A program made the position numbers and the translations under genes. A DNA stretch of 64,000 nt, taken from the NCBI RefSeq assembly GCF_023525255.1, contig NZ_CP073355.1, positions 930,001 to 994,000 of the forward strand, in the 5' to 3' direction. The notes below the pieces were generated by a model. The model worked only from the letters and a program-made list of their open reading frames with translations, was not told the origin of the DNA and ran no database searches. Shown here piece after piece: positions 1 to 64,000 of this stretch. Each line of letters begins with the position of its first letter. The first letter of the stretch is position 1. The stretch is from Thermospira aquatica (GTDB lineage: Bacteria; Spirochaetota; Brevinematia; Brevinematales; Thermospiraceae).

Positions 1-2
1 CC

Positions 3-794
3 CGTCCCAATGGATTTTTGAACCTCCTGGTTCTCAAAGATTACGATAGTTATACTTACCAGCATTCTATCAATGTCGGTATTCTTTCCATGTTTCTGAC
101 TAAAAAATTGGGTTTCAATACTTTCTTTATCAAAGAAGTTGGAGTAGGGGGATTTCTCCATGATATTGGGAAAATCAAAATCCCCATAGCTATCCTTAAC
201 AAACATGACAACCTTACCGAAGAAGAATTTCGTATCATGAAATACCATCCTATTTATGGATTTAATATCGCCAAAAACGACCCTTCGCTGAGTTCTTATA
301 TCAAAAAGATGATTCTCTTCCACCATGAAAAGTGGGATGGGAGTGGGTATCCCCTGAAACTCAAGGGTGATGCGATCGGCAATTTTGCAAGTATTGTTTC
401 TGTTTGTGATGTCTTTGACGCGCTTACCACTGAACGCGCCTATAAAAAACCGTATACGGTCAATGAAGCCCTCATCTATATCATGCGTAATACAGGAAAC
501 CATTTTTCACCGTATGTTTCCCAGAGGTTTATCAATGAAATGTCCAAAATGTATGACCTCGGGTCGTTCTATCCTGTGGGGGCTTTTGTTCATTTGAGTA
601 CAGGTGAGATAGCTTATATTACTGAAAAAAAAGAAGAATACACCCTCCGTCCTACTGTGGCTGTTGTGGTAAATCATAAAGGTGTCCCTATGCGTACTCC
701 TCTCCAGGTCGATCTTCAGAGGGATGTGGACAGACACATTGTCAAAACGATAGATGATCCGGATGAGATTGAGCGGCTTTCCCTTCTCTTATAA
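3..794 (+). CDS. HD-GYP domain cyclic-di-GMP phosphodiesterase (5' end outside window)
   Basis: Hydrolyses cyclic di-GMP, judging by family. The reading frame is open to the first bases of the window, so the N-terminus is missing; a TTG at 18 is not a credible start because the HD-GYP core is already under way there. Visible motifs in order are QHSINVG, the metal-binding HDIGKIKIP, YHPIYG, HHEKWDGSGYP (the GYP signature) and CDVFDALTTERAYKKP. All residues that define an active HD-GYP core appear to be present. After the domain there are about 70 residues with a PilZ-like or accessory look (VHLSTGEIAYI). It is followed after 17 nt by a CheY-like gene, suggesting a signalling operon. Fold and activity are inferred from motifs only. 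Confidence 0.9.
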   Translation, partial: RPNGFLNLLVLKDYDSYTYQHSINVGILSMFLTKKLGFNTFFIKEVGVGGFLHDIGKIKIPIAILNKHDNLTEEEFRIMKYHPIYGFNIAKNDPSLSSYIKKMILFHHEKWDGSGYPLKLKGDAIGNFASIVSVCDVFDALTTERAYKKPYTVNEALIYIMRNTGNHFSPYVSQRFINEMSKMYDLGSFYPVGAFVHLSTGEIAYITEKKEEYTLRPTVAVVVNHKGVPMRTPLQVDLQRDVDRHIVKTIDDPDEIERLSLLL

Positions 795-811
795 AAAACA
801 AGGAGGATATC

Positions 812-1192
812 ATGGAGGACAAAATTCCTCTCAAGGTGCTTTTTGCTGAGGATGACAGTATCACAAGGTTGGAGGTGTCTAAGTTTCTGGAAAACAAGGT
901 GGAAAAGCTCACCGTAGCTCAGAATGGCCAGGAGGGGCTTCGTCTTTACCAAAAAGAGCCAGCAGATGTGGTGATTACGGATATACGGATGCCTATTATG
1001 AATGGACTGGATATGGTGCGGGCTATTAAGGGTTTTAAAAAGCCCAAAGCCGTTATCGTGACCACAGCGTATAATGAAACAGACTTGCTTATTGAGTGCA
1101 TTGATCTGGGAGTGAACAAGTTTCTTCTTAAACCCCTGGTACTTCACAAGCTTGAAGCTATTCTTCGGGATATTGCCAAGGGAGAAGAATAG
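812..1192 (+). CDS. Single-domain response regulator (CheY-like)
   Basis: A 126-residue receiver domain with no output domain. The acidic pair is D14-D15, the phosphoacceptor is D57 in VVITDIRMP, the switch Thr is in VIVTTAY (T84/T85), and the conserved Lys is K107 in FLLKP. All catalytic positions of the family are intact. The start has a strong ribosome-binding site, AAGGAGG, 7 nt upstream. It lies 17 nt after the HD-GYP gene, so it probably feeds signals to, or is co-expressed with, that phosphodiesterase. No cognate kinase is seen in the window. A role in chemotaxis is possible but not shown. Confidence 0.92.
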   Translation: MEDKIPLKVLFAEDDSITRLEVSKFLENKVEKLTVAQNGQEGLRLYQKEPADVVITDIRMPIMNGLDMVRAIKGFKKPKAVIVTTAYNETDLLIECIDLGVNKFLLKPLVLHKLEAILRDIAKGEE

Positions 1193-1193
1193 C

Positions 1194-1916
1194 ATGAACG
1201 TGAAAAAATATTTCCCTTTTGTTGCTTTTTTCCTTGTCGGTTTTGTGGGAGGTTTTTTTCTGGGGATGGCTCAAAACCCTGTGACGAGTGCTATTCGAAA
1301 AGCTGAAAAGCTCGCCGCAAGTCAAAAACTCGAGGATAAGAAAAACGCTCTCGAGTCTCTCTCCCAGCAAAAGGAGCTCATACGACTTGCTACGATTAAT
1401 GCCAGGATAGAAAATGCCCGCAAGCTTGTGGCTTTTTCGCTGGCAGATAGACTCATCGTGCAGCGAATGTGGTTTGAAGCGGCTCGTTATCTTGAGATAG
1501 CCCAGGACATTACCCCGGCAAGTGCGGCGGTTGCCTACCGTCAGGGATTGGTGTATTATAATCTTGCTTTTGCGGCGACAAATCTCTCCATGCAGGATGC
1601 CTACCTCAAGAAAGCAGATGAGCGTCTCAGGTTTGTTCTCAAGCAGGAACCCGAGAATCCGGATGCCCTTTATCTTCTTGCTCTTATGGCTCTTCAGCGA
1701 AAAGATGCCAGAGAGGCTTATCAGTACCTTTCGATTGCTTACAAGGTGAATCCAAAGAATGTGGATATCCTTTTTGCTTTAGCACGTGTTTACTATGAAT
1801 TGGGAGACTATGAACAGGCAAAAAAGGTGTATGGTAAACTTCAGAGTATTTTGCCTAAAAATGATAGCCGATGGGATACTGTTGAAAAGAATCTTCAGCT
1901 TCTCCAGCAGAGGTGA
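1194..1916 (+). CDS. Membrane-anchored TPR protein
   Basis: The ATG at 1194 begins one base after the stop of the response-regulator gene and has GGGAGAAG just upstream; an upstream in-frame ATG at 1152 would overlap that gene and is rejected. Residues 7-26 are a hydrophobic, glycine-rich membrane segment (FVAFFLVGFVGGFFLGM), followed by a charged helical region and then about three to four TPR units from residue 90 (NPDALYLLALMALQRKDA; NVDILFALARVYYELGDYEQA). It is probably a periplasmic or cytoplasmic protein-interaction scaffold tethered to the inner membrane. No enzymatic motif is visible, and its partner is unknown. Confidence 0.8.
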   Translation: MNVKKYFPFVAFFLVGFVGGFFLGMAQNPVTSAIRKAEKLAASQKLEDKKNALESLSQQKELIRLATINARIENARKLVAFSLADRLIVQRMWFEAARYLEIAQDITPASAAVAYRQGLVYYNLAFAATNLSMQDAYLKKADERLRFVLKQEPENPDALYLLALMALQRKDAREAYQYLSIAYKVNPKNVDILFALARVYYELGDYEQAKKVYGKLQSILPKNDSRWDTVEKNLQLLQQR

Positions 1917-1934
1917 TAGGGAGTATTGCTCTTT

Positions 1935-3014
1935 ATGAGTGATAATCTGCTTTTATATGCAGCGCTGAGTAGTAATGAGACGATAGGTCCCAAGCGTTTT
2001 GAAAGAATCCTCGCCAGTTGTGGGAGTGTGGAGCGTTTTTTTGAACTTTCGGTTGAGGAGCAAATGCAGTGTGTGGGAGTTTCCTCACTGAACAGAGAGG
2101 TTTTTGCCTCGATGCTCAAAAACGGAGAGGAAATTCTTCGCCGTTGTCGAGAGGAAGGGATTGAAGTCATCTCTCTGGAGGATGTGCGTTTTCCAAAGGT
2201 TTTACGAGAAATCCCGGATGCTCCTTTTCTTCTCTATGTGAAGGGGCATCTTTTGCCAGATTTTCCGATGGTGGGGGTTGTAGGAACCCGCGATGCTACC
2301 CCTGAGGCTCTGGAAGTCACCCGTTATTTTTGTCGGGAATTTGTTGGTTTTGGAGTAGGGGTGGTAAGTGGGCTTGCCCAGGGGCATGATGAAACTGCCC
2401 ATAAAACAGTTCTTGAGTATGGAGGGTATACAGTAGCTGTTTTGGGGACATCGTTTACCAGAGTAGCAGAGCACAGGCGGGAGCTTTTTGATGCTCTTTG
2501 CGAACATGGAGCGGTGATCAGTGAATATCATCCCTTTGCTACCAACCAGAAATGGCGGTTTCGTTTTCGCAACAGGCTTATAGCGGGACTTTCTCGGGCT
2601 GTTGTGGTCATGCAGGCTCCGGAAAAATCCGGCTCTCTTATCACGGCTGAATTTGCCCGTCTTCAGGGTCGTCCGTTATTTTTTGTTCCAGGCAATCCTT
2701 TAGACCCTCGTTATGCGGGAAGCAATGCCCTTGCCAAACAGGGTGGGATTCTTGTGGCTCTTCCAGAGGATGTTGTCCATGTCATTTATACAAATCCTCC
2801 TCAGAAACCTCCTCCCCCCGCGCAGAATGCCCTGCCTCTTCTCACGAAAGAAGAACATGAGATATTTGAGAAACTACCCGTGCAGTTTTCTCTGGATTCT
2901 CTTCTTGAAAAGGGGGAGATGTCGGTAGGTGAGATAGTCCAGCTTCTCACCCAGCTTGAGGTAAAAGGCTATGTAACCCAATATCCTGGAAATATCTATG
3001 AGAAGAGATTGTGA
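1935..3014 (+). CDS. dprA: DNA-processing protein DprA
   Basis: Loads RecA onto incoming single-stranded DNA in natural transformation. The Rossmann core is clear: GVVGTRDATPEA, VSGLAQGHDETAH, GGYTVAVLG, FRNRLIAGLS, SGSLITAEFA and the VPGN loop with GSNALAKQG. An N-terminal helical region and a C-terminal winged-helix-like tail (from about residue 300) complete the usual DprA layout; 359 residues is a typical length. ATG 1935 is chosen over TTG 1926 because GGGAG at 1919-1923 is only 2 nt from the TTG but 11 nt from the ATG. The next gene overlaps its stop (TGATG), so the two are translationally coupled. No other competence genes are seen here. Confidence 0.93.
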   Translation: MSDNLLLYAALSSNETIGPKRFERILASCGSVERFFELSVEEQMQCVGVSSLNREVFASMLKNGEEILRRCREEGIEVISLEDVRFPKVLREIPDAPFLLYVKGHLLPDFPMVGVVGTRDATPEALEVTRYFCREFVGFGVGVVSGLAQGHDETAHKTVLEYGGYTVAVLGTSFTRVAEHRRELFDALCEHGAVISEYHPFATNQKWRFRFRNRLIAGLSRAVVVMQAPEKSGSLITAEFARLQGRPLFFVPGNPLDPRYAGSNALAKQGGILVALPEDVVHVIYTNPPQKPPPPAQNALPLLTKEEHEIFEKLPVQFSLDSLLEKGEMSVGEIVQLLTQLEVKGYVTQYPGNIYEKRL

Positions 3015-3784
3015 TGATAGATAGCCATGCTCACCTCTCGCTTGGAAAGATATATGCAGCCTTTGGTGAGGACAAGCTTCTCATGGCTATGGAAAGTGCA
3101 GGAATTCATTATGGTGTGGTTTCCCTTCTTGATGTTATGGAGTATGGCCATCAGCATCAAAGTGATCCCCTCCCCACCCTTTCTGAATGGGAGGGAGCTC
3201 GGATGATAAGCAAGCAATGCACTTCCTCAAGGCTTTTTCCTCTTGTGTGGGCACGCCCCCATGATGAAAAGAAAGAAGATTTCTTTGAATGGCTTGCAGA
3301 AAACCATCAAAAGTTTTATGGCTTCAAGTTTCATCCCTTTCACTCTCGCACTCCTCTTGACCATTCGGTGTGGGAGCCGTATTTTCGATTTGCTGCGAAA
3401 TATGGTTGGCCAGTAGTGGTCCATACGGCGGCAGATGAATTTTCACGGCCGGAGCTTGTGAAGTCATGGATAGAAAAATATCCGCAGGTGTCTTTTGTCC
3501 TTATTCATATGGGGCTGTACACGGATCATGAAGAGGCTGTGAAGATGGTGGCAAACTATCCCAATGTTTTTGGGGATACAACCTGGGTTTTGGAGGAGAA
3601 AATCTGGTCTATTCTTGAGCGATGTGGTGCGGAAAAGATTCTCTTTGGTAGCGATGCGCTGGTGGGAGGAGAGGATACGTATGCCTTCTACCAGGGTTTT
3701 CTCTCTCGTTTACAGGAATTTCCCGAGCTTTTTTCACTTATTACCCATGAGAATGCGAAAAAAATCTTTCATCTTCCCTGTTAA
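3014..3784 (+). CDS. Amidohydrolase-family metal-dependent hydrolase
   Basis: A TIM-barrel amidohydrolase of the amidohydrolase-2/TatD-like type. The metal ligands are visible: HAH at residues 5-7, GFKFHPF, VVVHTAAD, LIHMG and FGSDAL (catalytic Asp). The 256-residue length fits the family. The substrate is not predictable; TatD-type DNase activity is possible but the sequence looks closer to the decarboxylase/lactonase-like branch. ATG 3014 overlaps the dprA stop (TGATG); a GTG three bases earlier is an alternative start. Confidence 0.8.
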   Translation: MIDSHAHLSLGKIYAAFGEDKLLMAMESAGIHYGVVSLLDVMEYGHQHQSDPLPTLSEWEGARMISKQCTSSRLFPLVWARPHDEKKEDFFEWLAENHQKFYGFKFHPFHSRTPLDHSVWEPYFRFAAKYGWPVVVHTAADEFSRPELVKSWIEKYPQVSFVLIHMGLYTDHEEAVKMVANYPNVFGDTTWVLEEKIWSILERCGAEKILFGSDALVGGEDTYAFYQGFLSRLQEFPELFSLITHENAKKIFHLPC

Positions 3785-3847
3785 AAGGAGAATTTTCTTT
3801 GAGATGAGAGCAATAGGGCTATAAAAGCTTTTTTGGAGACGTTTCTT

Positions 3848-3877
3848 TTGAAAAAAGAGATTTTTTGATTTTATGAT
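3848..3877 (+). promoter_or_regulatory. Candidate sigma-70 promoter for the propeller gene
   Basis: TTGAAA at 3848-3853 and TATGAT at 3872-3877 with an 18-nt spacer, in an AT-rich gap of 226 nt before the GTG at 4011. The gap has no other gene that I can support. The long leader (about 130 nt) makes this a weak call. Confidence 0.4.
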
Positions 3878-4010
3878 AGCTGAGAAAGATTTCTTGGGCA
3901 AAACAAGAGATTTTTTTGTAAGGTTTTCCTTTGTTGTTTTGTGTGTCACTTCATTTTTAAAGGGTTTTTTGTCGAAAATACAATGGATAAACATTTGGCA
4001 GGAGTTTTGT

Positions 4011-5336
4011 GTGAAAAAGTACTTTTTTCAAGTTTTTATGGGTACACTTATTGTTGTTTCGGGATGGGGTTTTGAACCATCGCAGCTTGCGTCTTTTCAG
4101 AGGGTTCCAAAAGAAGAACTGGTGAAGGCTATAAAAAGCGCTGTGCTGGTGAATCGACTTTCTCAACTTAAAGACTATATTTTAAAAAACCCCTCGCAAT
4201 TTGTTTCTCTGGATATTCCCTCAGTGTATCTTGAGGTGGCAACCAACTATTACCAGACAAAAAACTTTTATCTCTCTCTCATGGTGGCTACGGAGGGATA
4301 CTTCATGAAAGGAAATGCCGAAGCAAGGGCAATCTGTGCTTACTATGCTGCGAGAATTCTCTATCAACAGAACAACAGAGAATCTGCCCTCTTTTATGTC
4401 AATAGAGCGATAGAACTTTTACCCCAAAATCATGAATTTACTCTTTCTGTAAAGCGACTCAAACGTCAGATCCGTTGGGAATATATTTCCCGTAGTGAAG
4501 GAATGCCGGATGAAAGCATCAGTGATATCTGTTTTGACGGCGATGATATCTGGTTTTCTATGTGGACGGGTGGGATCGGAAGGTTTAGTCGGAGTTCGCT
4601 TGAGCTTATCATTTTTTCTCAGAAAAACTCAGGGCTGAAATCGGATCATACCAGGACCCTTGCTCTTGATGGGGATACCCTGTGGGTGGGGACGTATGGA
4701 GGGCTTTGTTTTTACAACAAAAAAAGCGGTAAGTGGCAAAATGTTTCAGGGGAGTTGAGTAGTGTGCCTGTGAAAAAACTCTTTTTCTACGAGGGGGAGC
4801 TTTATGTGGCCACGCTTGGCAAGGGGCTTTTTGTAAAAGATAAGGGGAATTTTCGCAAGATCTTCGAAACATCTGTCTATGTATCGGATGTTCTCCATGG
4901 GGATCGCTGGATGCTTATTGCCACTATGGACAAAGGGGTATACGTCTTTGAAAAAGGGAAACAGGTGGCTCATATTCTCCCCGGCTATACGGTTAAAAGT
5001 CTTGTTTTGTATCGTGGCATGATCTACGGAGGAACCCATGGCAATGGGATGTTTGTTGTCAAGCCGGGAGAGTGGCAGAATCTTTCCTGGGTAGAAGGGA
5101 TTTCTTCACCGTATGTTGAGACCCTTCAGGTGTATAGGGATGTGCTGGTTATAGGCACTCTCGGAGGGGGAGTAAACTTTCTCTTTCCTGATAAAACCGT
5201 TCGTGTTTTGACTATTCTGGATGGGCTTTCCAGTAATGATGTGGTGCGTATACGGCCGGAGAAAAACCGGCTTTGGTTTGGAACGCTTTCCGGGGGAATA
5301 GCTATCTTGCTTGTAGAAAACATGGAGGATATCTGA
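4011..5336 (+). CDS. Exported TPR plus beta-propeller protein
   Basis: GTG 4011 is chosen because GGAG lies 6 nt upstream and the codon begins a good signal peptide (VKKYFFQVFMGTLIVVSG). Residues about 30-160 are helical with TPR-like features, and residues about 165-441 form short repeats of the two-component-regulator-propeller type: SDICFDGDDIWFSMW, TLALDGDTLWVGTYGG, ...GGVNFL..., VVRIRPEKNRLWFGTLSGG. Such propellers are usually sensor or binding modules, but here there is no kinase domain. It is probably periplasmic. The next gene overlaps its stop codon, so it is in an operon with nnr. Function unknown. Confidence 0.72.
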   Translation: MKKYFFQVFMGTLIVVSGWGFEPSQLASFQRVPKEELVKAIKSAVLVNRLSQLKDYILKNPSQFVSLDIPSVYLEVATNYYQTKNFYLSLMVATEGYFMKGNAEARAICAYYAARILYQQNNRESALFYVNRAIELLPQNHEFTLSVKRLKRQIRWEYISRSEGMPDESISDICFDGDDIWFSMWTGGIGRFSRSSLELIIFSQKNSGLKSDHTRTLALDGDTLWVGTYGGLCFYNKKSGKWQNVSGELSSVPVKKLFFYEGELYVATLGKGLFVKDKGNFRKIFETSVYVSDVLHGDRWMLIATMDKGVYVFEKGKQVAHILPGYTVKSLVLYRGMIYGGTHGNGMFVVKPGEWQNLSWVEGISSPYVETLQVYRDVLVIGTLGGGVNFLFPDKTVRVLTILDGLSSNDVVRIRPEKNRLWFGTLSGGIAILLVENMEDI

Positions 5337-6877
5337 TGTGGATATGCAGTTTTGAGGAAAAAATACGAAGGGAAAAACAGCTCTGGGAAAAGGGGGTGAC
5401 TACCCCCTTTTTTCGTGCTGAGGAGAAGGGGGGAAGTATTGCCAGAGAAATTCTCTCTGTATCTTCTTCCAAAGGCAAAATAGTGTTGTGGTGTACACCA
5501 GACCTGTGGAACATGAGTGCTCTTGTGTGCGCGAGGCTGTTAAACGCGGCAGGAAAAGAGATCGTTCTTGGTGTTTTCCCCAATAACGGTGATATCCCTA
5601 GAGAATGGCGGTCATCTCTTCGTCTTCTTCGGAAGCAGGGGATAAAAGATATCTTTTTTCTTGATAAGGCTTCTCTCAGAAAACGTTTTGTAGAGGCTTG
5701 TAAAGGTGCCGAGATGCTGGTGGGATTTTTTGTTGGAGGTTGGAATAAACGAAAAGAGTATACCAGCCTGCTTGAATGGGCTTTGCGATGTTTTCCTCTT
5801 TTGATAGGGATAGAGGTTCCACTTGGGTATCCGGAGAGTGTTATTCCTACACATGAAGTATGGTCTTTAGATTTTTTTGTGGAGGATATACTGGATCTCC
5901 CTTACAGACCATGGGTGGAGAAACGAAAGCTCCTTTCTTCTTTTCTTTTATCCTCTTTTTATGAGGAGGCTTGTGCTCACAGCTTTGTTTCCACACCGTC
6001 AGAAGTGGCTTTTCTGGTAAAACAGAGGCCTCTTGAGGGGCATAAGGGAAGTTTTGGCAGGCTTCTTGTTATCGGGGGTTCGGAGGTTTATCCAGGGGCT
6101 ATGATTCTCGCGGGGAGGGCTGCTTTGCAAAGTGGTTGTGGGTTAGTCACCGTTTCGAGCGACACTCGCCTTGCCATTGATGAACCTCAGCTTACTTACC
6201 TTCCTTTCACTCAGGACAGGGCTCTTTCTATTCTTGAAGCTTATCTTCAACGCCTCTCAACCTCGGCAATCCTGGTTGGAAACGGGTGGGGGGATGATCC
6301 CTCTCATGGGGAATTGTTGAGGTTTTTGCTTACCCAACCGTATGTAAAAAGGCTTATCATTGATGCTGATGGACTCAATCTCCTTGCACGTTCGCCTCTT
6401 TTATGGGATACTCTAAAAAAACAGCAGCAACAACAGCCCAAAGAGATTATTTTGACCCCTCATGTAGGGGAAATGGTGAGGCTTTTAAGAATTTCCTCGG
6501 ATGATTTTCGTCAAAAGAGAAAAATGTACACCCTCCAGCTTGCACAGGAACTTCAGGCAGTTATCGTGCAGAAGGATGCGACGACCCTGATTGTTACCCC
6601 TGATGGAGAGGTGTGGTACTCTCTCTACGGCAATACCGCTCTCTCCAAAGGGGGAAGTGGGGATATTCTAGCAGGGCTTATAGGGGGACTTGTAGCCTCT
6701 GGCTATACCACAAAAGATGCGGCACTGGTGGGATGCTTTTTACTTGGGCGTGCGGCAGAGCTATGGACACAAACGTATCCCCCCGAATCAGCTACCCCTT
6801 CAGGCATTCTTTCGTTTATTGCCGAAGCCTGGAAGGAGTTGTATGAGAGAAAAAAGTTAGTTCAAAATCTTTTTTAG
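5336..6877 (+). CDS. nnr: NAD(P)H-hydrate repair protein (NnrE-like decayed + NnrD)
   Basis: Two-domain metabolite-repair protein of 513 residues. The C-terminal ADP/ATP-dependent NAD(P)H-hydrate dehydratase domain (about 230-500) is well kept: LLVIGGSEVYPGA, LIIDADGLNLL, ILTPHVGEM, VIVQKDAT and the catalytic GGSGDILAG. The N-terminal region occupies the place of the NAD(P)HX epimerase, but the usual GxGNNGGDG loop reads CTPDLWNMSA and the usual D-I-P-S-G reads EVPLG, so epimerase activity is doubtful. ATG 5336 overlaps the previous stop (TGATG) and has GGAGGA upstream. The dehydratase call is firm; the epimerase assignment rests on position and fold. Confidence 0.87.
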   Translation: MWICSFEEKIRREKQLWEKGVTTPFFRAEEKGGSIAREILSVSSSKGKIVLWCTPDLWNMSALVCARLLNAAGKEIVLGVFPNNGDIPREWRSSLRLLRKQGIKDIFFLDKASLRKRFVEACKGAEMLVGFFVGGWNKRKEYTSLLEWALRCFPLLIGIEVPLGYPESVIPTHEVWSLDFFVEDILDLPYRPWVEKRKLLSSFLLSSFYEEACAHSFVSTPSEVAFLVKQRPLEGHKGSFGRLLVIGGSEVYPGAMILAGRAALQSGCGLVTVSSDTRLAIDEPQLTYLPFTQDRALSILEAYLQRLSTSAILVGNGWGDDPSHGELLRFLLTQPYVKRLIIDADGLNLLARSPLLWDTLKKQQQQQPKEIILTPHVGEMVRLLRISSDDFRQKRKMYTLQLAQELQAVIVQKDATTLIVTPDGEVWYSLYGNTALSKGGSGDILAGLIGGLVASGYTTKDAALVGCFLLGRAAELWTQTYPPESATPSGILSFIAEAWKELYERKKLVQNLF

Positions 6878-7548
6878 AAATGAAACATCTCATCGTTGGT
6901 GTAGGCATGATACGCTGCTCGAAGAAGAGTGAGAATCTCCTGGATAACGGCTTGAGAGGGGAGTTTATCGATAAAAAATGTAAGTGGTTGTTGGGAAGTG
7001 TCAAATAAAAAACGCCAGCTCCCATTGCCCATCTGCCAATGAGGAAGATCAATGCTTATAAAATATTCGCTTTTTTCTTCGGGGGTAATGTGTTTCCAGT
7101 CGGGGAAGAGGTTTTCTTCGTAGAAGAGCTGGATAAGGTGAACCAATACGAGATGGTAGAAGTTTTTTTGTGTTTTGAGAAGGGTAAAAATGTTGGCTGT
7201 CTCGGGGTAAGGCTTTTCCTCTACGAGAAGATGGTACCACACATCGCAGAGAAGAAAAAATGCTTTAAGTTTTTCGGGGGTTTCTTTGATATCGCTATTA
7301 TCAGAAATCAGTTGGGCTTCTGTGAGCACATACCGTTCCTGACCACGATCTTCTAATTGGAACCCAACCTCATTTCCCAGGAGAAGGGTCTGCCCGCGAT
7401 GACTTTTTTCTTGAGAAGCACCAAAAGCGATAAAATCAAAGCGGCCTTTCGTCGGATCAAGCACAGTCCCTGAAATATGGTTGGAGGATCCAAAATGATT
7501 TGATCGGGCTATAACCCATCCTTGACCGGAAAGGTTTTTTCCCACCAT
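6874..7548 (-). CDS. recO: DNA repair protein RecO, divergent
   Basis: 224 residues. The N-terminal part (GWVIARSNHF, KGRFDFIAFGAS, EVGFQLEDRG, YVLTEAQLI) matches the OB-fold of RecO, which helps RecR load RecA onto SSB-coated single strands. The rest is the helical C-terminal half. The zinc-binding cysteines present in many RecO proteins are absent (only one Cys visible), as in some lineages. It converges with nnr, overlapping by 4 nt. No clear ribosome-binding site lies before the ATG, so the start is approximate, and translation may be coupled to the upstream gene that ends 3 nt earlier. Confidence 0.65.
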   Translation of the reverse strand: MVGKNLSGQGWVIARSNHFGSSNHISGTVLDPTKGRFDFIAFGASQEKSHRGQTLLLGNEVGFQLEDRGQERYVLTEAQLISDNSDIKETPEKLKAFFLLCDVWYHLLVEEKPYPETANIFTLLKTQKNFYHLVLVHLIQLFYEENLFPDWKHITPEEKSEYFISIDLPHWQMGNGSWRFLFDTSQQPLTFFIDKLPSQAVIQEILTLLRAAYHAYTNDEMFHF

Positions 7549-7551
7549 AGG

Positions 7552-8181
7552 CTAGCTATTTTTTTCGTATTCGATTTTTTCAATGATCTGGTAGCTTGTG
7601 ACGTTTCCGCGCTTGTCCCGGATTTCTTTTACAATGGCAAATCTTCCTGCTCCAATGTAATAGATTCGTTGGTCTCTGGCGAGCTTTGTTTTGTATTGCT
7701 GGAAGATCTCTCGGAGAGCACAGTCAAAGTGCACTAATTTATCATGGAGAGGATGTCGTACCGTTGTATAAAATTTTTTGATTGGATAGTTGCATATTGG
7801 ACAGACATTTTGGGTGATTTCTCCGTTGTCTTCAGGAGCGACAGAAGGGCTCTTTTCCTCTGTTGATGAAATCTCGCTAAAAGTATACGATGGTATATCG
7901 AGATCCTCAGGAAGCTTATAGTCAGGGGGAAGCACTTCATGAGCAAAAGAACGTTTTACAGGTTCAGCACTCATGGGTGGTTTCTTCGGGCTTTGAGAAG
8001 ATGGGGAACGGTTTACTTGTGATGGTCGATCAGAGGGTTTTTGTTGAGGGTTTTGATTTTGTTGACTCTGTGGGTTAAAACCCTGGGGACGATTCTTTTT
8101 CCCTCGAAAACGACGCCAGCGTTTATTTTTTTTGTTTTGGGAGTTTTGTCGATTTTGGGGTGATTGTGGTTTATCCGTCAT
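7552..8181 (-). CDS. Spirochaete-type CxxC protein with basic disordered tail
   Basis: The start ATG at 8181 is preceded by GGAG at good spacing; an upstream in-frame start at 8247 would run through the hairpin at 8212-8229. Residues 1-95 are low complexity, rich in Gln, Asn, Pro, Lys and Arg (KNKRWRRFRGKKNRPQG), looking like a nucleic-acid-binding disordered tail. Residues about 120-209 carry CPICNYPIKKF, HPLHDKLVHFDC and YIGAGRFAIVKEI. I recognise this arrangement from uncharacterised spirochaete proteins, with a likely zinc site from the two-Cys knuckle plus His/Cys. Function unknown; RNA or DNA binding is inference. Confidence 0.7.
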   Translation of the reverse strand: MTDKPQSPQNRQNSQNKKNKRWRRFRGKKNRPQGFNPQSQQNQNPQQKPSDRPSQVNRSPSSQSPKKPPMSAEPVKRSFAHEVLPPDYKLPEDLDIPSYTFSEISSTEEKSPSVAPEDNGEITQNVCPICNYPIKKFYTTVRHPLHDKLVHFDCALREIFQQYKTKLARDQRIYYIGAGRFAIVKEIRDKRGNVTSYQIIEKIEYEKNS

Positions 8182-8211
8182 GATAATTTTCTCCTCAGCA
8201 AAGAAAGTAGA

Positions 8212-8229
8212 GCCGGGGCTAAGCCCCGG
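8212..8229 (-). terminator. GC-rich palindrome, possible intrinsic terminator
   Basis: Perfect palindrome GCCGGGGCTAGCCCCGGC just after the stop of the FabV-like reading frame on the minus strand (stop at 8234). The following bases on that strand (TCTACTTTCTTTG) are T-rich but not a clean T-run, so it may be a terminator or an mRNA stabiliser. Confidence 0.5.
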
Positions 8230-8233
8230 CGTA

Positions 8234-8947
8234 TTATGGCAGATCAAGTTTTGTTAAAGGCTCAAAAACACCTGGCACATCGGCGGGTGTAAGAGCTTCA
8301 GCACGCTTGTGGAATTCAGGAAGGATCGCCTGGAATGCCTTGTCCAGCCGGAGTTCTCGACTGTTGAAATCCTGTTTCAACATTTCCATTGTTTCAAAGG
8401 CAAGTTGCTTGAGATTTTTGAAAGCGTTTTTCTCGTTGAGGATCACCGTTGTCATGGCAAACATGAGAAGTCCTCCAGGGATGGCCCCAAGAGCCGTTGT
8501 ATCCATGGCAGGGTAGCAGATGCGAACTGCTTTGACCCCGTACTTTTGAGCGGCTCTATCCATACTTTCTCTCTGGAGGATTTTGGCGCCTGCAAGGGGA
8601 CCCATGCCATACACAGGATCATCCTTTTCAAAATCATAGTCGGCAAAAGCAACAACACTTACGCCTGATTTTAAAAGCCCTGCTTCAGCAAGTGGGTCAA
8701 CCCAGAGAGTTGTCGATGTCCCCATGAAGAGGTTGGTGCGTTCGATATCTTTTTCGTTGGCAACAGCCACATCAACGAGCCCGAGTTGACGGATGTTTTC
8801 CAGTTTGCTAAAATCGGGGTACTGAAGCACGGGATGGAAAGCAACATCAATATCGCGAACCTGTGTTGGGCCGTACTGTTCATAGCGCTTGGTTGCACCT
8901 GCAGCAATACCGTTGATAAGATGGACCACTTTGTACTTTTGTTTCAA
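8234..8947 (-). CDS. FabV/Ter-like enoyl reductase, C-terminal part (after frameshift)
   Basis: 237 residues in the frame that continues the upstream open frame ending at 8944. Reading upstream of the nominal TTG at 8947, the same frame gives WCDTL before KQKYKVV, so the two pieces join naturally if one base is restored near 8950-8965. Features reminiscent of FabV/Ter trans-2-enoyl reductases: YKVVHLINGIAAGA (strand with NG), ...VYGMGPLAGAKILQRES (Tyr with downstream Gly-x-Gly and Lys) and a C-terminal RELRLDKAF...LTPADVPGVFEPL segment. The similarity is distant and the substrate unknown. No ribosome-binding site precedes TTG, supporting a frameshifted single gene of about 350 residues. Confidence 0.5.
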   Translation of the reverse strand: MKQKYKVVHLINGIAAGATKRYEQYGPTQVRDIDVAFHPVLQYPDFSKLENIRQLGLVDVAVANEKDIERTNLFMGTSTTLWVDPLAEAGLLKSGVSVVAFADYDFEKDDPVYGMGPLAGAKILQRESMDRAAQKYGVKAVRICYPAMDTTALGAIPGGLLMFAMTTVILNEKNAFKNLKQLAFETMEMLKQDFNSRELRLDKAFQAILPEFHKRAEALTPADVPGVFEPLTKLDLP

Positions 8948-9285
8948 GGTGTCGCACCATGTCCTGCCTTTGCAGCCTCTCTTTTGAAAGCCTGAACATG
9001 GTAGTGACCGATCTGCATACTTTCTCGGTCATAATGTACCGCATACACGGGAATCTTTTCTCCAAAGAGGAGCTGAATGGCTACAGCTCGAAGAATCCCG
9101 TTGGAACCACCAAGCAAGAGTACGACATGGTCATCGGGAAGTTTGATTCCCATGGGTTTGACTGTAGCAAGCTGCCTGGCCAGAAGCTCGTCAGCGGCCT
9201 TTTGTCCTTCTTCTTTCAGAATCTTGGCGAGTTCTCGGATATTGATGCCTCCGAGTGGCTTTTTTTCAAATGTTTGAAGTGACAT
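8944..9285 (-). CDS. FabV/Ter-like enoyl reductase, N-terminal part (before frameshift)
   Basis: 113 residues. ATG 9285 has GGAGG upstream, so this is the genuine start. A glycine-rich nucleotide-binding loop, VVLLLGGSNGI, is followed by ...YHVQAFKREAAKAG, resembling the segment of Ter/FabV that runs from LGCSNGYG to the EAAKREG helix. It ends at TGA 8944-8946 just where the C-terminal frame begins. One missing base (or two extra) would fuse the halves. It lies 25 nt downstream of trxA and is likely co-transcribed. Whether the break is real decay or a sequencing error cannot be told here. Confidence 0.5.
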   Translation of the reverse strand: MSLQTFEKKPLGGINIRELAKILKEEGQKAADELLARQLATVKPMGIKLPDDHVVLLLGGSNGILRAVAIQLLFGEKIPVYAVHYDRESMQIGHYHVQAFKREAAKAGHGATP

Positions 9286-9310
9286 TTCTACCTCCGCTTT
9301 TATGGTTGTT

Positions 9311-9619
9311 TTATCGATGACTTTGGATCCATTGTTTGAGTCTCTCTTTGGATATGGTGCCTACATGGGTGGCCACAGGTTGTCCTTTATGAAAGAGAAT
9401 GAGAGCAGGTATGCTGCTTATGCCAAAACGCATAGCAAGTTCTCCCTCTTCATCTACATTGACCTTGGCAAAGGTAATATCTGGCATCTCCTGAGCGGTT
9501 TGCTCAAAGATAGGGGCAAGCATAAGACAGGGGCGACACCATTCTGCCCAGAAGTCCACAATAACCCATTCTTTTGTTTGGATGGTTTTTTCAAAATTAC
9601 TGCTTTGCAAAACTTCCAT
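9311..9619 (-). CDS. trxA: Thioredoxin
   Basis: 102 residues, the standard thioredoxin length. The active site reads WCRPC instead of the usual WCGPC, a variant that shifts redox potential in known thioredoxins. Other conserved features: FWAEW, KVNVDEE, FGISSIPALILF with the cis-Pro, and a C-terminal helix. The ribosome-binding site GAGGAGG is ideal. It has its own strong promoter at 9648-9676 and heads the reductase unit. Confidence 0.95.
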   Translation of the reverse strand: MEVLQSSNFEKTIQTKEWVIVDFWAEWCRPCLMLAPIFEQTAQEMPDITFAKVNVDEEGELAMRFGISSIPALILFHKGQPVATHVGTISKERLKQWIQSHR

Positions 9620-9647
9620 GGGTTCCTCCTCTGTTTTTTGCCTATTT

Positions 9648-9676
9648 AGGATAACAGAGATTTTTGGTTATGTCAA
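9648..9676 (-). promoter_or_regulatory. Sigma-70 promoter of trxA
   Basis: On the minus strand TTGACA (9671-9676), 17-nt spacer, TATCCT (9648-9653), about 30 nt before the trxA ribosome-binding site. The region 9677-9755 upstream is AT-rich with no gene. Confidence 0.75.
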
Positions 9677-9755
9677 ATTTTTCTTTCTCCCCCTCTCTTC
9701 TTTCTCCTTTACTTCAAATGGTTTAAATCATTTCAAAAAAAATTTCAGAAACCTC

Positions 9756-11154
9756 CCCGTTGCGTCAAATAAAAAAGTACTCGAAATTCGAATCATTGCC
9801 TCATAAAAAAAAGTACTCAAAAATTCCATACAGTTTCCTCCAAATTTTTGTTTTTTACATTCTTTTTCTTTTGAAGGCTGAAAAGTTTTCTCTGGCAAGC
9901 TGTAATTTTTTGTCTTAGGTGAAACAAATCGAGAGCCTTATAAAGCCTTGTTAGGCGTTCCTTTTGTGCCTCACTTACATAAGAGCTTTCTAAAAGCCGC
10001 TGGTAGGGAGTTTTAATATCATCATGCTTCTTTGCACCTGCTTCCGATTTCTTTTTCTCTGTCATTTTCATAACCGGTTGAAAAAAGTTGGCATAAAGCC
10101 TGAGATACGCATAGAGTCGGTTCAAGTAGTAGACTTCTTCCTCGGTATCGTAGCGGAAGTATCCAACATTCTGGCGGACTATGGAATAGTTTTTCTGCTC
10201 AACGTAGCAGTTATCATTGGAACGGGAGCTTCTTCCTCTTGTAAATTTTATCTGGTTCTTCTCACACCAATCACGCAGAGGATGATTAATAAATTCAGCA
10301 CCGGTATCAGAATCAATTCCCCGTAAATCAAAAGGAAGTCTTTTGACTTTTTCTATGGCTTCTCTTACCCATTTTGAAGCCTTGTTTTTGATTGCCACAA
10401 GTTCTGTCCAACCGCTCCAAACATCCACCATATTTAATGTTTGAGCAAAATCTCCCCGGCTATTTCCTCCCTCATGGGCAACCAGATCAATCTCCATGAA
10501 CCCAGGGCAATTTTCATCCCACTCTGCCCACGTGCGTATAGCTATTTGTTGCTTTAATAGCGTTCCAGGCTTTGTACCTTTTCGTCCTTTTATCTCAAGC
10601 TTTTTACGCTCATGCTTCAAAAGTCGGTCAATACTTGAGGCACTTATATGGCGCAAGTTTTCTATAGCCTGTGGAGAACCGTGGAGATGTCCGTTTGCTA
10701 AGAGATTATCTAAAACTTCATTTAAAATTGGCTTTAAACGTTTGCCACACATGTAGTTTTCAATTTCCCAGACCTTTTTTAGAAGTTTTAGTTCCTCTTC
10801 GCCGAATTTTTTTCTTTCTGCCAGGTCTTTTGCCCTTCTTGGCTATGTCGGCTTTTAAGGTAATTTTTCTTGCCTACATAGATGGTTTTTCCGTGTTGCC
10901 TCAAGAGCCTGGCGGCATAGTTTCGATTTTTAGGCCTGTTATCCTCACAAAATAATCCAGTATCTCCTTTTTCTCCTTTTTGTTGGCTTTTTGATACTCT
11001 TTCGTTTCCCTGTAAATAGGTCTCCTTTCAAACATCGCTAATTCCACCTTTTACCTCCAGTTCTTTGAACTGGATTATTTTACACAAATTTAAAGTACTT
11101 TTTTATTTTGAAGCAACGTTCCCTTTTCGAGTACTTTTATTATGAAGCAATTCG
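9756..11154 (-). mobile_element. Insertion sequence, copy A (degenerate), upstream of rrn promoter
   Basis: 1399 bp with the target duplication ACCTC at 9751-9755 and 11155-11159. The element starts CCCGTTGCG and ends GCAATTCG. Each end carries two direct copies of a TTGC-N-TCA...AAGTACT motif about 35 bp apart (likely transposase sites). It encodes one rve-type DDE transposase on the minus strand, which is damaged in this copy. Its 5' end stops exactly 5 bp before the TTGACA of the rRNA promoter. Copies B (16225-17631) and C (37290-38749) are near-identical. Confidence 0.93.
9817..11047 (-). pseudogene. DDE transposase, frameshifted copy A
   Basis: Same transposase as in copies B and C but interrupted. 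From 10752 down to 9817 the frame is open (311 residues) and holds the catalytic region: MEIDLVAHEGG (first Asp), GIDSDTGAEF (second Asp), VEQKN (Glu). The N-terminal third is broken by one-base changes at T-runs (about 10812, 10856 and 10935) and by small losses such as the three bases near 11005. Within the catalytic half, three bases are missing near 10340 (KVKRLPF for KVKGRLPF), and indels near 10030-10050 change EKKRIGSKVQKK to a scrambled version. The gene is probably dead, unless the indels are consensus errors. Confidence 0.8.
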
Positions 11155-11159
11155 ACCTC

Positions 11160-11188
11160 TTGACAAAGGCAGGAAAATATGGTATAAT
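11160..11188 (+). promoter_or_regulatory. rRNA operon promoter, abutting IS copy A
   Basis: TTGACA (11160-11165), 17-nt spacer, TATAAT (11183-11188): a perfect sigma-70 consensus. The IS target duplication (11155-11159) touches the -35 box, so any natural UP element has been replaced by the IS terminus. The leader 11189-11322 has no gene. Confidence 0.9.
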
Positions 11189-11256
11189 AATAGTCCACGC
11201 TACGACTGAGTGTATGTGAGAGGTTGTAGGGTTGGTTTTTTTTGAGAGGAGATAGT

Positions 11257-11270
11257 ACTGAGGTGAGGGA
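11257..11270 (+). other. 16S rRNA processing stem, 5' half
   Basis: ACTGAGGTGAGGGA here pairs with TCCCTCATCTCAGT at 12861-12874 just after the 16S gene (one G-U pair). It is the expected RNase III-type stem that loops out the 16S precursor. Confidence 0.7.
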
Positions 11271-11322
11271 CAACGAACAAGTAAGCTAGGACAAGCTTTG
11301 AAGTTATGGAATTGAGATATTC

Positions 11323-12844
<1,522 letters not shown>

Positions 12845-12903
12845 TAGGGAGATTTGATAGTCCCTCATCTCAGTTTGTTTTTATAGGTTGAGTTTTTAGG
12901 ATT

Positions 12904-12977
12904 GGGAGTATAGCTCAGGTGGTTAGAGCGCAGCCCTGATAAGGCTGAGGTCAATGGTTCGAGGCCATTTACTCCCA
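12904..12977 (+). tRNA. tRNA-Ile (GAT)
   Basis: Cloverleaf with acceptor GGGAGTA/TACTCCC, anticodon loop CTGATAA giving GAT, T-arm GGTTCGAGG. CCA is not encoded. Located in the 16S-23S spacer as is usual. Confidence 0.95.
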
Positions 12978-12984
12978 GTGTGAT

Positions 12985-13057
12985 GGGGATATAGCTCAGC
13001 TGGGAGAGCACCTGCCTTGCAAGCAGGGGGTCAGGGGTTCAAATCCCCTTATCTCCA
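12985..13057 (+). tRNA. tRNA-Ala (TGC)
   Basis: Acceptor GGGGATA/TATCTCC with one G-U pair, anticodon loop CTTGCAA giving TGC, T-arm GGTTCAAAT. No encoded CCA. Second spacer tRNA, 7 nt after tRNA-Ile. Confidence 0.95.
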
Positions 13058-13126
13058 GTTTTTTTGATAGGGAAAGGGATATATTGGATATATTGAGATA
13101 AGACAGGACATAGGACTGAGGTAAAA

Positions 13127-15988
<2,862 letters not shown>

Positions 15989-16025
15989 TACAAGTCAGTC
16001 TCCTGTCTTATCATTGTTTTTATTT

Positions 16026-16132
16026 GCTCTCGACCATAGCGGAGGGGGTACACCCGGTCCCATTCCGAACCCGGAAGTTAAGCCCTCCGTCGCCGATGAT
16101 ACTCCGTCAGGGGGAAAGTAGGTGTCGAGAGC
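16026..16132 (+). rRNA. rrf: 5S ribosomal RNA
   Basis: About 107 nt with terminal helix GCTCTCGAC/GTCGAGAGC, the CCCATTCCGAACCCGG block and GAAGTTAAGCCC. The helix runs straight into TTTTTTTATTTT, so the 3' strand of the terminal helix plus the T-run may also serve as terminator. 16133-16224 holds nothing else. Confidence 0.95.
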
Positions 16133-16285
16133 TTTTTTTATTTTGCACTTATTCTTTTTTTGATATTCTTACAATTCCTTTGAGGTTCTTTTTTCCCAAG
16201 GTTATTGTTCTTTCGGTTAAAAATCCCGTTGCGTCAAATAAAAAAGTACTCGAAATTCGAATCATTGCCTCATAAAAAAAAGTAC

Positions 16286-17524
16286 TCAAAAATTCCATAC
16301 AGTTTCCTCCAAATTTTTGTTTTTTACATTCTTTTTCTTTTGAAGGCTGAAAAGTTTTCTCTGGCAAGCTGTAATTTTTTGTCTTAGGTGAAACAAATCG
16401 AGAGCCTTATAAAGCCTTGTTAGGCGTTCCTTTTGTGCCTCACTTACATAAGAGCTTTCTAAAAGCCGCTGGTAGGGAGTTTTAATATCATCATGCTTCT
16501 TTTGCACCTTGCTTCCGATTCTCTTTTTCTCTGTCATTTTCATAACCGGTTGAAAAAAGTTGGCATAAAGCCTGAGATACGCATAGAGTCGGTTCAAGTA
16601 GTAGACTTCTTCGTCGGTATCGTAGCGGAAGTATCCAACATTCTGGCGGACTATGGAATAGTTTTTCTGCTCAACGTAGCAGTTATCATTGGAACGGGAG
16701 CTTCTCCCCCTTGTAAATTTTATCTGGTGCTTCTCACACCAATCACGCAGAGGATGATTAATAAATTCAGCACCGGTATCAGAATCAATTCCCCGTAAAT
16801 CAAAAGGAAGTCTTCCTTTGACTTTTTCTATGGCTTCTCTTACCCATTTTGAAGCCTTGTTTTTGATTGCCACAAGCTCTGTCCAACCGCTCCAAACATC
16901 CACCATATTTAATGTTTGAGCAAAATCTCCCCGGCTATTTCCTCCCTCATGGGCAACCAGATCAATCTCCATGAACCCAGGGCAATTTTCATCCCACTCT
17001 GCCCACGTGCGTATAGCTATTTGTTGCTTTAACAACGTTCCAGGCTTTGTACCTTTTCGTCCTTTTATCTCAAGCTTTTTACGCTCATGTTTCAAAAGTC
17101 GGTCAATACTTGAGGCACTTATATGGCGCAAGTTTTCTATAGCCTGTGGAGAACCGTGGAGATGTCCGTTTGCTAAGAGATTATCTAAAACTTCATTTAA
17201 AATTGGCTTTAAACGTTTGCCACACATGTAGTTTTCAATTTCCCAGACCTTTTTTAGAAGTTTTAGTTCCTCTTCGCCGAATTTTTTCTTTCTGCCAGGT
17301 CTTTTGCCCTTCTTGGCTATGTCGGCTTTAAGGTAATTTTTCTTGCCTACATAGATGGTTTTTCCGTGCTGCCTCAAGAGCCTGGCGGCATAGTTTCGAT
17401 TTTTTAGGCCTGTTATCCTCACAAAATAATCCAGTATCTCCATTTTTTCCTTTTTGCTGGCTTTTTGATACTCTTTCGCCGTTTCCCTGTAAATAGGTCT
17501 CCTTTCAAACATCGCTAATTCCAC
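16286..17524 (-). CDS. DDE (rve-type) transposase of IS copy B
   Basis: 412 residues. N-terminal helix-turn-helix-like DNA-binding region (EKMEILDYFVRITGLKNRN) with a basic GKRPGRKKKFG linker, then an RNase H-like integrase core: MEIDLVAHEGG (Asp), GIDSDTGAEFIN (Asp), NDNCYVEQKN (Glu), followed by VGYFRYDT and a helical C-terminus with TPYQRLL. The family resembles the widespread rve transposases of the IS481/unclassified group; I cannot name it exactly. GTG 17524 has GGAGG about 6 nt upstream; ATG 17512 is an alternative. The palindrome CCAGTTCTTTGAACTGG at 17534-17550 overlaps the ribosome-binding site. Confidence 0.92.
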   Translation of the reverse strand: MELAMFERRPIYRETAKEYQKASKKEKMEILDYFVRITGLKNRNYAARLLRQHGKTIYVGKKNYLKADIAKKGKRPGRKKKFGEEELKLLKKVWEIENYMCGKRLKPILNEVLDNLLANGHLHGSPQAIENLRHISASSIDRLLKHERKKLEIKGRKGTKPGTLLKQQIAIRTWAEWDENCPGFMEIDLVAHEGGNSRGDFAQTLNMVDVWSGWTELVAIKNKASKWVREAIEKVKGRLPFDLRGIDSDTGAEFINHPLRDWCEKHQIKFTRGRSSRSNDNCYVEQKNYSIVRQNVGYFRYDTDEEVYYLNRLYAYLRLYANFFQPVMKMTEKKRIGSKVQKKHDDIKTPYQRLLESSYVSEAQKERLTRLYKALDLFHLRQKITACQRKLFSLQKKKNVKNKNLEETVWNF

Positions 17525-17533
17525 CTTTTACCT

Positions 17534-17550
17534 CCAGTTCTTTGAACTGG
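17534..17550 (-). promoter_or_regulatory. Hairpin overlapping the transposase ribosome-binding site
   Basis: CCAGTTC-AAA-GAACTGG on the coding strand; the 3' arm supplies the GG of the GGAGG ribosome-binding site. It can hide the site in read-through transcripts, a known way for insertion sequences to limit transposition. The same palindrome is at 11057-11073 in copy A but destroyed in copy C. Confidence 0.5.
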
Positions 17551-17636
17551 ATTATTTTACACAAATTTAAAGTACTTTTTTATTTTGAAGCAACGTTCCC
17601 TTTTCGAGTACTTTTATTATGAAGCAATTCGAAAAT

Positions 17637-17665
17637 TTGACTTTCCTTTTTATTTATGTCATAAT
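17637..17665 (+). promoter_or_regulatory. Promoter of ktrA-like/thiL operon, abutting IS copy B
   Basis: TTGACT (17637-17642), 17-nt spacer, CATAAT (17660-17665). The IS target duplication touches the -35 box. Distance to the start codon at 17731 is about 60 nt. Confidence 0.75.
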
Positions 17666-17730
17666 TAGTTGATTAGGTAAAAGGGTTAACTTAGGTGCGT
17701 AGAAGTTAACTACGGAGAAGGGGTTTTCCC

Positions 17731-18465
17731 ATGAGAGACGAAATGATGCGTCAAGATTTTCTTATTATTGGGGTAGGGACTTTTGGAAATCATCTTGCTC
17801 AGGCACTCTTGACACAAGGAGTTTCTCTTTTGTTGATAGATGTAAACGAGAAAAATCTTGAACCTTTTAAAGAAAGAGAAAATTGTGCGGTAAGAATATG
17901 TGATGCCACACAAGAGGAAGCTTTAAGGCAGGTCATCGAAGATAGTCAAATAGAGTATGCAGTTATATGTATTGGAGAAAATATTACGGCAAGTATTCTT
18001 ATAGCATTGCTTCTCAAAAACAATAATATTCTCAATATCTATGCTCGAGCTAATACGCCGGAACATGCTGCTATCTTAAGACTTATCGGAGTGACGGAGA
18101 TTATTCAACCAGAACTTGAAACCGCTCAGAAATGGGCTAGAACCTTGGTGAATCAAGGTGAGCTTGTTGTGTCTTATCAAGAACTTAGCCAGGATTATGT
18201 CGTCGTTGAACTTTCAGCCACAAGTCCTCTCATGTATCGAAGCATTGAAGAGCTGGATCTCAGACAAAAGTTTCATCTTAACATTGTTGGTATTCGTCAT
18301 CGTGAAGAGAGTTTAACTGAGAATTTTACGCCTGTGTTTTCAGATGTTCTCTATATACCACCGGATCCAAAGTATATGTTTCATGAGGGAGATCGTCTTA
18401 TTGTTGCTGGTAAGATCAATGATATCAACAAGTTCAAAGATTTTCTCCTAGGTAAGGCTTTATGA
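17731..18465 (+). CDS. KtrA/TrkA-type potassium-uptake regulatory protein
   Basis: 244 residues. An N-terminal RCK-N Rossmann domain has IIGVGTFGNHLAQAL and the acidic strand end LLIDVNE; the pattern CDATQEEAL and YAVICIGEN is standard for KtrA/TrkA. An RCK-C domain follows from about residue 160 (MYRSIEELDLRQKFHLNIVGI ... FHEGDRLIVAG). It gates a membrane K+ channel subunit (KtrB/TrkH) in response to nucleotides, but no such subunit is in the window. AGGGG about 8 nt before ATG 17731. thiL overlaps its stop by ATGA. Confidence 0.88.
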   Translation: MRDEMMRQDFLIIGVGTFGNHLAQALLTQGVSLLLIDVNEKNLEPFKERENCAVRICDATQEEALRQVIEDSQIEYAVICIGENITASILIALLLKNNNILNIYARANTPEHAAILRLIGVTEIIQPELETAQKWARTLVNQGELVVSYQELSQDYVVVELSATSPLMYRSIEELDLRQKFHLNIVGIRHREESLTENFTPVFSDVLYIPPDPKYMFHEGDRLIVAGKINDINKFKDFLLGKAL

Positions 18466-19424
18466 ACCAAAAGGGTTCTCATTCTGTTTACGGAGAGTTC
18501 GGCTGGATTCAACGTATTCGGACCTTGTTGGGGGTTCCCCGTCATGGCGGTATTGGTATAGGTGATGATGCTGCAGTTCTCCCGGGTGGGTGGTTATGGA
18601 CTACTGATGCTCTTGTCGAGGGAGTTCATTTTCTTTCCTCTTGGCCCATGGAGGGTGTGGGGTACAAGTCGCTTGCATGTAATGTAAGCGATATTGTCGC
18701 CATGGGAGGCAAGCCTTTGTATGTTCTTCTGACTTCGGGCTTATCAAGTGATTTTGGAGATGAAAAGTATGAGGGCTTCTTAATGGGACTCGACAAAGCT
18801 CTCAGAGATTTTGATGTTGCTCTCATGGGGGGAGATACGGTTCGTTCAGAAACGGTGTTTTTTTCGCTTACGGTTATTGGTCAGGCTTTTTCTACACCTG
18901 TCTTGCGTTCAGGAGCACGTCCTGGGGATATTATTTATGTGACAGGGGTACTCGGAGAAAGTGCACTTGGTCTGGATATACTTCTGGGAAAAAATGTAGC
19001 CCTTTCTCAACCGGAAAAATATGTCAATCGACACTTTTATCCGCCTTCTCGAATAGCTGTGATGAAGAAGCTTCTCGAAAAATACACCATATCAGCAGCC
19101 ATAGACTGCAGTGATGGTTTTCTTGCGGATATAGACCATATTGCAGAGGAAAGTGGTGTAGGGTATGAGATAGAGCTTTCTCGACTTCCTGGACCCATCG
19201 GACTGTCAGGGGGCAAGACTCCTACAGAGTTTCCATGGACATATATTCTTTCGGGAGGTGAGGACTATGAGATCATTTTTACTTCTCCGGAGGTTCTTCC
19301 CTCTTCGCTTGCTGATATACCGATAACCTCCATAGGATATATTACACCTTACGAAAAAAAACTTCTCTGGAGAGGAGAGGTTTTTGAGGCCGATCTTCTT
19401 CCAAGAGGATATACACATTTTTAA
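18462..19424 (+). CDS. thiL: Thiamine-monophosphate kinase
   Basis: Phosphorylates thiamine phosphate to thiamine diphosphate. 320 residues with the family motifs GIGDDAAVLPGG, TTDALVEGVHF, NVSDIVAMGG (Mg/ATP site), MGGDTVRS, VTGVLGESALG, SAAIDCSDGFLADI and ILSGGEDYEI. Starts by ATGA overlap with the KtrA-like gene, so the two are coupled. yjbQ (50660) is a thiamine-linked family elsewhere in the window. Confident. Confidence 0.95.
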   Translation: MNQKGSHSVYGEFGWIQRIRTLLGVPRHGGIGIGDDAAVLPGGWLWTTDALVEGVHFLSSWPMEGVGYKSLACNVSDIVAMGGKPLYVLLTSGLSSDFGDEKYEGFLMGLDKALRDFDVALMGGDTVRSETVFFSLTVIGQAFSTPVLRSGARPGDIIYVTGVLGESALGLDILLGKNVALSQPEKYVNRHFYPPSRIAVMKKLLEKYTISAAIDCSDGFLADIDHIAEESGVGYEIELSRLPGPIGLSGGKTPTEFPWTYILSGGEDYEIIFTSPEVLPSSLADIPITSIGYITPYEKKLLWRGEVFEADLLPRGYTHF

Positions 19425-19435
19425 AGGGGCAATGT

Positions 19436-20677
19436 ATGAAAAGATTTTCTCTTTTTCTGTTTCTGGTTGTAGGAGTTTTCGGCTATGCCGATCTCCAGGT
19501 GATAACCAACAGTGGAGCCTTTTTTGGGCTGTATGATGACACAGCTTTTGGTTTTACGTATGGACTTCAACCCAACCATACCTTTCTCAAAGCTAACCGG
19601 CCTCCAACTTCTCTGGTTCTCATGCTTATTGATGGGAAAATTATTCCTGTTGGTTCTTCGGTGGGTTTTTTCAATCAGAGACCTGTGGTGACCAATGGCC
19701 AACTGTATGTTCTCTGGGAAGCTAGAGAACTCCAGTGGAAAATTTTTATTAAGCCACTTTTCAAGCCGGAATTGGGAGATGGGTTTCTCGTTACTTTTGA
19801 GGTGACCAATATCGAAAAGAAAAGTAAGAGCCTTGGAATACAGGTGCTTTTTGACGTGGTTTTACCTTTGGCTGATCCTGTAGGGGTTGCCAATCATGTC
19901 ACGAAAATTACGCAAGAAAGTCTTTTTCAGGGGAAATCCATGATTACTCAGTGTGCCTTTTATAGTCAGCAGACCAATCTTCCGGGATTTACCCTTGTAG
20001 CTCAGGAACCCATCTGGCAAAAGCTTGCCATAGCGGAGTGGAAGCAGCTCTATGATTATCTGGGTGATGCCCCCATACGTAAAAAAGCTCTTTTTACACC
20101 GATTTCTGCAGCAGGAGTTGCCTTGTTCTATCCCGTTCAAAAAATTGAAGCGTATGGGAAGATGGCTCTTTCCTACTGGATTGGGGTATCTCTTCCCCCT
20201 GAAGGTATTGTCAAACAGGCACTTCCCGTTGTTACGAAAAAAGAAGTTGTCGAACAAACAAATCAACCCCGCGTGGAAGAAACTCCTCCCCAGGAAGTGA
20301 CCAAACAGAAAGAGGAGCCCCCGGCCCCGCTCAATCTTCCCACCCAATGGGAGTTATGCCTTGACCGTTTTGAACTTAACAGGGATCTTCTTACTCCAGA
20401 GCATGAACAGAAACTTCGAGAGTGGTTTGAAAGTCTTCCGGAGAGAAACACCCTTGTATTTTCCATTACCGGACATACGGATTCAAAGGGAAGCACACGT
20501 TACAATCTCGTATTGGCAAGGAAGAGAGCTGAAGCAGTGGCACGTTGGTTGCAATCTCAGGGAGTTCCTTCTAAGAATCTTGTTATTCTCTCGCGTGGAG
20601 AATCTGAGCCGGTTTCAGCGAATGATGATGCGCTTAACCGGCGTGTTGAAATAGTTGCAAAAAGAAAAACACCCTAA
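19436..20677 (+). CDS. Exported protein with C-terminal OmpA-like peptidoglycan-binding domain
   Basis: 413 residues. Signal peptide MKRFSLFLFLVVGVFGYA. Residues about 20-260 form a beta-rich domain with no family I recognise (TNIEKKSKSLGIQVLFDVVLPL). Residues about 265-305 are a Pro/Glu/Lys linker, then an OmpA/Pal-type domain with FSITGHTDSKGSTRYN, LARKRAEAVARWL, and NRRVEIVAK; the Asp and Arg that bind diaminopimelate are present. It likely tethers the cell envelope to peptidoglycan. Starts 12 nt after thiL with GGGG upstream. Confidence 0.85.
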   Translation: MKRFSLFLFLVVGVFGYADLQVITNSGAFFGLYDDTAFGFTYGLQPNHTFLKANRPPTSLVLMLIDGKIIPVGSSVGFFNQRPVVTNGQLYVLWEARELQWKIFIKPLFKPELGDGFLVTFEVTNIEKKSKSLGIQVLFDVVLPLADPVGVANHVTKITQESLFQGKSMITQCAFYSQQTNLPGFTLVAQEPIWQKLAIAEWKQLYDYLGDAPIRKKALFTPISAAGVALFYPVQKIEAYGKMALSYWIGVSLPPEGIVKQALPVVTKKEVVEQTNQPRVEETPPQEVTKQKEEPPAPLNLPTQWELCLDRFELNRDLLTPEHEQKLREWFESLPERNTLVFSITGHTDSKGSTRYNLVLARKRAEAVARWLQSQGVPSKNLVILSRGESEPVSANDDALNRRVEIVAKRKTP

Positions 20678-20691
20678 AAAAACATAAGATA

Positions 20692-20719
20692 TTGAAATTT
20701 TTTTAAAAATGTGTATAAT
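20692..20719 (+). promoter_or_regulatory. Sigma-70 promoter of the 21-residue-repeat gene
   Basis: TTGAAA (20692-20697), 16-nt spacer, TATAAT (20714-20719), about 35 nt before the ATG at 20754, which has AAAGGAGGG upstream. Confidence 0.7.
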
Positions 20720-20753
20720 GTAAAGGTGCAAAGAACAGATAAAGGAGGGCCCT

Positions 20754-21893
20754 ATGTTTGGGAAAAACAATGAGCTTGAACAGCTCAGGGCTGAAAATGA
20801 GGTGCTCAGAAAAAAGCTCGAAGAATATCAGAAGATTATCGAGATGTATGAGAAGGTTTCTTCTCTTACACGTCAGGAGTTGATGGAAAGAGATCAGCTT
20901 CTGGAGGCTCATGAGATAGTAGAAAACCTTTCTCGTAAGGAACAACTGGAGCAGAATAAAACAGTGAGAGCTATGGAGTCTACGGTAGAGCTTGCCAATG
21001 AGGAAAAGCGAGAGAGGGATGCTATTATAGATGCCTATCAAAAGGCAGTGGAGCTCTCTACTCAAGAACTTATTGAGGCACGAATGGAGATTCGCGCTCA
21101 CGAGATAGTGGAAGAATTGGCTCGTCAGGAGCTGATCGAACAGGAAAAGATCAATAAAGCGCATGAGATTGTCGAAAAGATGGCCCGGGATGAGATGGTT
21201 AATCTCAAAATGGAAGCAAAAGACAAAGTGGAGTTAACAGATTATATTAAGCTGCTCGATGCTTATGAAAAGATCGGAGAGATTTATCGGAAAGAAAAGC
21301 TTGAAGATGATAGGATTCTTCGGGCTTATGAGATTATTGATGAACTAAAAAGGAAACAGATGATAGAACTTTTCAAGATTATCAAAGCTTACGAAATGGT
21401 AGAAGAATTTGCCAGACGTGAGAGGCTAGACGCGGATAAGACGATCACAGCTTATGAAAACCTGGAAAATCTCATCCAACAGGAGCTTAAAGATAGAGAC
21501 AAGATTAATGAGGCGCACGAGGTAGTTGAAGAGCTCTTTCGACAGCAGCTTATTGATGAGGATCAGATGAACCGTGCTCATGAAATAGTGGAAGAGCTAG
21601 CACGCAAAGAATTGAGCGAGCGTGATAAGATTATTAGTGCTTTTGAGGTTGTGAATGAACTGAGTCGGAAGGCACTCATTGAGGAGGACAAGCTTATCCA
21701 GGCTTATGACGTGGTGAATGACCTCATGCAGAGCGAAATGAAGGAAAAAGATATGATTAATAAGGCGCACGAAATCGTTGAAGAACTCATGAGGCGAGAG
21801 ATTATTGAGCGTGATAAAATTAATATGGCTCATGAGGCTGTCGAAGCCATGGCGAGAGAAGAGCTTCTCCGAGCAAAAAAAGAAAAAAACTAG
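20754..21893 (+). CDS. Cytoplasmic coiled-coil protein of sixteen 21-residue repeats
   Basis: 379 residues, no signal peptide or membrane segment. Residues 1-30 are a leucine-zipper-like coiled coil; residues 31-379 are 16 tandem units of 21 residues with the pattern A-[HY]-E-[IV]-V-E-E-L-x-R-x-E-L-I-E-x-D-K-I-N-x. Only unit 6 (residues 136-169) is longer, 34 residues. As 21 = 3 heptads, the phase of an uninterrupted coiled coil or long helical rod is kept. Rich in Glu/Asp/Lys/Arg, no Cys, Pro or Trp. I do not recognise the family. Own promoter; downstream PfkB gene is separate by 68 nt. A structural filament or scaffold role is inference. Confidence 0.85.
   Translation: MFGKNNELEQLRAENEVLRKKLEEYQKIIEMYEKVSSLTRQELMERDQLLEAHEIVENLSRKEQLEQNKTVRAMESTVELANEEKRERDAIIDAYQKAVELSTQELIEARMEIRAHEIVEELARQELIEQEKINKAHEIVEKMARDEMVNLKMEAKDKVELTDYIKLLDAYEKIGEIYRKEKLEDDRILRAYEIIDELKRKQMIELFKIIKAYEMVEEFARRERLDADKTITAYENLENLIQQELKDRDKINEAHEVVEELFRQQLIDEDQMNRAHEIVEELARKELSERDKIISAFEVVNELSRKALIEEDKLIQAYDVVNDLMQSEMKEKDMINKAHEIVEELMRREIIERDKINMAHEAVEAMAREELLRAKKEKN
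20844..21890 (+). repeat. Tandem 63-bp coding repeats (16 units)
   Basis: The DNA of the repeat protein shows 63-bp periodicity with units diverged in sequence but kept in frame. Strongest units encode AHEIVEEL (about 21096, 21579, 21768). Confidence 0.8.
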
Positions 21894-21961
21894 AGAAAAA
21901 TTAAAGGGGAGATCTTTAGTTCGAGGGTGTGATCCGAACTGTTTGACAAGGAGGATGCAAA

Positions 21962-22879
21962 ATGCTCTCAACGGTGGCGATGATTGGGACTGTGGGTATA
22001 GATACCAATATATATCTGTATGGTCGAGATGTTGATTTTTCCGTTGAAATGAACTTTTCTCAAAATCGGGATTGTATTGGACAGGCAGGGGGATATGGAG
22101 CCAAACTTTTTTCCTCTCTCGGTTTAAAAACAAAATGTATTGCGGCTGTAGGAGACGATCCTCTGGGACAGTGGATCCGTCAGGAATTGGCACAAGATGG
22201 TATAGAGTGTCTTTTTCTCTCTGATCCAGAGGGAACACACCGGAGTGTAAATCTGATGTATCCTGATGGGCGGAGAAAAAACTTTTATGACGCACGTGGA
22301 TCGATGGACATTCGTCCAGATGAAACAACGTGTCGGCTTTTTCTTCAGGGTGTGAGGCTTGCTCATTTTAGTATCGAAAACTGGTGCCGCTATCTCTTAC
22401 CAGTAGCCCGATCTCTCGGCATGGTTGTTTCAGTAGATATTCAGGATGTTGTAGATCCTTTTGATTCCTACAGACAGGATTTCATTCGTGAAGCAGATGT
22501 ACTCTTTTTCTCAGCGGTAAATCATGAGAATGTTACTGATCTTTTGTATCATTTTGCTGAAGGGGGGAAGAGAATCGTGATCTGTGGACGTGGAGCAAAA
22601 GGATGTGCCATGATAAAAGATAATACCATCATTGAACTGCCAGCCGTGGATTGGTTTGGGCCGCTGATTGATACAAATGGAGCCGGGGATGCGCTGGCTG
22701 TGGGTTTTTGTGTGCAATATTTTCTTCAGGGTGATGATGCAGAAACGGCTCTCTGGAAAGCTCAACTGTTAGCCCGTCATGTTTGTACACTCAAAACAAC
22801 AGCCTCAGGTTTTCTCTCCCGGCAAGAGCTAGAAGCTGCCTTTGCCATGTGGGCCCAACAACACCTGACCTTTTCTTAA
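21962..22879 (+). CDS. PfkB-family carbohydrate kinase
   Basis: 305 residues. GQAGGYGAKLFSSLGL (PfkB signature 1 region, two Gly), GDDPLGQWIRQEL and DTNGAGDALAVGF (signature 2 with catalytic Asp). Belongs to the ribokinase/PfkB superfamily phosphorylating a sugar or nucleoside; substrate not determinable. ATG 21962 follows AGGAGG at about 6 nt. A 6-bp hairpin (AGTTCG/CGAACT, 21916-21938) lies just upstream, of unknown meaning. Confidence 0.88.
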   Translation: MLSTVAMIGTVGIDTNIYLYGRDVDFSVEMNFSQNRDCIGQAGGYGAKLFSSLGLKTKCIAAVGDDPLGQWIRQELAQDGIECLFLSDPEGTHRSVNLMYPDGRRKNFYDARGSMDIRPDETTCRLFLQGVRLAHFSIENWCRYLLPVARSLGMVVSVDIQDVVDPFDSYRQDFIREADVLFFSAVNHENVTDLLYHFAEGGKRIVICGRGAKGCAMIKDNTIIELPAVDWFGPLIDTNGAGDALAVGFCVQYFLQGDDAETALWKAQLLARHVCTLKTTASGFLSRQELEAAFAMWAQQHLTFS

Positions 22880-22894
22880 ATCCAGGGCTTCTGA

Positions 22895-22924
22895 TTGACT
22901 TTCTCTTTTTTTTTTCCATACAAT
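22895..22924 (+). promoter_or_regulatory. Candidate sigma-70 promoter of the VWA-TPR gene
   Basis: TTGACT (22895-22900), 18-nt pyrimidine-rich spacer, TACAAT (22919-22924), 26 nt before ATG 22950. Confidence 0.6.
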
Positions 22925-22949
22925 AGGATAGGTATAACAGGGAGGATGT

Positions 22950-24575
22950 ATGGTTTTTGCAGCCACACAATGGGCTGGAATAGTTTTTGGTTTTGCCTTG
23001 GTGGCGATAGGGTTTTTTATCTTTATTGAATGGCAAAAAGAAAAATGGAGAAAACAAACCTTCTCTTTAGAGCAATCGGAGGTTTTGTTTGGGAGACATT
23101 TTCCCTTTCAACGAGTTTTTCGTGCTTTTTTTCTTTTCCTTGCGGTACTTTTTTCGAGTTTTGCACTCCTTGATCCTCGCTGGGGGACGGTGACGAGAAG
23201 TGAGGCTATCGAGGGACTGGATGTGGTTATTGTTCTCGATGTGTCTCATAGTATGCTCTGTGAGGATGTTGGGGAAAGTCGACTTGCCCGGGCTCAGAGA
23301 ATCATCTTTGACATCATGGGAAGAGGAGAGAACTACCGTCTTGGGCTTGTTTTTTTTGCTGCGGATGCGTATCCTGTGATTCCTTTGACCTTTGATTATG
23401 AGGTGCTTTCGCTCTGGGTGCAGGAGGCAAATCCCCTGGCTATAGAAAATCAGGGATCAAACCTCAAGGATGCTCTCATGACCGCACTCCAGATGTTTGA
23501 GAAGAACACGCTTTCTCATAGGGTGATTGTGGTACTCTCGGATGGAGAGGATATGGAACACGATCCGCTCCAGGTTGTTTCCCAGGTTTCTAAAATGGGG
23601 GTAAGCCTTTTTCTTGTAGGAATTGGGACTCCTCAGGGGGGAAATATTCCTATCCGGGATGAGAAGGGCAACTTGCAAGGGACGCTTGAACTCAATGGCA
23701 AAGAGATCCATACGAGATTACGAGAAGATATTCTCTCGAAGCTTGCCCAAAAAACGGGAGGAGTTTTTTTGAGTGGCAATCAGGGTGCCGCGGATAAAAT
23801 CATCGAACACCTCAGGAAAATGAAAAAAAATCCTTATGGCAAGATGAGCTATGAGACCATGGTAGCGCGATATCAGTACTTTCTTTTGCCTGCGGTGCTT
23901 TGCTGGCTTCTTGCTCTTTTTTGGCCAACGAGGAAGTTTCTTCTTTTTCTCGTGGTGGGGACGATTTTTTTCTCTTTTTCTCCTTTTTATGCTCATGAAG
24001 CCTCCCGTGGGAGCCGCCTTTACAAGGAACAGAAGTTTGAAGAGGCAAGAGAGGCTTTTCAAAAGGCTCTCGTGAAAAATCCGCGATCGCAGAAACTTCG
24101 CTATAACCTTGGCAATACTTTTTATAAGCTTGGCGAGTTCCAAAAGTCGGAAAAAGAATTTTCTGCTCTTACGAATGCCTCTGATAGGACCCTCTCTCTA
24201 CGGAGTCTTTACAACCTCGCGACCACACTTGCCACTGCTGGAGAAAAGGAAAAGGCGGCAAGACTTTATCAAAAAATTCTTTCAACGCTTTCTCAAACAC
24301 ATCCTCTTTATCAGGCTACAGTAAGTAATATTTTATTTCTTCAACAACCAGAGTCTTCCCGGCAGCAAACGCAACAAACACCTTCTCCCTCTGAGTCTTC
24401 GCACAATTCTCAAACCAACCAATCATCTCCATCGCAACCGGAGCAAAAAGAGCCCCAACAATTGCCTCAACCACAGGATAGTGAGGCTCTTCTTAATCTT
24501 GTTCAGCAGGAGGAGCGAAAAAATCTTCAAAAAATTCCTCTGTCAGGTGGAAGACGAAGCCGCTATCCATGGTAA
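22950..24575 (+). CDS. VWA-TPR membrane protein (BatB-BatC type)
   Basis: 541 residues. Two N-terminal membrane segments (residues about 8-27 and 52-70), a von Willebrand A domain with an intact MIDAS (LDVSHSM, then GSNLKDAL, then LSDGEDMEHD), a third membrane segment at about 308-345, and TPR units in the region 350-460 (RGSRLYKEQKFEEA; YNLGNTFYKLGEFQKSEKEF). The tail is Gln/Pro/Ser-rich. BatB and BatC are normally separate in aerotolerance (Bat) operons; here they are fused. Neither the MoxR ATPase nor BatA is nearby. Likely an envelope stress or folding-assembly factor. RBS GGAGG before ATG 22950. Confidence 0.85.
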   Translation: MVFAATQWAGIVFGFALVAIGFFIFIEWQKEKWRKQTFSLEQSEVLFGRHFPFQRVFRAFFLFLAVLFSSFALLDPRWGTVTRSEAIEGLDVVIVLDVSHSMLCEDVGESRLARAQRIIFDIMGRGENYRLGLVFFAADAYPVIPLTFDYEVLSLWVQEANPLAIENQGSNLKDALMTALQMFEKNTLSHRVIVVLSDGEDMEHDPLQVVSQVSKMGVSLFLVGIGTPQGGNIPIRDEKGNLQGTLELNGKEIHTRLREDILSKLAQKTGGVFLSGNQGAADKIIEHLRKMKKNPYGKMSYETMVARYQYFLLPAVLCWLLALFWPTRKFLLFLVVGTIFFSFSPFYAHEASRGSRLYKEQKFEEAREAFQKALVKNPRSQKLRYNLGNTFYKLGEFQKSEKEFSALTNASDRTLSLRSLYNLATTLATAGEKEKAARLYQKILSTLSQTHPLYQATVSNILFLQQPESSRQQTQQTPSPSESSHNSQTNQSSPSQPEQKEPQQLPQPQDSEALLNLVQQEERKNLQKIPLSGGRRSRYPW

Positions 24576-24624
24576 AATTAAGTTTCTATCCCCTCCTGTC
24601 GATAGTTTATGATAAGGAGAGATA

Positions 24625-25938
24625 ATGAAAATATTTGTTGGAATACTTTATATTTTTTACAAGGTTTCCGTAATCTTTCTTCTCTGGTTTGGATGGCAAA
24701 AGCTTGCTCTCCGGGTAGAACTTGCCACCTGGTTGGTGTATGGATTTTTTTCTTTTTTTGCCCTTTTGTATTTTTTTATCTCGGTAGTTATCAAGAAATT
24801 GTCTCTGTTTTCACGGTGGACGGTATGGTGGTTGGTGGTTTTTGAGTGGCTTGCCGTTTGTATGGTGGGGATGTATCAAACGGTTTTTCGAGAAGCCTCT
24901 CTTGTACGTGTGGCATGGTTAGTTGCTTCCCTTGCACCTCTTCATCTTCTTTTTTTTGATATTTTTCGGGTGGTTGTTTCCCGATGGAATATGCAGTATC
25001 TTTCAAACCTTCAAAAACCCTCCTGGTTTTTTGAGTATAGCCTTGAATTTCCCTTTGTTTTCTCGTTGATGTTTTTAGGTTGGGAGGGGTTAATACAGCC
25101 GTCTCGTATGCTTCTCGTGTGGGTTGCGGGGCTTTTTGGGTGGCTTTTGGTGAGACACTGGTATATTGGATGGTTGTGGCAACGTGGGATGAAGCGTTTT
25201 TCGCGCTGGCTTGCCAAACAAAATCCCCTCATGTTTTCCCAGGTCCCTCCTTTTCATGATACGAATATGCTTTCTCCACTTGTTTTTGCATGGAAGCAGT
25301 ATGCAGCTCGGGTACGAAGCCTTCAAAAAGACATTCTCTGGGCACTTCCTGTGCTCTCGGAGGATCTTCAAAAAAAGATTGTTTCTGATAGCGATTTGAG
25401 GTTTGGCAAAGAAAAGCCGGCTACAGTGGCTGCCATTCGTTGGGAAACCAGGAATCTCACAGTTCTCCAGGAGTATGTTTTTCTGGATGTTTTTAGTAAG
25501 GTGGTGGGGGAATATGTCTCTCAATACGATGGTTTTCCCTTCTGGGAACACCAAACAGTCTACGTGTTTTTTGGATTTCCTTTTTTCTATGAACAAAAAA
25601 ATTTGCTTGCTATTGAGTTTTGTCAGAGGTTACTCTCTGAAATTCAACTTATCTCTCAGGAACAAGGGATCTCGATTGAAGCATCTTCATTGGTTCTGGC
25701 AGGAACAGCACGAATAGGAGCAGTACCGATTCCCGGGAAGGATTTTTTGATGCTTTTTCCACAGGGAGAAGTTTTTGGGAAGATAGAACAAATTGCAAGG
25801 GCATCCGCAGGTTTGAAAATTCCGCTTCTTATTGATAAGCAGGTACTTGAAGGGCTTGAGGCGCGATTTTTTGTCCAGAAGACCTACAAACTCACTCTTG
25901 GGAATGAGACGATCGTTCTCTGTCAGGTTGTGGATTAA
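24625..25938 (+). CDS. Six-helix-type membrane protein with decayed nucleotide-cyclase-like domain
   Basis: 437 residues. Five to six membrane helices in residues 1-190, then a cytoplasmic part. From about residue 260 it follows the class III adenylate/guanylate cyclase layout: AAIRWETRNLT where a FADIRGFT-like motif would be, VYVFFGFPFFYEQ, a GTARIGAVPIPG strand like G-x-V-x-x-G-x-x-G, and GEVFGKIEQIARASA like G-D-x-V-N-x-A-A-R. The metal-binding Asp residues are gone (Arg at the first). It may be a regulatory pseudo-cyclase. Separate from batB by 49 nt. The 3' end overlaps dapF (opposite strand) by 4 nt. Confidence 0.62.
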   Translation: MKIFVGILYIFYKVSVIFLLWFGWQKLALRVELATWLVYGFFSFFALLYFFISVVIKKLSLFSRWTVWWLVVFEWLAVCMVGMYQTVFREASLVRVAWLVASLAPLHLLFFDIFRVVVSRWNMQYLSNLQKPSWFFEYSLEFPFVFSLMFLGWEGLIQPSRMLLVWVAGLFGWLLVRHWYIGWLWQRGMKRFSRWLAKQNPLMFSQVPPFHDTNMLSPLVFAWKQYAARVRSLQKDILWALPVLSEDLQKKIVSDSDLRFGKEKPATVAAIRWETRNLTVLQEYVFLDVFSKVVGEYVSQYDGFPFWEHQTVYVFFGFPFFYEQKNLLAIEFCQRLLSEIQLISQEQGISIEASSLVLAGTARIGAVPIPGKDFLMLFPQGEVFGKIEQIARASAGLKIPLLIDKQVLEGLEARFFVQKTYKLTLGNETIVLCQVVD

Positions 25939-26786
25939 ATCTCCTTTTCACCTTCGAAAACGGTTACGGCATCTCCTGTCATGATCACGTGCCCGGAGTT
26001 TTCATCCCAGCGTATGTCAAGTGGACCTCCAAGGAGATGGACACGAACACTTTTGTTGGTGAGACCATTGAGGATACTGGCTACCACACTCGCACAGGCA
26101 CCAGTTCCACAGGCAAGGGTTTCTCCAGCTCCTCGTTCCCATACTCTCATCCTGAGTTCATCGCGAGAAACGACCTCGATGAATTCCACATTGGTGCGTC
26201 GGGGAAAAATCGTTGTGTTGTTTTCTACCAGGGGGCCATACCGATGGACATCTACGTCTTTGACACTGGGGACGTAAGTGATTGCATGGGGGTTTCCCAT
26301 GGAAACAAGAGTAAATTCAAAGGTTTTGTCTGCTGCCTGTATCATGGTTTTTGAAAATCCTTTGGGATCGGCGGGTACATTGGCAGGGATCTCTTGGGGG
26401 GCAAGAATGGGGGCACCCATATCGACGGTGATACGAAAGTTCTCACCCTCTCTTTCCATGGTAATCTCTTTGAGACCTGCCAGAGTTTCGATTATCAGAC
26501 GATCTTTTTTGACAATGTTTTTCTCATAGACGAAACGGGCGAGCTGGCGGATCCCATTGCCACACATTTCAGATTCGCTTCCATCAGCATTGAACATTCG
26601 CATCATTACATTGGCTTTGTCAGAGGCACATGCAAAAATCACGCCATCGCTTCCTACTCCAAAATGTCTATCACTCCATTTTTTGGCAATCTCTGAGCCC
26701 TGTTTAAGAGCCTCGGGATAACGGATCCCGTCAATAAGGATATAATCATTCCCAAGAGCATGCATTTTGGTAAACTGAATACGCAT
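25935..26786 (-). CDS. dapF: Diaminopimelate epimerase
   Basis: 283 residues. Interconverts LL- and meso-diaminopimelate for lysine and peptidoglycan synthesis. Both catalytic Cys are present: EMCGNGIRQLARF and LACGTGACASV, plus KMHALGNDYILID at the start, MFNADGSES and VSMGNPHAI. GGAGT precedes the ATG at 26786. It lies after a probable terminator that separates it from yqeY. Confidence 0.96.
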   Translation of the reverse strand: MRIQFTKMHALGNDYILIDGIRYPEALKQGSEIAKKWSDRHFGVGSDGVIFACASDKANVMMRMFNADGSESEMCGNGIRQLARFVYEKNIVKKDRLIIETLAGLKEITMEREGENFRITVDMGAPILAPQEIPANVPADPKGFSKTMIQAADKTFEFTLVSMGNPHAITYVPSVKDVDVHRYGPLVENNTTIFPRRTNVEFIEVVSRDELRMRVWERGAGETLACGTGACASVVASILNGLTNKSVRVHLLGGPLDIRWDENSGHVIMTGDAVTVFEGEKEI

Positions 26787-26810
26787 AGTGACTCCTTTTT
26801 CTCAGAGGAT

Positions 26811-26839
26811 AAAAAAGGCCTGCCGTGCAGGCAAGCCTT
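26811..26839 (-). terminator. Intrinsic terminator after yqeY
   Basis: On the minus strand AGGCTTGCCTGC-ACG-GCAGGCC folds into a hairpin with a 2-nt bulge, followed by TTTTTT. It follows the stop of yqeY and precedes dapF. Confidence 0.65.
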
Positions 26840-26840
26840 G

Positions 26841-27293
26841 TTAGAGTTCTCCTTTCAGAACAGCCGTGACAATCTCCTTGATCTCTTGCCCTTCAGCTCT
26901 TCCAGCCACTCTTGCCATTACTTCTTTCATCATCTTCCCCATGTCAGAAGGAGAGGAAGCTCCAATCGCAGTTTTTGTTTCTTTGACCAGGGCAATGAGT
27001 TCCTCCCGACTCATCATCTGGGGGAGAAGCTTTTCTAAAAAGGCTATTTCTGCCTTTGTTTCTTCGGCAAGATCCTCTCGTTTTGCCTGTTCGCACTCAG
27101 CAAGCATCTCTTTACGGCTCTTGATGGTTTTCCGCAGGTAGGCAATCACGTCTGCATCCTCCAGGTCTTTTTGCTTATTGATCTTCTCGTATTTGAGATC
27201 GGAGATCACAAGATTGAGAACCTTGGAGGCAAACTTGTCACCCGATTTGCGAGCATCAATATACTGACGCTGCAGATCTTCAAACATCCCCAT
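26841..27293 (-). CDS. yqeY: GatB/YqeY-domain protein
   Basis: 150 residues. Helical YqeY family: LNLVISDLKYEKINKQ, AYLRKTIKSRKE, LPQMMSREEL and the C-terminal MGKMMKEVMARVAGRAEG signature of GatB-tail domains. It sits directly after rpsU, the classic rpsU-yqeY pair. GGAGC before ATG 27293. Exact role is unknown in the family; an RNA-binding or tRNA-related function is suspected. Confidence 0.93.
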   Translation of the reverse strand: MGMFEDLQRQYIDARKSGDKFASKVLNLVISDLKYEKINKQKDLEDADVIAYLRKTIKSRKEMLAECEQAKREDLAEETKAEIAFLEKLLPQMMSREELIALVKETKTAIGASSPSDMGKMMKEVMARVAGRAEGQEIKEIVTAVLKGEL

Positions 27294-27303
27294 GAACCGC
27301 TCC

Positions 27304-27516
27304 TTAGATGTAGCGACTCATCTGCTGCATCTTGCGCACTTTCTTGGCAATCTTGCGTTCAATGGCGGAAGTCTTTCGCTTTCTGGTTTCAGAGGGCTTT
27401 TCGTAAAAGCGGTGTTTTTTCTCTTCGGTAAGAATGCCGTCTTTTTCGACTTCCTTTTTGAAACGCTTGAGGGCTGTTTCAATAGCCTCATTTTCTTTGA
27501 CTTCAACAATCAGCAT
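27304..27516 (-). CDS. rpsU: Ribosomal protein S21
   Basis: 70 residues: VKENEAIETALKRFKKEVEK, then RFYEKPSETRKRKTSAIERK and a basic tail. Typical bacterial S21 length. Located between hinT-like and yqeY genes in one minus-strand run. Confidence 0.96.
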   Translation of the reverse strand: MLIVEVKENEAIETALKRFKKEVEKDGILTEEKKHRFYEKPSETRKRKTSAIERKIAKKVRKMQQMSRYI

Positions 27517-27557
27517 CTATCATCACCTCTTTTTTTGGTATTTCGTTAATGTATCGG

Positions 27558-27893
27558 CTATCCTGGAGGCCACTTGAGGGGACGTTTCCCCAAAAGATGC
27601 AAGTGGATGTGAAACACTTCCTGTCCGCCGTCGCGGTTACAGTTCGCAACTACACGATAGCCGGATTCTGCCATTCCCATATCGTTTGCAAGCTTTCTTA
27701 CCACTTGCCACATCGGGACAACAACGTGGTCTACGTTGTCATTCCAGGTGGGAATGTGCTCCCGGGGGATGATCAGAATATGAACCGGCGCCTGGGGACG
27801 GATGTCTTTAAAGGCGACAACGGTCTCATCCTGATAGACAATTTCGGCAGGTATCTCCCCTCGAGCTATTTTGCAGAAGATACAATCTTGCAT
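27558..27893 (-). CDS. hinT: HIT-family nucleotide-binding hydrolase
   Basis: 111 residues. ATG 27893 is preceded by GGAG at 6 nt; an earlier in-frame ATG at 27941 lies upstream of the promoter -10 and is rejected. DCIFCKIARGEIPAEIVY is the HINT N-terminal signature, DIRPQAPVHILIIPREHI follows, and HIHLHLLG is the histidine triad. Predicted to hydrolyse purine phosphoramidates. Confidence 0.95.
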   Translation of the reverse strand: MQDCIFCKIARGEIPAEIVYQDETVVAFKDIRPQAPVHILIIPREHIPTWNDNVDHVVVPMWQVVRKLANDMGMAESGYRVVANCNRDGGQEVFHIHLHLLGKRPLKWPPG

Positions 27894-27912
27894 CTTTTTC
27901 TCCAGGAAGGAT

Positions 27913-27941
27913 AGTATATCATAAAAAACATTTTTTTGCAA
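27913..27941 (-). promoter_or_regulatory. Sigma-70 promoter of hinT-rpsU-yqeY
   Basis: On the minus strand TTGCAA (27936-27941), 17-nt spacer, TATACT (27913-27918), 19 nt before the ATG at 27893. Confidence 0.7.
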
Positions 27942-27987
27942 GTTTTTTTTGAAAAATGCATAAAAATTCTCTCTTCTGTCCGGAAAG

Positions 27988-30600
27988 CTACCCTAATCTC
28001 TGACGCATTCGTACGAGAAAATTAAGGGCTTCAATCGGTGATGTTTGATTGAGGTCGAGCTTTTTAATCTCTCTGGCAAGCCATTCATAATTCGCAGAGA
28101 TGGCGTCTTCAAAAAGAAAACCTTGTTCTGATGGGTTTTGGGGGGAATTTTTTTTGGGAAAACCTTCATTGATTTCTTGTTGGGTCCGGAAGCCCTCTTT
28201 TTCAAGGGTTTTGAGAATCATTTTTGCTCGTTCTATAATCTCCAGGGGAATGCCTGCAAGTTTGGCTACGTGGATACCATAGCTTTTGTCGGCTGGTCCA
28301 GCTATAACTTTACGGAGAAAGATGAGGTCATCGTTTTGTTCACGGACAGCAATGGTGTAATTTTTTATGCCGGGTTTTTCTTCGAGCTGGGTGAGTTCAT
28401 GGTAGTGGGTCGCGAAGAGTGTTCGAGCTTTTTTATCAGGGTGTTCCGCAAGGTATTCGATAACAGCCCAGGCAATAGAGAGACCGTCATAGGTGGAGGT
28501 TCCACGCCCGAGTTCGTCCATAATGATGAGGCTTTTTGGTGTGGCATAGGTGAGGATCCTGGCTGCTTCTTGCATTTCTACGAGAAATGTGGAGAGTCCC
28601 TGGGAGAGATTATCGGATGCCCCAATACGGGTAAAGATCTTGTCCACTAGTCCTATGTGAGCTTCTCGTGCAGGAACGAAAGACCCCATCTGTGCCATGA
28701 GAACAATGAGGGCATTTTGACGGAGGTACGTTGATTTTCCTGCCATATTGGGTCCGGTGATGATAAACAGGTACTCATCTTCTGTCATGAGGGTATCGTT
28801 GGGGACAAAGAGGTTTCGACCGAGAGACTGCTCTACTACGGGGTGCCGTCCATCTCTAATGTGGAGTGTTTTTGTTTCTGAGATTTTTGGTCTGGTGTAT
28901 TGTCTATCGGTAGCTAGAAAGGCGAGGGTGGTAACCACGTCAAGATAGGCCACACTGCTTGCAATTTCGGAGAGGAGGAGATGGTGGGCTGTGATTTCGG
29001 CTACCAGATGGGTAAAAAGTTCTTCTTCGAGTTTGGCTATACGATCAGAAGCGGAGGCAACTCTGGCTTCGTATTCTTCGAGTTCAGGGAGAGTATAACG
29101 TTCGGCATTGACGAGGCTTTGTTTACGGATATAGTCTTTGGGAACAAGATGTACATTTGGTTTACTGACTTCGATAAAGTATCCAAAGATGTTATTGTAC
29201 CGTACCTTGAGGGAGGCGATTTTGGTTCTTTCTCGTTCTCGTTCTTGAAGTTTGAGGATGAAATCTTTGCCTTCTCTGAGCAGACGGCGCAGTTCATCGA
29301 GTTCGTTACTGTAGCCCTCGCGTATAACCTCCCCTTGAAAGGTTGAGGGGGGATCGTCGGTGAGGGCTTTGCTGATATGGTCACATATATCTGAGAGGGT
29401 TTTTTCTGTTTCTTTTTCGGAAAAACCCTCAAGTTTAAGGTAAGGAAGCAGGGAGAGTACCTGGACGAGACTGTCCCGGAGTTGAATGAGATCCCTGGGT
29501 ATGGCTTTTCCGAGGCCGAGCCTCGTGTGGAGTCTTTCGAGATCTGTTACAGAGCGGAGGGTGTTTCGTATGCGAGTGGTGAGTACGCCGTTTTGATAAA
29601 AAAAGTCTACATCATCAAGGCGACGCTCAATAAGCGATTGCTGAGCCAGAGGATAAAGAATCCATCGCTTCAAAAGACGTGCCCCCATCGGTGTCATGGT
29701 TTCATTGAGGGTTTCGTAGAGGGTATTTTTGCTTGTTCCATCCCAGAGGTTTGTTGTGAGTTCGAGGTTTCGTATGGTAAAGTCGTCCATCTCTACGTAG
29801 AGAGAAGATTCCACTATCTGGAGTCGCTCAATGAAACGGTTGAAGTTATTTTTGAGATGAGGATTGCCAATTTGTGTTTCCTCAAAATATCGGAAGACGG
29901 CAGAAAGTCCTTTGATGAAACCTTTTTTTGTGATTCTTTTTTCGAGTTTGGTGAGAAGCTCAGGTGAGAAATATGACGGGTCAAAATACCAGGCAGGAAG
30001 AGTTTGGGCCAAAACCCCTGTTTGCTTTATAAAGCTGGACCAGGCGTGCCAGGATTGAAGCTCTTCTCGATAGAGACACTCAAGCGGTTGGTAGCGCATC
30101 CATTCATCCTGAAGTGCACGGAGAACATCGGAGGGAGAGCCCTCTATGCGATGTCCAAAGAGATCACCTGTAGAGAGATCGGCCATCCAGAGGAAAAATT
30201 CGCTTCCCTCATGGTAGAGGACAGCGAGGTATTGGTTGAGGTTTTCGGGGGGTATTTCGGGGGAGATGACTGTCGCCGGGGTAATGATTTCCACAATATC
30301 CCGACGGACAAGTTTTTTTGTCTTGGAGGGATCCTCGAGTTGTTCACAGATAGCGACTTTTTGGTTGTGTTTGATGAGCTTCTGGATATAGTGTTGGGCA
30401 GCGTGGAAGGGGAACCCTGCCATGGGCATATCATTGCGGGAGGTGAGGGCAATATTGAGTATCTGGGATGCTTTCTTTGCATCCTCGTAGAACATTTCGT
30501 AGAAGTCGCCCACCCGAAAAAGGAGGATCTTATCGGGATGACGGGATTTGATCTCTTTGTATTGGCGCATCATGGGTGTCAAAGAATCGAGATCACTCAT
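27988..30600 (-). CDS. mutS: DNA mismatch repair protein MutS
   Basis: 870 residues, the standard MutS1 size. Mismatch-recognition GDFYEMF at about residue 31 (the Phe-x-Glu), connector and lever regions, Walker A GPNMAGKSTYLRQ (about 610), Walker B IIMDELGRGTSTYDG and ATHYHELTQL. Functions with MutL, which is not in the window. Separated from accB by 44 nt on the same strand, so possibly co-transcribed. Confidence 0.98.
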   Translation of the reverse strand: MSDLDSLTPMMRQYKEIKSRHPDKILLFRVGDFYEMFYEDAKKASQILNIALTSRNDMPMAGFPFHAAQHYIQKLIKHNQKVAICEQLEDPSKTKKLVRRDIVEIITPATVISPEIPPENLNQYLAVLYHEGSEFFLWMADLSTGDLFGHRIEGSPSDVLRALQDEWMRYQPLECLYREELQSWHAWSSFIKQTGVLAQTLPAWYFDPSYFSPELLTKLEKRITKKGFIKGLSAVFRYFEETQIGNPHLKNNFNRFIERLQIVESSLYVEMDDFTIRNLELTTNLWDGTSKNTLYETLNETMTPMGARLLKRWILYPLAQQSLIERRLDDVDFFYQNGVLTTRIRNTLRSVTDLERLHTRLGLGKAIPRDLIQLRDSLVQVLSLLPYLKLEGFSEKETEKTLSDICDHISKALTDDPPSTFQGEVIREGYSNELDELRRLLREGKDFILKLQERERERTKIASLKVRYNNIFGYFIEVSKPNVHLVPKDYIRKQSLVNAERYTLPELEEYEARVASASDRIAKLEEELFTHLVAEITAHHLLLSEIASSVAYLDVVTTLAFLATDRQYTRPKISETKTLHIRDGRHPVVEQSLGRNLFVPNDTLMTEDEYLFIITGPNMAGKSTYLRQNALIVLMAQMGSFVPAREAHIGLVDKIFTRIGASDNLSQGLSTFLVEMQEAARILTYATPKSLIIMDELGRGTSTYDGLSIAWAVIEYLAEHPDKKARTLFATHYHELTQLEEKPGIKNYTIAVREQNDDLIFLRKVIAGPADKSYGIHVAKLAGIPLEIIERAKMILKTLEKEGFRTQQEINEGFPKKNSPQNPSEQGFLFEDAISANYEWLAREIKKLDLNQTSPIEALNFLVRMRQRLG

Positions 30601-30644
30601 TCCTGCCTCCCGTTTTTCTCGTGGGTGGAAAGTTTTCCCCCTTT

Positions 30645-31169
30645 TTACATCTTCTCCACAATGAAGAGCGGTTCATTCGCCTGGACGGGCGAAGCATCGG
30701 CCTTTAAAATCTGGACGATCTTGCCTTTTACTTCAGCTTTGATCTCATTCATTACCTTCATAGCTTCCACGATAGCCACGGTAGTATCGGGAGAAACAAT
30801 ATCCCCTATCTTGACAAAGGGGGCAGAATCAGGGGAAGGTTTCTCATAAAAGGTTCCTACAATGGGGGATTTGATCTTGTAGTACTTTGTTTCGTCGTCA
30901 TAGGGGGATGTCGTCGATGTAGAGACAGCCTGGGGAGATGTTGGTGTTGGTGCAGGGGAAACGGGTTGGGGAGAAGAAGGGACAACAGCGGGCATAACAG
31001 GGATAGTATTTGCCTGTAGAGAGGCAGGTGGTGTTTCCTTTTTGCGGGAAACACGGAAATACACATCCTCCCCTTCGGCAATTTCAAGCTCTTCTATGCT
31101 GGTTTCTTGAAAAAGAGATTTTACCTGTTTGAGAAACTGGGCATCAAACCCCATGATTTCCTTCGGCAT
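30645..31169 (-). CDS. accB: Biotin carboxyl carrier protein of acetyl-CoA carboxylase
   Basis: 174 residues. N-terminal helical region, a Pro/Ser/Thr-rich hinge (residues about 50-95) and a C-terminal biotinyl domain with EAMKVMNEI (biotinylated Lys) preceded by PIVGTFYEKPSPDSAPFV. Carries the biotin between AccC and the carboxyltransferase in fatty-acid synthesis. AccC and AccA/D are not in the window. RBS GGAGG before the ATG. Confidence 0.95.
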   Translation of the reverse strand: MPKEIMGFDAQFLKQVKSLFQETSIEELEIAEGEDVYFRVSRKKETPPASLQANTIPVMPAVVPSSPQPVSPAPTPTSPQAVSTSTTSPYDDETKYYKIKSPIVGTFYEKPSPDSAPFVKIGDIVSPDTTVAIVEAMKVMNEIKAEVKGKIVQILKADASPVQANEPLFIVEKM

Positions 31170-31198
31170 ATGCCACCTCCATTTTTTCTTGAGAAATT

Positions 31199-31227
31199 AT
31201 TATACACGATAATAAATTTTTCCTCAA
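31199..31227 (-). promoter_or_regulatory. Sigma-70 promoter of accB
   Basis: On the minus strand TTGAGG (31222-31227), 17-nt spacer, TATAAT (31199-31204), 30 nt before the accB ATG. It diverges from the GGDEF/EAL promoter at 31243. Confidence 0.72.
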
Positions 31228-31242
31228 GTTTTCTCGAAAAAA

Positions 31243-31271
31243 TTGCCTTATTTTTCCCTTTTAGTTATAAT
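31243..31271 (+). promoter_or_regulatory. Sigma-70 promoter of the GGDEF/EAL gene
   Basis: TTGCCT (31243-31248), 17-nt spacer, TATAAT (31266-31271). Predicted transcript start about 31278 lies only about 3 nt before the first ATG at 31281, which lacks any ribosome-binding site. Confidence 0.65.
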
Positions 31272-31280
31272 AAAAAATAT

Positions 31281-33053
31281 ATGCGGAGAAAACTGTTATA
31301 TGATCTCGCTCTGTCAAATTGGAAAACGACGATTGTCTCGTGGATAGCTTTCCTGATGGCGGGTGCAAGTTTTCTTTTTGGTTTAGCTTTTGCTTTTTCG
31401 CTTATTCCCCAGGCTTCTCCTATAAATGCTGCTGTTGGAATCATCTCAGGGATTTCCCTTTTTATACTGGGAATGTTTAGTATTTTATTAACAAACAATT
31501 ACCAGCTTATTGTCTCACGGTTAATGCTTCTGTGGTGGACGGCGTATTTTTTTTGGCATATTTTTCTCTTTCGTGAAGGAATGGAGGGAGCTTTTCTCTT
31601 GTTTTTTGCGGCTTTGTCAGGGCTGTTGTTTCTTTTACTTCCTTTTGTAGAGGGGATTTTCTGGCATGTGGGATTTTTTCTCGTTGAGGGTTTGTTACTG
31701 TTAAGGAGGGATCATGGGCATTCAACATTCCTGATGATGTATCAAGTGGGTATTGCTGTGTTTTTTGGAATATACGCATGGATCCTTGATGTCTCTCGGC
31801 GCCTTCTTGAAAATCGTTTGTACTATGATTCTGTCACTGGTCTTTTCAATAGAAATTATCTTCTCGGTATTCTTCAACAAAAGAAGGGTTTTTGGCTGAT
31901 GATTATCAATGTAAGTAATTTCAAGGAATTTAACGATCTCTTTGGCTATAAATTAGGGGATAGCATTCTTTCTCAGATAGCGCTTCGTCTTCGCTCTCTT
32001 GAGACCAAATATCAGAACATTCTTCTTTGTCATCTCCATAGTGATGAATTTGCGATTGTGGGATTACAAGCATGGGACAGAAACCTTTTGTCAAGTCTCT
32101 GTGAAGAGATCTATGTTTTGTTGGGTGAGAAACCGCTTTCTTTGCGGTCGCTTCCCCCTCTTCGATTGCACTTTCATATTGGGGTGAGTGATAGGCGAGA
32201 TAATCTCCTCGGTACAGCAGATATGGCTTTTCGTTATGCAGTAAGTCAGGGTAAACTCTGTGCTCTCTATGAGGATAAAATGTATGTGGCCAAATCGTAT
32301 GAACACAATATCCGGGCAACTTTGCTCTTGCAGGATGCATTGGACAACGATAGAATTGTGCCTTTTTTCCAACCGATTGTGAATCTCAAGACCGGTAAAA
32401 TAGAGAAATATGAGTGTCTTGCGAGGATTGTTGATAGGGGGGGGCGTATCTATGAGCCCAACTTTTTCCTTGCTATTGCGCAACGTAATCAGCTTGCAAC
32501 AGCAATTACGAGAATCATGGTGAAGAAATGTTTTGATGTTTTTTCTAAGATAGATACTGAATTTTCGCTAAATCTTTCGTATCAAGATCTTATTGATGCC
32601 GAAACGCTTGTTTTTATTTATTCGAAACTTTCCAGTGCCCCAGAGGTAGCGACGAGGTGTATTTTTGAAATCGTGGAGGAAACGGCTATTCAGGACTTTC
32701 GTGTGGTAGAGGAGTTTATTACCAGGGTGAAAGAGTTTGGGGCCAAGGTGGCACTGGATGACTTTGGGAGTGGGTATTCTAATTTTGAGTATCTGGTGAA
32801 GCTCCCCTTTGATTACATCAAGATAGACGGTATCCTGATTGAACGTTTGCCAGACGACGTACGTTATCAGGCTGTGGTAACAAACATTATTAATTTCTCT
32901 CGAAAAATAGGAAGTCAAACAGTAGCGGAATTTGTTTCTTCTGAGGCCATTCATGAGGAGATAAAAAAGCATGATTTTAATTACGGACAGGGATACTACT
33001 ATGGGAAACCAAGTCAGTACCCCATTTCTTCTAAAGACAAGTATTTTTCTTAG
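31281..33053 (+). CDS. Membrane GGDEF-EAL protein, probable c-di-GMP phosphodiesterase
   Basis: 590 residues. About six membrane helices in residues 1-170. Then a degenerate GGDEF domain: the signature reads HSDEF, so diguanylate cyclase activity is unlikely. The EAL domain (about 340-580) retains the metal and catalytic residues: YECLARI (E of ExL), LNLSYQDL (Asn), FEIVEET (Glu), LDDFGSGYSNF (Asp pair), YIKIDGILI (Lys) and VAEFV (Glu). So it likely degrades c-di-GMP, complementing the HD-GYP gene at the window start. ATG 31281 is the first in-frame start after the promoter; upstream codons are ignored. The next gene overlaps its 3' end by 53 nt. Confidence 0.85.
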   Translation: MRRKLLYDLALSNWKTTIVSWIAFLMAGASFLFGLAFAFSLIPQASPINAAVGIISGISLFILGMFSILLTNNYQLIVSRLMLLWWTAYFFWHIFLFREGMEGAFLLFFAALSGLLFLLLPFVEGIFWHVGFFLVEGLLLLRRDHGHSTFLMMYQVGIAVFFGIYAWILDVSRRLLENRLYYDSVTGLFNRNYLLGILQQKKGFWLMIINVSNFKEFNDLFGYKLGDSILSQIALRLRSLETKYQNILLCHLHSDEFAIVGLQAWDRNLLSSLCEEIYVLLGEKPLSLRSLPPLRLHFHIGVSDRRDNLLGTADMAFRYAVSQGKLCALYEDKMYVAKSYEHNIRATLLLQDALDNDRIVPFFQPIVNLKTGKIEKYECLARIVDRGGRIYEPNFFLAIAQRNQLATAITRIMVKKCFDVFSKIDTEFSLNLSYQDLIDAETLVFIYSKLSSAPEVATRCIFEIVEETAIQDFRVVEEFITRVKEFGAKVALDDFGSGYSNFEYLVKLPFDYIKIDGILIERLPDDVRYQAVVTNIINFSRKIGSQTVAEFVSSEAIHEEIKKHDFNYGQGYYYGKPSQYPISSKDKYFS

Positions 33054-34224
33054 TCTTTTGTTTGCTTCTTGTTATGGGCTTTACTGGAATGGAGCTTCTC
33101 CGCTGGTTCTTCCTTTTGTGGGGGCAGGTGTTTCAAGAGTATTTTTTGAGGTTCCTCTGGAGACGAATATATCGCTTTCGTTTACGTATACAAGCAATCT
33201 TTTTATCATCCAACCGATGAATCCTTTTCCATCGTTTGAGTTAAAGGATGGGATTCTGGTGATTGTCTACCCCTGGAAGACCGTTATGTACAAAATGAGA
33301 ATCTCTACCCTTCCACCATCTGTTGAGATTCTCCATACTCCATCCCTTGGTCGGGGAAAAAGCGGGTTAGTTATTTATAGAGTGGGATCCAGTATTCCGT
33401 GTCAGACATGGATAGAGGATAATCTTGGGTGCCGTTACTATCCCTATGAAGAAAAAAAGGTGTGGGTATCTCTTGTCGGATGGCCCCTCACAACAACGAG
33501 GTATCAGCTGAAGATTGTGGTGGAGGATGCGGCTCAAAACAGTGTTGAGAAACTTGTTTCCTACTCTCCTCTTAAAACAACTTACCGTGTGCGTACTATC
33601 CCTCTGGCAAGAGAGTTTGCTAAAGAACAGGGGACGGAGGTGAACCTCACGAACCTCACAGGGGATCCTCTTAAAGATTACAATACCCTGATGGCTGCTT
33701 TTGCAAAGCAGACAAAGGTAAGTGTGTTTGAACTTACTTACCGGCGCTCTGGTAGAGGGGGTCAGATGTTTACCAATCTTCCTTTTCTTCCTTTACAGGA
33801 GTTCGCTTTTTCTAGTCTTTTTGGGGACGAACGACGGTTTGTTCTTGAGGGGAAAGTCATGCGTTCTTCGTATCATTACGGGATAGATATGGTTGCCCCA
33901 TCCAATACTCCTGTAGTTACCCCCTGGGGGGGAGAGGTGAAATTTGCTGATTATAACGGTGCAAGTGGGAATACGGTGATTATTGATCATGGGCTGGGGA
34001 TGTACTCTGTGTATATGCATCTTGAGAGAATCGATGTCAGAACAAAGATGATGGTTCGTGCAGGGCAGCAGATAGGTATCATCGGTAAAACAGGATACTC
34101 TACAGGGATTCATCTTCACCTGGGGATTTCCATTCAGGGAAGGTATGTGGATCCCACGGATTGGACCAATCAAGAGTGGTTGGAAAATCATATTCTTGAG
34201 CCGCTTCGTCGTTATGGGAAATAA
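33001..34224 (+). CDS. Exported M23-family peptidase
   Basis: 407 residues. ATG 33001 starts a signal peptide (FLLKTSIFLSLLFASC) ending in a permissive spirochaetal lipobox, so it may be a lipoprotein. Residues about 25-240 are a beta-rich ligand-type domain; the C-terminal LytM domain carries YHYGIDMVAPSNTPV (His, Asp zinc ligands) and HLHLGI (HxH). Zinc ligands are complete, so it should be an active endopeptidase cutting peptidoglycan cross-links. It overlaps the EAL gene by 53 nt and precedes the barrel-metallopeptidase gene by 30 nt. Confidence 0.88.
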   Translation: MGNQVSTPFLLKTSIFLSLLFASCYGLYWNGASPLVLPFVGAGVSRVFFEVPLETNISLSFTYTSNLFIIQPMNPFPSFELKDGILVIVYPWKTVMYKMRISTLPPSVEILHTPSLGRGKSGLVIYRVGSSIPCQTWIEDNLGCRYYPYEEKKVWVSLVGWPLTTTRYQLKIVVEDAAQNSVEKLVSYSPLKTTYRVRTIPLAREFAKEQGTEVNLTNLTGDPLKDYNTLMAAFAKQTKVSVFELTYRRSGRGGQMFTNLPFLPLQEFAFSSLFGDERRFVLEGKVMRSSYHYGIDMVAPSNTPVVTPWGGEVKFADYNGASGNTVIIDHGLGMYSVYMHLERIDVRTKMMVRAGQQIGIIGKTGYSTGIHLHLGISIQGRYVDPTDWTNQEWLENHILEPLRRYGK

Positions 34225-34254
34225 AAGGAGAAAATTTTTCCTGGGGAGAAAACT

Positions 34255-37053
34255 ATGTTTTTTCGATCATGTGTTTTTATTCTGTTTTTCCCATTGGTTT
34301 TGTATGGTTTTTGGAAAAATAAGGTACAGTACTTTTCTTATGACTGGGTTGCGGTAGAATCTTCTCACTTCGAGGTTCTTGTTACCAGGGGGCAGACCAA
34401 TCTTCTTTCTGAAGCGATTGAGCTTCTTGAGACTGCCTATAGTCACCATCAGCGACTCTTCAATTATACGGTCAAGAAAAAAATTCAGGTTATTCTTTAC
34501 CCCAATCAGATAGACTTTCTTAAAAATAACATCCTTCCCTGGACAGAACGGGGAACTGAAGGGTTTACAGAACTCTCGCGTGGGCGGGTGGCTATCTACT
34601 TTACTCCCCGGCGATCTGAGATGAAGCATTTTGTGTATCATGAGCTCGCCCATGTTTTTCAACTTTTCCTCTGGTCTGAGAAGCGCTTGGTTGGTATGCA
34701 GTTTCTTGATATTCCTTTGTGGGTAGTGGAAGGAGGGGCAGAGTGGGCCTCTGCAGGCCTTACCAGAGAGGGGGATCGGTATGTGGCAAACCTGCTCTAT
34801 CGGGGGAAAATTCCCAGTCTTTTTGATCTCTCTGACCTTAGGCTTGAGCCGTATCAGTATTATCTCGTGTACAAGATGGGAGCATTGTTTTATACCTTTG
34901 CGGAAGAAAAATGGGGAAAAGGTTTTTTTGCTCGTTTGATGCATTTGATTGCTGAAAAAGGAAGCTGGGGAAAGATTTTACGAGAGGATCTTGGTATTCA
35001 GCAGGAAACCCTTGATCGGGAGTTTCGAGAGTTTTTGAGTAGAAGGTATTTTCTTCGTTATCCTCAAAATGCGGTTTTTGAAAAGCTTCACGAAAAAGAA
35101 AACTTTGAAGCTCATATGCTCTGGATAACGAGTAACGAGTTTCTCACCATGGGGGTAGATCGATATTACCCGGCGTACGTTCTCTACAATACCAATACCC
35201 AGCGTCGAAAGGTTCTTGATAGGATTGGCATCAGTGAAGAAAACCTTTACTTTCAGTACCAGCGCAATCATCTCTCGAAAAGTACCAATAGTTTGGTATG
35301 CTGGCTGGTAGAGGGAGGGGATAGGTATCGACTGGTTCTCTATGATACGAAAACCCGTAAGAAAACTTTTTATGTACCATCGTACCGCGTGATAAGTAGT
35401 CCTGAAATTTCACCTTCGGGAGAAGAGATTGTCTTTGTTGCTTTTGAGGGCATGCATCATATCCTGGCTATATATCATATCCCTACTCGAAAAACCCATG
35501 TTTTGTTTTCTACCCCGTTTGTGATCGAAAACCCGCGGTGGTTTGATCGTGATAGGATTCTTTTCTCTGCCAATTTTCATGATACTCCGGAGGGTGAAAA
35601 CCTTGATCTATACCTTTACGATAGAGAGCAAAATCGTCTTGTGTGGCGAATGGATAGTGGCGAAAGCGATGAGATGCCTTATGTGTTTGAGAAAAAGGGA
35701 GAGAAGAAAATTCTTTTCATCAAACAGGGCTTTTTCCCTTCGTTGTGTGTGTATGATCCCCAAACAGAACTATACACGGAGATTTCGACAGCTCCCGGTG
35801 AGATAAGTTTTCCTGTTCAGCAAGGGGAAGATATCTATTTTACCCTTTATGATGGTGGGACAATGGCAATCTATCGTACGTACTATCAGGAAAAAGAACA
35901 AAAGCCTGCTTCTTACCAGGAATTACCATCATTTTCTGAGAAAAGTATCTCTGAATGGCAAGGATTGCTTTCTGTAAAACCTTATATATGGCGCATCCAA
36001 CCGGATTCTTTTTTCTTTATTTTTAGTGCCAATTCCTATGGAGATGTGGGACTTGCTGGTATTTTTAGTGGGAGTGATATTTTGGGCGATCATCAGGTGT
36101 ATGCCCTCGTAGATTCGATCTTTGTGGGGGCTGACCCCGGACTTGCGGGCTGGAATATGGAGCTGGGTTATGCTTTTCTCAAGTATCGTCACCAATTTGG
36201 TTTTCGTTTTCTTCACTATAATAATCTGTTTTACGAGTGGATTCAGTTTCCGGATTTCTACCAGGTGGGCCAGTCTTATTTTGATAAATGGCAGGTGGAT
36301 GGCTTGTATTCCTATCCTTTGAATACCTTTCAGCGATTTGATGTTACGGTAAGCTACCGATCTCTTACCTACCTGACCGGGGCGACGCAGTATGAGGATC
36401 ATATCGAGTTTCGATTTATCAATGCGCAGGAGCTTTTGGGAAGCGGGAGGTATGTTTTTGATAATACCCTTGGCTCTAGTATTGGGCCACTCGATGGTCT
36501 TCGTGCCACCCTTGCATTGGAACAGATTCTTCCTCTTAATGGGCTTGGAGGATTGGCAACGCGCCTGATTGGAGATCTTCGATGGTATTTTATGATTGTG
36601 CCAGGATATGGGTTTGCCACAAGAGTTGTCGCAGGAAAGATCGTGAACTATGATCCTTTGCGTTTACCTCAGCAATTCTGGGTAGGGGGGTTTCAGTCTA
36701 TTCGTGGCTATCCTTATGGAAAGTTTAGTGGTGATACGATGCTGGTTATAAATACAGAGTTTCGTTTTCCTTTGATTCGTTACTGGCAACTGGGCTTTCC
36801 TCCTATTGTGTTGCCCACTATTTGGAGTGTGGGTTTTCTTGACATGGGGGCGGTAACGAAGGCAGAAGATATCCATCGTTTTCAGCTTTTTGATGATGAG
36901 GGGTATCTTAAAGACGGTTTGATGAGTGCTGGATTTGGTTTCAGGCTTGTTTTTGGTGAAGATATCAAGTTGATGTGGAATTTTGCTTACCCTTATGATG
37001 GGAGGCGTTTTAAAGAGGTTGTCCAGGAGATTGTGATTGCAAGGGACTTTTAA
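34255..37053 (+). CDS. Outer-membrane metallopeptidase-propeller-barrel fusion
   Basis: 932 residues. Signal peptide, then a peptidase-MA-like domain: HFVYHELAHVF (HExxH, His at about 129) with the downstream Glu in PLWVVEGGAEW. Residues about 290-590 form a TolB/WD-type propeller (SPSGEEIVFVAF; LDLYLYDREQNRLVW). The C-terminal about 300 residues look like an Omp85/BamA-type surface-antigen barrel, with the signature GGFQSIRGYPYGKFSGD and INTEFRFPLI at about 810-840, ending in a terminal aromatic (ARDF). A zinc protease anchored in the outer membrane through its own barrel is unusual. RBS is modest. Last gene of this unit. Confidence 0.82.
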   Translation: MFFRSCVFILFFPLVLYGFWKNKVQYFSYDWVAVESSHFEVLVTRGQTNLLSEAIELLETAYSHHQRLFNYTVKKKIQVILYPNQIDFLKNNILPWTERGTEGFTELSRGRVAIYFTPRRSEMKHFVYHELAHVFQLFLWSEKRLVGMQFLDIPLWVVEGGAEWASAGLTREGDRYVANLLYRGKIPSLFDLSDLRLEPYQYYLVYKMGALFYTFAEEKWGKGFFARLMHLIAEKGSWGKILREDLGIQQETLDREFREFLSRRYFLRYPQNAVFEKLHEKENFEAHMLWITSNEFLTMGVDRYYPAYVLYNTNTQRRKVLDRIGISEENLYFQYQRNHLSKSTNSLVCWLVEGGDRYRLVLYDTKTRKKTFYVPSYRVISSPEISPSGEEIVFVAFEGMHHILAIYHIPTRKTHVLFSTPFVIENPRWFDRDRILFSANFHDTPEGENLDLYLYDREQNRLVWRMDSGESDEMPYVFEKKGEKKILFIKQGFFPSLCVYDPQTELYTEISTAPGEISFPVQQGEDIYFTLYDGGTMAIYRTYYQEKEQKPASYQELPSFSEKSISEWQGLLSVKPYIWRIQPDSFFFIFSANSYGDVGLAGIFSGSDILGDHQVYALVDSIFVGADPGLAGWNMELGYAFLKYRHQFGFRFLHYNNLFYEWIQFPDFYQVGQSYFDKWQVDGLYSYPLNTFQRFDVTVSYRSLTYLTGATQYEDHIEFRFINAQELLGSGRYVFDNTLGSSIGPLDGLRATLALEQILPLNGLGGLATRLIGDLRWYFMIVPGYGFATRVVAGKIVNYDPLRLPQQFWVGGFQSIRGYPYGKFSGDTMLVINTEFRFPLIRYWQLGFPPIVLPTIWSVGFLDMGAVTKAEDIHRFQLFDDEGYLKDGLMSAGFGFRLVFGEDIKLMWNFAYPYDGRRFKEVVQEIVIARDF

Positions 37054-37091
37054 AAAAAAGAGTGGGGCCATCCCGGGGGAAGGATGACCCC
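37051..37091 (-). terminator. Terminator of tRNA-Gly (minus strand)
   Basis: On the minus strand GGGGTCATCC-loop-GGATGGCCCC is followed by ACTCTTTTTTTT, an intrinsic terminator downstream of tRNA-Gly. It overlaps the stop codon of the barrel protein on the opposite strand. The interval 37092-37170 has no gene. Confidence 0.7.
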
Positions 37092-37170
37092 AAAGTTCAG
37101 GAGGTTATTTTAGAGGGAATGTGTGGGGTGTGTATAATAGGAGGGTAACATCTTATTGAAAAAAAGAGAA

Positions 37171-37241
37171 AGCGGCCAGCGGGAATCGAACCCGCGCCAT
37201 TAGCTTGGAAGGCTAAGGTACTACCACTGTACGATGGCCGC
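37171..37241 (-). tRNA. tRNA-Gly (TCC)
   Basis: Acceptor GCGGCCA/TGGCCGC, anticodon loop CTTCCAA giving TCC, T-arm GGGTTCGATTCCC, discriminator T. CCA not encoded. Promoter at 37256-37284. Confidence 0.95.
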
Positions 37242-37255
37242 GACTATGGATATAT

Positions 37256-37284
37256 AGTATAGCATATTTTAAAAGTTTTGTCAA
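37256..37284 (-). promoter_or_regulatory. tRNA-Gly promoter, abutting IS copy C
   Basis: On the minus strand TTGACA (37279-37284), 17-nt spacer, TATACT (37256-37261). Five bases upstream (37285-37289) the IS begins. Confidence 0.85.
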
Positions 37285-37378
37285 GTCATCGAATTGCTTC
37301 ATAATAAAAGTACTCGAAAAGGGAACGTTGCTTCAAAATAAAAAAGTACTTTAAATTTGTGTAAAATAATCCAGTTCA

Positions 37379-37447
37379 TGGCTCGACAAGCTCGCCAACC
37401 GTGGCTCGACAAGCTCGCCAACCGTGGCTCGACAAGCTCGCCAACCG
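37379..37447 (+). repeat. Three tandem 23-bp GC-rich repeats inside IS copy C
   Basis: Units at 37379, 37402 and 37425, all identical (TGGCTCGACAAGC..., ending CCAACCG). They replace the palindrome and ribosome-binding site found in copies A and B. Confidence 0.95.
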
Positions 37448-37461
37448 GAATTGGGGTGGCG

Positions 37462-38688
37462 ATGTTTGAAAGGAGACCTATTTACAGGGAAACGGCAAAA
37501 CAATATCAAAAAGCCAGCAAAAAGGAAAAAATGGAGATACTGGATTACTTTGTGAGGATAACAGGTTTAAAAAACCGAAACTATGCCGCCAGGCTCTTGA
37601 GGCAGCACGGAAAAACCATCTATGTAGGCAAGAAAAATTACCTTAAAGCCGACATAGCCAAGAAGGGCAAAAGACCTGGCAGAAAGAAAAAATTCGGCGA
37701 AGAGGAACTAAAACTTCTAAAAAAGGTCTGGGAAATTGAAAACTACATGTGTGGCAAACGCTTAAAGCCGATTCTCAATGAAGTTTTAGATAATCTCTTA
37801 GCAAACGGACATCTCCACGGTTCTCCACAGGCTATAGAAAACTTGCGCCATATAAGTGCCTCAAGTATTGACCGACTTTTGAAGCATGAGCGTAAAAAGC
37901 TTGAGATAAAAGGACGAAAAGGTACAAAGCCTGGAACGCTATTAAAGCAACAAATAGCTATACGCACGTGGGCAGAGTGGGATGAAAATTGCCCTGGGTT
38001 CATGGAGATTGATCTGGTAGCCCATGAGGGAGGAAATAGCCGGGGAGATTTTGCTCAAACATTAAATATGGTGGATGTTTGGAGCGGTTGGACAGAGCTT
38101 GTGGCAATCAAAAACAAGGCTTCAAAATGGGTAAGAGAAGCCATAGAAAAAGTCAAAGGAAGACTTCCTTTTGATTTACGGGGAATTGATTCTGATACCG
38201 GTGCTGAATTTATTAATCATCCTCTGCGTGATTGGTGTGAGAAGCACCAGATAAAATTTACAAGGGGGAGAAGCTCCCGTTCCAATGATAACTGCTACGT
38301 TGAGCAGAAAAACTATTCCATAGTCCGCCAGAATGTTGGATACTTCCGCTACGATACCGAGGAAGAAGTCTACTACTTGAACCGACTCTATGCGTATCTC
38401 AGGCTTTATGCCAACTTTTTTCAACCGGTTATGAAAATGACAGAGAAAAAGAGAATCGGAAGCAAGGTGCAAAAGAAGCATGATGATATTAAAACTCCCT
38501 ACCAACGGCTTTTAGAAAGCTCTTATGTAAGTGAGGCACAAAAGGAACGCCTAACAAGGCTTTATAAGGCTCTCGATTTGTTTCACCTAAGACAAAAAAT
38601 TACGGCTTGCCAGAGAAAACTTTTCAGCCTTCAAAAGAAAAAGAATGTAAAAAACAAAAATTTGGAGGAAACTGTATGGAATTTTTGA
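37462..38688 (+). CDS. DDE (rve-type) transposase of IS copy C
   Basis: 408 residues from ATG 37462, nearly identical to copy B (for example AKQYQ for AKEYQ). Catalytic DDE residues are present in the same motifs. Upstream, GGGGTGG replaces the usual GGAGG, so translation may differ. A longer reading through the tandem repeats from 37357 is possible but would translate repeat DNA and is less likely. Confidence 0.9.
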   Translation: MFERRPIYRETAKQYQKASKKEKMEILDYFVRITGLKNRNYAARLLRQHGKTIYVGKKNYLKADIAKKGKRPGRKKKFGEEELKLLKKVWEIENYMCGKRLKPILNEVLDNLLANGHLHGSPQAIENLRHISASSIDRLLKHERKKLEIKGRKGTKPGTLLKQQIAIRTWAEWDENCPGFMEIDLVAHEGGNSRGDFAQTLNMVDVWSGWTELVAIKNKASKWVREAIEKVKGRLPFDLRGIDSDTGAEFINHPLRDWCEKHQIKFTRGRSSRSNDNCYVEQKNYSIVRQNVGYFRYDTEEEVYYLNRLYAYLRLYANFFQPVMKMTEKKRIGSKVQKKHDDIKTPYQRLLESSYVSEAQKERLTRLYKALDLFHLRQKITACQRKLFSLQKKKNVKNKNLEETVWNF

Positions 38689-38825
38689 GTACTTTTTTTT
38701 ATGAGGCAATGATTCGAATTTCGAGTACTTTTTTATTTGACGCAACGGGATTTTTTCGTTTGGTAGGACGGGAAGGGATGGTATTTTTTGTTTTTTTTCT
38801 TTATACTATATTTGAAGAGGAGTAG

Positions 38826-41800
38826 ATGCGCAAAGCGGCAGTCTTTTTTTTGTTTTTTTGGATGGGAGTGGTGCTCTGGGGGCAGGAAAGACCATCCGAT
38901 GGATCTTTGAGTAATGATTTTGCAGGGGAGATAGTTCTTTGGCCGGAACTTCCCCGGCAGCGTTTTCGTTTTGTTCTGACAAACACTACCGTGATTTCTA
39001 ATGTTGAGGTTATTGCAGGTGTAACGAACTGGAAGGTTTCCCAGGTGGAGACGGTCTATGAATTTTATGATGCTTTTGATGATGTGCTTTCTGTTGATCC
39101 TGCAGCACGGTTTGCTTCCGAATTGGCAGAGCTGATATGGCCAGCTGATTGGTACCATTTTCCTGTAGAAATAGCCTATCTTCGATGGCAGAAAAGGAGC
39201 TTGCGAAAAGCCTCGGTAGAACTCCTCTCGACGAATGAATTGGTTTCCTTTTCTCAGGATATCCTGAAGGATATACAGCAGACAAAACGACAGAAAGAAC
39301 GTTTTGCCCTCACGGGAGAAGCAAAACCCCTGGCCATTCGTGTGGATGAGTGGGAGAGTGAGTTTGTTTTGAGTGGATGGTTTACCTTTCGGACGGGATT
39401 TGGTTGGGTGTGGAAGGATCCTGCTTTTCTTCAGCCGGTGGGGAATTTTTCACCTGGTCTTGAGATGGCCCAAAATCTTCGTTTTAACCTTCTGGGGAAG
39501 ATTGGGCAGAGGGTCAATGTTTCGGTCAGTCATCAGTCTGACAATCCTGAAAATACCTATTTTCTTCAATATAAGGCTCTGGAAAGTGACAGGGGGGCTG
39601 TGAGAGAGGTTTTGCTTGGGAATGTCGATATGCAGATCCCTCAAAAGGGTGCGCTTATTAGTACTGAGGGTATTCCTAAACAGGGGATAGGGGTACTGGG
39701 GCGTTTCCAGATGGGGAATCTTTCTTATCAGAGCCTTCTTCATATCTCTGGTACGCAAAAAGGCTACAAAAGATTTATTGGGTCTAAGCAACAAAAAACG
39801 ATTGTTCTCCGGGATATTCACTATCTGAAACGGATGTATTTTCTTCTTCCTGATGGATCCATCGACCAGGGAAGTATAGAAGTTCTTCTACAAACCAATG
39901 TATTGATAGACCGTAGTATTGATGGACTGTACTATAAGCGTCTCGTGTTTATGCAGGATTACACCCTTAATTTTACGACGGGTGAATTGATACTTAAAAC
40001 ATCTGTTGCACGGGATAAGCGTCTTGTGGTACGTTATACGCATGGGGGACTTCCTTTCTCGTCTCCTGGTGATCCAGACTGGGAGGGAACCGACGATAAT
40101 ACGGGCGAGGCTTTTCTGTACCTCTGGCGCGAGGACAAAGCGATTTCTCCGTATATGCACTACGGGGTTTATAATCTCGGCTCGAAAAACTTTGACCCCG
40201 GGCAGGGGTTTGATCTGCGTGTGGTCTATACGGTGAATACAGCTATCGATGCACCGTTTCAGTTTTCTTTCTCGGATTACAAGGTGTTTCCCTCTTTGGG
40301 GGTTTTATGGTTTTATAATCGTTTTCCTGTTCCCGGTTCTTCTAATCTGTACACGAATTATACCGATCCAGGTGATTCCGATTCTCTTTATAGCCTTGTC
40401 TGTACCTATTACGAACCGACCCAGAGTTTTCAGCTTGATTACAATGTTATTCCGGGGAGTGAGAGTGTTTTCATTAACGGAAGAAAACTCTCAAGCTGGG
40501 AGTATATTCTGGTAAGTGCCACAGGGGAATTGATACTGAATCAGATGGGTGCTCTCCAGGAAAACGATGTTATTGAGGTTTATTATGAATACAAGCCCTT
40601 CTATGGAAGCGGTGTGCAGCGATTTACCTGGGCAAATCGATGGGATTATCCTGTTTCCCCGGTGTGGAATATAGGTGGGACGGTTATTGCAACTATTGCC
40701 CAGCGGGGAGAGGAAGGCGCGAAGCTTCCCCAATCTCCGGATGGGGTTCTTCTTGCCAGTGTGGACAATACGATTGATCTGGGAAGCTTTTTTGGTTGGG
40801 GGGCACAGAATCGCTGGACGCTTCAACTGGAAACAGCGGTTTCTTTGTATGATCCTAATACCAGTGGAGTGGCGATTGTCGAGGATTTTGAGGGTGGAGG
40901 GGGGAGTTTTCAGCTCTCAAAAAGTGAGTATCGATGGGTGTTAGCGGCCCCTCTGACGAATATTGTTGGAATCTCCCTCTCTAACCGTGCCAGACTCCTT
41001 TACCGTGATTATCGGGAGTACAAGGGAGACGGTACGAGTACCCTGATACCGTATTATCAGACACCTTTTGCTGTCTATGCTTATAGCGACAAACCCGGAC
41101 TCTATATGGCTTTAGGTGGGCATCTTCCTGCCGCCGACTATCCTAATGTTGTGCAAAATGTTCTTGTTTGGGATTATGACTTTTCGTCTGGGGAATGGGG
41201 CGGGGCTGTTTATTCCTTTGTGGGGGGACAAAGTATCAATATGAGTCGGTATGATGAAATTGTCTTCTGGGCAAAGATAGAAACAGATGATGATGGAGAT
41301 GGGGTTTTTAGTGAAAATATTTCCCATGAAGTGGAGTTTTTTCTTGCTGTGGGGAATCTTCCTGAGGATAGTGATGGGGATGGTATCCTTGATGCTGAAA
41401 AGAGTTCTCAGGATTTGGGGTATATTTTCAATGATCCTACCAACGGCAGTGTGCTTACGAGAGTGGGGATTGGACGATTTGGCAAAGGGGATGGGATTAT
41501 CCAGTTAGAGGATCTCAATGCCAATGGGGTGCTGGATACCGATGGGAACTGGGTGGTTGTTCCAGCTGCAGGGGTGAGTTCTCCTACCAATCTTATTCTT
41601 CATGGTAGTGGGTGGAAGGAATACCGCATTCGTATTGATCAACTCTCCTCACAACAACTGCAAGCGCTTCAGCAAGCCACGGCTGCAGCTGTGTATATCA
41701 AGAAAAAAAATGGTCTGAAAGGACGTGTTCTTATCGATGGTATCACCTTTCAGACGACAAAATGGCAGCGGCTTTCGCTTGATGGGGAAAATATTTCTCC

Positions 41801-44486
41801 TCTTCCTCAGTGGAGAACGGCTCTTCTGACGACGTTTACCAGTGCTCAGTACCAGAAGTATCGTTTCTACGACCCCTGGTCAGATGAGTCTGATGCTCGG
41901 GAACGCTATACGACTTTTGAAAAACTTCACAAGATGCGTAGTAAGACAGAAGCTCTTCAGTATGAGGAAAAAGCCCTGGGTCTCTTTTATGCTTTGAGTA
42001 ACACGGGTTACAATCCTTCTACAGGAGAGGGTGGGACCAATGGTTTTGTCTGGCAGTATTTCAATAGTGGTCTTTCTATTGGGAAATACGAACAACTCGC
42101 CTTTTATCTTTTTGTACTTTCTACAGGAGAGGATGGTACCCCAATAAAATATGGAGGGGACAGCTGGGATAACGAAACGTTTGTTTTTGTGATGGGTTCT
42201 TCTACGAATGACATCTATACGTGGAGTATACCGTTGAAGGATCTGCCAAAAGAGAGGTGGCAGAAAGTTGAAATTCTTCTCGATACTTTTGAAATGAGGC
42301 TTAACGACACCCTTTACAAACCTACCAGGAGAGGGAATCCTTATCTTCATGAGGTGAAGGCTGTTGGTTTTGGGATCGCGGTGAATGGGGGTGAACCGGT
42401 TAACCGTGGGAACATCTGGATCAATGAAATCCATGTGACAGATGATAAAAGTGAGGTTGGTTGGGCAACACTCGCCAGCACCACTCTTGATTGGCGTAAA
42501 CCCCTCTGGATATGGAATGGGTATGAGATTATGGGTCCGCTCTTGTTTAACGGACGGACGGAATGGCGTTCGGATGTTTTTCGTTCTTCTCTCGCTGTCA
42601 CCAATACCACAAGAAATGCTGAGACACTTCTCGTAAGTGGTGATGCCCAGTCATCTCTTCTTCGTTCTGTTGATTACCGTATCTATGGATCCTGGCTTAC
42701 GCAAAGCACAAAAACCAATGAAAATGAACTCCCCCTTGAATATCAGTTCTTTTTGAGAAAGAATACAGGCGGGTTTACCACCAAGTACAAGAGTTCTGCA
42801 TGGATCCCTGAGGTGTTTCATGCGTATGGTGAAACCACCGAAAAGCGTTTGTTTTATGCCTCTTCTTTGGGACAGCTTACCACTCTCCAGTCTGCTTCAG
42901 GAAAATGGGCACTGAAGGAGCAACTTCCCTGGACAAGAAATATCTCTCACGTTTTTGAGGCTTCTTATGAATACGGGGCTACCCTTGATATAGGGACCTA
43001 TGTTGACACCCCGGATGTTCGTCTCTCGAACCGTGCTCACACCCTTTCCCATCAAAAATCTTTGAAGCTTTCTCTTATCCAGACAACAGGTCAACTCGCC
43101 TTTTCGGCCGGTTATGGCAAGGCTCAGCAAAAATACCGAAGCTATAATCTTGTGGGCGATCTGGATTATGAGGGGTCTATTTTTGCCAGAGAGGGAAGTA
43201 TTGGAGAGCGTTATGTATTGATTCAGCAAGGGCTTATGGAAGGTTTTGATTGGCCGGATCCCTTCTGGCAAAAGGATGAGGAAAACTTTTCGTGGGGAAT
43301 GCAACTCGATAGGCCATGGCCGTGGCTCTATCTTGAGAATAAATCCTGGTGGGGAAGGGTAAGAGGCAGCTTTTCCTATAACGATCAAAGATATCTGCTC
43401 TTTTTTCAAACGGCACACGGGCTTACGAATCAGTGGTCTTTAAACCTTTACCCTCGATGGGTGTGGTTGGATACCCTCGGGGTATCATTGACAAGACAGG
43501 CCAGGCTCTGGTATCAGTCTAACCAGGATCCTCTTCGCTATCAGGATGTCTGGGAAACAACGGGCAGGGTTTTTTATGTTCCTCCCTGGGAATATCAGAC
43601 CTTTGCTCTGGTTTCTGCCAGGTCAAATGCACTGACTGCCGTATCTCTGTACACGAATCTTTCCGGGAGTCAATATAGCTTTGATGAAAGCTGGCGATGG
43701 GAATGGATACTTCCGCGCTATGACAACGTATGGGATCTTGTGTTTCCGAAACGTTACCGGTATGATACCATACTTGCTACCTCACGAATGGATCTCGGAT
43801 ACAGTCAGACGTTTTCTCATACCTTTGCCACACTCTCTGAATTTGGCTGGGGAAGATTTTTGACGAACCATCGTTGGTATCAGATAAATCCTCTCCAGCT
43901 TGATTTGTCGCTTTCCTGGACAGAAAACTACCTGACTCGTTTAGGGAGTCGAGCAGTGGGAGGGAGTTTGCGACAGACGATCTTTTTCCTTAAGGATGTG
44001 AGTCTTTCTTCTTCGTACACCTATAGGCAAACTGAAGAAATACGTATCACCAATTTTTATGGTTTTGAAACAAACTATGGGTTTCCCAAAAAAGACAGTG
44101 CGCTTGCTCTCAAGGATACACGCACCCATAGTGTCGATCTTCAGCTTTCGTGGTATCTTCTTAACTTGAGAGAAGTTAATCTCTTTGGTTGGAGGATAAA
44201 CCTTCGTGGATCTACCCTTCAGAATACCGAGACCCTCCGTTTTAGCTGGAATAACACCACTTATGACAAACCTCTTTTCGTCTCTTTTATAGAGCCCATC
44301 TATGAGATAACCTATGATCATGTTTCACGCTATCAGCTTACGGATTATGTGACGGCAAATTTGATTCTGAGGTTTATCAACCATCAATACCGGGAGGTCG
44401 TGGTAATAGGGGGACAGAGAGTAGATAAGCCATTTCAGATGGGATGGGGAGGGTATGTTGCTTTTGATATTGGTATCAAGTTCTAA
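38826..44486 (+). CDS. SprA-like giant outer-membrane protein (type 9 secretion translocon relative)
   Basis: 1886 residues, with signal peptide (MRKAAVFFLFFWMGVVLWG). The region about 220-320 has the SprA pattern: GKIGQRVNVSVSHQSDNPEN, LLGNVDMQIPQK and GRFQMGNLSYQSLLHISGTQKG. The SprA-type dissection of strand-turn repeats continues (INGRKLSSWEYIL..., YDPNTSGVAIVEDFEGG). At about 820-910 there are calcium-binding-like DSDGDGILDAE and DLNANGVLDTDG motifs. C-terminus ends in VAFDIGIKF, a barrel-type terminus. SprA/Sov is the very large barrel translocon of Bacteroidetes type 9 secretion. GAGGAG precedes ATG. No other T9SS gene is seen nearby. Confidence 0.72.
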   Translation: MRKAAVFFLFFWMGVVLWGQERPSDGSLSNDFAGEIVLWPELPRQRFRFVLTNTTVISNVEVIAGVTNWKVSQVETVYEFYDAFDDVLSVDPAARFASELAELIWPADWYHFPVEIAYLRWQKRSLRKASVELLSTNELVSFSQDILKDIQQTKRQKERFALTGEAKPLAIRVDEWESEFVLSGWFTFRTGFGWVWKDPAFLQPVGNFSPGLEMAQNLRFNLLGKIGQRVNVSVSHQSDNPENTYFLQYKALESDRGAVREVLLGNVDMQIPQKGALISTEGIPKQGIGVLGRFQMGNLSYQSLLHISGTQKGYKRFIGSKQQKTIVLRDIHYLKRMYFLLPDGSIDQGSIEVLLQTNVLIDRSIDGLYYKRLVFMQDYTLNFTTGELILKTSVARDKRLVVRYTHGGLPFSSPGDPDWEGTDDNTGEAFLYLWREDKAISPYMHYGVYNLGSKNFDPGQGFDLRVVYTVNTAIDAPFQFSFSDYKVFPSLGVLWFYNRFPVPGSSNLYTNYTDPGDSDSLYSLVCTYYEPTQSFQLDYNVIPGSESVFINGRKLSSWEYILVSATGELILNQMGALQENDVIEVYYEYKPFYGSGVQRFTWANRWDYPVSPVWNIGGTVIATIAQRGEEGAKLPQSPDGVLLASVDNTIDLGSFFGWGAQNRWTLQLETAVSLYDPNTSGVAIVEDFEGGGGSFQLSKSEYRWVLAAPLTNIVGISLSNRARLLYRDYREYKGDGTSTLIPYYQTPFAVYAYSDKPGLYMALGGHLPAADYPNVVQNVLVWDYDFSSGEWGGAVYSFVGGQSINMSRYDEIVFWAKIETDDDGDGVFSENISHEVEFFLAVGNLPEDSDGDGILDAEKSSQDLGYIFNDPTNGSVLTRVGIGRFGKGDGIIQLEDLNANGVLDTDGNWVVVPAAGVSSPTNLILHGSGWKEYRIRIDQLSSQQLQALQQATAAAVYIKKKNGLKGRVLIDGITFQTTKWQRLSLDGENISPLPQWRTALLTTFTSAQYQKYRFYDPWSDESDARERYTTFEKLHKMRSKTEALQYEEKALGLFYALSNTGYNPSTGEGGTNGFVWQYFNSGLSIGKYEQLAFYLFVLSTGEDGTPIKYGGDSWDNETFVFVMGSSTNDIYTWSIPLKDLPKERWQKVEILLDTFEMRLNDTLYKPTRRGNPYLHEVKAVGFGIAVNGGEPVNRGNIWINEIHVTDDKSEVGWATLASTTLDWRKPLWIWNGYEIMGPLLFNGRTEWRSDVFRSSLAVTNTTRNAETLLVSGDAQSSLLRSVDYRIYGSWLTQSTKTNENELPLEYQFFLRKNTGGFTTKYKSSAWIPEVFHAYGETTEKRLFYASSLGQLTTLQSASGKWALKEQLPWTRNISHVFEASYEYGATLDIGTYVDTPDVRLSNRAHTLSHQKSLKLSLIQTTGQLAFSAGYGKAQQKYRSYNLVGDLDYEGSIFAREGSIGERYVLIQQGLMEGFDWPDPFWQKDEENFSWGMQLDRPWPWLYLENKSWWGRVRGSFSYNDQRYLLFFQTAHGLTNQWSLNLYPRWVWLDTLGVSLTRQARLWYQSNQDPLRYQDVWETTGRVFYVPPWEYQTFALVSARSNALTAVSLYTNLSGSQYSFDESWRWEWILPRYDNVWDLVFPKRYRYDTILATSRMDLGYSQTFSHTFATLSEFGWGRFLTNHRWYQINPLQLDLSLSWTENYLTRLGSRAVGGSLRQTIFFLKDVSLSSSYTYRQTEEIRITNFYGFETNYGFPKKDSALALKDTRTHSVDLQLSWYLLNLREVNLFGWRINLRGSTLQNTETLRFSWNNTTYDKPLFVSFIEPIYEITYDHVSRYQLTDYVTANLILRFINHQYREVVVIGGQRVDKPFQMGWGGYVAFDIGIKF

Positions 44487-44494
44487 AAGAAAAA

Positions 44495-44579
44495 TGCCGG
44501 GGACGGGACTTGAACCCACACAGGCTGTTAACCTACTAGAACCTGAATCTAGCGCGTCTGCCAATTCCGCCACCCCGGC
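44495..44579 (-). tRNA. tRNA-Leu (CAG)
   Basis: Class II tRNA with a long variable arm. Acceptor GCCGGGG/CCCCGGC, D-arm GGCGGAATTGGCAGACGC, anticodon loop TTCAGGT giving CAG, discriminator A. CCA is not encoded. Confidence 0.93.
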
Positions 44580-44591
44580 ATTGAGGCATAT

Positions 44592-44620
44592 ATATTAAGA
44601 TAAAAACGCCCTCTTGTCAA
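44592..44620 (-). promoter_or_regulatory. tRNA-Leu promoter
   Basis: On the minus strand TTGACA (44615-44620), 17-nt spacer, TAATAT (44592-44597). A TTGACA promoter not occupied by the IS. Confidence 0.82.
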
Positions 44621-44682
44621 GTTTTTGGATTTTTGAGGAGAAACCACCCTGGTGTGCCATTCTCAGAAGTCTGTGCAATAAC

Positions 44683-45882
44683 CTACAGCTTTTTCAGGGT
44701 TTCTTGTATTCCCTCGATAACCGTGGTTATGTCGTCGGGAGTATGAGCTGAGGAGAGAGGGAGACTTATCTCTCGTTGGTAGAAGTGTTCAGTGACGGGG
44801 AACTGGCGTTCAGAAAGCCTGAGAAAACGATAGGCAGGATGTTTATAGATGGGGATGAAGTGGACATTGGCCTGGATGCCAAGGTGAGCAAGTTCTTGTA
44901 TTATCTGGTCCCGCCTCTCTGCCTCAACCTGGAGAGGATAGAGGTGATAGGAGGTTTCATTGTTCCATGGGGGATGAAAGGGGGGAGAAACCCTTTCATT
45001 GGTTTTTAAAGCCTCGTTGTACATCTGGAAGTACTGTTTGCGTCTGGAAAGCATGGCGTCGTAGCGTTTGAGTTGGGAAAGACCAATGGCGGCGGCGATA
45101 TCGGGGAGATTGCATTTATAACCCGGGAGTTCAATATCGTAACGCCAGTTTCCACCTTCGTATTTTTGACGGGCATCTTTGTTTTGTCCGTGGAGCATAA
45201 GGAGCCGCAGGCCTCTTTCCAGTTTTTCTTCATAGGGGGAGAGAATATTGGACCATGAAATGCATCCGCCTTCGGCTGTCGTGAGGTTTTTTACCGCGTG
45301 AAAGGAAAACACGCTCACATCAGCAACGGAGCCTACTTTTTTTCCGTGGTAAGTGGCGCCGAGACTATGGGCTGCGTCAGCCATGACAAGGACGCGACCA
45401 AGCCAGGTTTGAGGAGTGTTTTTTTTGGGATGAAAAAGGTGGGATTTTTGTTGAGCAATGGCGAGGAGTCTTTCATAATCCGCTGGCCATCCTCCGTAGT
45501 CTACAGCAAGGATGGCTTTTGTCCTGCGGTTGATGGCTTTTTCAACGAGGGCGGGGGAGAGATGGTAGGTGCCGGGTTCTATGTCAACAAGAACAGGTTT
45601 TGCTCCTACATGAAGAATTACATTGACGGTTGCGGCAAAGGTGAGGGGTGTGGTGATCACCTCATCGCCTGGTCCGATGCCCCAGTATCGAAGAATCATT
45701 TCCATGCCGGCGGTAGCGGAGTTCATGCACACCACTCGCGATACGTTAAGAAAGCTTGCCAGAGACTCTTCAAAGGCTTGGGTGCGGGGACCTGTGGTAA
45801 TCCATCCGGAGCGGAGTACCTCGGTTACGGCGTCAATTTCTGCCTGAGTAATATCCGGAGGGGAGAAAAAAACACGTTTCAC
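44683..45882 (-). CDS. DegT/DnrJ/EryC1-family sugar aminotransferase
   Basis: 399 residues. PLP-dependent aminotransferase on nucleotide-linked keto-sugars. Key elements: TGPRTQAFEE, NSATAGMEMIL, EVITTPLTFAATVN, MADAAHSLGATY (PLP-binding Asp) and SFHAVKNLTTAEGG (catalytic Lys). GTG 45882 shares its G with the stop of the previous gene and has GGGAGG 6 nt upstream. With the dehydratase it would make a UDP-4-amino-4,6-dideoxy-hexose, as PglF-PglE do. No glycosyltransferase is adjacent. Confidence 0.9.
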   Translation of the reverse strand: MKRVFFSPPDITQAEIDAVTEVLRSGWITTGPRTQAFEESLASFLNVSRVVCMNSATAGMEMILRYWGIGPGDEVITTPLTFAATVNVILHVGAKPVLVDIEPGTYHLSPALVEKAINRRTKAILAVDYGGWPADYERLLAIAQQKSHLFHPKKNTPQTWLGRVLVMADAAHSLGATYHGKKVGSVADVSVFSFHAVKNLTTAEGGCISWSNILSPYEEKLERGLRLLMLHGQNKDARQKYEGGNWRYDIELPGYKCNLPDIAAAIGLSQLKRYDAMLSRRKQYFQMYNEALKTNERVSPPFHPPWNNETSYHLYPLQVEAERRDQIIQELAHLGIQANVHFIPIYKHPAYRFLRLSERQFPVTEHFYQREISLPLSSAHTPDDITTVIEGIQETLKKL

Positions 45883-47273
45883 TATGAACCTCCCTGGTAT
45901 TCTGGAAGCCAATATTTTATGAATGCGCGTATTTTTTCCCCGTTGTAAGTGCGGGCAACAGTTTTTGTTTCTTCGAGAAAACGCTGGCGTTCTTCGGGTG
46001 TCCAGAGGTGGGGTTCTTTGGTAAAAAGAAGCTTGGGGAATTGAGAGGGTTTGAGGCTTGCGGGATCTTCGGCGAGTTCTTCGTTGAGTTTCTCCCCTGG
46101 TCGAAGGCCGGTGAAAACGATCTCTATATCATCAGGGCGGCGTCCTGAGAGGGCGATGAGCGTTTTGGCCATTTCAAGAATACTTAAGGGTTCACCCATG
46201 TCGAGGATATGGATGTCTCCTTCCTGTACAGCTGCTGACTGGATGACAAGCCTTGCGGCTTCTCGTATAGACATAAAGTATCGTTTCATCTCGGGATGGG
46301 TGATGGTGACAGGACCACCAGACTGTATCTGTCTCATAAAAAGAGGGAGGACACTTCCCCTTGAACCGAGGACGTTACCAAAGCGTACCACTGACGTTGA
46401 AATATTGTTTTCTTTTCCAGCGCTTAGAACAAGTTTTTCAGCGAGGCGTTTGCTTGCTCCCATGATGGAGGTTGGGCGAACAGCCTTGTCTGTGGAGATC
46501 ATGATAAAACGGGAAGCACCGCTTGCTCGAGCAGCCTGGAATACATTCCAGGTTCCAAGGATGTTGTTTATGAGAGCTTCGTGGGGAAATTCCTCCATAA
46601 AAGGAACATGTTTATGGGCAGCGGCATGAAAAATGATATCTGGCTTGAGCGTTTGCATGGTATACATGATAAGATCCTCATCCCTCACATCAGCTATGGT
46701 GTAACGAAGCCGATTATCCCGTATTGATTGAAGAAGTTCATAAAGAGAATTTTCTCCCCTGCCTATGGCGATCACCTCTCGGAGAGGAAGGGCAAGCAAC
46801 TGGCGAACAATCTCCGATCCAATAGAACCACCTCCCCCTGTGACAGTCACACACTTTTCTTCGTAGAAGGGGCGGAGTTGTTCCGGGGCAAGGGTCACCT
46901 CTTCCCGTCCCAGCAGATCGACAGGTTCAATCTGGCGTATATTATTGAGGGAAACGCTTCCTTCAATGATTTCAAGGAGGCCGGGAATGACCTTGATCTG
47001 CACCGGGGTATAGGCGAGAGACTGAAAAATTCTTCGCATCGTTTGACGGCTTGCTGAGGGGATGGCGATAAGGACCTCTTCTACCTCATAGCGGAAAACA
47101 ACCTCACGAGCGGCATCAATTTTTCCGAGTATAGGGTGGTTGCAACAGCTTTTTTTGTGCTCATCATCATCGAGGAAACCCACGATGTGATAGCGATCCT
47201 GACGATGGGCAAGGATCTCGCGAGCGATGCTTTCGCCCGCGTTGCCGGCACCGATGATGAGGAGGTTTCGCAT
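45882..47273 (-). CDS. UDP-N-acetylhexosamine 4,6-dehydratase, FlaA1/CapD type without membrane helices
   Basis: 463 residues. Two Rossmann-fold parts: an N-terminal NAD-binding CoA-binding-like domain (LLIIGAGNAGESIAREIL) and a C-terminal SDR domain with VTGGGGSIGSEIVRQLL, ISTDKAVRPTSIMGASKR (Met replaces Tyr as in the FlaA1/PglF class) and GLRPGEKLNEEL. The usual N-terminal membrane helices of PglF/CapD are missing, so it is soluble. Overlaps the aminotransferase. Role: first steps of a 6-deoxy-amino sugar for surface glycans or protein glycosylation. Start ATG 47273. Confidence 0.88.
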   Translation of the reverse strand: MRNLLIIGAGNAGESIAREILAHRQDRYHIVGFLDDDEHKKSCCNHPILGKIDAAREVVFRYEVEEVLIAIPSASRQTMRRIFQSLAYTPVQIKVIPGLLEIIEGSVSLNNIRQIEPVDLLGREEVTLAPEQLRPFYEEKCVTVTGGGGSIGSEIVRQLLALPLREVIAIGRGENSLYELLQSIRDNRLRYTIADVRDEDLIMYTMQTLKPDIIFHAAAHKHVPFMEEFPHEALINNILGTWNVFQAARASGASRFIMISTDKAVRPTSIMGASKRLAEKLVLSAGKENNISTSVVRFGNVLGSRGSVLPLFMRQIQSGGPVTITHPEMKRYFMSIREAARLVIQSAAVQEGDIHILDMGEPLSILEMAKTLIALSGRRPDDIEIVFTGLRPGEKLNEELAEDPASLKPSQFPKLLFTKEPHLWTPEERQRFLEETKTVARTYNGEKIRAFIKYWLPEYQGGS

Positions 47274-47437
47274 CTTCTTTTCCTTGTTTTTGGTTCATTT
47301 CATTATAGGGAAGGGCGTTTTTTTATGCAATTTTCCTGAAAAGGGAGAGGGGATAACACGAGATGTTGGGGCAATTTTTGTTTTTGATAACCTCTTGGGA
47401 TGGAAAGTTGTGATGAAAAATTTTAAGGGTGTTTCAG

Positions 47438-47467
47438 TTGCCATTTTCTAAGCTTTTACTTTATAAT
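47438..47467 (+). promoter_or_regulatory. Sigma-70 promoter of trmJ
   Basis: TTGCCA (47438-47443), 18-nt spacer, TATAAT (47462-47467), 24 nt before ATG 47491, in the divergent gap from the dehydratase gene. Confidence 0.65.
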
Positions 47468-47490
47468 GCTTTATTCCATGGGAGGAATCA

Positions 47491-48243
47491 ATGATTTCTA
47501 TTGTTCTTGTTGAACCAGAAGGGGATATGAATATCGGCATGATTGCCCGTTCGATGATGAATATGGATGTTGAAAACCTTGTGCTGGTTTCTCCCCGTAC
47601 CAACCATCTCTCAGAAAATGCACGGGCTTTTGCTGTTCATGCGGTACCGATTCTTGAAAAAGCCAGCGTGGTCTTTTCGCTCGATGAGGCATTAAGAGGA
47701 TGTGATGTGTCGCTTGCTGTGACCCGGAGGATTGGGCAATGGCGTCAGCAGGATGTGTTTCTTCCTCACTGGAGAGAGGTTATGTCTCCCTATGCTGGCA
47801 AAAAGATAGCCCTTGTTTTTGGACGGGAGAAAAGTGGTCTCACCAATGATGAGATCAGCCGGTGTGATCTGGTGCTTACCATCCCCTCTTCGGATGTTTT
47901 TCCTTCGCTTAATCTCGCGCAGGCGGTGATGACGGTACTCTATGAGATCTATCGGACGAGATGGAAGAGTTCTCACCCCTCTCCCTATCATACCGTAAAA
48001 CGCGAAGAATTTCAGGGAATGCTTGCCATGATTATCGAGACGCTGGAAACCATGGGGTATTTTAAAACAGTTCCCCGTGAAAGGCTTGAGGCGTATCTGA
48101 GAAAACTTCTTTACCGTATGGCTCCTGATGAGACCAGTGCGATGATAGTGAAAAACCTCTTTCGCAGAATTCAAGGGCGACTCATGGCTTTAGAGAAAGC
48201 CCTGGAAAGAACTGATTCGTCCACACCGAAAGATCGTCCATGA
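47491..48243 (+). CDS. trmJ: TrmJ-type tRNA 2'-O-methyltransferase
   Basis: 250 residues. SpoU/TrmH SPOUT class: NIGMIARSMMNM at the start, ALVFGREKSGLTNDE and PSLNLAQAV carrying the knot. The C-terminal extension (about 160-250) is as in TrmJ, which methylates position 32 of tRNA. ATG 47491 has GGGAGG upstream. Its 3' end overlaps apbE (minus) by 62 nt. Confidence 0.87.
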   Translation: MISIVLVEPEGDMNIGMIARSMMNMDVENLVLVSPRTNHLSENARAFAVHAVPILEKASVVFSLDEALRGCDVSLAVTRRIGQWRQQDVFLPHWREVMSPYAGKKIALVFGREKSGLTNDEISRCDLVLTIPSSDVFPSLNLAQAVMTVLYEIYRTRWKSSHPSPYHTVKREEFQGMLAMIIETLETMGYFKTVPRERLEAYLRKLLYRMAPDETSAMIVKNLFRRIQGRLMALEKALERTDSSTPKDRP

Positions 48244-49156
48244 TGTAACACACTCCGAGGTGCAATTTGTTGGCAAGGGATATTCCTTTCTCTCGTCCTA
48301 GAAGAAACATCACGGTAGAGAGGCCATCGCTCTGGATTCCCGTTGGGGCGACAACGGTCACACTTGCTACCCCTGTAGTTGATGGATAGCCTGTGGTAGG
48401 ATCCAGGATGTGGTGGTATCGTTTGCCGTTTGTGAGAAAAAACTGTTCATAGTCCCCTGAGGTGGCTACACTCCCTTCGGAAAGGCAAAAGAGAGCTATC
48501 ACTTCGGCAGGATTTCTCGGGTGGCGGATGGCAATATTCCACGGGGTTTTGTCGGGCTTTTCTCCCCAGACGATAATGTTTCCTCCTGCATTCACAAGAA
48601 ACCCTCTTACAGGTTTGGTTTTGAGGTAGGAAGCTGCCTTGTCTAACGCATACCCCTTGAGAATCCCTCCAAAATCTACCCTTCGTCCCCGGAGAAGAAT
48701 ATGTCTGTCTTTTTTCTGGATGGCATCGAATCCCACAGAGGAGAGTGTTTGTTGGATGGTTTTTTCTGATGGGAGGTACTTTTCCTTTTCGTTATAAAAC
48801 CCCCAGAGCCTCATTAAAGGTTCCACTGTCGGGTCGAAAAGCCCTCCTGAGAGTTCAAAAAGCTTCTCTGTTTCCTGCCATACTCCAAGGAGTTCTTCAT
48901 CGATTTCCCCGTATCCTTTTTCGTTCAGGGTGAAAAGTAAAGAGTTTGTGCGGTGGATACTGTAACGGTTTTCCAGATCCGCCATGATATCGAGGGCGGT
49001 CTCTGCCCATTTTTTTGCTTCTTTTTGGTTCTCAGCGTATAAAATCACTTGAACGAGGGTATTCATCTGGAAGCGTTCGGCATAAATCTTGTGTGGTGAG
49101 TTTGCGCACGAAGAGAGCACCACAAGACTGATGATGAGAGGGAAAAAGTATTTCAT
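48182..49156 (-). CDS. apbE: FAD:protein FMN transferase, lipoprotein
   Basis: 324 residues. Attaches FMN covalently to periplasmic subunits of Rnf/Nqr-type complexes. Lipoprotein signal FPLIISLVVLSSC. Motifs: ENRYSIHRTNS, LFDPTVEPLMRLWGF, VDFGGILKGYALDKAA, VNAGGNIIVWG, SVATSGDYEQFF, HHILDPTTGYPS and SDGLSTVMFLLG (metal/FAD). It overlaps hisD by ATGA. Confidence 0.93.
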   Translation of the reverse strand: MKYFFPLIISLVVLSSCANSPHKIYAERFQMNTLVQVILYAENQKEAKKWAETALDIMADLENRYSIHRTNSLLFTLNEKGYGEIDEELLGVWQETEKLFELSGGLFDPTVEPLMRLWGFYNEKEKYLPSEKTIQQTLSSVGFDAIQKKDRHILLRGRRVDFGGILKGYALDKAASYLKTKPVRGFLVNAGGNIIVWGEKPDKTPWNIAIRHPRNPAEVIALFCLSEGSVATSGDYEQFFLTNGKRYHHILDPTTGYPSTTGVASVTVVAPTGIQSDGLSTVMFLLGREKGISLANKLHLGVCYIMDDLSVWTNQFFPGLSLKP

Positions 49157-50430
49157 GGTTTCCTCAAGGAAGCAGAGTGTCCATGGGCCCGGAGTCCTTC
49201 AAGATCTGCCATGGCTTTCACCTTGTGAGCGTGTTTTTTCATGTATTCAGGTGAGAGACGAAGCACACTGGTTCGTTTGACAAAGTCATGCACCCCCAGG
49301 GGAGAGGAAAACACGGCGGTTCCATACGTGGGGATCACGTGGTTTGGTCCCGAGAAGTAATCTCCCATGGCAACCGGTGTCCAGTGTCCGAGAAAAAGCG
49401 CCCCGCTCTGTTTGGTATACCTGAGGATCTCTGAGGTATCAAGAGAGAGCATCATTTCGGTGTGTTCCGGTGCCAGAGAGTTTATTACAGCGAATCCCTC
49501 TTCATAGTTTGACACGAGTACTTTGTAGGATTGTTCCAGGCTTTTTTGGATGATATCTTTACGGGGAAGTTTTTCCAGTGTAGAGGGGAGAAGCGCTTCT
49601 ACTTCGTTTATGAGGGATTCTGACGTAGAGATGAAAAATACCACACTATCAGGGGAGTGTTCCGCCTGGGCACAGAGATCCATGGCTATCCACGTTGCCT
49701 TTGCTGTCTCATCGGCAAAGATGGCCACTTCACTTGGACCAGCTATTGAGTCTATCCCTACTTTCCCCTGGACGAGTCTTTTGGCCATGGCTACATAGGC
49801 GTTGCCTGGACCGGTGATCTTGTGGACAGGGGGAATTGTTTCTGTTCCATACGCGAGGGCGGCTATTGCCTGGGCTCCCCCAACCTTGAAGACAGCACGT
49901 ACACCAAGCTTTTCGGCGAGCGCAAGGAGCATAGGATGAATAGTGCCGTCTTTACCGGGGGGAGTGGTGAGGTAGATCTCTTGTACCCCGGCGATCTTGG
50001 CAGGAATGACGTTCATGAGGACTGAGGAGGGGTAAAAGGCTTTTCCACCGGGGACGTATACACCAACTTTCTCGATAGGGGTAATGAGCTGCCCAAGAAA
50101 TGCGCCATCCTCTTCGTAAAACCAGCTTTTTTCCTTTTGTTTTTCATGGTAGCGGGTGATGTTTTCCATGGCTTCGAGAAAGTATTCCCAAACCTCTTGG
50201 TAATGGGTTTGGGCCTCTTTTTGGGCATTTTCGTATTCTTCAGGGGTGGCAACAAGGGAAAAATGGGAAATATCCACACCATCAAAGCGCCGGGTATATT
50301 CAAGAAGTGCTTTGTCTTTTTCTTTTGCCACGGTTTCAAGGATCGTGGATACACTTTGCCAGAGTTCGGGAGAAAGGGTTTCGGCACTCCGGCTATACCG
50401 TATAGCCTCTTCAAAAGACATGCTTTGCAT
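49153..50430 (-). CDS. hisD: Histidinol dehydrogenase
   Basis: 425 residues. Last step of histidine synthesis. Motifs: VYVPGGKAFYPSSVLMNVIPAKIAG is the Rossmann loop region, KVGGAQAIAALAYG, KITGPGNAYVAMAKRLV, GIDSIAGPSEV, APEHTEMM with the catalytic Glu-His, GDYFSGPNHVIPT and the zinc ligands downstream. It stands apart from other his genes. GGAGC 6 nt before ATG 50430. Confidence 0.97.
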   Translation of the reverse strand: MQSMSFEEAIRYSRSAETLSPELWQSVSTILETVAKEKDKALLEYTRRFDGVDISHFSLVATPEEYENAQKEAQTHYQEVWEYFLEAMENITRYHEKQKEKSWFYEEDGAFLGQLITPIEKVGVYVPGGKAFYPSSVLMNVIPAKIAGVQEIYLTTPPGKDGTIHPMLLALAEKLGVRAVFKVGGAQAIAALAYGTETIPPVHKITGPGNAYVAMAKRLVQGKVGIDSIAGPSEVAIFADETAKATWIAMDLCAQAEHSPDSVVFFISTSESLINEVEALLPSTLEKLPRKDIIQKSLEQSYKVLVSNYEEGFAVINSLAPEHTEMMLSLDTSEILRYTKQSGALFLGHWTPVAMGDYFSGPNHVIPTYGTAVFSSPLGVHDFVKRTSVLRLSPEYMKKHAHKVKAMADLEGLRAHGHSASLRKP

Positions 50431-50613
50431 AGATAGCTCCTTTTTATAGAGTATTATAAGCTAATGAAGGAAAAAATGCCATTTTGAAAAGGGAAGTTCG
50501 GGAAGGCTATTCCCTTGTTGCAGTGTTTTTAGAAACCTTTTTGGGGAAAACTTTCGTTTGCCATGAAAACTTTTTGAAAACACCTTCTTCTTGGGGAAAG
50601 CATCTCTTTTTAT

Positions 50614-50642
50614 TTGCAAGAATTTTTCTTTTTACCTACAAT
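50614..50642 (+). promoter_or_regulatory. Sigma-70 promoter of yjbQ
   Basis: TTGCAA (50614-50619), 17-nt spacer, TACAAT (50637-50642), 17 nt before ATG 50660. The gap 50431-50613 holds no gene that I can support. Confidence 0.65.
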
Positions 50643-50659
50643 AAAAACAGGAGGGAGCC

Positions 50660-51076
50660 ATGAAGTCTTATCGAAAAGAACTCTGGTTTTGTACGAAGAA
50701 CCGCGTGGAACTGGTTCACATTACTCCCCAGGTGGAGGAGGCACTTCGTGAATCCGGGATAAGGGAAGGTCTCTGTCTGGTAAATGCCATGCATATTACC
50801 GCAAGTGTTTTCATTAACGATAATGAGCCAGGACTCCATCAAGACTATAAAGACTGGCTGGAAAAACTCGCGCCACACGATCCCCATCTCTACCGGCACA
50901 ACCAGACAGGAGAAGACAATGGTGATGCCCATCTCAAGCGTCAGATTATGGGGAGAGAGGTGGTGGTGGCCATCACGAATGGAAAACTTGATCTGGGGCC
51001 TTGGGAAAGAATTTTCTACGGAGAGTTTGATGGTCAGCGAAACAAACGAGTGCTTATTAAAATCATAGGAGAATAG
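50660..51076 (+). CDS. YjbQ/UPF0047 family protein
   Basis: 138 residues. [31 protein letters not shown] and the conserved histidine-rich block [10 protein letters not shown]...[14 protein letters not shown] are the family hallmarks. Members have weak thiamine-phosphate synthase activity in vitro. GGAGG before the ATG. sixA starts 2 nt after its stop. Confidence 0.88.
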
Positions 51077-51078
51077 GT

Positions 51079-51531
51079 ATGCTGATCCTTATTCGACACG
51101 GCAAGGCTGTCGAGGTAAACGAATGGACTGGTTTAGATAGGGATCGTCCCCTCACCGACGAAGGACGGGAACGAACAGAAAAGCTTGCTAAAGGGTCTCG
51201 ATTTCTGCTTAAAAAGCTTAAAGATCCTTTGTTGTATACGTCTCCTTATGTTCGTGCGTATGAGACTGCTCGTATTTTTGGCGAGGTGTGGGATCTTCCC
51301 GTGGTGAAGAATACGCTCTTTGAACCGGGGTGGAATGCTGAAAAACTTCCTCCTGATTATGAAACACGGGATTTGATCATTGTGGGGCATATGCCAGATA
51401 TGAAAGAGGTCCTCTATGCGGTTACCAGAGGACAGGCAGCGATTGACTTCCAACCACCCTCACTTGCGGCTATTTCGTTTGGTAAAAACGAACCTCGTCT
51501 TGTTACCTACCTCACCTGGAAGGTTTTGTAA
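51079..51531 (+). CDS. sixA: SixA-type phosphohistidine phosphatase
   Basis: 150 residues of histidine-phosphatase superfamily: LIRHGKAVE (catalytic RHG), TDEGRERTEKLA, YTSPYVRAYETARIF and IIVGHMPDM (second His). SixA removes phosphate from His residues in phosphorelays or PTS. In operon with yjbQ. Confidence 0.86.
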   Translation: MLILIRHGKAVEVNEWTGLDRDRPLTDEGRERTEKLAKGSRFLLKKLKDPLLYTSPYVRAYETARIFGEVWDLPVVKNTLFEPGWNAEKLPPDYETRDLIIVGHMPDMKEVLYAVTRGQAAIDFQPPSLAAISFGKNEPRLVTYLTWKVL

Positions 51532-51635
51532 GAAAAGAAATTGAACATATAAAAAAATTATAATATAAAAATATTTTACTTTTTTGAAAAAAATAGGTAT
51601 ATTTTATTTGAAAAAGTGTCCAGAGGAGGAATACT

Positions 51636-52643
51636 ATGGAACAACTTATTGATGCCAAGACCCGAAAAGAGCTTTCGAAGCTTTTTGAGGAGAACTTGAC
51701 CCGTGAAGTAGAGGTCAAGGTATACAGTACAGGGGATGAGGATCTCCACGAGTTTGCGCGGCAGTTTCCATCAGAGCTTGCTGAGATCTCGAGTAAAGTG
51801 CATGTAAACCATTTTCCAGCTCGAGACGATCTCACCAATCCTACGGTTATTGTCGGTGAGAATTTGGGGTATAACTTTCGTTTTCTTGGTACCCCATATG
51901 GGCATGAGGCTTCCACTATTATCGAGGTGATCCGCATGCTATCTCAGGGGAAGTCATCACTTGCACCAAAATATCAGCAGGCCCTTCAGAGACTTGACCG
52001 TGATGTCAAGATTCAGGTTTTTGTAACGCCATCTTGTCCGTATTGTCCTCAGGCAGCGCTTCTGGCTGCTCAGGTGATGCTCGCCAATCCACAACGTATT
52101 ACCGTTGAGGTGGTTGAGGCGCAGGAAAACCCTGAGCTTTCCATGCAGTATCGCGTTTCCTCGGTTCCTCAACAGGTAATAAATGGCGCAATGGATTCGA
52201 TTACTATCGGTGTGCAGAGAGAATCAAACTTTGTAGAACAGGTCATTCGTTATGGGTCTGGTGATCCAGACATAATCCTTAAGGAGATGAACCAGAAAAA
52301 CATTGTTTCTCTGCCAGACCATGTTGAGGGGGAGATCGAACTGTCCGAAGAGAATTTTGACGAGGCTCTGAAGAAATATCCCCGGCTTGTAGTGGATTTT
52401 TGGGCGGAGTGGTGCATGCCTTGTAAAATGATGGCCCCGATCTTTGCGACTCTTGCTGAAGAAGATCATACTACTGTCTATGCGAAGTGTAATGTTGACG
52501 AAAATCCTTCGATCGCGGAGCGATATGGTATCAACTCTATTCCGACGATAGGGGTCTTCAAGAGTGGGCAGCTTTCTAAAGAGATTGTAGGGGTTCGTCC
52601 CAAGGCTCAACTGGTATCAGAGATTGAGAAAGCTCTGGCATAA
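51636..52643 (+). CDS. Protein disulfide oxidoreductase (PDO) fused to thioredoxin
   Basis: 335 residues, three thioredoxin folds. Fold 1 (about 1-120) is PDO-like but has no CxxC. Fold 2 (about 125-215) carries CPYCP. Fold 3 (about 230-335) is a full thioredoxin with WCMPCKMMAP and NSIPTIGVF (cis-Pro). PDO proteins are common in thermophiles and anaerobes, where they pair with a flavin reductase; the flavoprotein at 53246 is the obvious candidate partner. Predicted cytoplasmic. RBS GAGGAGG before ATG 51636. Confidence 0.86.
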   Translation: MEQLIDAKTRKELSKLFEENLTREVEVKVYSTGDEDLHEFARQFPSELAEISSKVHVNHFPARDDLTNPTVIVGENLGYNFRFLGTPYGHEASTIIEVIRMLSQGKSSLAPKYQQALQRLDRDVKIQVFVTPSCPYCPQAALLAAQVMLANPQRITVEVVEAQENPELSMQYRVSSVPQQVINGAMDSITIGVQRESNFVEQVIRYGSGDPDIILKEMNQKNIVSLPDHVEGEIELSEENFDEALKKYPRLVVDFWAEWCMPCKMMAPIFATLAEEDHTTVYAKCNVDENPSIAERYGINSIPTIGVFKSGQLSKEIVGVRPKAQLVSEIEKALA

Positions 52644-52705
52644 CCCGCAGAAGTCGCTTTTTTTTGCTCTTTATGTTATACTAATAAGAGCAAAAAGGAG
52701 CTTCT

Positions 52706-53236
52706 ATGAAGACACATCGAATATGCTGGGTCTTGTTCTTTGTGGCACAAGCGATGATGGGATGGGAAATTTTCTTTGAGTATGCGCACACGATGAGTGC
52801 CCTTGGCAAGGATAATCTCTTTCGTTTGGGGGGAGTGACTCCTTATTGGCAGGATTTGGCGCTGGGAGGGTATGGGGAGTACAGTGTTTTTTTTGGTATT
52901 CCCCAGACTACCCCACAGGGAAGTACGAAACCTTTTACTTATAGTGCTGTAGGCTTCGATGTTATGTATCGGAAAACCTTATTAGAAGATATTCAACCTT
53001 ACGGCCGTTTTGGTTTTGTTTGGATCTGGCCAAATCCTGAGATAACCACTGCCTTGCAGGAGACAGCTATTCGAGCTGGTATTGGAATGTCTTTTTTCCT
53101 CCGTGAGGAGGTGGGTCTCTCTGCAGGCGTTGATTTTGTGGGATTTTTAGGACAGAGTCGGGCAGATCGCATCGTAAAAAGTCCTGTCTATCATCAGGGG
53201 ATCCAGCTTACAGGCGGAGTGTCTTTACGTTTCTAA
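52706..53236 (+). CDS. Small outer-membrane beta-barrel-like protein
   Basis: 176 residues. Signal peptide MKTHRICWVLFFVAQAMMG; then alternating hydrophobic/aromatic strands (YGEYSVFFGI; YGRFGFVWIW; LSAGVDFVGFLG) and a terminal strand GGVSLRF ending in Phe, as for BAM substrates. Family not recognised. The region before it (52644-52705) has GCTCTT..AAGAGC flanking a TATACT box, a possible operator. Confidence 0.66.
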   Translation: MKTHRICWVLFFVAQAMMGWEIFFEYAHTMSALGKDNLFRLGGVTPYWQDLALGGYGEYSVFFGIPQTTPQGSTKPFTYSAVGFDVMYRKTLLEDIQPYGRFGFVWIWPNPEITTALQETAIRAGIGMSFFLREEVGLSAGVDFVGFLGQSRADRIVKSPVYHQGIQLTGGVSLRF

Positions 53237-53245
53237 GGAGGGAGT

Positions 53246-54238
53246 ATGTACGATGTTGTGATTGTAGGTGCAGGTCCTGCAGGGATCAGTGTTGCCGTTG
53301 AGGCAGTTGAGGCAGGTATCCCACGGGAAAACATTCTGATTCTTGAAAAAGAGAAAGAACATGCCTTTACGATCAAAAAGTTTTATCCTGAGGCGAAACT
53401 TGTGACCGCTAACTACAAGGGCATGGAGCCCCGGTGTGAGGGTATTCTTTGCATGACAGATCTTCCCAAGAGTGAGGTGGTGGATTTTTTGGATCAAACT
53501 ATTGCGCGTTATCAATTGCCAGTTCATTATGAAGAACAGGTATACGCTATTCATGAAGACCCTGAGAGAAAACTTTTTGTTGTTCGTACTTCCAGAGATT
53601 CGTATGAGACACGAATTGTGGTGATTGCGATTGGTGTGTTGGGGAGACCAAACAGGCCAAATTATCCCATTCCTTCAAGTCTCTCAGAGAGGGTGTTTTT
53701 TGATGTCACAAGTCATCGTATTGAGAATCAGAGGGTTCTGGTGGTCGGGGGAGGGGATAGCGCTGCAGAATATGTGCAGTATCTTCTTCAGTTTCATAAT
53801 ACGATTACGATGAGTTATCGGAGGGATTCTTTTGAACGGATGAATCAGATTAATCGGCGGACTATCGAAGAACTGGCACGCCTGGGTATGATAGAGGTTC
53901 GTTATAACTCCAACATTCGTTCTCTTGAGGATTTCAAAGGGAAGCCGCTGGTGCATTTTGTGGAACCACCAACGCCTGTGGAGTATGATGCGGTGGTCTA
54001 TGCGCTTGGCGGGAGTTCTCCTAAAAATTTTCTTGAGTCGATTGGTATTGCTTTTGATGGGGTGCAGCCCCTTGTGAATGAAAATGGAGAAACCAATGTT
54101 CCCGGGATATTTTTGGTTGGAGATCTGATTCATTTTCCCCGAGGAGGATCGATTATCACAGCGTTTAATTCAGCCCGAAAGGCTATGGAAGCCATATGTG
54201 ATAAATACCTCGGATGTAAAGTGAGGAGTACGGATTGA
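53246..54238 (+). CDS. FAD/NAD(P)-dependent oxidoreductase, YpdA/thioredoxin-reductase-like without CxxC
   Basis: 330 residues. GAGPAGISVAVEA (FAD loop), GVLGRPNRPNYP, VLVVGGGDSAAEYV (NAD(P) loop) and GIFLVGDL. The usual thioredoxin-reductase CxxC is missing; YpdA-type bacillithiol-disulfide reductases share that trait, so it may reduce a low-molecular disulfide or the PDO-thioredoxin protein through other residues. 9 nt after the barrel gene, and tsaD overlaps its stop. Confidence 0.78.
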   Translation: MYDVVIVGAGPAGISVAVEAVEAGIPRENILILEKEKEHAFTIKKFYPEAKLVTANYKGMEPRCEGILCMTDLPKSEVVDFLDQTIARYQLPVHYEEQVYAIHEDPERKLFVVRTSRDSYETRIVVIAIGVLGRPNRPNYPIPSSLSERVFFDVTSHRIENQRVLVVGGGDSAAEYVQYLLQFHNTITMSYRRDSFERMNQINRRTIEELARLGMIEVRYNSNIRSLEDFKGKPLVHFVEPPTPVEYDAVVYALGGSSPKNFLESIGIAFDGVQPLVNENGETNVPGIFLVGDLIHFPRGGSIITAFNSARKAMEAICDKYLGCKVRSTD

Positions 54239-55260
54239 GGATTTTAGGGATTGAGACCTCGTGTGATGAAACCTCTGTGGCTCTTGTTGAGAATGGGAGA
54301 ACGATTCTCAAGGAGAGAACCCATTCTCAGGTTATGGTCCATAAAGAGTTTGATGGTGTCGTGCCGGAGATTGCTTCGAGGCAGCATCTGGTGTATATTC
54401 TTTCTGTTCTTGAAGAGGTGATTTCTCCTGGACAGATGACAGAGGTGGATGCGATCGCGGTAACCCAGGGACCTGGGCTTATCGGGAGTCTTCTTGTTGG
54501 ACTTGGTGTGGCTAAGGCACTGGCGTATAGTTTTCAAAAACCACTTGTTCCCGTGAATCATATAGAAGCGCACCTCTATGCCCCGCACTTGTTTGCCGAT
54601 ATAGCCTTTCCCTATGTGGGATTGGTGGCTTCGGGTGGGCATACACTGCTTTTTTTGGTGCGGGGTTTTCATGACTATGAGGTACTGGGTTCTACCATTG
54701 ATGATGCAGTGGGTGAAGCGTTTGATAAACTGGCCAAGGTGCTTCATCTTGGCTATCCTGGGGGACCTATTATTGATAAGCTCGCGCAGCAAGGGGATCC
54801 TGATGCGTTTCTTGAGTTTGGCAAGCGACCGCAACTTTTGCCAGATACGGAGAGGGATAGGTATAACTTTAGCTATTCAGGGCTTAAGACGGCGTTTACC
54901 TACCGTATCCAGCATCTTGACAATGTTGAATCAAAACTTCCCAACATTTGTGCGGCGTTCCAACGGGAGGCTATTGATCTCCTCCTTCGGAAAAGCTGGA
55001 ATGCCCTTGAGGATCATGGTATTTCTCGCTTTGTGATTTCTGGAGGAGTCTCAGCAAACTCGTACCTTCGCAAGCAGGTACAGGCCTGGCAAAAAAAGGG
55101 TATTGAAACTTTCATGGCTCCACTCGAGTATTGCGGGGACAATGCGGCCATGGTTGCGGGAAGGGCGTATCATGATGCCTTGAAAGGGAAGTATGGAGAT
55201 CTCCGAACGGATGCCTATTCGAGGCTGGGTTTTGTCAGGAAAGGGAAAAGAAAGGTGTAA
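54235..55260 (+). CDS. tsaD: tRNA N6-adenosine threonylcarbamoyltransferase TsaD
   Basis: 341 residues. Makes t6A at position 37 of ANN-decoding tRNAs with TsaB/TsaE. Motifs: ILGIETSCDETS, VPEIASRQH, VNHIEAHLYAP (metal-binding His), GLVASGGHT, DDAVGEAFDK and SGGVSANSYLR. TTG start 54235 overlaps the previous stop (TTGA) with GAGGAG upstream; no ATG lies closer. Confident on family. Confidence 0.97.
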   Translation: MRILGIETSCDETSVALVENGRTILKERTHSQVMVHKEFDGVVPEIASRQHLVYILSVLEEVISPGQMTEVDAIAVTQGPGLIGSLLVGLGVAKALAYSFQKPLVPVNHIEAHLYAPHLFADIAFPYVGLVASGGHTLLFLVRGFHDYEVLGSTIDDAVGEAFDKLAKVLHLGYPGGPIIDKLAQQGDPDAFLEFGKRPQLLPDTERDRYNFSYSGLKTAFTYRIQHLDNVESKLPNICAAFQREAIDLLLRKSWNALEDHGISRFVISGGVSANSYLRKQVQAWQKKGIETFMAPLEYCGDNAAMVAGRAYHDALKGKYGDLRTDAYSRLGFVRKGKRKV

Positions 55261-55264
55261 AAAC

Positions 55265-55293
55265 TTGCTTTTTCTCTTTTTTTCTCTTATACT
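55265..55293 (+). promoter_or_regulatory. tRNA-Ser promoter
   Basis: TTGCTT (55265-55270), 17-nt spacer, TATACT (55288-55293), followed by tRNA-Ser at 55307. Confidence 0.72.
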
Positions 55294-55306
55294 ATATTTC
55301 TCAAAT

Positions 55307-55393
55307 GGAGAGGTGTCCGAGTCTGGCTTAAGGAGCACGCTTGGAAGGCGTGTGTACAGCAATGTACCGAGGGTTCAAATCCCTCCCTCTCCG
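55307..55393 (+). tRNA. tRNA-Ser (GGA)
   Basis: Class II tRNA. Acceptor GGAGAGG/CCTCTCC, anticodon loop TTGGAAG giving GGA, long variable arm, discriminator G. TTTTTCTTTTTTG follows immediately and may end transcription. The interval 55394-55596 has no gene. Confidence 0.93.
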
Positions 55394-55596
55394 TTTTTCT
55401 TTTTTGAGAGAGTACGTTCTCAAAATCATCTTTAAATTCTTCAAAAGATGCAAAGAAATAATCGGGAAAAAGAAGAATTACTGTCAGAGTTTTCAATGAT
55501 TTTTTAGTGGTCGGATTTTTGTCTTTTTCCCTTGTGTTATGTTTCCGGGAGAGAATTTTTGGCAAGTTTTTGAGGGTTTTGCCCCTCATGGGGTTT

Positions 55597-56382
55597 TTAC
55601 CGTATGATGTTTTTTTCTTCCTGTTGGGTTTGATTGGTGATGGGAGGACGCGGGAACCATACAGGCCCAAGGATGTTGTTGTCTTCTAGCTGGATAACTT
55701 TATCCTGGAGGATTACATAGTAGTAGGGACCTCCGACGGGGGGAGTATCTTCATAGGTTGTCTCTTGAAGGATAGCGAGGGGTGGAGTTGAACGGAGCAT
55801 GAATTCCTGGGGAGGGGTTGTAAACCTATAAAGGGTGAAAGAGTGATTTTCCCAACCATCATAGAGCCAGGAAAGGACAAAACGGTTTTCCAGAACACTC
55901 CCACGGAGCTGGAAGGAGAGAGGAAGGGGTGGGGTTACTCCAGGGATCTTTTCTTCTGAAAGAATGTTTTGTGTAACAATGTTAGATGGGGTTGGTTTGG
56001 ATAAAGCAAGGGGAAAAAGTAACGAATTCAGTCCGAGGAGGATATCCTTATCATTATAATTTTCTTTGAGAGGTTGGATACAGAGGTAGGGATATTCGAG
56101 GGTATCAAGGAGAATCTCATAGCTATAGAGATTTTTCAAGGGTGTGCCACGTATGTTGAGTTGGGTTATAATAGCCGCTGAGAGAAAGGTACCGAGAGAG
56201 TCTATCCTGCTTTGAGAACCACGGAGGACAAACGAGTCTTTTTCTGTATTGGCAAGCCAGCTGATCAGATAGGTGTTGTTTGTTTGTAGGATAGAAATAC
56301 TTGTAGTATAAGACGAATCTCCGTATAATAATCGAGTGCAGAAGGCACAAAAAATGCCGATAATAATACTATACCTCTTCAT
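55597..56382 (-). CDS. Exported protein of unknown function
   Basis: 261 residues from ATG 56382; an upstream in-frame start would overlap dgt more. Signal peptide MKRYSIIIGIFCAFCTRLLYG. The rest is beta-rich with repeats of S-W-L-x-N/Y (YLISWLANTEKDSFVLRG; FVLSWLYDGWENHSFTLYR), suggesting two fibronectin-III-like or Ig-like modules, and ends in a Gln/Asn tail. No ribosome-binding site is clear. Family not recognised. It diverges from dgt with 48 nt between starts. Confidence 0.6.
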   Translation of the reverse strand: MKRYSIIIGIFCAFCTRLLYGDSSYTTSISILQTNNTYLISWLANTEKDSFVLRGSQSRIDSLGTFLSAAIITQLNIRGTPLKNLYSYEILLDTLEYPYLCIQPLKENYNDKDILLGLNSLLFPLALSKPTPSNIVTQNILSEEKIPGVTPPLPLSFQLRGSVLENRFVLSWLYDGWENHSFTLYRFTTPPQEFMLRSTPPLAILQETTYEDTPPVGGPYYYVILQDKVIQLEDNNILGPVWFPRPPITNQTQQEEKNIIR

Positions 56383-56430
56383 GCATGTAATATCGAACTG
56401 AGAGGGGAGAAAACTTAATTGGGGAGGAGT

Positions 56431-57471
56431 ATGCGAGAATACCTGGAAAATTTTGAGCAAAACTATCTCTCAGTTTATGCCACCAGAAGCTTTCAGTCAC
56501 GGGGGAGAAAGATCCCTGAAGATCCTGATGAACTTCGTACCCATTTTATGCGGGATAGAGACAGAATTATCCACAGTGAAGCATTTCGTCGCTTAAAGCA
56601 CAAGACGCAGGTTTTTTTGTCTCCTGCCAGTGATACCTTCAGGACACGTCTTACGCACACTCTTGAGGTGTCTCAGATAGCGAGAACGATTGCCAGGGCA
56701 CTTCGTTTAAATGAAGACCTCACCGAAGCGATTGCTTTGGGACATGATGTGGGGCATACCCCTTTTGGTCATGCTGGGGAGCGTGTGATCCAGAAGTATC
56801 TTGATCCCTCTTTTCGTCATGCTACGCACAGTGTCAGAGTCCTGAGTGCCATAGAAAAAAACGGACATGGATTAAATCTCACCTATGAGGTTCTGGACGG
56901 TATTGCCAAACACTCCAAAACCGGTCAGAGTTCTATCCTCTGGAATGAAAAGGATAAACCAGCCACACTTGAGGGTCAGATTGTAAGGCTTGCGGACATC
57001 ATTGCGTATGTCAATCATGATTTGCAGGATGCTCTTGCCTCAGAGCTTCTTTTGTCATCGGACATTCCTCCGCGCCTTCTGGATGTTATAGGAGAGACAC
57101 ACTCGGCGAGAATCAATACTCTTGTTCTGGATGTTATTTCCTGTTCAAAGGACAGCCCTGAGATAGGTATCAGTGAAAAAATGCTTGAGGCTCTTAATGA
57201 ACTTCGAGCTTTTTTGTTTGAGAGAGTGTATATGCATCCCGATCTTCAAAAGGAGATGACCAAGGCAGAAGGGGTACTGGTCGCCCTTCTGGAACATTTT
57301 GAAAAACTCCTTGATAGGGGAGAACCATTTCCTGCGCTGATTCCTCTTGTGCCTCATGACGACAAAAAACAGATGCTGGTAGACTGTCTTGCTTTTATGA
57401 CAGACACAGAAGCGATGAAAATCTTTTATCAGATCTATATTCCCAAGTCATTTACCTGGAGTGTCCGATGA
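56431..57471 (+). CDS. dgt: Deoxyguanosinetriphosphate triphosphohydrolase-like HD protein
   Basis: 346 residues. HD superfamily: IHSEAFRRLKHKTQVFL, THTLEVSQIARTIARAL and GHDVGHTPFGHAGE (metal-binding HD), ILAYVNHDLQDA region. Cleaves dNTPs to nucleoside and triphosphate. ATG 56431 has GGGGAGGAG upstream. The SpoIIE-type gene overlaps its stop. Confidence 0.93.
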   Translation: MREYLENFEQNYLSVYATRSFQSRGRKIPEDPDELRTHFMRDRDRIIHSEAFRRLKHKTQVFLSPASDTFRTRLTHTLEVSQIARTIARALRLNEDLTEAIALGHDVGHTPFGHAGERVIQKYLDPSFRHATHSVRVLSAIEKNGHGLNLTYEVLDGIAKHSKTGQSSILWNEKDKPATLEGQIVRLADIIAYVNHDLQDALASELLLSSDIPPRLLDVIGETHSARINTLVLDVISCSKDSPEIGISEKMLEALNELRAFLFERVYMHPDLQKEMTKAEGVLVALLEHFEKLLDRGEPFPALIPLVPHDDKKQMLVDCLAFMTDTEAMKIFYQIYIPKSFTWSVR

Positions 57472-59558
57472 TGTGGGTGAATATAGTTTTTGCTATCTTC
57501 TCTTTTTTTGTTTTTGTGATTTTTCTTGATTATATCAAGAATGTGTACAAGACGGAAGTATTACTCGAACAGCTCTTTGACCAGTTTCTTCGTATGGAGA
57601 GTAGTGTAAAATACGAAGAACAGGCCATGTATGAAGCTATAGGAAAAATCCTGGGTAAGGCTTTTTTCTCCTCTCAGTGTGTGATCTATGTGCGTGGGAG
57701 AGAAAAGTTTTTCTTAAAATATCAAAACATGCCTCACCCGAAGTGGGCAAAACTGATGCGCAGAAATCTTGATCTTGAGATAGAGGCTGCTCTCCTGGGT
57801 ATTAGTCGGGCAAAGGGTGGGGTCAGTGAGGGTTTTTACAGCGTCTATTTTCGAAAAAAGGCTTTTCAAACCCTTGTGATCCATGTCAAAAATGCCCAGG
57901 GAAAGGTTGTCGGAGTGATTTTGTTTTTTTATTTTTCTCCGATTGCCTATTTTCGTGCGGTGAAATATTTCAAGGTCAATGGCTCAAAACTTCGGGATTT
58001 TTTGAAACATCTGTTTTTAGTGATTCGTGAGTATGCCATGGATTTTAAAAATATTACCATTAACCAGATTAAGGATTACGCTGTCTTGATTATTGATCCG
58101 AATTACCACATTCTCTACGCGAACACAGGGGCTGGATTTCTTCTAGGATCAGCCTCTGAAGTCGCTCTTACTGGTCAATCCTTTTTCTCCTATATTTCTC
58201 ATGAGTCTCTGGACCATTTCCAGGAGAATGTCACAAAACTTCAAACGGTTGGCGAACTGAAAACCCATCTCTATCTTGTTATCCCCCAACGACGGGAAAG
58301 TCAGAAAATCCATGTGCAGGCATATATGAAATCGATGACGCTTGAAGATGAGTTTATGGGGCTTTATATTTTGCTCCATGATATTACCAACGAAGAGATT
58401 CTCCAGCAAAATATGAAAAAATATGCGGCGATAGCCAATTGTCTTTTTAATTATTCTTCAGATGCGATTTTTCATGTCGCCCCAGATGGACGGGTTGGTC
58501 GGAGTAACCAGGCGGCTCAGAACCTCTCGGGACAGGACATGCCTCTCACCGGTCAGTTGTTTGTTGGGCTTTTTCCCAAAGACTTACGCAAAAAAATGGA
58601 AGAATTGCTAGATCGAACAAAAGTGACGAAATCTTTTCAGGAACATACGGAGATTCACTACAACGATCGCTGGTATAATGTGCGGGCTTTTCCTGTTTTT
58701 GTCGATGATGTGTATGATAGTAGTGTGATTTCTTTTGTCGATATTACGGAAATCAAAAAACACGAAGAGCAGCTTGCTACCATGAACCGGCAGATGATTG
58801 AAGATTTGAATGCGGCAAGAACCCTTCAGTATGAGTTACTCCCGGAGAGTATGCCTGTTTCCTCTCTCGTCTTTTATAAAGCTCTCTTTCAGCCTTGCGA
58901 AGAGTTTGGTGGGGATTTTTACTATGTAGAAGAGATCATCGTTGAAGGAAAACCCTATCATCTGATTTTAGTGGCAGATGTGGCAGGACATGGGATTTCA
59001 GCGGCGATGCTTACGGTACTTGTGAAGGATGTCTATACGACGTTTCGGAATTCTCTCGTGAGCAGAGAAGATATTTTCCCGAACCGATTTCTTGAGATGT
59101 TGAATGAAAAGCTTTCCACACTCGAGATGTCAACGATGCCTTTTGTTGCGGCGTACATGGCGATTTATGAACCTTATTCTCGAGAGTTTTTGTACGCAAG
59201 TGCAGGTATGCCCTTTGCTATTTATATTCAGAAGGGGGGCGAAGTAAGTTTTCTTGGCATTGAGAAGTCTCCTCCAACAGGTTTTCAGAATGGCTTTGTC
59301 TATCATTATAAGAGCACTTTCCTTCAACCGGGAGATAAGATCATTATTTTTACTGATGGCGTGGAGGAACTGCTTTCGTTTTATAACACGTATCTTAATA
59401 ATATTGTTATGGAAAACCGTCATCTTCCCCTGGCAAAACTCGTGGCTATTCTTCAGGGAAAGATTGAGGATTTTTATGCCCCAGGCCGTCGCCCACACTA
59501 TCGTCAAGATGATGTGACGATGGTTTTTATGGAAATTCTTGAAGAGGAAAGAAAATGA
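57468..59558 (+). CDS. Membrane PAS-SpoIIE/PP2C serine phosphatase
   Basis: 696 residues. Membrane helix (about 4-20), an unassigned region, two PAS-like domains (about 205-310 and 325-430), then a PPM/SpoIIE phosphatase: ARTLQYELLPE, FGGDFYYV, LILVADVAGHGISAAMLT and IIIFTDGVEELL, RQDDVTMVFM. The metal-binding Asp residues are kept. RsbU-like phosphatases usually dephosphorylate an anti-anti-sigma factor; none is nearby. It heads an overlapping run with the next two genes. The downstream sigma factor makes sigma-related control attractive but unproven. Confidence 0.88.
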   Translation: MMWVNIVFAIFSFFVFVIFLDYIKNVYKTEVLLEQLFDQFLRMESSVKYEEQAMYEAIGKILGKAFFSSQCVIYVRGREKFFLKYQNMPHPKWAKLMRRNLDLEIEAALLGISRAKGGVSEGFYSVYFRKKAFQTLVIHVKNAQGKVVGVILFFYFSPIAYFRAVKYFKVNGSKLRDFLKHLFLVIREYAMDFKNITINQIKDYAVLIIDPNYHILYANTGAGFLLGSASEVALTGQSFFSYISHESLDHFQENVTKLQTVGELKTHLYLVIPQRRESQKIHVQAYMKSMTLEDEFMGLYILLHDITNEEILQQNMKKYAAIANCLFNYSSDAIFHVAPDGRVGRSNQAAQNLSGQDMPLTGQLFVGLFPKDLRKKMEELLDRTKVTKSFQEHTEIHYNDRWYNVRAFPVFVDDVYDSSVISFVDITEIKKHEEQLATMNRQMIEDLNAARTLQYELLPESMPVSSLVFYKALFQPCEEFGGDFYYVEEIIVEGKPYHLILVADVAGHGISAAMLTVLVKDVYTTFRNSLVSREDIFPNRFLEMLNEKLSTLEMSTMPFVAAYMAIYEPYSREFLYASAGMPFAIYIQKGGEVSFLGIEKSPPTGFQNGFVYHYKSTFLQPGDKIIIFTDGVEELLSFYNTYLNNIVMENRHLPLAKLVAILQGKIEDFYAPGRRPHYRQDDVTMVFMEILEEERK

Positions 59559-60046
59559 GTGAAAAGTACCTTGTGAGACAAATTGAGAAAACATCTTTTG
59601 TCTCGGGAATAAGGTTAGAGGATTTTCTTGTGGAGGTGAAAAAACTTATTGTCACGTGTCAAAAAAAGCGAAGTATCGAACCTTTTGTTCAATTGCCAGA
59701 GAATATCAAAAAAGAGATCACGGAGACGGCCTTTTTGCTCTCTGAGGAGTGGAGCAAGCTTTTTCTTTCGTTGATTCTTCATAAAAATATAGAGGCGCTG
59801 GTGGCACTTGAGGGGGTTATAATAGAAAGTGCAACCAGAGAGGTGATGGAAGCTTTGAAAAATATGCTTGAGCTTGTCGGTGAAGAGTTTCATGATTCTC
59901 CTTTGCAGCTTTATAAACTTCGACGGATCTACTACACGCTTGTGACTTATTACAGTGAAGATGAACCCATGATAGGGTATGATATTTTACTCTATCGACC
60001 GGGGTTTTCTTTTTCCTGGATTCACTGTCTTGAGGACCTGTTATGA
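59555..60046 (+). CDS. Conserved-context helical protein, function unknown
   Basis: 163 residues, mostly alpha-helical (EWSKLFLSLILHKNIEAL; TREVMEALKNMLELVGEEF), no signal peptide, no motif recognised. It overlaps the phosphatase gene (ATGA) and the TtcA-like gene (ATGA), so is tightly coupled to both. May be a partner of the phosphatase; inference only. Confidence 0.7.
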   Translation: MSEKYLVRQIEKTSFVSGIRLEDFLVEVKKLIVTCQKKRSIEPFVQLPENIKKEITETAFLLSEEWSKLFLSLILHKNIEALVALEGVIIESATREVMEALKNMLELVGEEFHDSPLQLYKLRRIYYTLVTYYSEDEPMIGYDILLYRPGFSFSWIHCLEDLL

Positions 60047-60741
60047 AGGTGAAAAATCTTTTGAAGGTTGTAGGGCAGGCTCTTCAGGACTATCAGATGG
60101 TTTCTGATGGGGATGTTCTGTGGGTAGGGATCTCGGGATCGTGTAAGAGTTTTCTTGCGCTTCTTTTTCTGTTTTTTCGTCAGCGGTATGTGCCCATTCG
60201 GTATCAGCTCAGGCCAGTTCATGTTATGGTTCCAGGAGAGCGGGAAGAAAATGTAAAAAACTGGTACAGGGCTTTTCAGGAGCGCTGGGGATTGCCTGAT
60301 CTGGAGGTACTACCTTTTCCTCAAGAAGGGATGACCTTTTATAAAAAGGCTCCAAGGCAAGCAATTTTGCAGGTACTTATTCACCAAGTGGGGGTGAGCG
60401 GAAACAAGATTGTGCTGGGAGATTGCCTGGAGGATATCACACTCAGTGCTTTAGCTGCCCTTTTTTATCATAGAAGCTGGCGGGTTCTCCTTCCTCACGC
60501 GCTTCTTAATCGGGGTGTTTCTCTTCTTCGTCCTCTCGCGTATTTTTCAGAAAAAAAACTTTTGCGCTATGCTGACAATGAAAAAATAGTATTTTTTCGA
60601 GAACAACGTGCTCACGGTCCCGGCAAACAAAAGCTCGCCTCTTTTGTTTCTCAGTTTCGCAGCCTCACTCCTCAGCCACTTCTTCAGGTTTTTGCAGCGT
60701 TTCGTCATCCAAAAAAAGAGTATTTTTTGTTAGATGAATAA
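60043..60741 (+). CDS. TtcA-like N-type ATP pyrophosphatase homologue, catalytically decayed
   Basis: 232 residues. Overall layout matches TtcA (tRNA 2-thiocytidine synthesis): QDYQMVSDGDVLWVGISG, VLGDCLEDITLSALA (like LGHHxDD), and LLRPLAYFSEKKLLRYA (like RPLxYVxE). The PP-loop SGGKDS reads SGSCKS, and the two CxxC pairs for the iron-sulfur cluster are missing. So 2-thiolation is unlikely; it may bind something in a regulatory role. Last gene of the phosphatase run. Confidence 0.68.
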   Translation: MKVKNLLKVVGQALQDYQMVSDGDVLWVGISGSCKSFLALLFLFFRQRYVPIRYQLRPVHVMVPGEREENVKNWYRAFQERWGLPDLEVLPFPQEGMTFYKKAPRQAILQVLIHQVGVSGNKIVLGDCLEDITLSALAALFYHRSWRVLLPHALLNRGVSLLRPLAYFSEKKLLRYADNEKIVFFREQRAHGPGKQKLASFVSQFRSLTPQPLLQVFAAFRHPKKEYFLLDE

Positions 60742-60742
60742 G

Positions 60743-60821
60743 TGTGTATTTTTGTATACAAAATAATCCCTGTGATATATTTTTGTATACAAGTGTCTTT
60801 TTATGTATACAAAAATACACA
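60743..60821 (+). repeat. Array of TATTTTTGTATACA repeats forming an 18-bp inverted repeat
   Basis: TGTGTATTTTTGTATACA (60743-60760) is repeated as its exact reverse complement at 60804-60821, with a third partial copy ATATTTTTGTATACAA at 60777-60792 in between. Each core is the palindrome GTATAC. It lies 70-150 bp upstream of a sigma-54 promoter, where enhancer-binding-protein sites are expected. Confidence 0.9.
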
Positions 60822-60892
60822 AAGGGTTTTTTGTTCAGTATTTTTGAATATTCTATTTCCTTTTAATTGATAGAGATAGAAATTGTTTATTT

Positions 60893-60910
60893 TTGGCATG
60901 TTTCTTGCAA
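60893..60910 (+). promoter_or_regulatory. Sigma-54 promoter of the alternative sigma gene
   Basis: TTGGCATGTTTCTTGCAA: GG at 60895-60896 and GC at 60907-60908 are separated by 10 nt, as in the -24/-12 sigma-54 consensus (TGGCACG-N4-TTGCW). Predicted start about 60920, 25 nt before the ATG, which has GGAGGG upstream. Confidence 0.85.
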
Positions 60911-60944
60911 ATTTTTTAATGAAAAAGAAAAACGGAGGGCCGAT

Positions 60945-61742
60945 ATGCAAAGGGCGAATATTTTAAAACAATATGTCAAAGAGATCTGTCGTTATCCCCT
61001 CTTAACTGCCGAGGAAGAGAGAGAACTGGCGATACGAGTTCAAAATGGAGATGAGAAGGCAAAAGAGAAACTCATTACCTCAAATCTGCGATTGGTGGTA
61101 AAAATAGCAAAAGAAATGAACTATGGAAAGTTTTCTGTGATGGATCTCATCCAGAGCGGTAATGAGGGGCTCATGAAGAGTGTTGAGCGGTTTGATCCTG
61201 AGAGAAATATTCGATTTTCGAGTTATGCAGCCTACTGGATTAGACAGGCTATCTGGAGATTCCTCTGTGAAAACAAACAAATTGAAAAGATTTCTCATCG
61301 CATGCAGGACAAAAAACGTGATATTCATCGTCATATTGAGTCTTTTTTTCTTTCCATGAGTCGTCTACCCTCTGCTCTGGAACTTGCGAAAATGATGGAT
61401 ATTTCTCTGTTTGAGGCGGCAGAGGAGCTCAGGGCATATTATCCCCAGATGTCTGAAGGAGTGACGTTTGATCTGGATGATATCCCTGATGGAGAAGATC
61501 TCGAAGAGAAAGTGGAGAGGGAATGTCTTTCTGAAACACTTCAGGAGGTTATAAAGGATCTGGATGAGCATTCACGGGATCTTATTAAGATGCGCTATGG
61601 CTTGGAGGATGGGGAAAGATGTACGCTCGGGGATCTGGCTAGGAGGTTTCATATGAGTGTGGAGGGTGTTCGGCAAAAGGAGCGTCGGATTCTTTCGATG
61701 CTTCAGGATAAGTATTCTTTTCTTCGTGCCTACCTTGCATAG
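60945..61742 (+). CDS. Alternative sigma-70-family factor
   Basis: 265 residues. Region 1.2-like LKQYVKEICRYPLLTAEEERELA, region 2 NLRLVVKIAKEMN, LIQSGNEGLMKSVERFDPERN and FSSYAAYWIRQAIWR, and region 4 LGDLARRFHMSVEGVRQKERRIL (helix-turn-helix). No region 1.1 and a small region 3, so it is RpoS/RpoH-like and not the housekeeping RpoD. ATG 60945 follows GGAGGG; an in-frame ATG-less extension upstream would cross the sigma-54 promoter. Target promoters unknown. Confidence 0.92.
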   Translation: MQRANILKQYVKEICRYPLLTAEEERELAIRVQNGDEKAKEKLITSNLRLVVKIAKEMNYGKFSVMDLIQSGNEGLMKSVERFDPERNIRFSSYAAYWIRQAIWRFLCENKQIEKISHRMQDKKRDIHRHIESFFLSMSRLPSALELAKMMDISLFEAAEELRAYYPQMSEGVTFDLDDIPDGEDLEEKVERECLSETLQEVIKDLDEHSRDLIKMRYGLEDGERCTLGDLARRFHMSVEGVRQKERRILSMLQDKYSFLRAYLA

Positions 61743-61808
61743 GGTGTAGTTTTATTTGTTGGTACGAAGATTTTCAATTTGCAGGATATGTAAAGGAGAG
61801 GTGATTTC

Positions 61809-61844
61809 ATGATTGTTGTTATTTTAAATCTTGGGATCTCTTGA
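61809..61844 (+). CDS. Possible 11-residue peptide
   Basis: AAAGGAGAGGTGA before ATG 61809 makes a strong ribosome-binding site for a very short frame (MIVVILNLGIS). It could be a leader peptide or chance. The rest of 61743-62112 (370 nt) is AT-rich with no other gene I can support. Confidence 0.25.
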   Translation: MIVVILNLGIS

Positions 61845-62112
61845 GGGAAGATTCCTCACAGGATTTTTACTTGGCGGATACGTTTTGGACCCTTTCTGTC
61901 ACAGAAAAGTGAAATAAGCGAATAGTGGGAGAATGGCTCGATAGGTTTTTCAGGGAAAAATCTTCTCAGGAAAAGTCTCTCGTGGGAAACTGTGATTTTT
62001 TTTCTTTTGAGGGGCGCTTCGTAAAAAGTTTTTTCATTTATTTTTATATTTCTTTTCAGTTGTTGGTTCTTTTTTCCGTATATAAGGGTAAAAGGTACGG
62101 ATGGAGGGGTGT

Positions 62113-63282
62113 ATGTGGAGGGCGATTCTTTTTCTTTCGTTTTTTCTTTTTTCGATGGTTTTCGCTCAGAATCAAGCTGTTTTGTATTTTTATCGTGCGG
62201 ATAGAGTGGCGAATGTGTCAGAAGGGGATTTGATAGTGATGGATCTTACCCTGACCAATGTGATCAAACTCATTAAGAACTATACGGTTCTTACCCGGGA
62301 AAACATAAAAGAATATCTCACGGGCTTGGGTTTTACCAATATTCCTTCTGAGGTTTCTCCTGCTCTGGCAAGAGAAAACGCTACTAACTGGGGGATAACC
62401 GAGGTGGTGGAATTGACCTATACGCCTGGATCGAAAAGAGGGATATTTGTGATAAATCTCAGCGTGTGGAATGCTTTAGAGAAACGTCTGGTTCGAGAGG
62501 AGAAAATACCTGCGACCAGTGGGCGTGAGATTTTTGATGCCCTGGATGAGGTGGGACTTGTTCTGGCAGAAAGCCTCACCGGGAAACGTCTGGGGTTTGG
62601 TTCCCTACGGGTGAAAACTACTCTCAAGGATGCTGTTATTGTCGTGGGGAATGTAGAGTATGAGACATCCTCTCTTACGATGGAGAACGCGATTGCCGGT
62701 CTCGTTTATCCGGTCATGATCGGGACAAAAACTCCCGAGGGTCTTAAGCTTGTGTATACCAATACTTTTACCATCCGGGAGGCTTATGTCTATGATCTTA
62801 CCTACCATTACGAGGAATGGGTAGAGGTGATTGACTTAAAAACCAATACCAATCGTGTGCCCCGATCAGCCTACCGTGCCCCTGCTGTTGGTGGCGGGAT
62901 AACATGGGGGCCCTCGTTACGTTTTGGACAGATGAGTCTGGCGTGGGGTGGGATGTTTTTCTCGTGGCGAAACCTCATGGCCGATTTTTACCTCGGCTAT
63001 ACACCCCAGATGTTTCTTGGAGAAGGGGAGATGATTTATCTCCATACGGCTGGTGCGCAGGGGATGGTCCAGTTTCGTCTTTTTCCCCGAGAGGAGAGTC
63101 TCTGGAATATGGGGATGTATCTCTCAGTGACCGAACTCACAGGGGTATGGCCCATGTTTGTTTTTTACAATAAGGGATGGCCGCTTATTTCGCTTGGAGG
63201 GACATCTTCGTTCAGGTGGGGATTTCGCTGGATGCCATCGTGGCTCCAGTCGTTGGAGATGGAGGTCTGTGGGGGGGGGTAG
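62113..63282 (+). CDS. Outer-membrane-type protein with 3' frameshift at a G9 tract
   Basis: 389 residues as read. ATG 62113 has GGAGGGG just upstream; an ATG at 62101 is less suitable. Signal peptide MWRAILFLSFFLFSMVFA. The first half (about 20-160) recalls TolB/CsgG-type N-terminal domains (VLTRENIKEYLTGLGF, GITEVVELTYTPGS); the rest is strand-rich (LRFGQMSLAWGGMFFSW). The frame ends in GGG at a run of nine G (63271-63279). In another frame the sequence continues as VVLRDEIYPLIGITIRL and stops at 63332, a better barrel terminus. One more G, or two fewer, would restore it. Confidence 0.68.
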   Translation: MWRAILFLSFFLFSMVFAQNQAVLYFYRADRVANVSEGDLIVMDLTLTNVIKLIKNYTVLTRENIKEYLTGLGFTNIPSEVSPALARENATNWGITEVVELTYTPGSKRGIFVINLSVWNALEKRLVREEKIPATSGREIFDALDEVGLVLAESLTGKRLGFGSLRVKTTLKDAVIVVGNVEYETSSLTMENAIAGLVYPVMIGTKTPEGLKLVYTNTFTIREAYVYDLTYHYEEWVEVIDLKTNTNRVPRSAYRAPAVGGGITWGPSLRFGQMSLAWGGMFFSWRNLMADFYLGYTPQMFLGEGEMIYLHTAGAQGMVQFRLFPREESLWNMGMYLSVTELTGVWPMFVFYNKGWPLISLGGTSSFRWGFRWMPSWLQSLEMEVCGGG

Positions 63283-63341
63283 TTCTCCGTGATGAGATCT
63301 ATCCTCTCATAGGGATAACCATTCGTTTGTAGGAGGTGGGT

Positions 63342-63845
63342 ATGAGAAAAAAGAAAGGGATTTTTCTGATAGGGTTTCTTTTTATCGTTTTTGGGTTCAT
63401 GGGGTGTTCACTTTTTCTTGGGCCTTTGTCGAGGTTGAGTCTCGAGGGACTCGTTCAGCAACAGTGGCAGTGGACATGGGTGGGAGACACGGGCTATAGT
63501 ATGGAGCCGGACCCTGCTGTTTTTATCCAGGTGTATAGGGTTCTTGACAATGATCAGCCTGGGTTTGTGTTGTCTTTTTTATCCTCTATTGCTGGAAAAT
63601 TATGGCTTCATAGTCTTCCATCGGACGGGGTGCAGGCGATAGGGAGTTTTCCTCATTTTAACCCTTATAACGATATTCATATTGATGTTTCCTCTGATCA
63701 AAAGGAGGTGATTTTGAGGGGTGTGACAAACAGTGATATTCCTAGTTATTTTTTTATTTATCACCAACCTCCAAACGGGAAGCTGGAGTACAGATGCTAT
63801 TTCGGGGGGACCATGGGTTTTTCTTTCCGAAAAAGTGGTGTATGA
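63342..63845 (+). CDS. Putative lipoprotein, frameshifted and cut by window end
   Basis: 167 residues as read. ATG 63342 has AGGAGG upstream. Signal FLIGFLFIVFGFMGC has a permissive spirochaetal lipobox (Cys 22). Further sequence has no family I recognise. The frame ends at 63845, but from a six-G run at 63804-63809 another frame continues without stop to the window end (PWVFLSEKVVYEE...). One fewer G there would join them, so this is probably one longer gene running past 64000. It follows the barrel gene by 9 nt after the restored stop. Confidence 0.6.
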   Translation: MRKKKGIFLIGFLFIVFGFMGCSLFLGPLSRLSLEGLVQQQWQWTWVGDTGYSMEPDPAVFIQVYRVLDNDQPGFVLSFLSSIAGKLWLHSLPSDGVQAIGSFPHFNPYNDIHIDVSSDQKEVILRGVTNSDIPSYFFIYHQPPNGKLEYRCYFGGTMGFSFRKSGV

Positions 63846-64000
63846 AGAAAATGAAGTGCTCTTTACTTCGCCTGGAGGTAATGTATTTTGGAATGGAGGG
63901 GGACCTATTGATACCATTTTTGGGGTTTTTTCTGAGGAGAAGGGAAAGTCTCTGGTGGGGGTAGGGACAAATATGGCGGGGGTGCCCGAGCTTTTCTTTC

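Follow-up and report, generated by a model that had tools for sequence, protein, structure and literature searches.

Sequence features of a putative sigma-54-dependent cascade to an alternative sigma factor in Thermospira aquatica

A gene for an alternative sigma factor in Thermospira aquatica is preceded by what appears to be a sigma-54 promoter and an array of repeats, which raises the question of whether one sigma factor here controls another and, if so, through which bacterial enhancer-binding protein (bEBP). We examined this locus within a 64-kb stretch of DNA (hereafter the window; C1:930001-994000 of a genome that forms a single contig of 2.515 Mb) and compared it with genomes across the phylum.

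The promoter, the sigma gene and the dyad array

We identified an exact match to TGGCAYRN4TTGCW at 60894-60909 on the forward strand (TGGCATGTTTCTTGCA; -24/-12 elements TGGCATG-TTTC-TTGCA). A first-pass annotation had placed the GG and GC of this element 10 nt apart and the element 35 nt before an ATG. Direct reading of the sequence bears out both figures: the GG (60895-60896) and GC (60907-60908) are separated by exactly 10 nt, and 35 nt lie between the end of the 16-mer and the ATG at 60945. Mismatch-free occurrences of the consensus number only 14 on the two strands of the 2.5-Mb genome, and the promoter is conserved in two congeners and in orthologues across the phylum. A genome lacking rpoN would be at odds with sigma-54 control; the complete genome encodes one copy of rpoN together with four strong bEBP matches (three weaker AAA matches were left out of this count). 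The sequence thus argues strongly for a sigma-54 promoter with upstream enhancers at this locus, and transcription is predicted to start near 60920, about 12 nt past the GC.

Behind the promoter, direct reading places a ribosome-binding site, GGAGGG, at 60934-60939 (forward strand), followed by a forward-strand gene that starts at the ATG at 60945, ends at 61742 and encodes 265 amino acids with sigma factor regions 1.2, 2 and 4 (Pfam). Regions 2 and 4 exceed the Pfam cut-offs (56.9 and 33.6 bits), which places the protein in the sigma-70 family. The gene had been described as RpoS/RpoH-like, but its product scores 160.8 bits against the NCBIfam RpoS equivalog (cut-off 378.7) and 145 bits against the RpoH equivalog (cut-off 323.1). 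By these curated cut-offs it is neither, and we therefore refer to it as an alternative sigma-70-family factor. Orthologues in the two congeners are 55-56% identical.

Three forward-strand genes form a conserved string (57468-60741) just upstream of the sigma gene. They encode a PAS-SpoIIE phosphatase (57468-59558; Pfam), a short conserved protein with no Pfam match (59555-60046) and, directly 5' of the array, a TtcA-like protein (60043-60741; a weak NCBIfam TtcA match below cut-off). Gene order upstream of the sigma gene is the same in both congeners and largely common to G009, a member of the same order but another family: the phosphatase and TtcA-like genes are kept in G001, G002 and G009, and the gene for the short protein in G001 and G002. 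A role for this string in control of the sigma factor is possible.

Between this string and the promoter, the first-pass annotation had reported an 18-bp perfect inverted repeat (60743-60760 with 60804-60821) and a third copy (60774-60791). These positions hold, while the repeat unit needs correction: the array consists of three dyads, each an 18-bp TGTATAC-N4-GTATACA unit with one half often degenerate. Dyad 1 (TGTGTATTTTTGTATACA; 60743-60760, forward strand) starts at -151 from the -24 element, dyad 2 (GATATATTTTTGTATACA; 60774-60791, forward strand) at -120, and dyad 3 (TGTATACAAAAATACACA; 60804-60821, reverse strand) at -90. The third dyad is oppositely oriented and is the exact reverse complement of the first. 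Dyads follow one another at 29-31 bp, close to three helical turns, so they would sit on the same face of the DNA.

The dyads, ~80-150 bp 5' of the promoter, are kept together with it. Comparison of upstream regions among orthologues, suggested as a check in the first-pass annotation, showed that both promoter and array positions are maintained in the two congeners, each with three TGTATAC-N4-GTATACA dyads starting at -148, -119 and -88 from the TGGC, and that the dyad also precedes many orthologues in the phylum. It was unrecognisable 5' of the sigma gene in the order-mates G004 and G007. A dyad matrix applied at a threshold of at least 8 bits found no match elsewhere in the 64-kb window; the matrix was built with the array's own sites, so only this absence elsewhere is informative. 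We also considered TTGTATACAA alone as the box unit. Of its eight exact occurrences in the genome, two fall in the array and one at lpxC, whereas the other five lack a sigma-54 promoter at that distance; the 18-bp dyad fits better.

Recurrence at lpxC and across the phylum

In all three genomes of the genus the same dyad lies at -86 to -88 from a sigma-54 promoter of lpxC, the gene for the first committed step of lipid A synthesis (named here by translation; the Pfam LpxC model was run on other genomes). We surveyed possible further targets by pattern searches and in selected stretches of sequence. The pattern GTATAC-N60-90-TGGCAYN5TTGC has two matches in this genome and its reversed control none. 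When 393 genomes of the phylum were searched, GTATAC 60-90 bp before such a promoter marked only the sigma gene and lpxC in each genome of the genus. The lpxC genes of the order-mates G003, G006, G009 and G007 likewise have sigma-54 promoters, and order-mate lpxC genes show related but weaker sites equally far upstream (TGTATTATTAATGACACA, TGTATTATTTATGAGACA and TGTGTGATTTTTGCCACA; positions by reading, the first two forms scored). Sharing of the enhancer with lpxC would couple the synthesis of outer-membrane lipid A to an alternative sigma factor; we found no such connection in the literature searched, of which coverage was partial. We observed a similar dyad and sigma-54 promoter in G141 (C1:398381; L122), a genome without lpxC, before another gene (MEKTYDLRSIEQEFLRKSIHMSIALSP...) that, judged by eye, perhaps encodes a lipid kinase.

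Sigma-54 promoters before alternative sigma genes proved widespread. From about 70 genomes we gathered 115 distinct alternative sigma genes and scored their upstream sequences with a matrix written from the known sigma-54 consensus. A score of at least 13 no more than 350 bp upstream was called a promoter. Such promoters precede 78 of the 115 genes; the opposite strand gave none (0 of 115), and shuffled sequences gave 0.4%. Several sigma genes lack one, so this wiring is widespread and not universal.

The sigma genes fall into tree groups, two of which concern this genome. Group I comprises the window gene, those of its order-mates and 24 rows spread over the phylum, every one with the promoter. 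Group II takes in the genome's second alternative sigma gene (C1:2389419-2390321), which has a sigma-54 promoter of its own (TGGCACGATTTTTGCA; C1:2390363-2390378). Scanning with a dyad matrix trained on the genus alone, we found dyads of at least 8 bits in 17 of the 30 group I upstream regions from outside the genus, versus 3 of 46 regions of other sigma genes with a sigma-54 promoter (Fisher p = 2e-6). At 14 bits or more the counts were 9 of 30 and 0 of 46 (p = 1e-4); relatives are non-independent, so both p values overstate the number of separate events. Background per upstream region was 0.007 at 8 bits and 0 at 14 bits. The dyad usually lies at -100 to -118. Group II genes are without the dyad and are often near an Rrp2-type bEBP.

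Control of RpoS by sigma-54 is commonly treated as a feature of Borrelia, and our literature search for an RpoN-sigma cascade across the phylum turned up only work on Borrelia and Leptospira. Sigma-54 promoters before most of the alternative sigma genes sampled in the phylum, in groups that differ in their enhancers, give it an evolutionary background, in which the sigma cascade of Lyme disease appears as a single branch of an ancient and general arrangement, and thereby open it to testing in non-pathogenic relatives.

Candidate readers of the dyads

The four bEBPs of this genome, A to D, differ in architecture and setting. A is short, lacks a receiver and is encoded in the rpoN operon. B (C1:920136-921491, ~69 kb from the locus) has a receiver, an AAA domain and a Fis-type HTH, adjoins an NtrY-like membrane histidine kinase with HAMP, and groups with other NtrX-like proteins; we call it NtrX-like by this resemblance. 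C is of receiver type, and D, of GAF type, adjoins glutamine synthetase. Several copies of one transposase-like ORF (MELAMFERRPIYRETAK...) occur near bEBP genes and elsewhere in G000 (L098, L099).

Outside the window's order, all eleven dyad-bearing genomes checked encode an E-type bEBP, whose recognition helix reads IQRTYLSRLIKEL; this count leaves out two others with the dyad, G202 and G329. The genus has none. The recognition helix of the NtrX-like protein (IERTYLYRKMKEL) matches the E consensus at 11 of 16 residues, compared with 7, 5 and 6 of 16 for A, C and D. As NtrX has the sole E-like helix among the four bEBPs of the genus, we assign the dyads to it with medium confidence, on helix similarity and elimination. 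NtrX proteins of E-bearing genomes mostly have another helix, YPSNLH. ERT/ERS-type helices also occur in NtrX of other families, so the resemblance to E may reflect common ancestry, not a takeover. No dyad was found near ntrX or the bEBP A gene, and we rejected autoregulation on this ground. In the E-type bEBP of G035 (L342:249-1763) we noticed GAFTDA in the sigma-54-contacting loop, which normally reads GAFTGA.

We favour, with a probability of about two in three, a cascade in which a sigma-54 promoter drives the sigma-70-family gene from upstream enhancers read by the NtrX-like bEBP, with lpxC co-activated. The membrane NtrY-like histidine kinase would phosphorylate the NtrX-like bEBP, which would then bind the dyads and contact sigma-54 RNA polymerase by DNA looping, opening the promoter. 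The sigma factor and lipid A synthesis would be switched on together, and this cascade would run alongside the second sigma-54-driven sigma gene with its Rrp2-associated group.

A real cascade could also have its dyads read by another bEBP, most plausibly A, which is kept in the order, is linked to rpoN and ranks next after NtrX when the HTH is scored against that of the E type. We consider this unlikely: the recognition helix of A (IHRNTLTQKMKRL) shares just those 7 residues with the E type, and the single-contig genome G020 has a dyad and no short A-type bEBP among the matches listed. The dyads might even serve as operators for some unrelated regulator, whether repressor or activator (GntR-like, for example), with the sigma-54 promoter used independently, since short palindromes such as TTGTATACAA also fit other regulator families. 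This is very improbable for dyads that stand at a fixed distance from the sigma-54 promoters of two unlinked genes without overlapping either promoter, repeat at about three helical turns and accompany sigma-54-driven group I sigma genes throughout the phylum.

It is also conceivable that the locus is the Borrelia arm itself, with the Rrp2-type bEBP C activating the window sigma gene. Borrelia Rrp2 does group with C, and the sigma tree leaves Borrelia RpoS compatible with either group: a tree with group I as a single clade that excludes Borrelia is not rejected (p-AU 0.57), and the p-AU of 0.001 for Borrelia RpoS with group II alone is unusable, as other sigma genes nest inside group II. However, in several genomes C-type bEBP genes lie beside, or within 3-8 kb of, sigma genes of group II and not of group I, group II has no dyads, Rrp2 acts without an enhancer (PMC1976401), and the helix of C agrees with the E type in just 5 residues of 16. 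We judge this reading to be quite improbable.

Relation to Borrelia and other known systems

In Borrelia burgdorferi, as in the window, an alternative sigma-70-family gene is immediately preceded by a sigma-54 promoter. Two small genomes that we take to be Borrelia, each with a single bEBP, also have such a promoter before an alternative sigma gene (L225, L229). The Borrelia rpoS cascade requires a bEBP to start (PMC1976401, PMC2940757), and no enhancer is involved in activating rpoS (PMC1976401). The window locus, in contrast, has three dyads of a kind common to lpxC, whereas Borrelia rpoS has none (PMC1976401). The difference between a dyad-bearing group I and a dyad-less, Rrp2-linked group II suggests that the window arm is probably parallel to Rrp2-RpoN-RpoS and not the same. 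The counterpart of Borrelia rpoS in this genome is likely the second sigma gene. Borrelia has its rrp2-type and sigma genes in a different order from the other genomes, so the feature they share is linkage and not gene order. Of the Borrelia-like cascade proposed in the first-pass annotation, the step from RpoN to an alternative sigma factor is thus upheld by promoter, rpoN, bEBPs and conservation, while the likeness to the Borrelia arm fits the second sigma gene better.

A broader scenario, which we offer tentatively and at somewhat less than even odds, is that two sigma factors stood anciently behind sigma-54 in Spirochaetota, each with its own bEBP. The dyad would have been kept while its reader changed, from the E type in most lineages to an NtrX with a look-alike helix in the order of the window, and this NtrX would there command lpxC as well. 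The Borrelia virulence cascade would then represent the other arm in reduced form, without enhancers.

The NtrYX system of Rhodobacter sphaeroides likewise pairs an NtrY-like kinase with an NtrX bEBP, as we propose here, and its loss affects both the cell envelope and the transcript of lpxC (PMC7240162). There lpxC is an indirect target, whereas here lpxC itself has a dyad and a sigma-54 promoter. The motif proposed for proteobacterial NtrX, GCAn9TGC (PMC7240162), differs from the TGTATAC-N4-GTATACA dyad. In Leptospira, a sigma-54 promoter is predicted 5' of lpxC (reviewed in PMC12655853), and one of the bEBPs in the EbpA/EbpB-sigma-54 system is of GAF type, like D. L. interrogans lacks RpoS and RpoH (PMC12655853), so no sigma cascade of the window's kind is described there.

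We also observed other sigma-54 promoters in these genomes. One has TGCAC...GTGCA-type boxes upstream (G000 C1:1090440, L065:1501; G001, L070; G002, L054) and, within ~10 nt downstream, a conserved non-coding stretch that is short and ends like a terminator (TGCCCCCTTAAATATATAGAGGTCCCGTCTACCCCCGGCGGGGCCTCTCTCTTTTT). This stretch is a candidate sigma-54-dependent small RNA; its matches in Rfam were all below threshold, with 6C RNA scoring best. A second class has TGCAaaatTGTGCA boxes 5' of genes for small secreted-looking proteins (G000, L050 and L071; G001, L064; G002, L066). In a third class (L074, L049, L063), TGTTTC/GAAACA boxes stand ahead of a gene whose product may be a small heat-shock protein.
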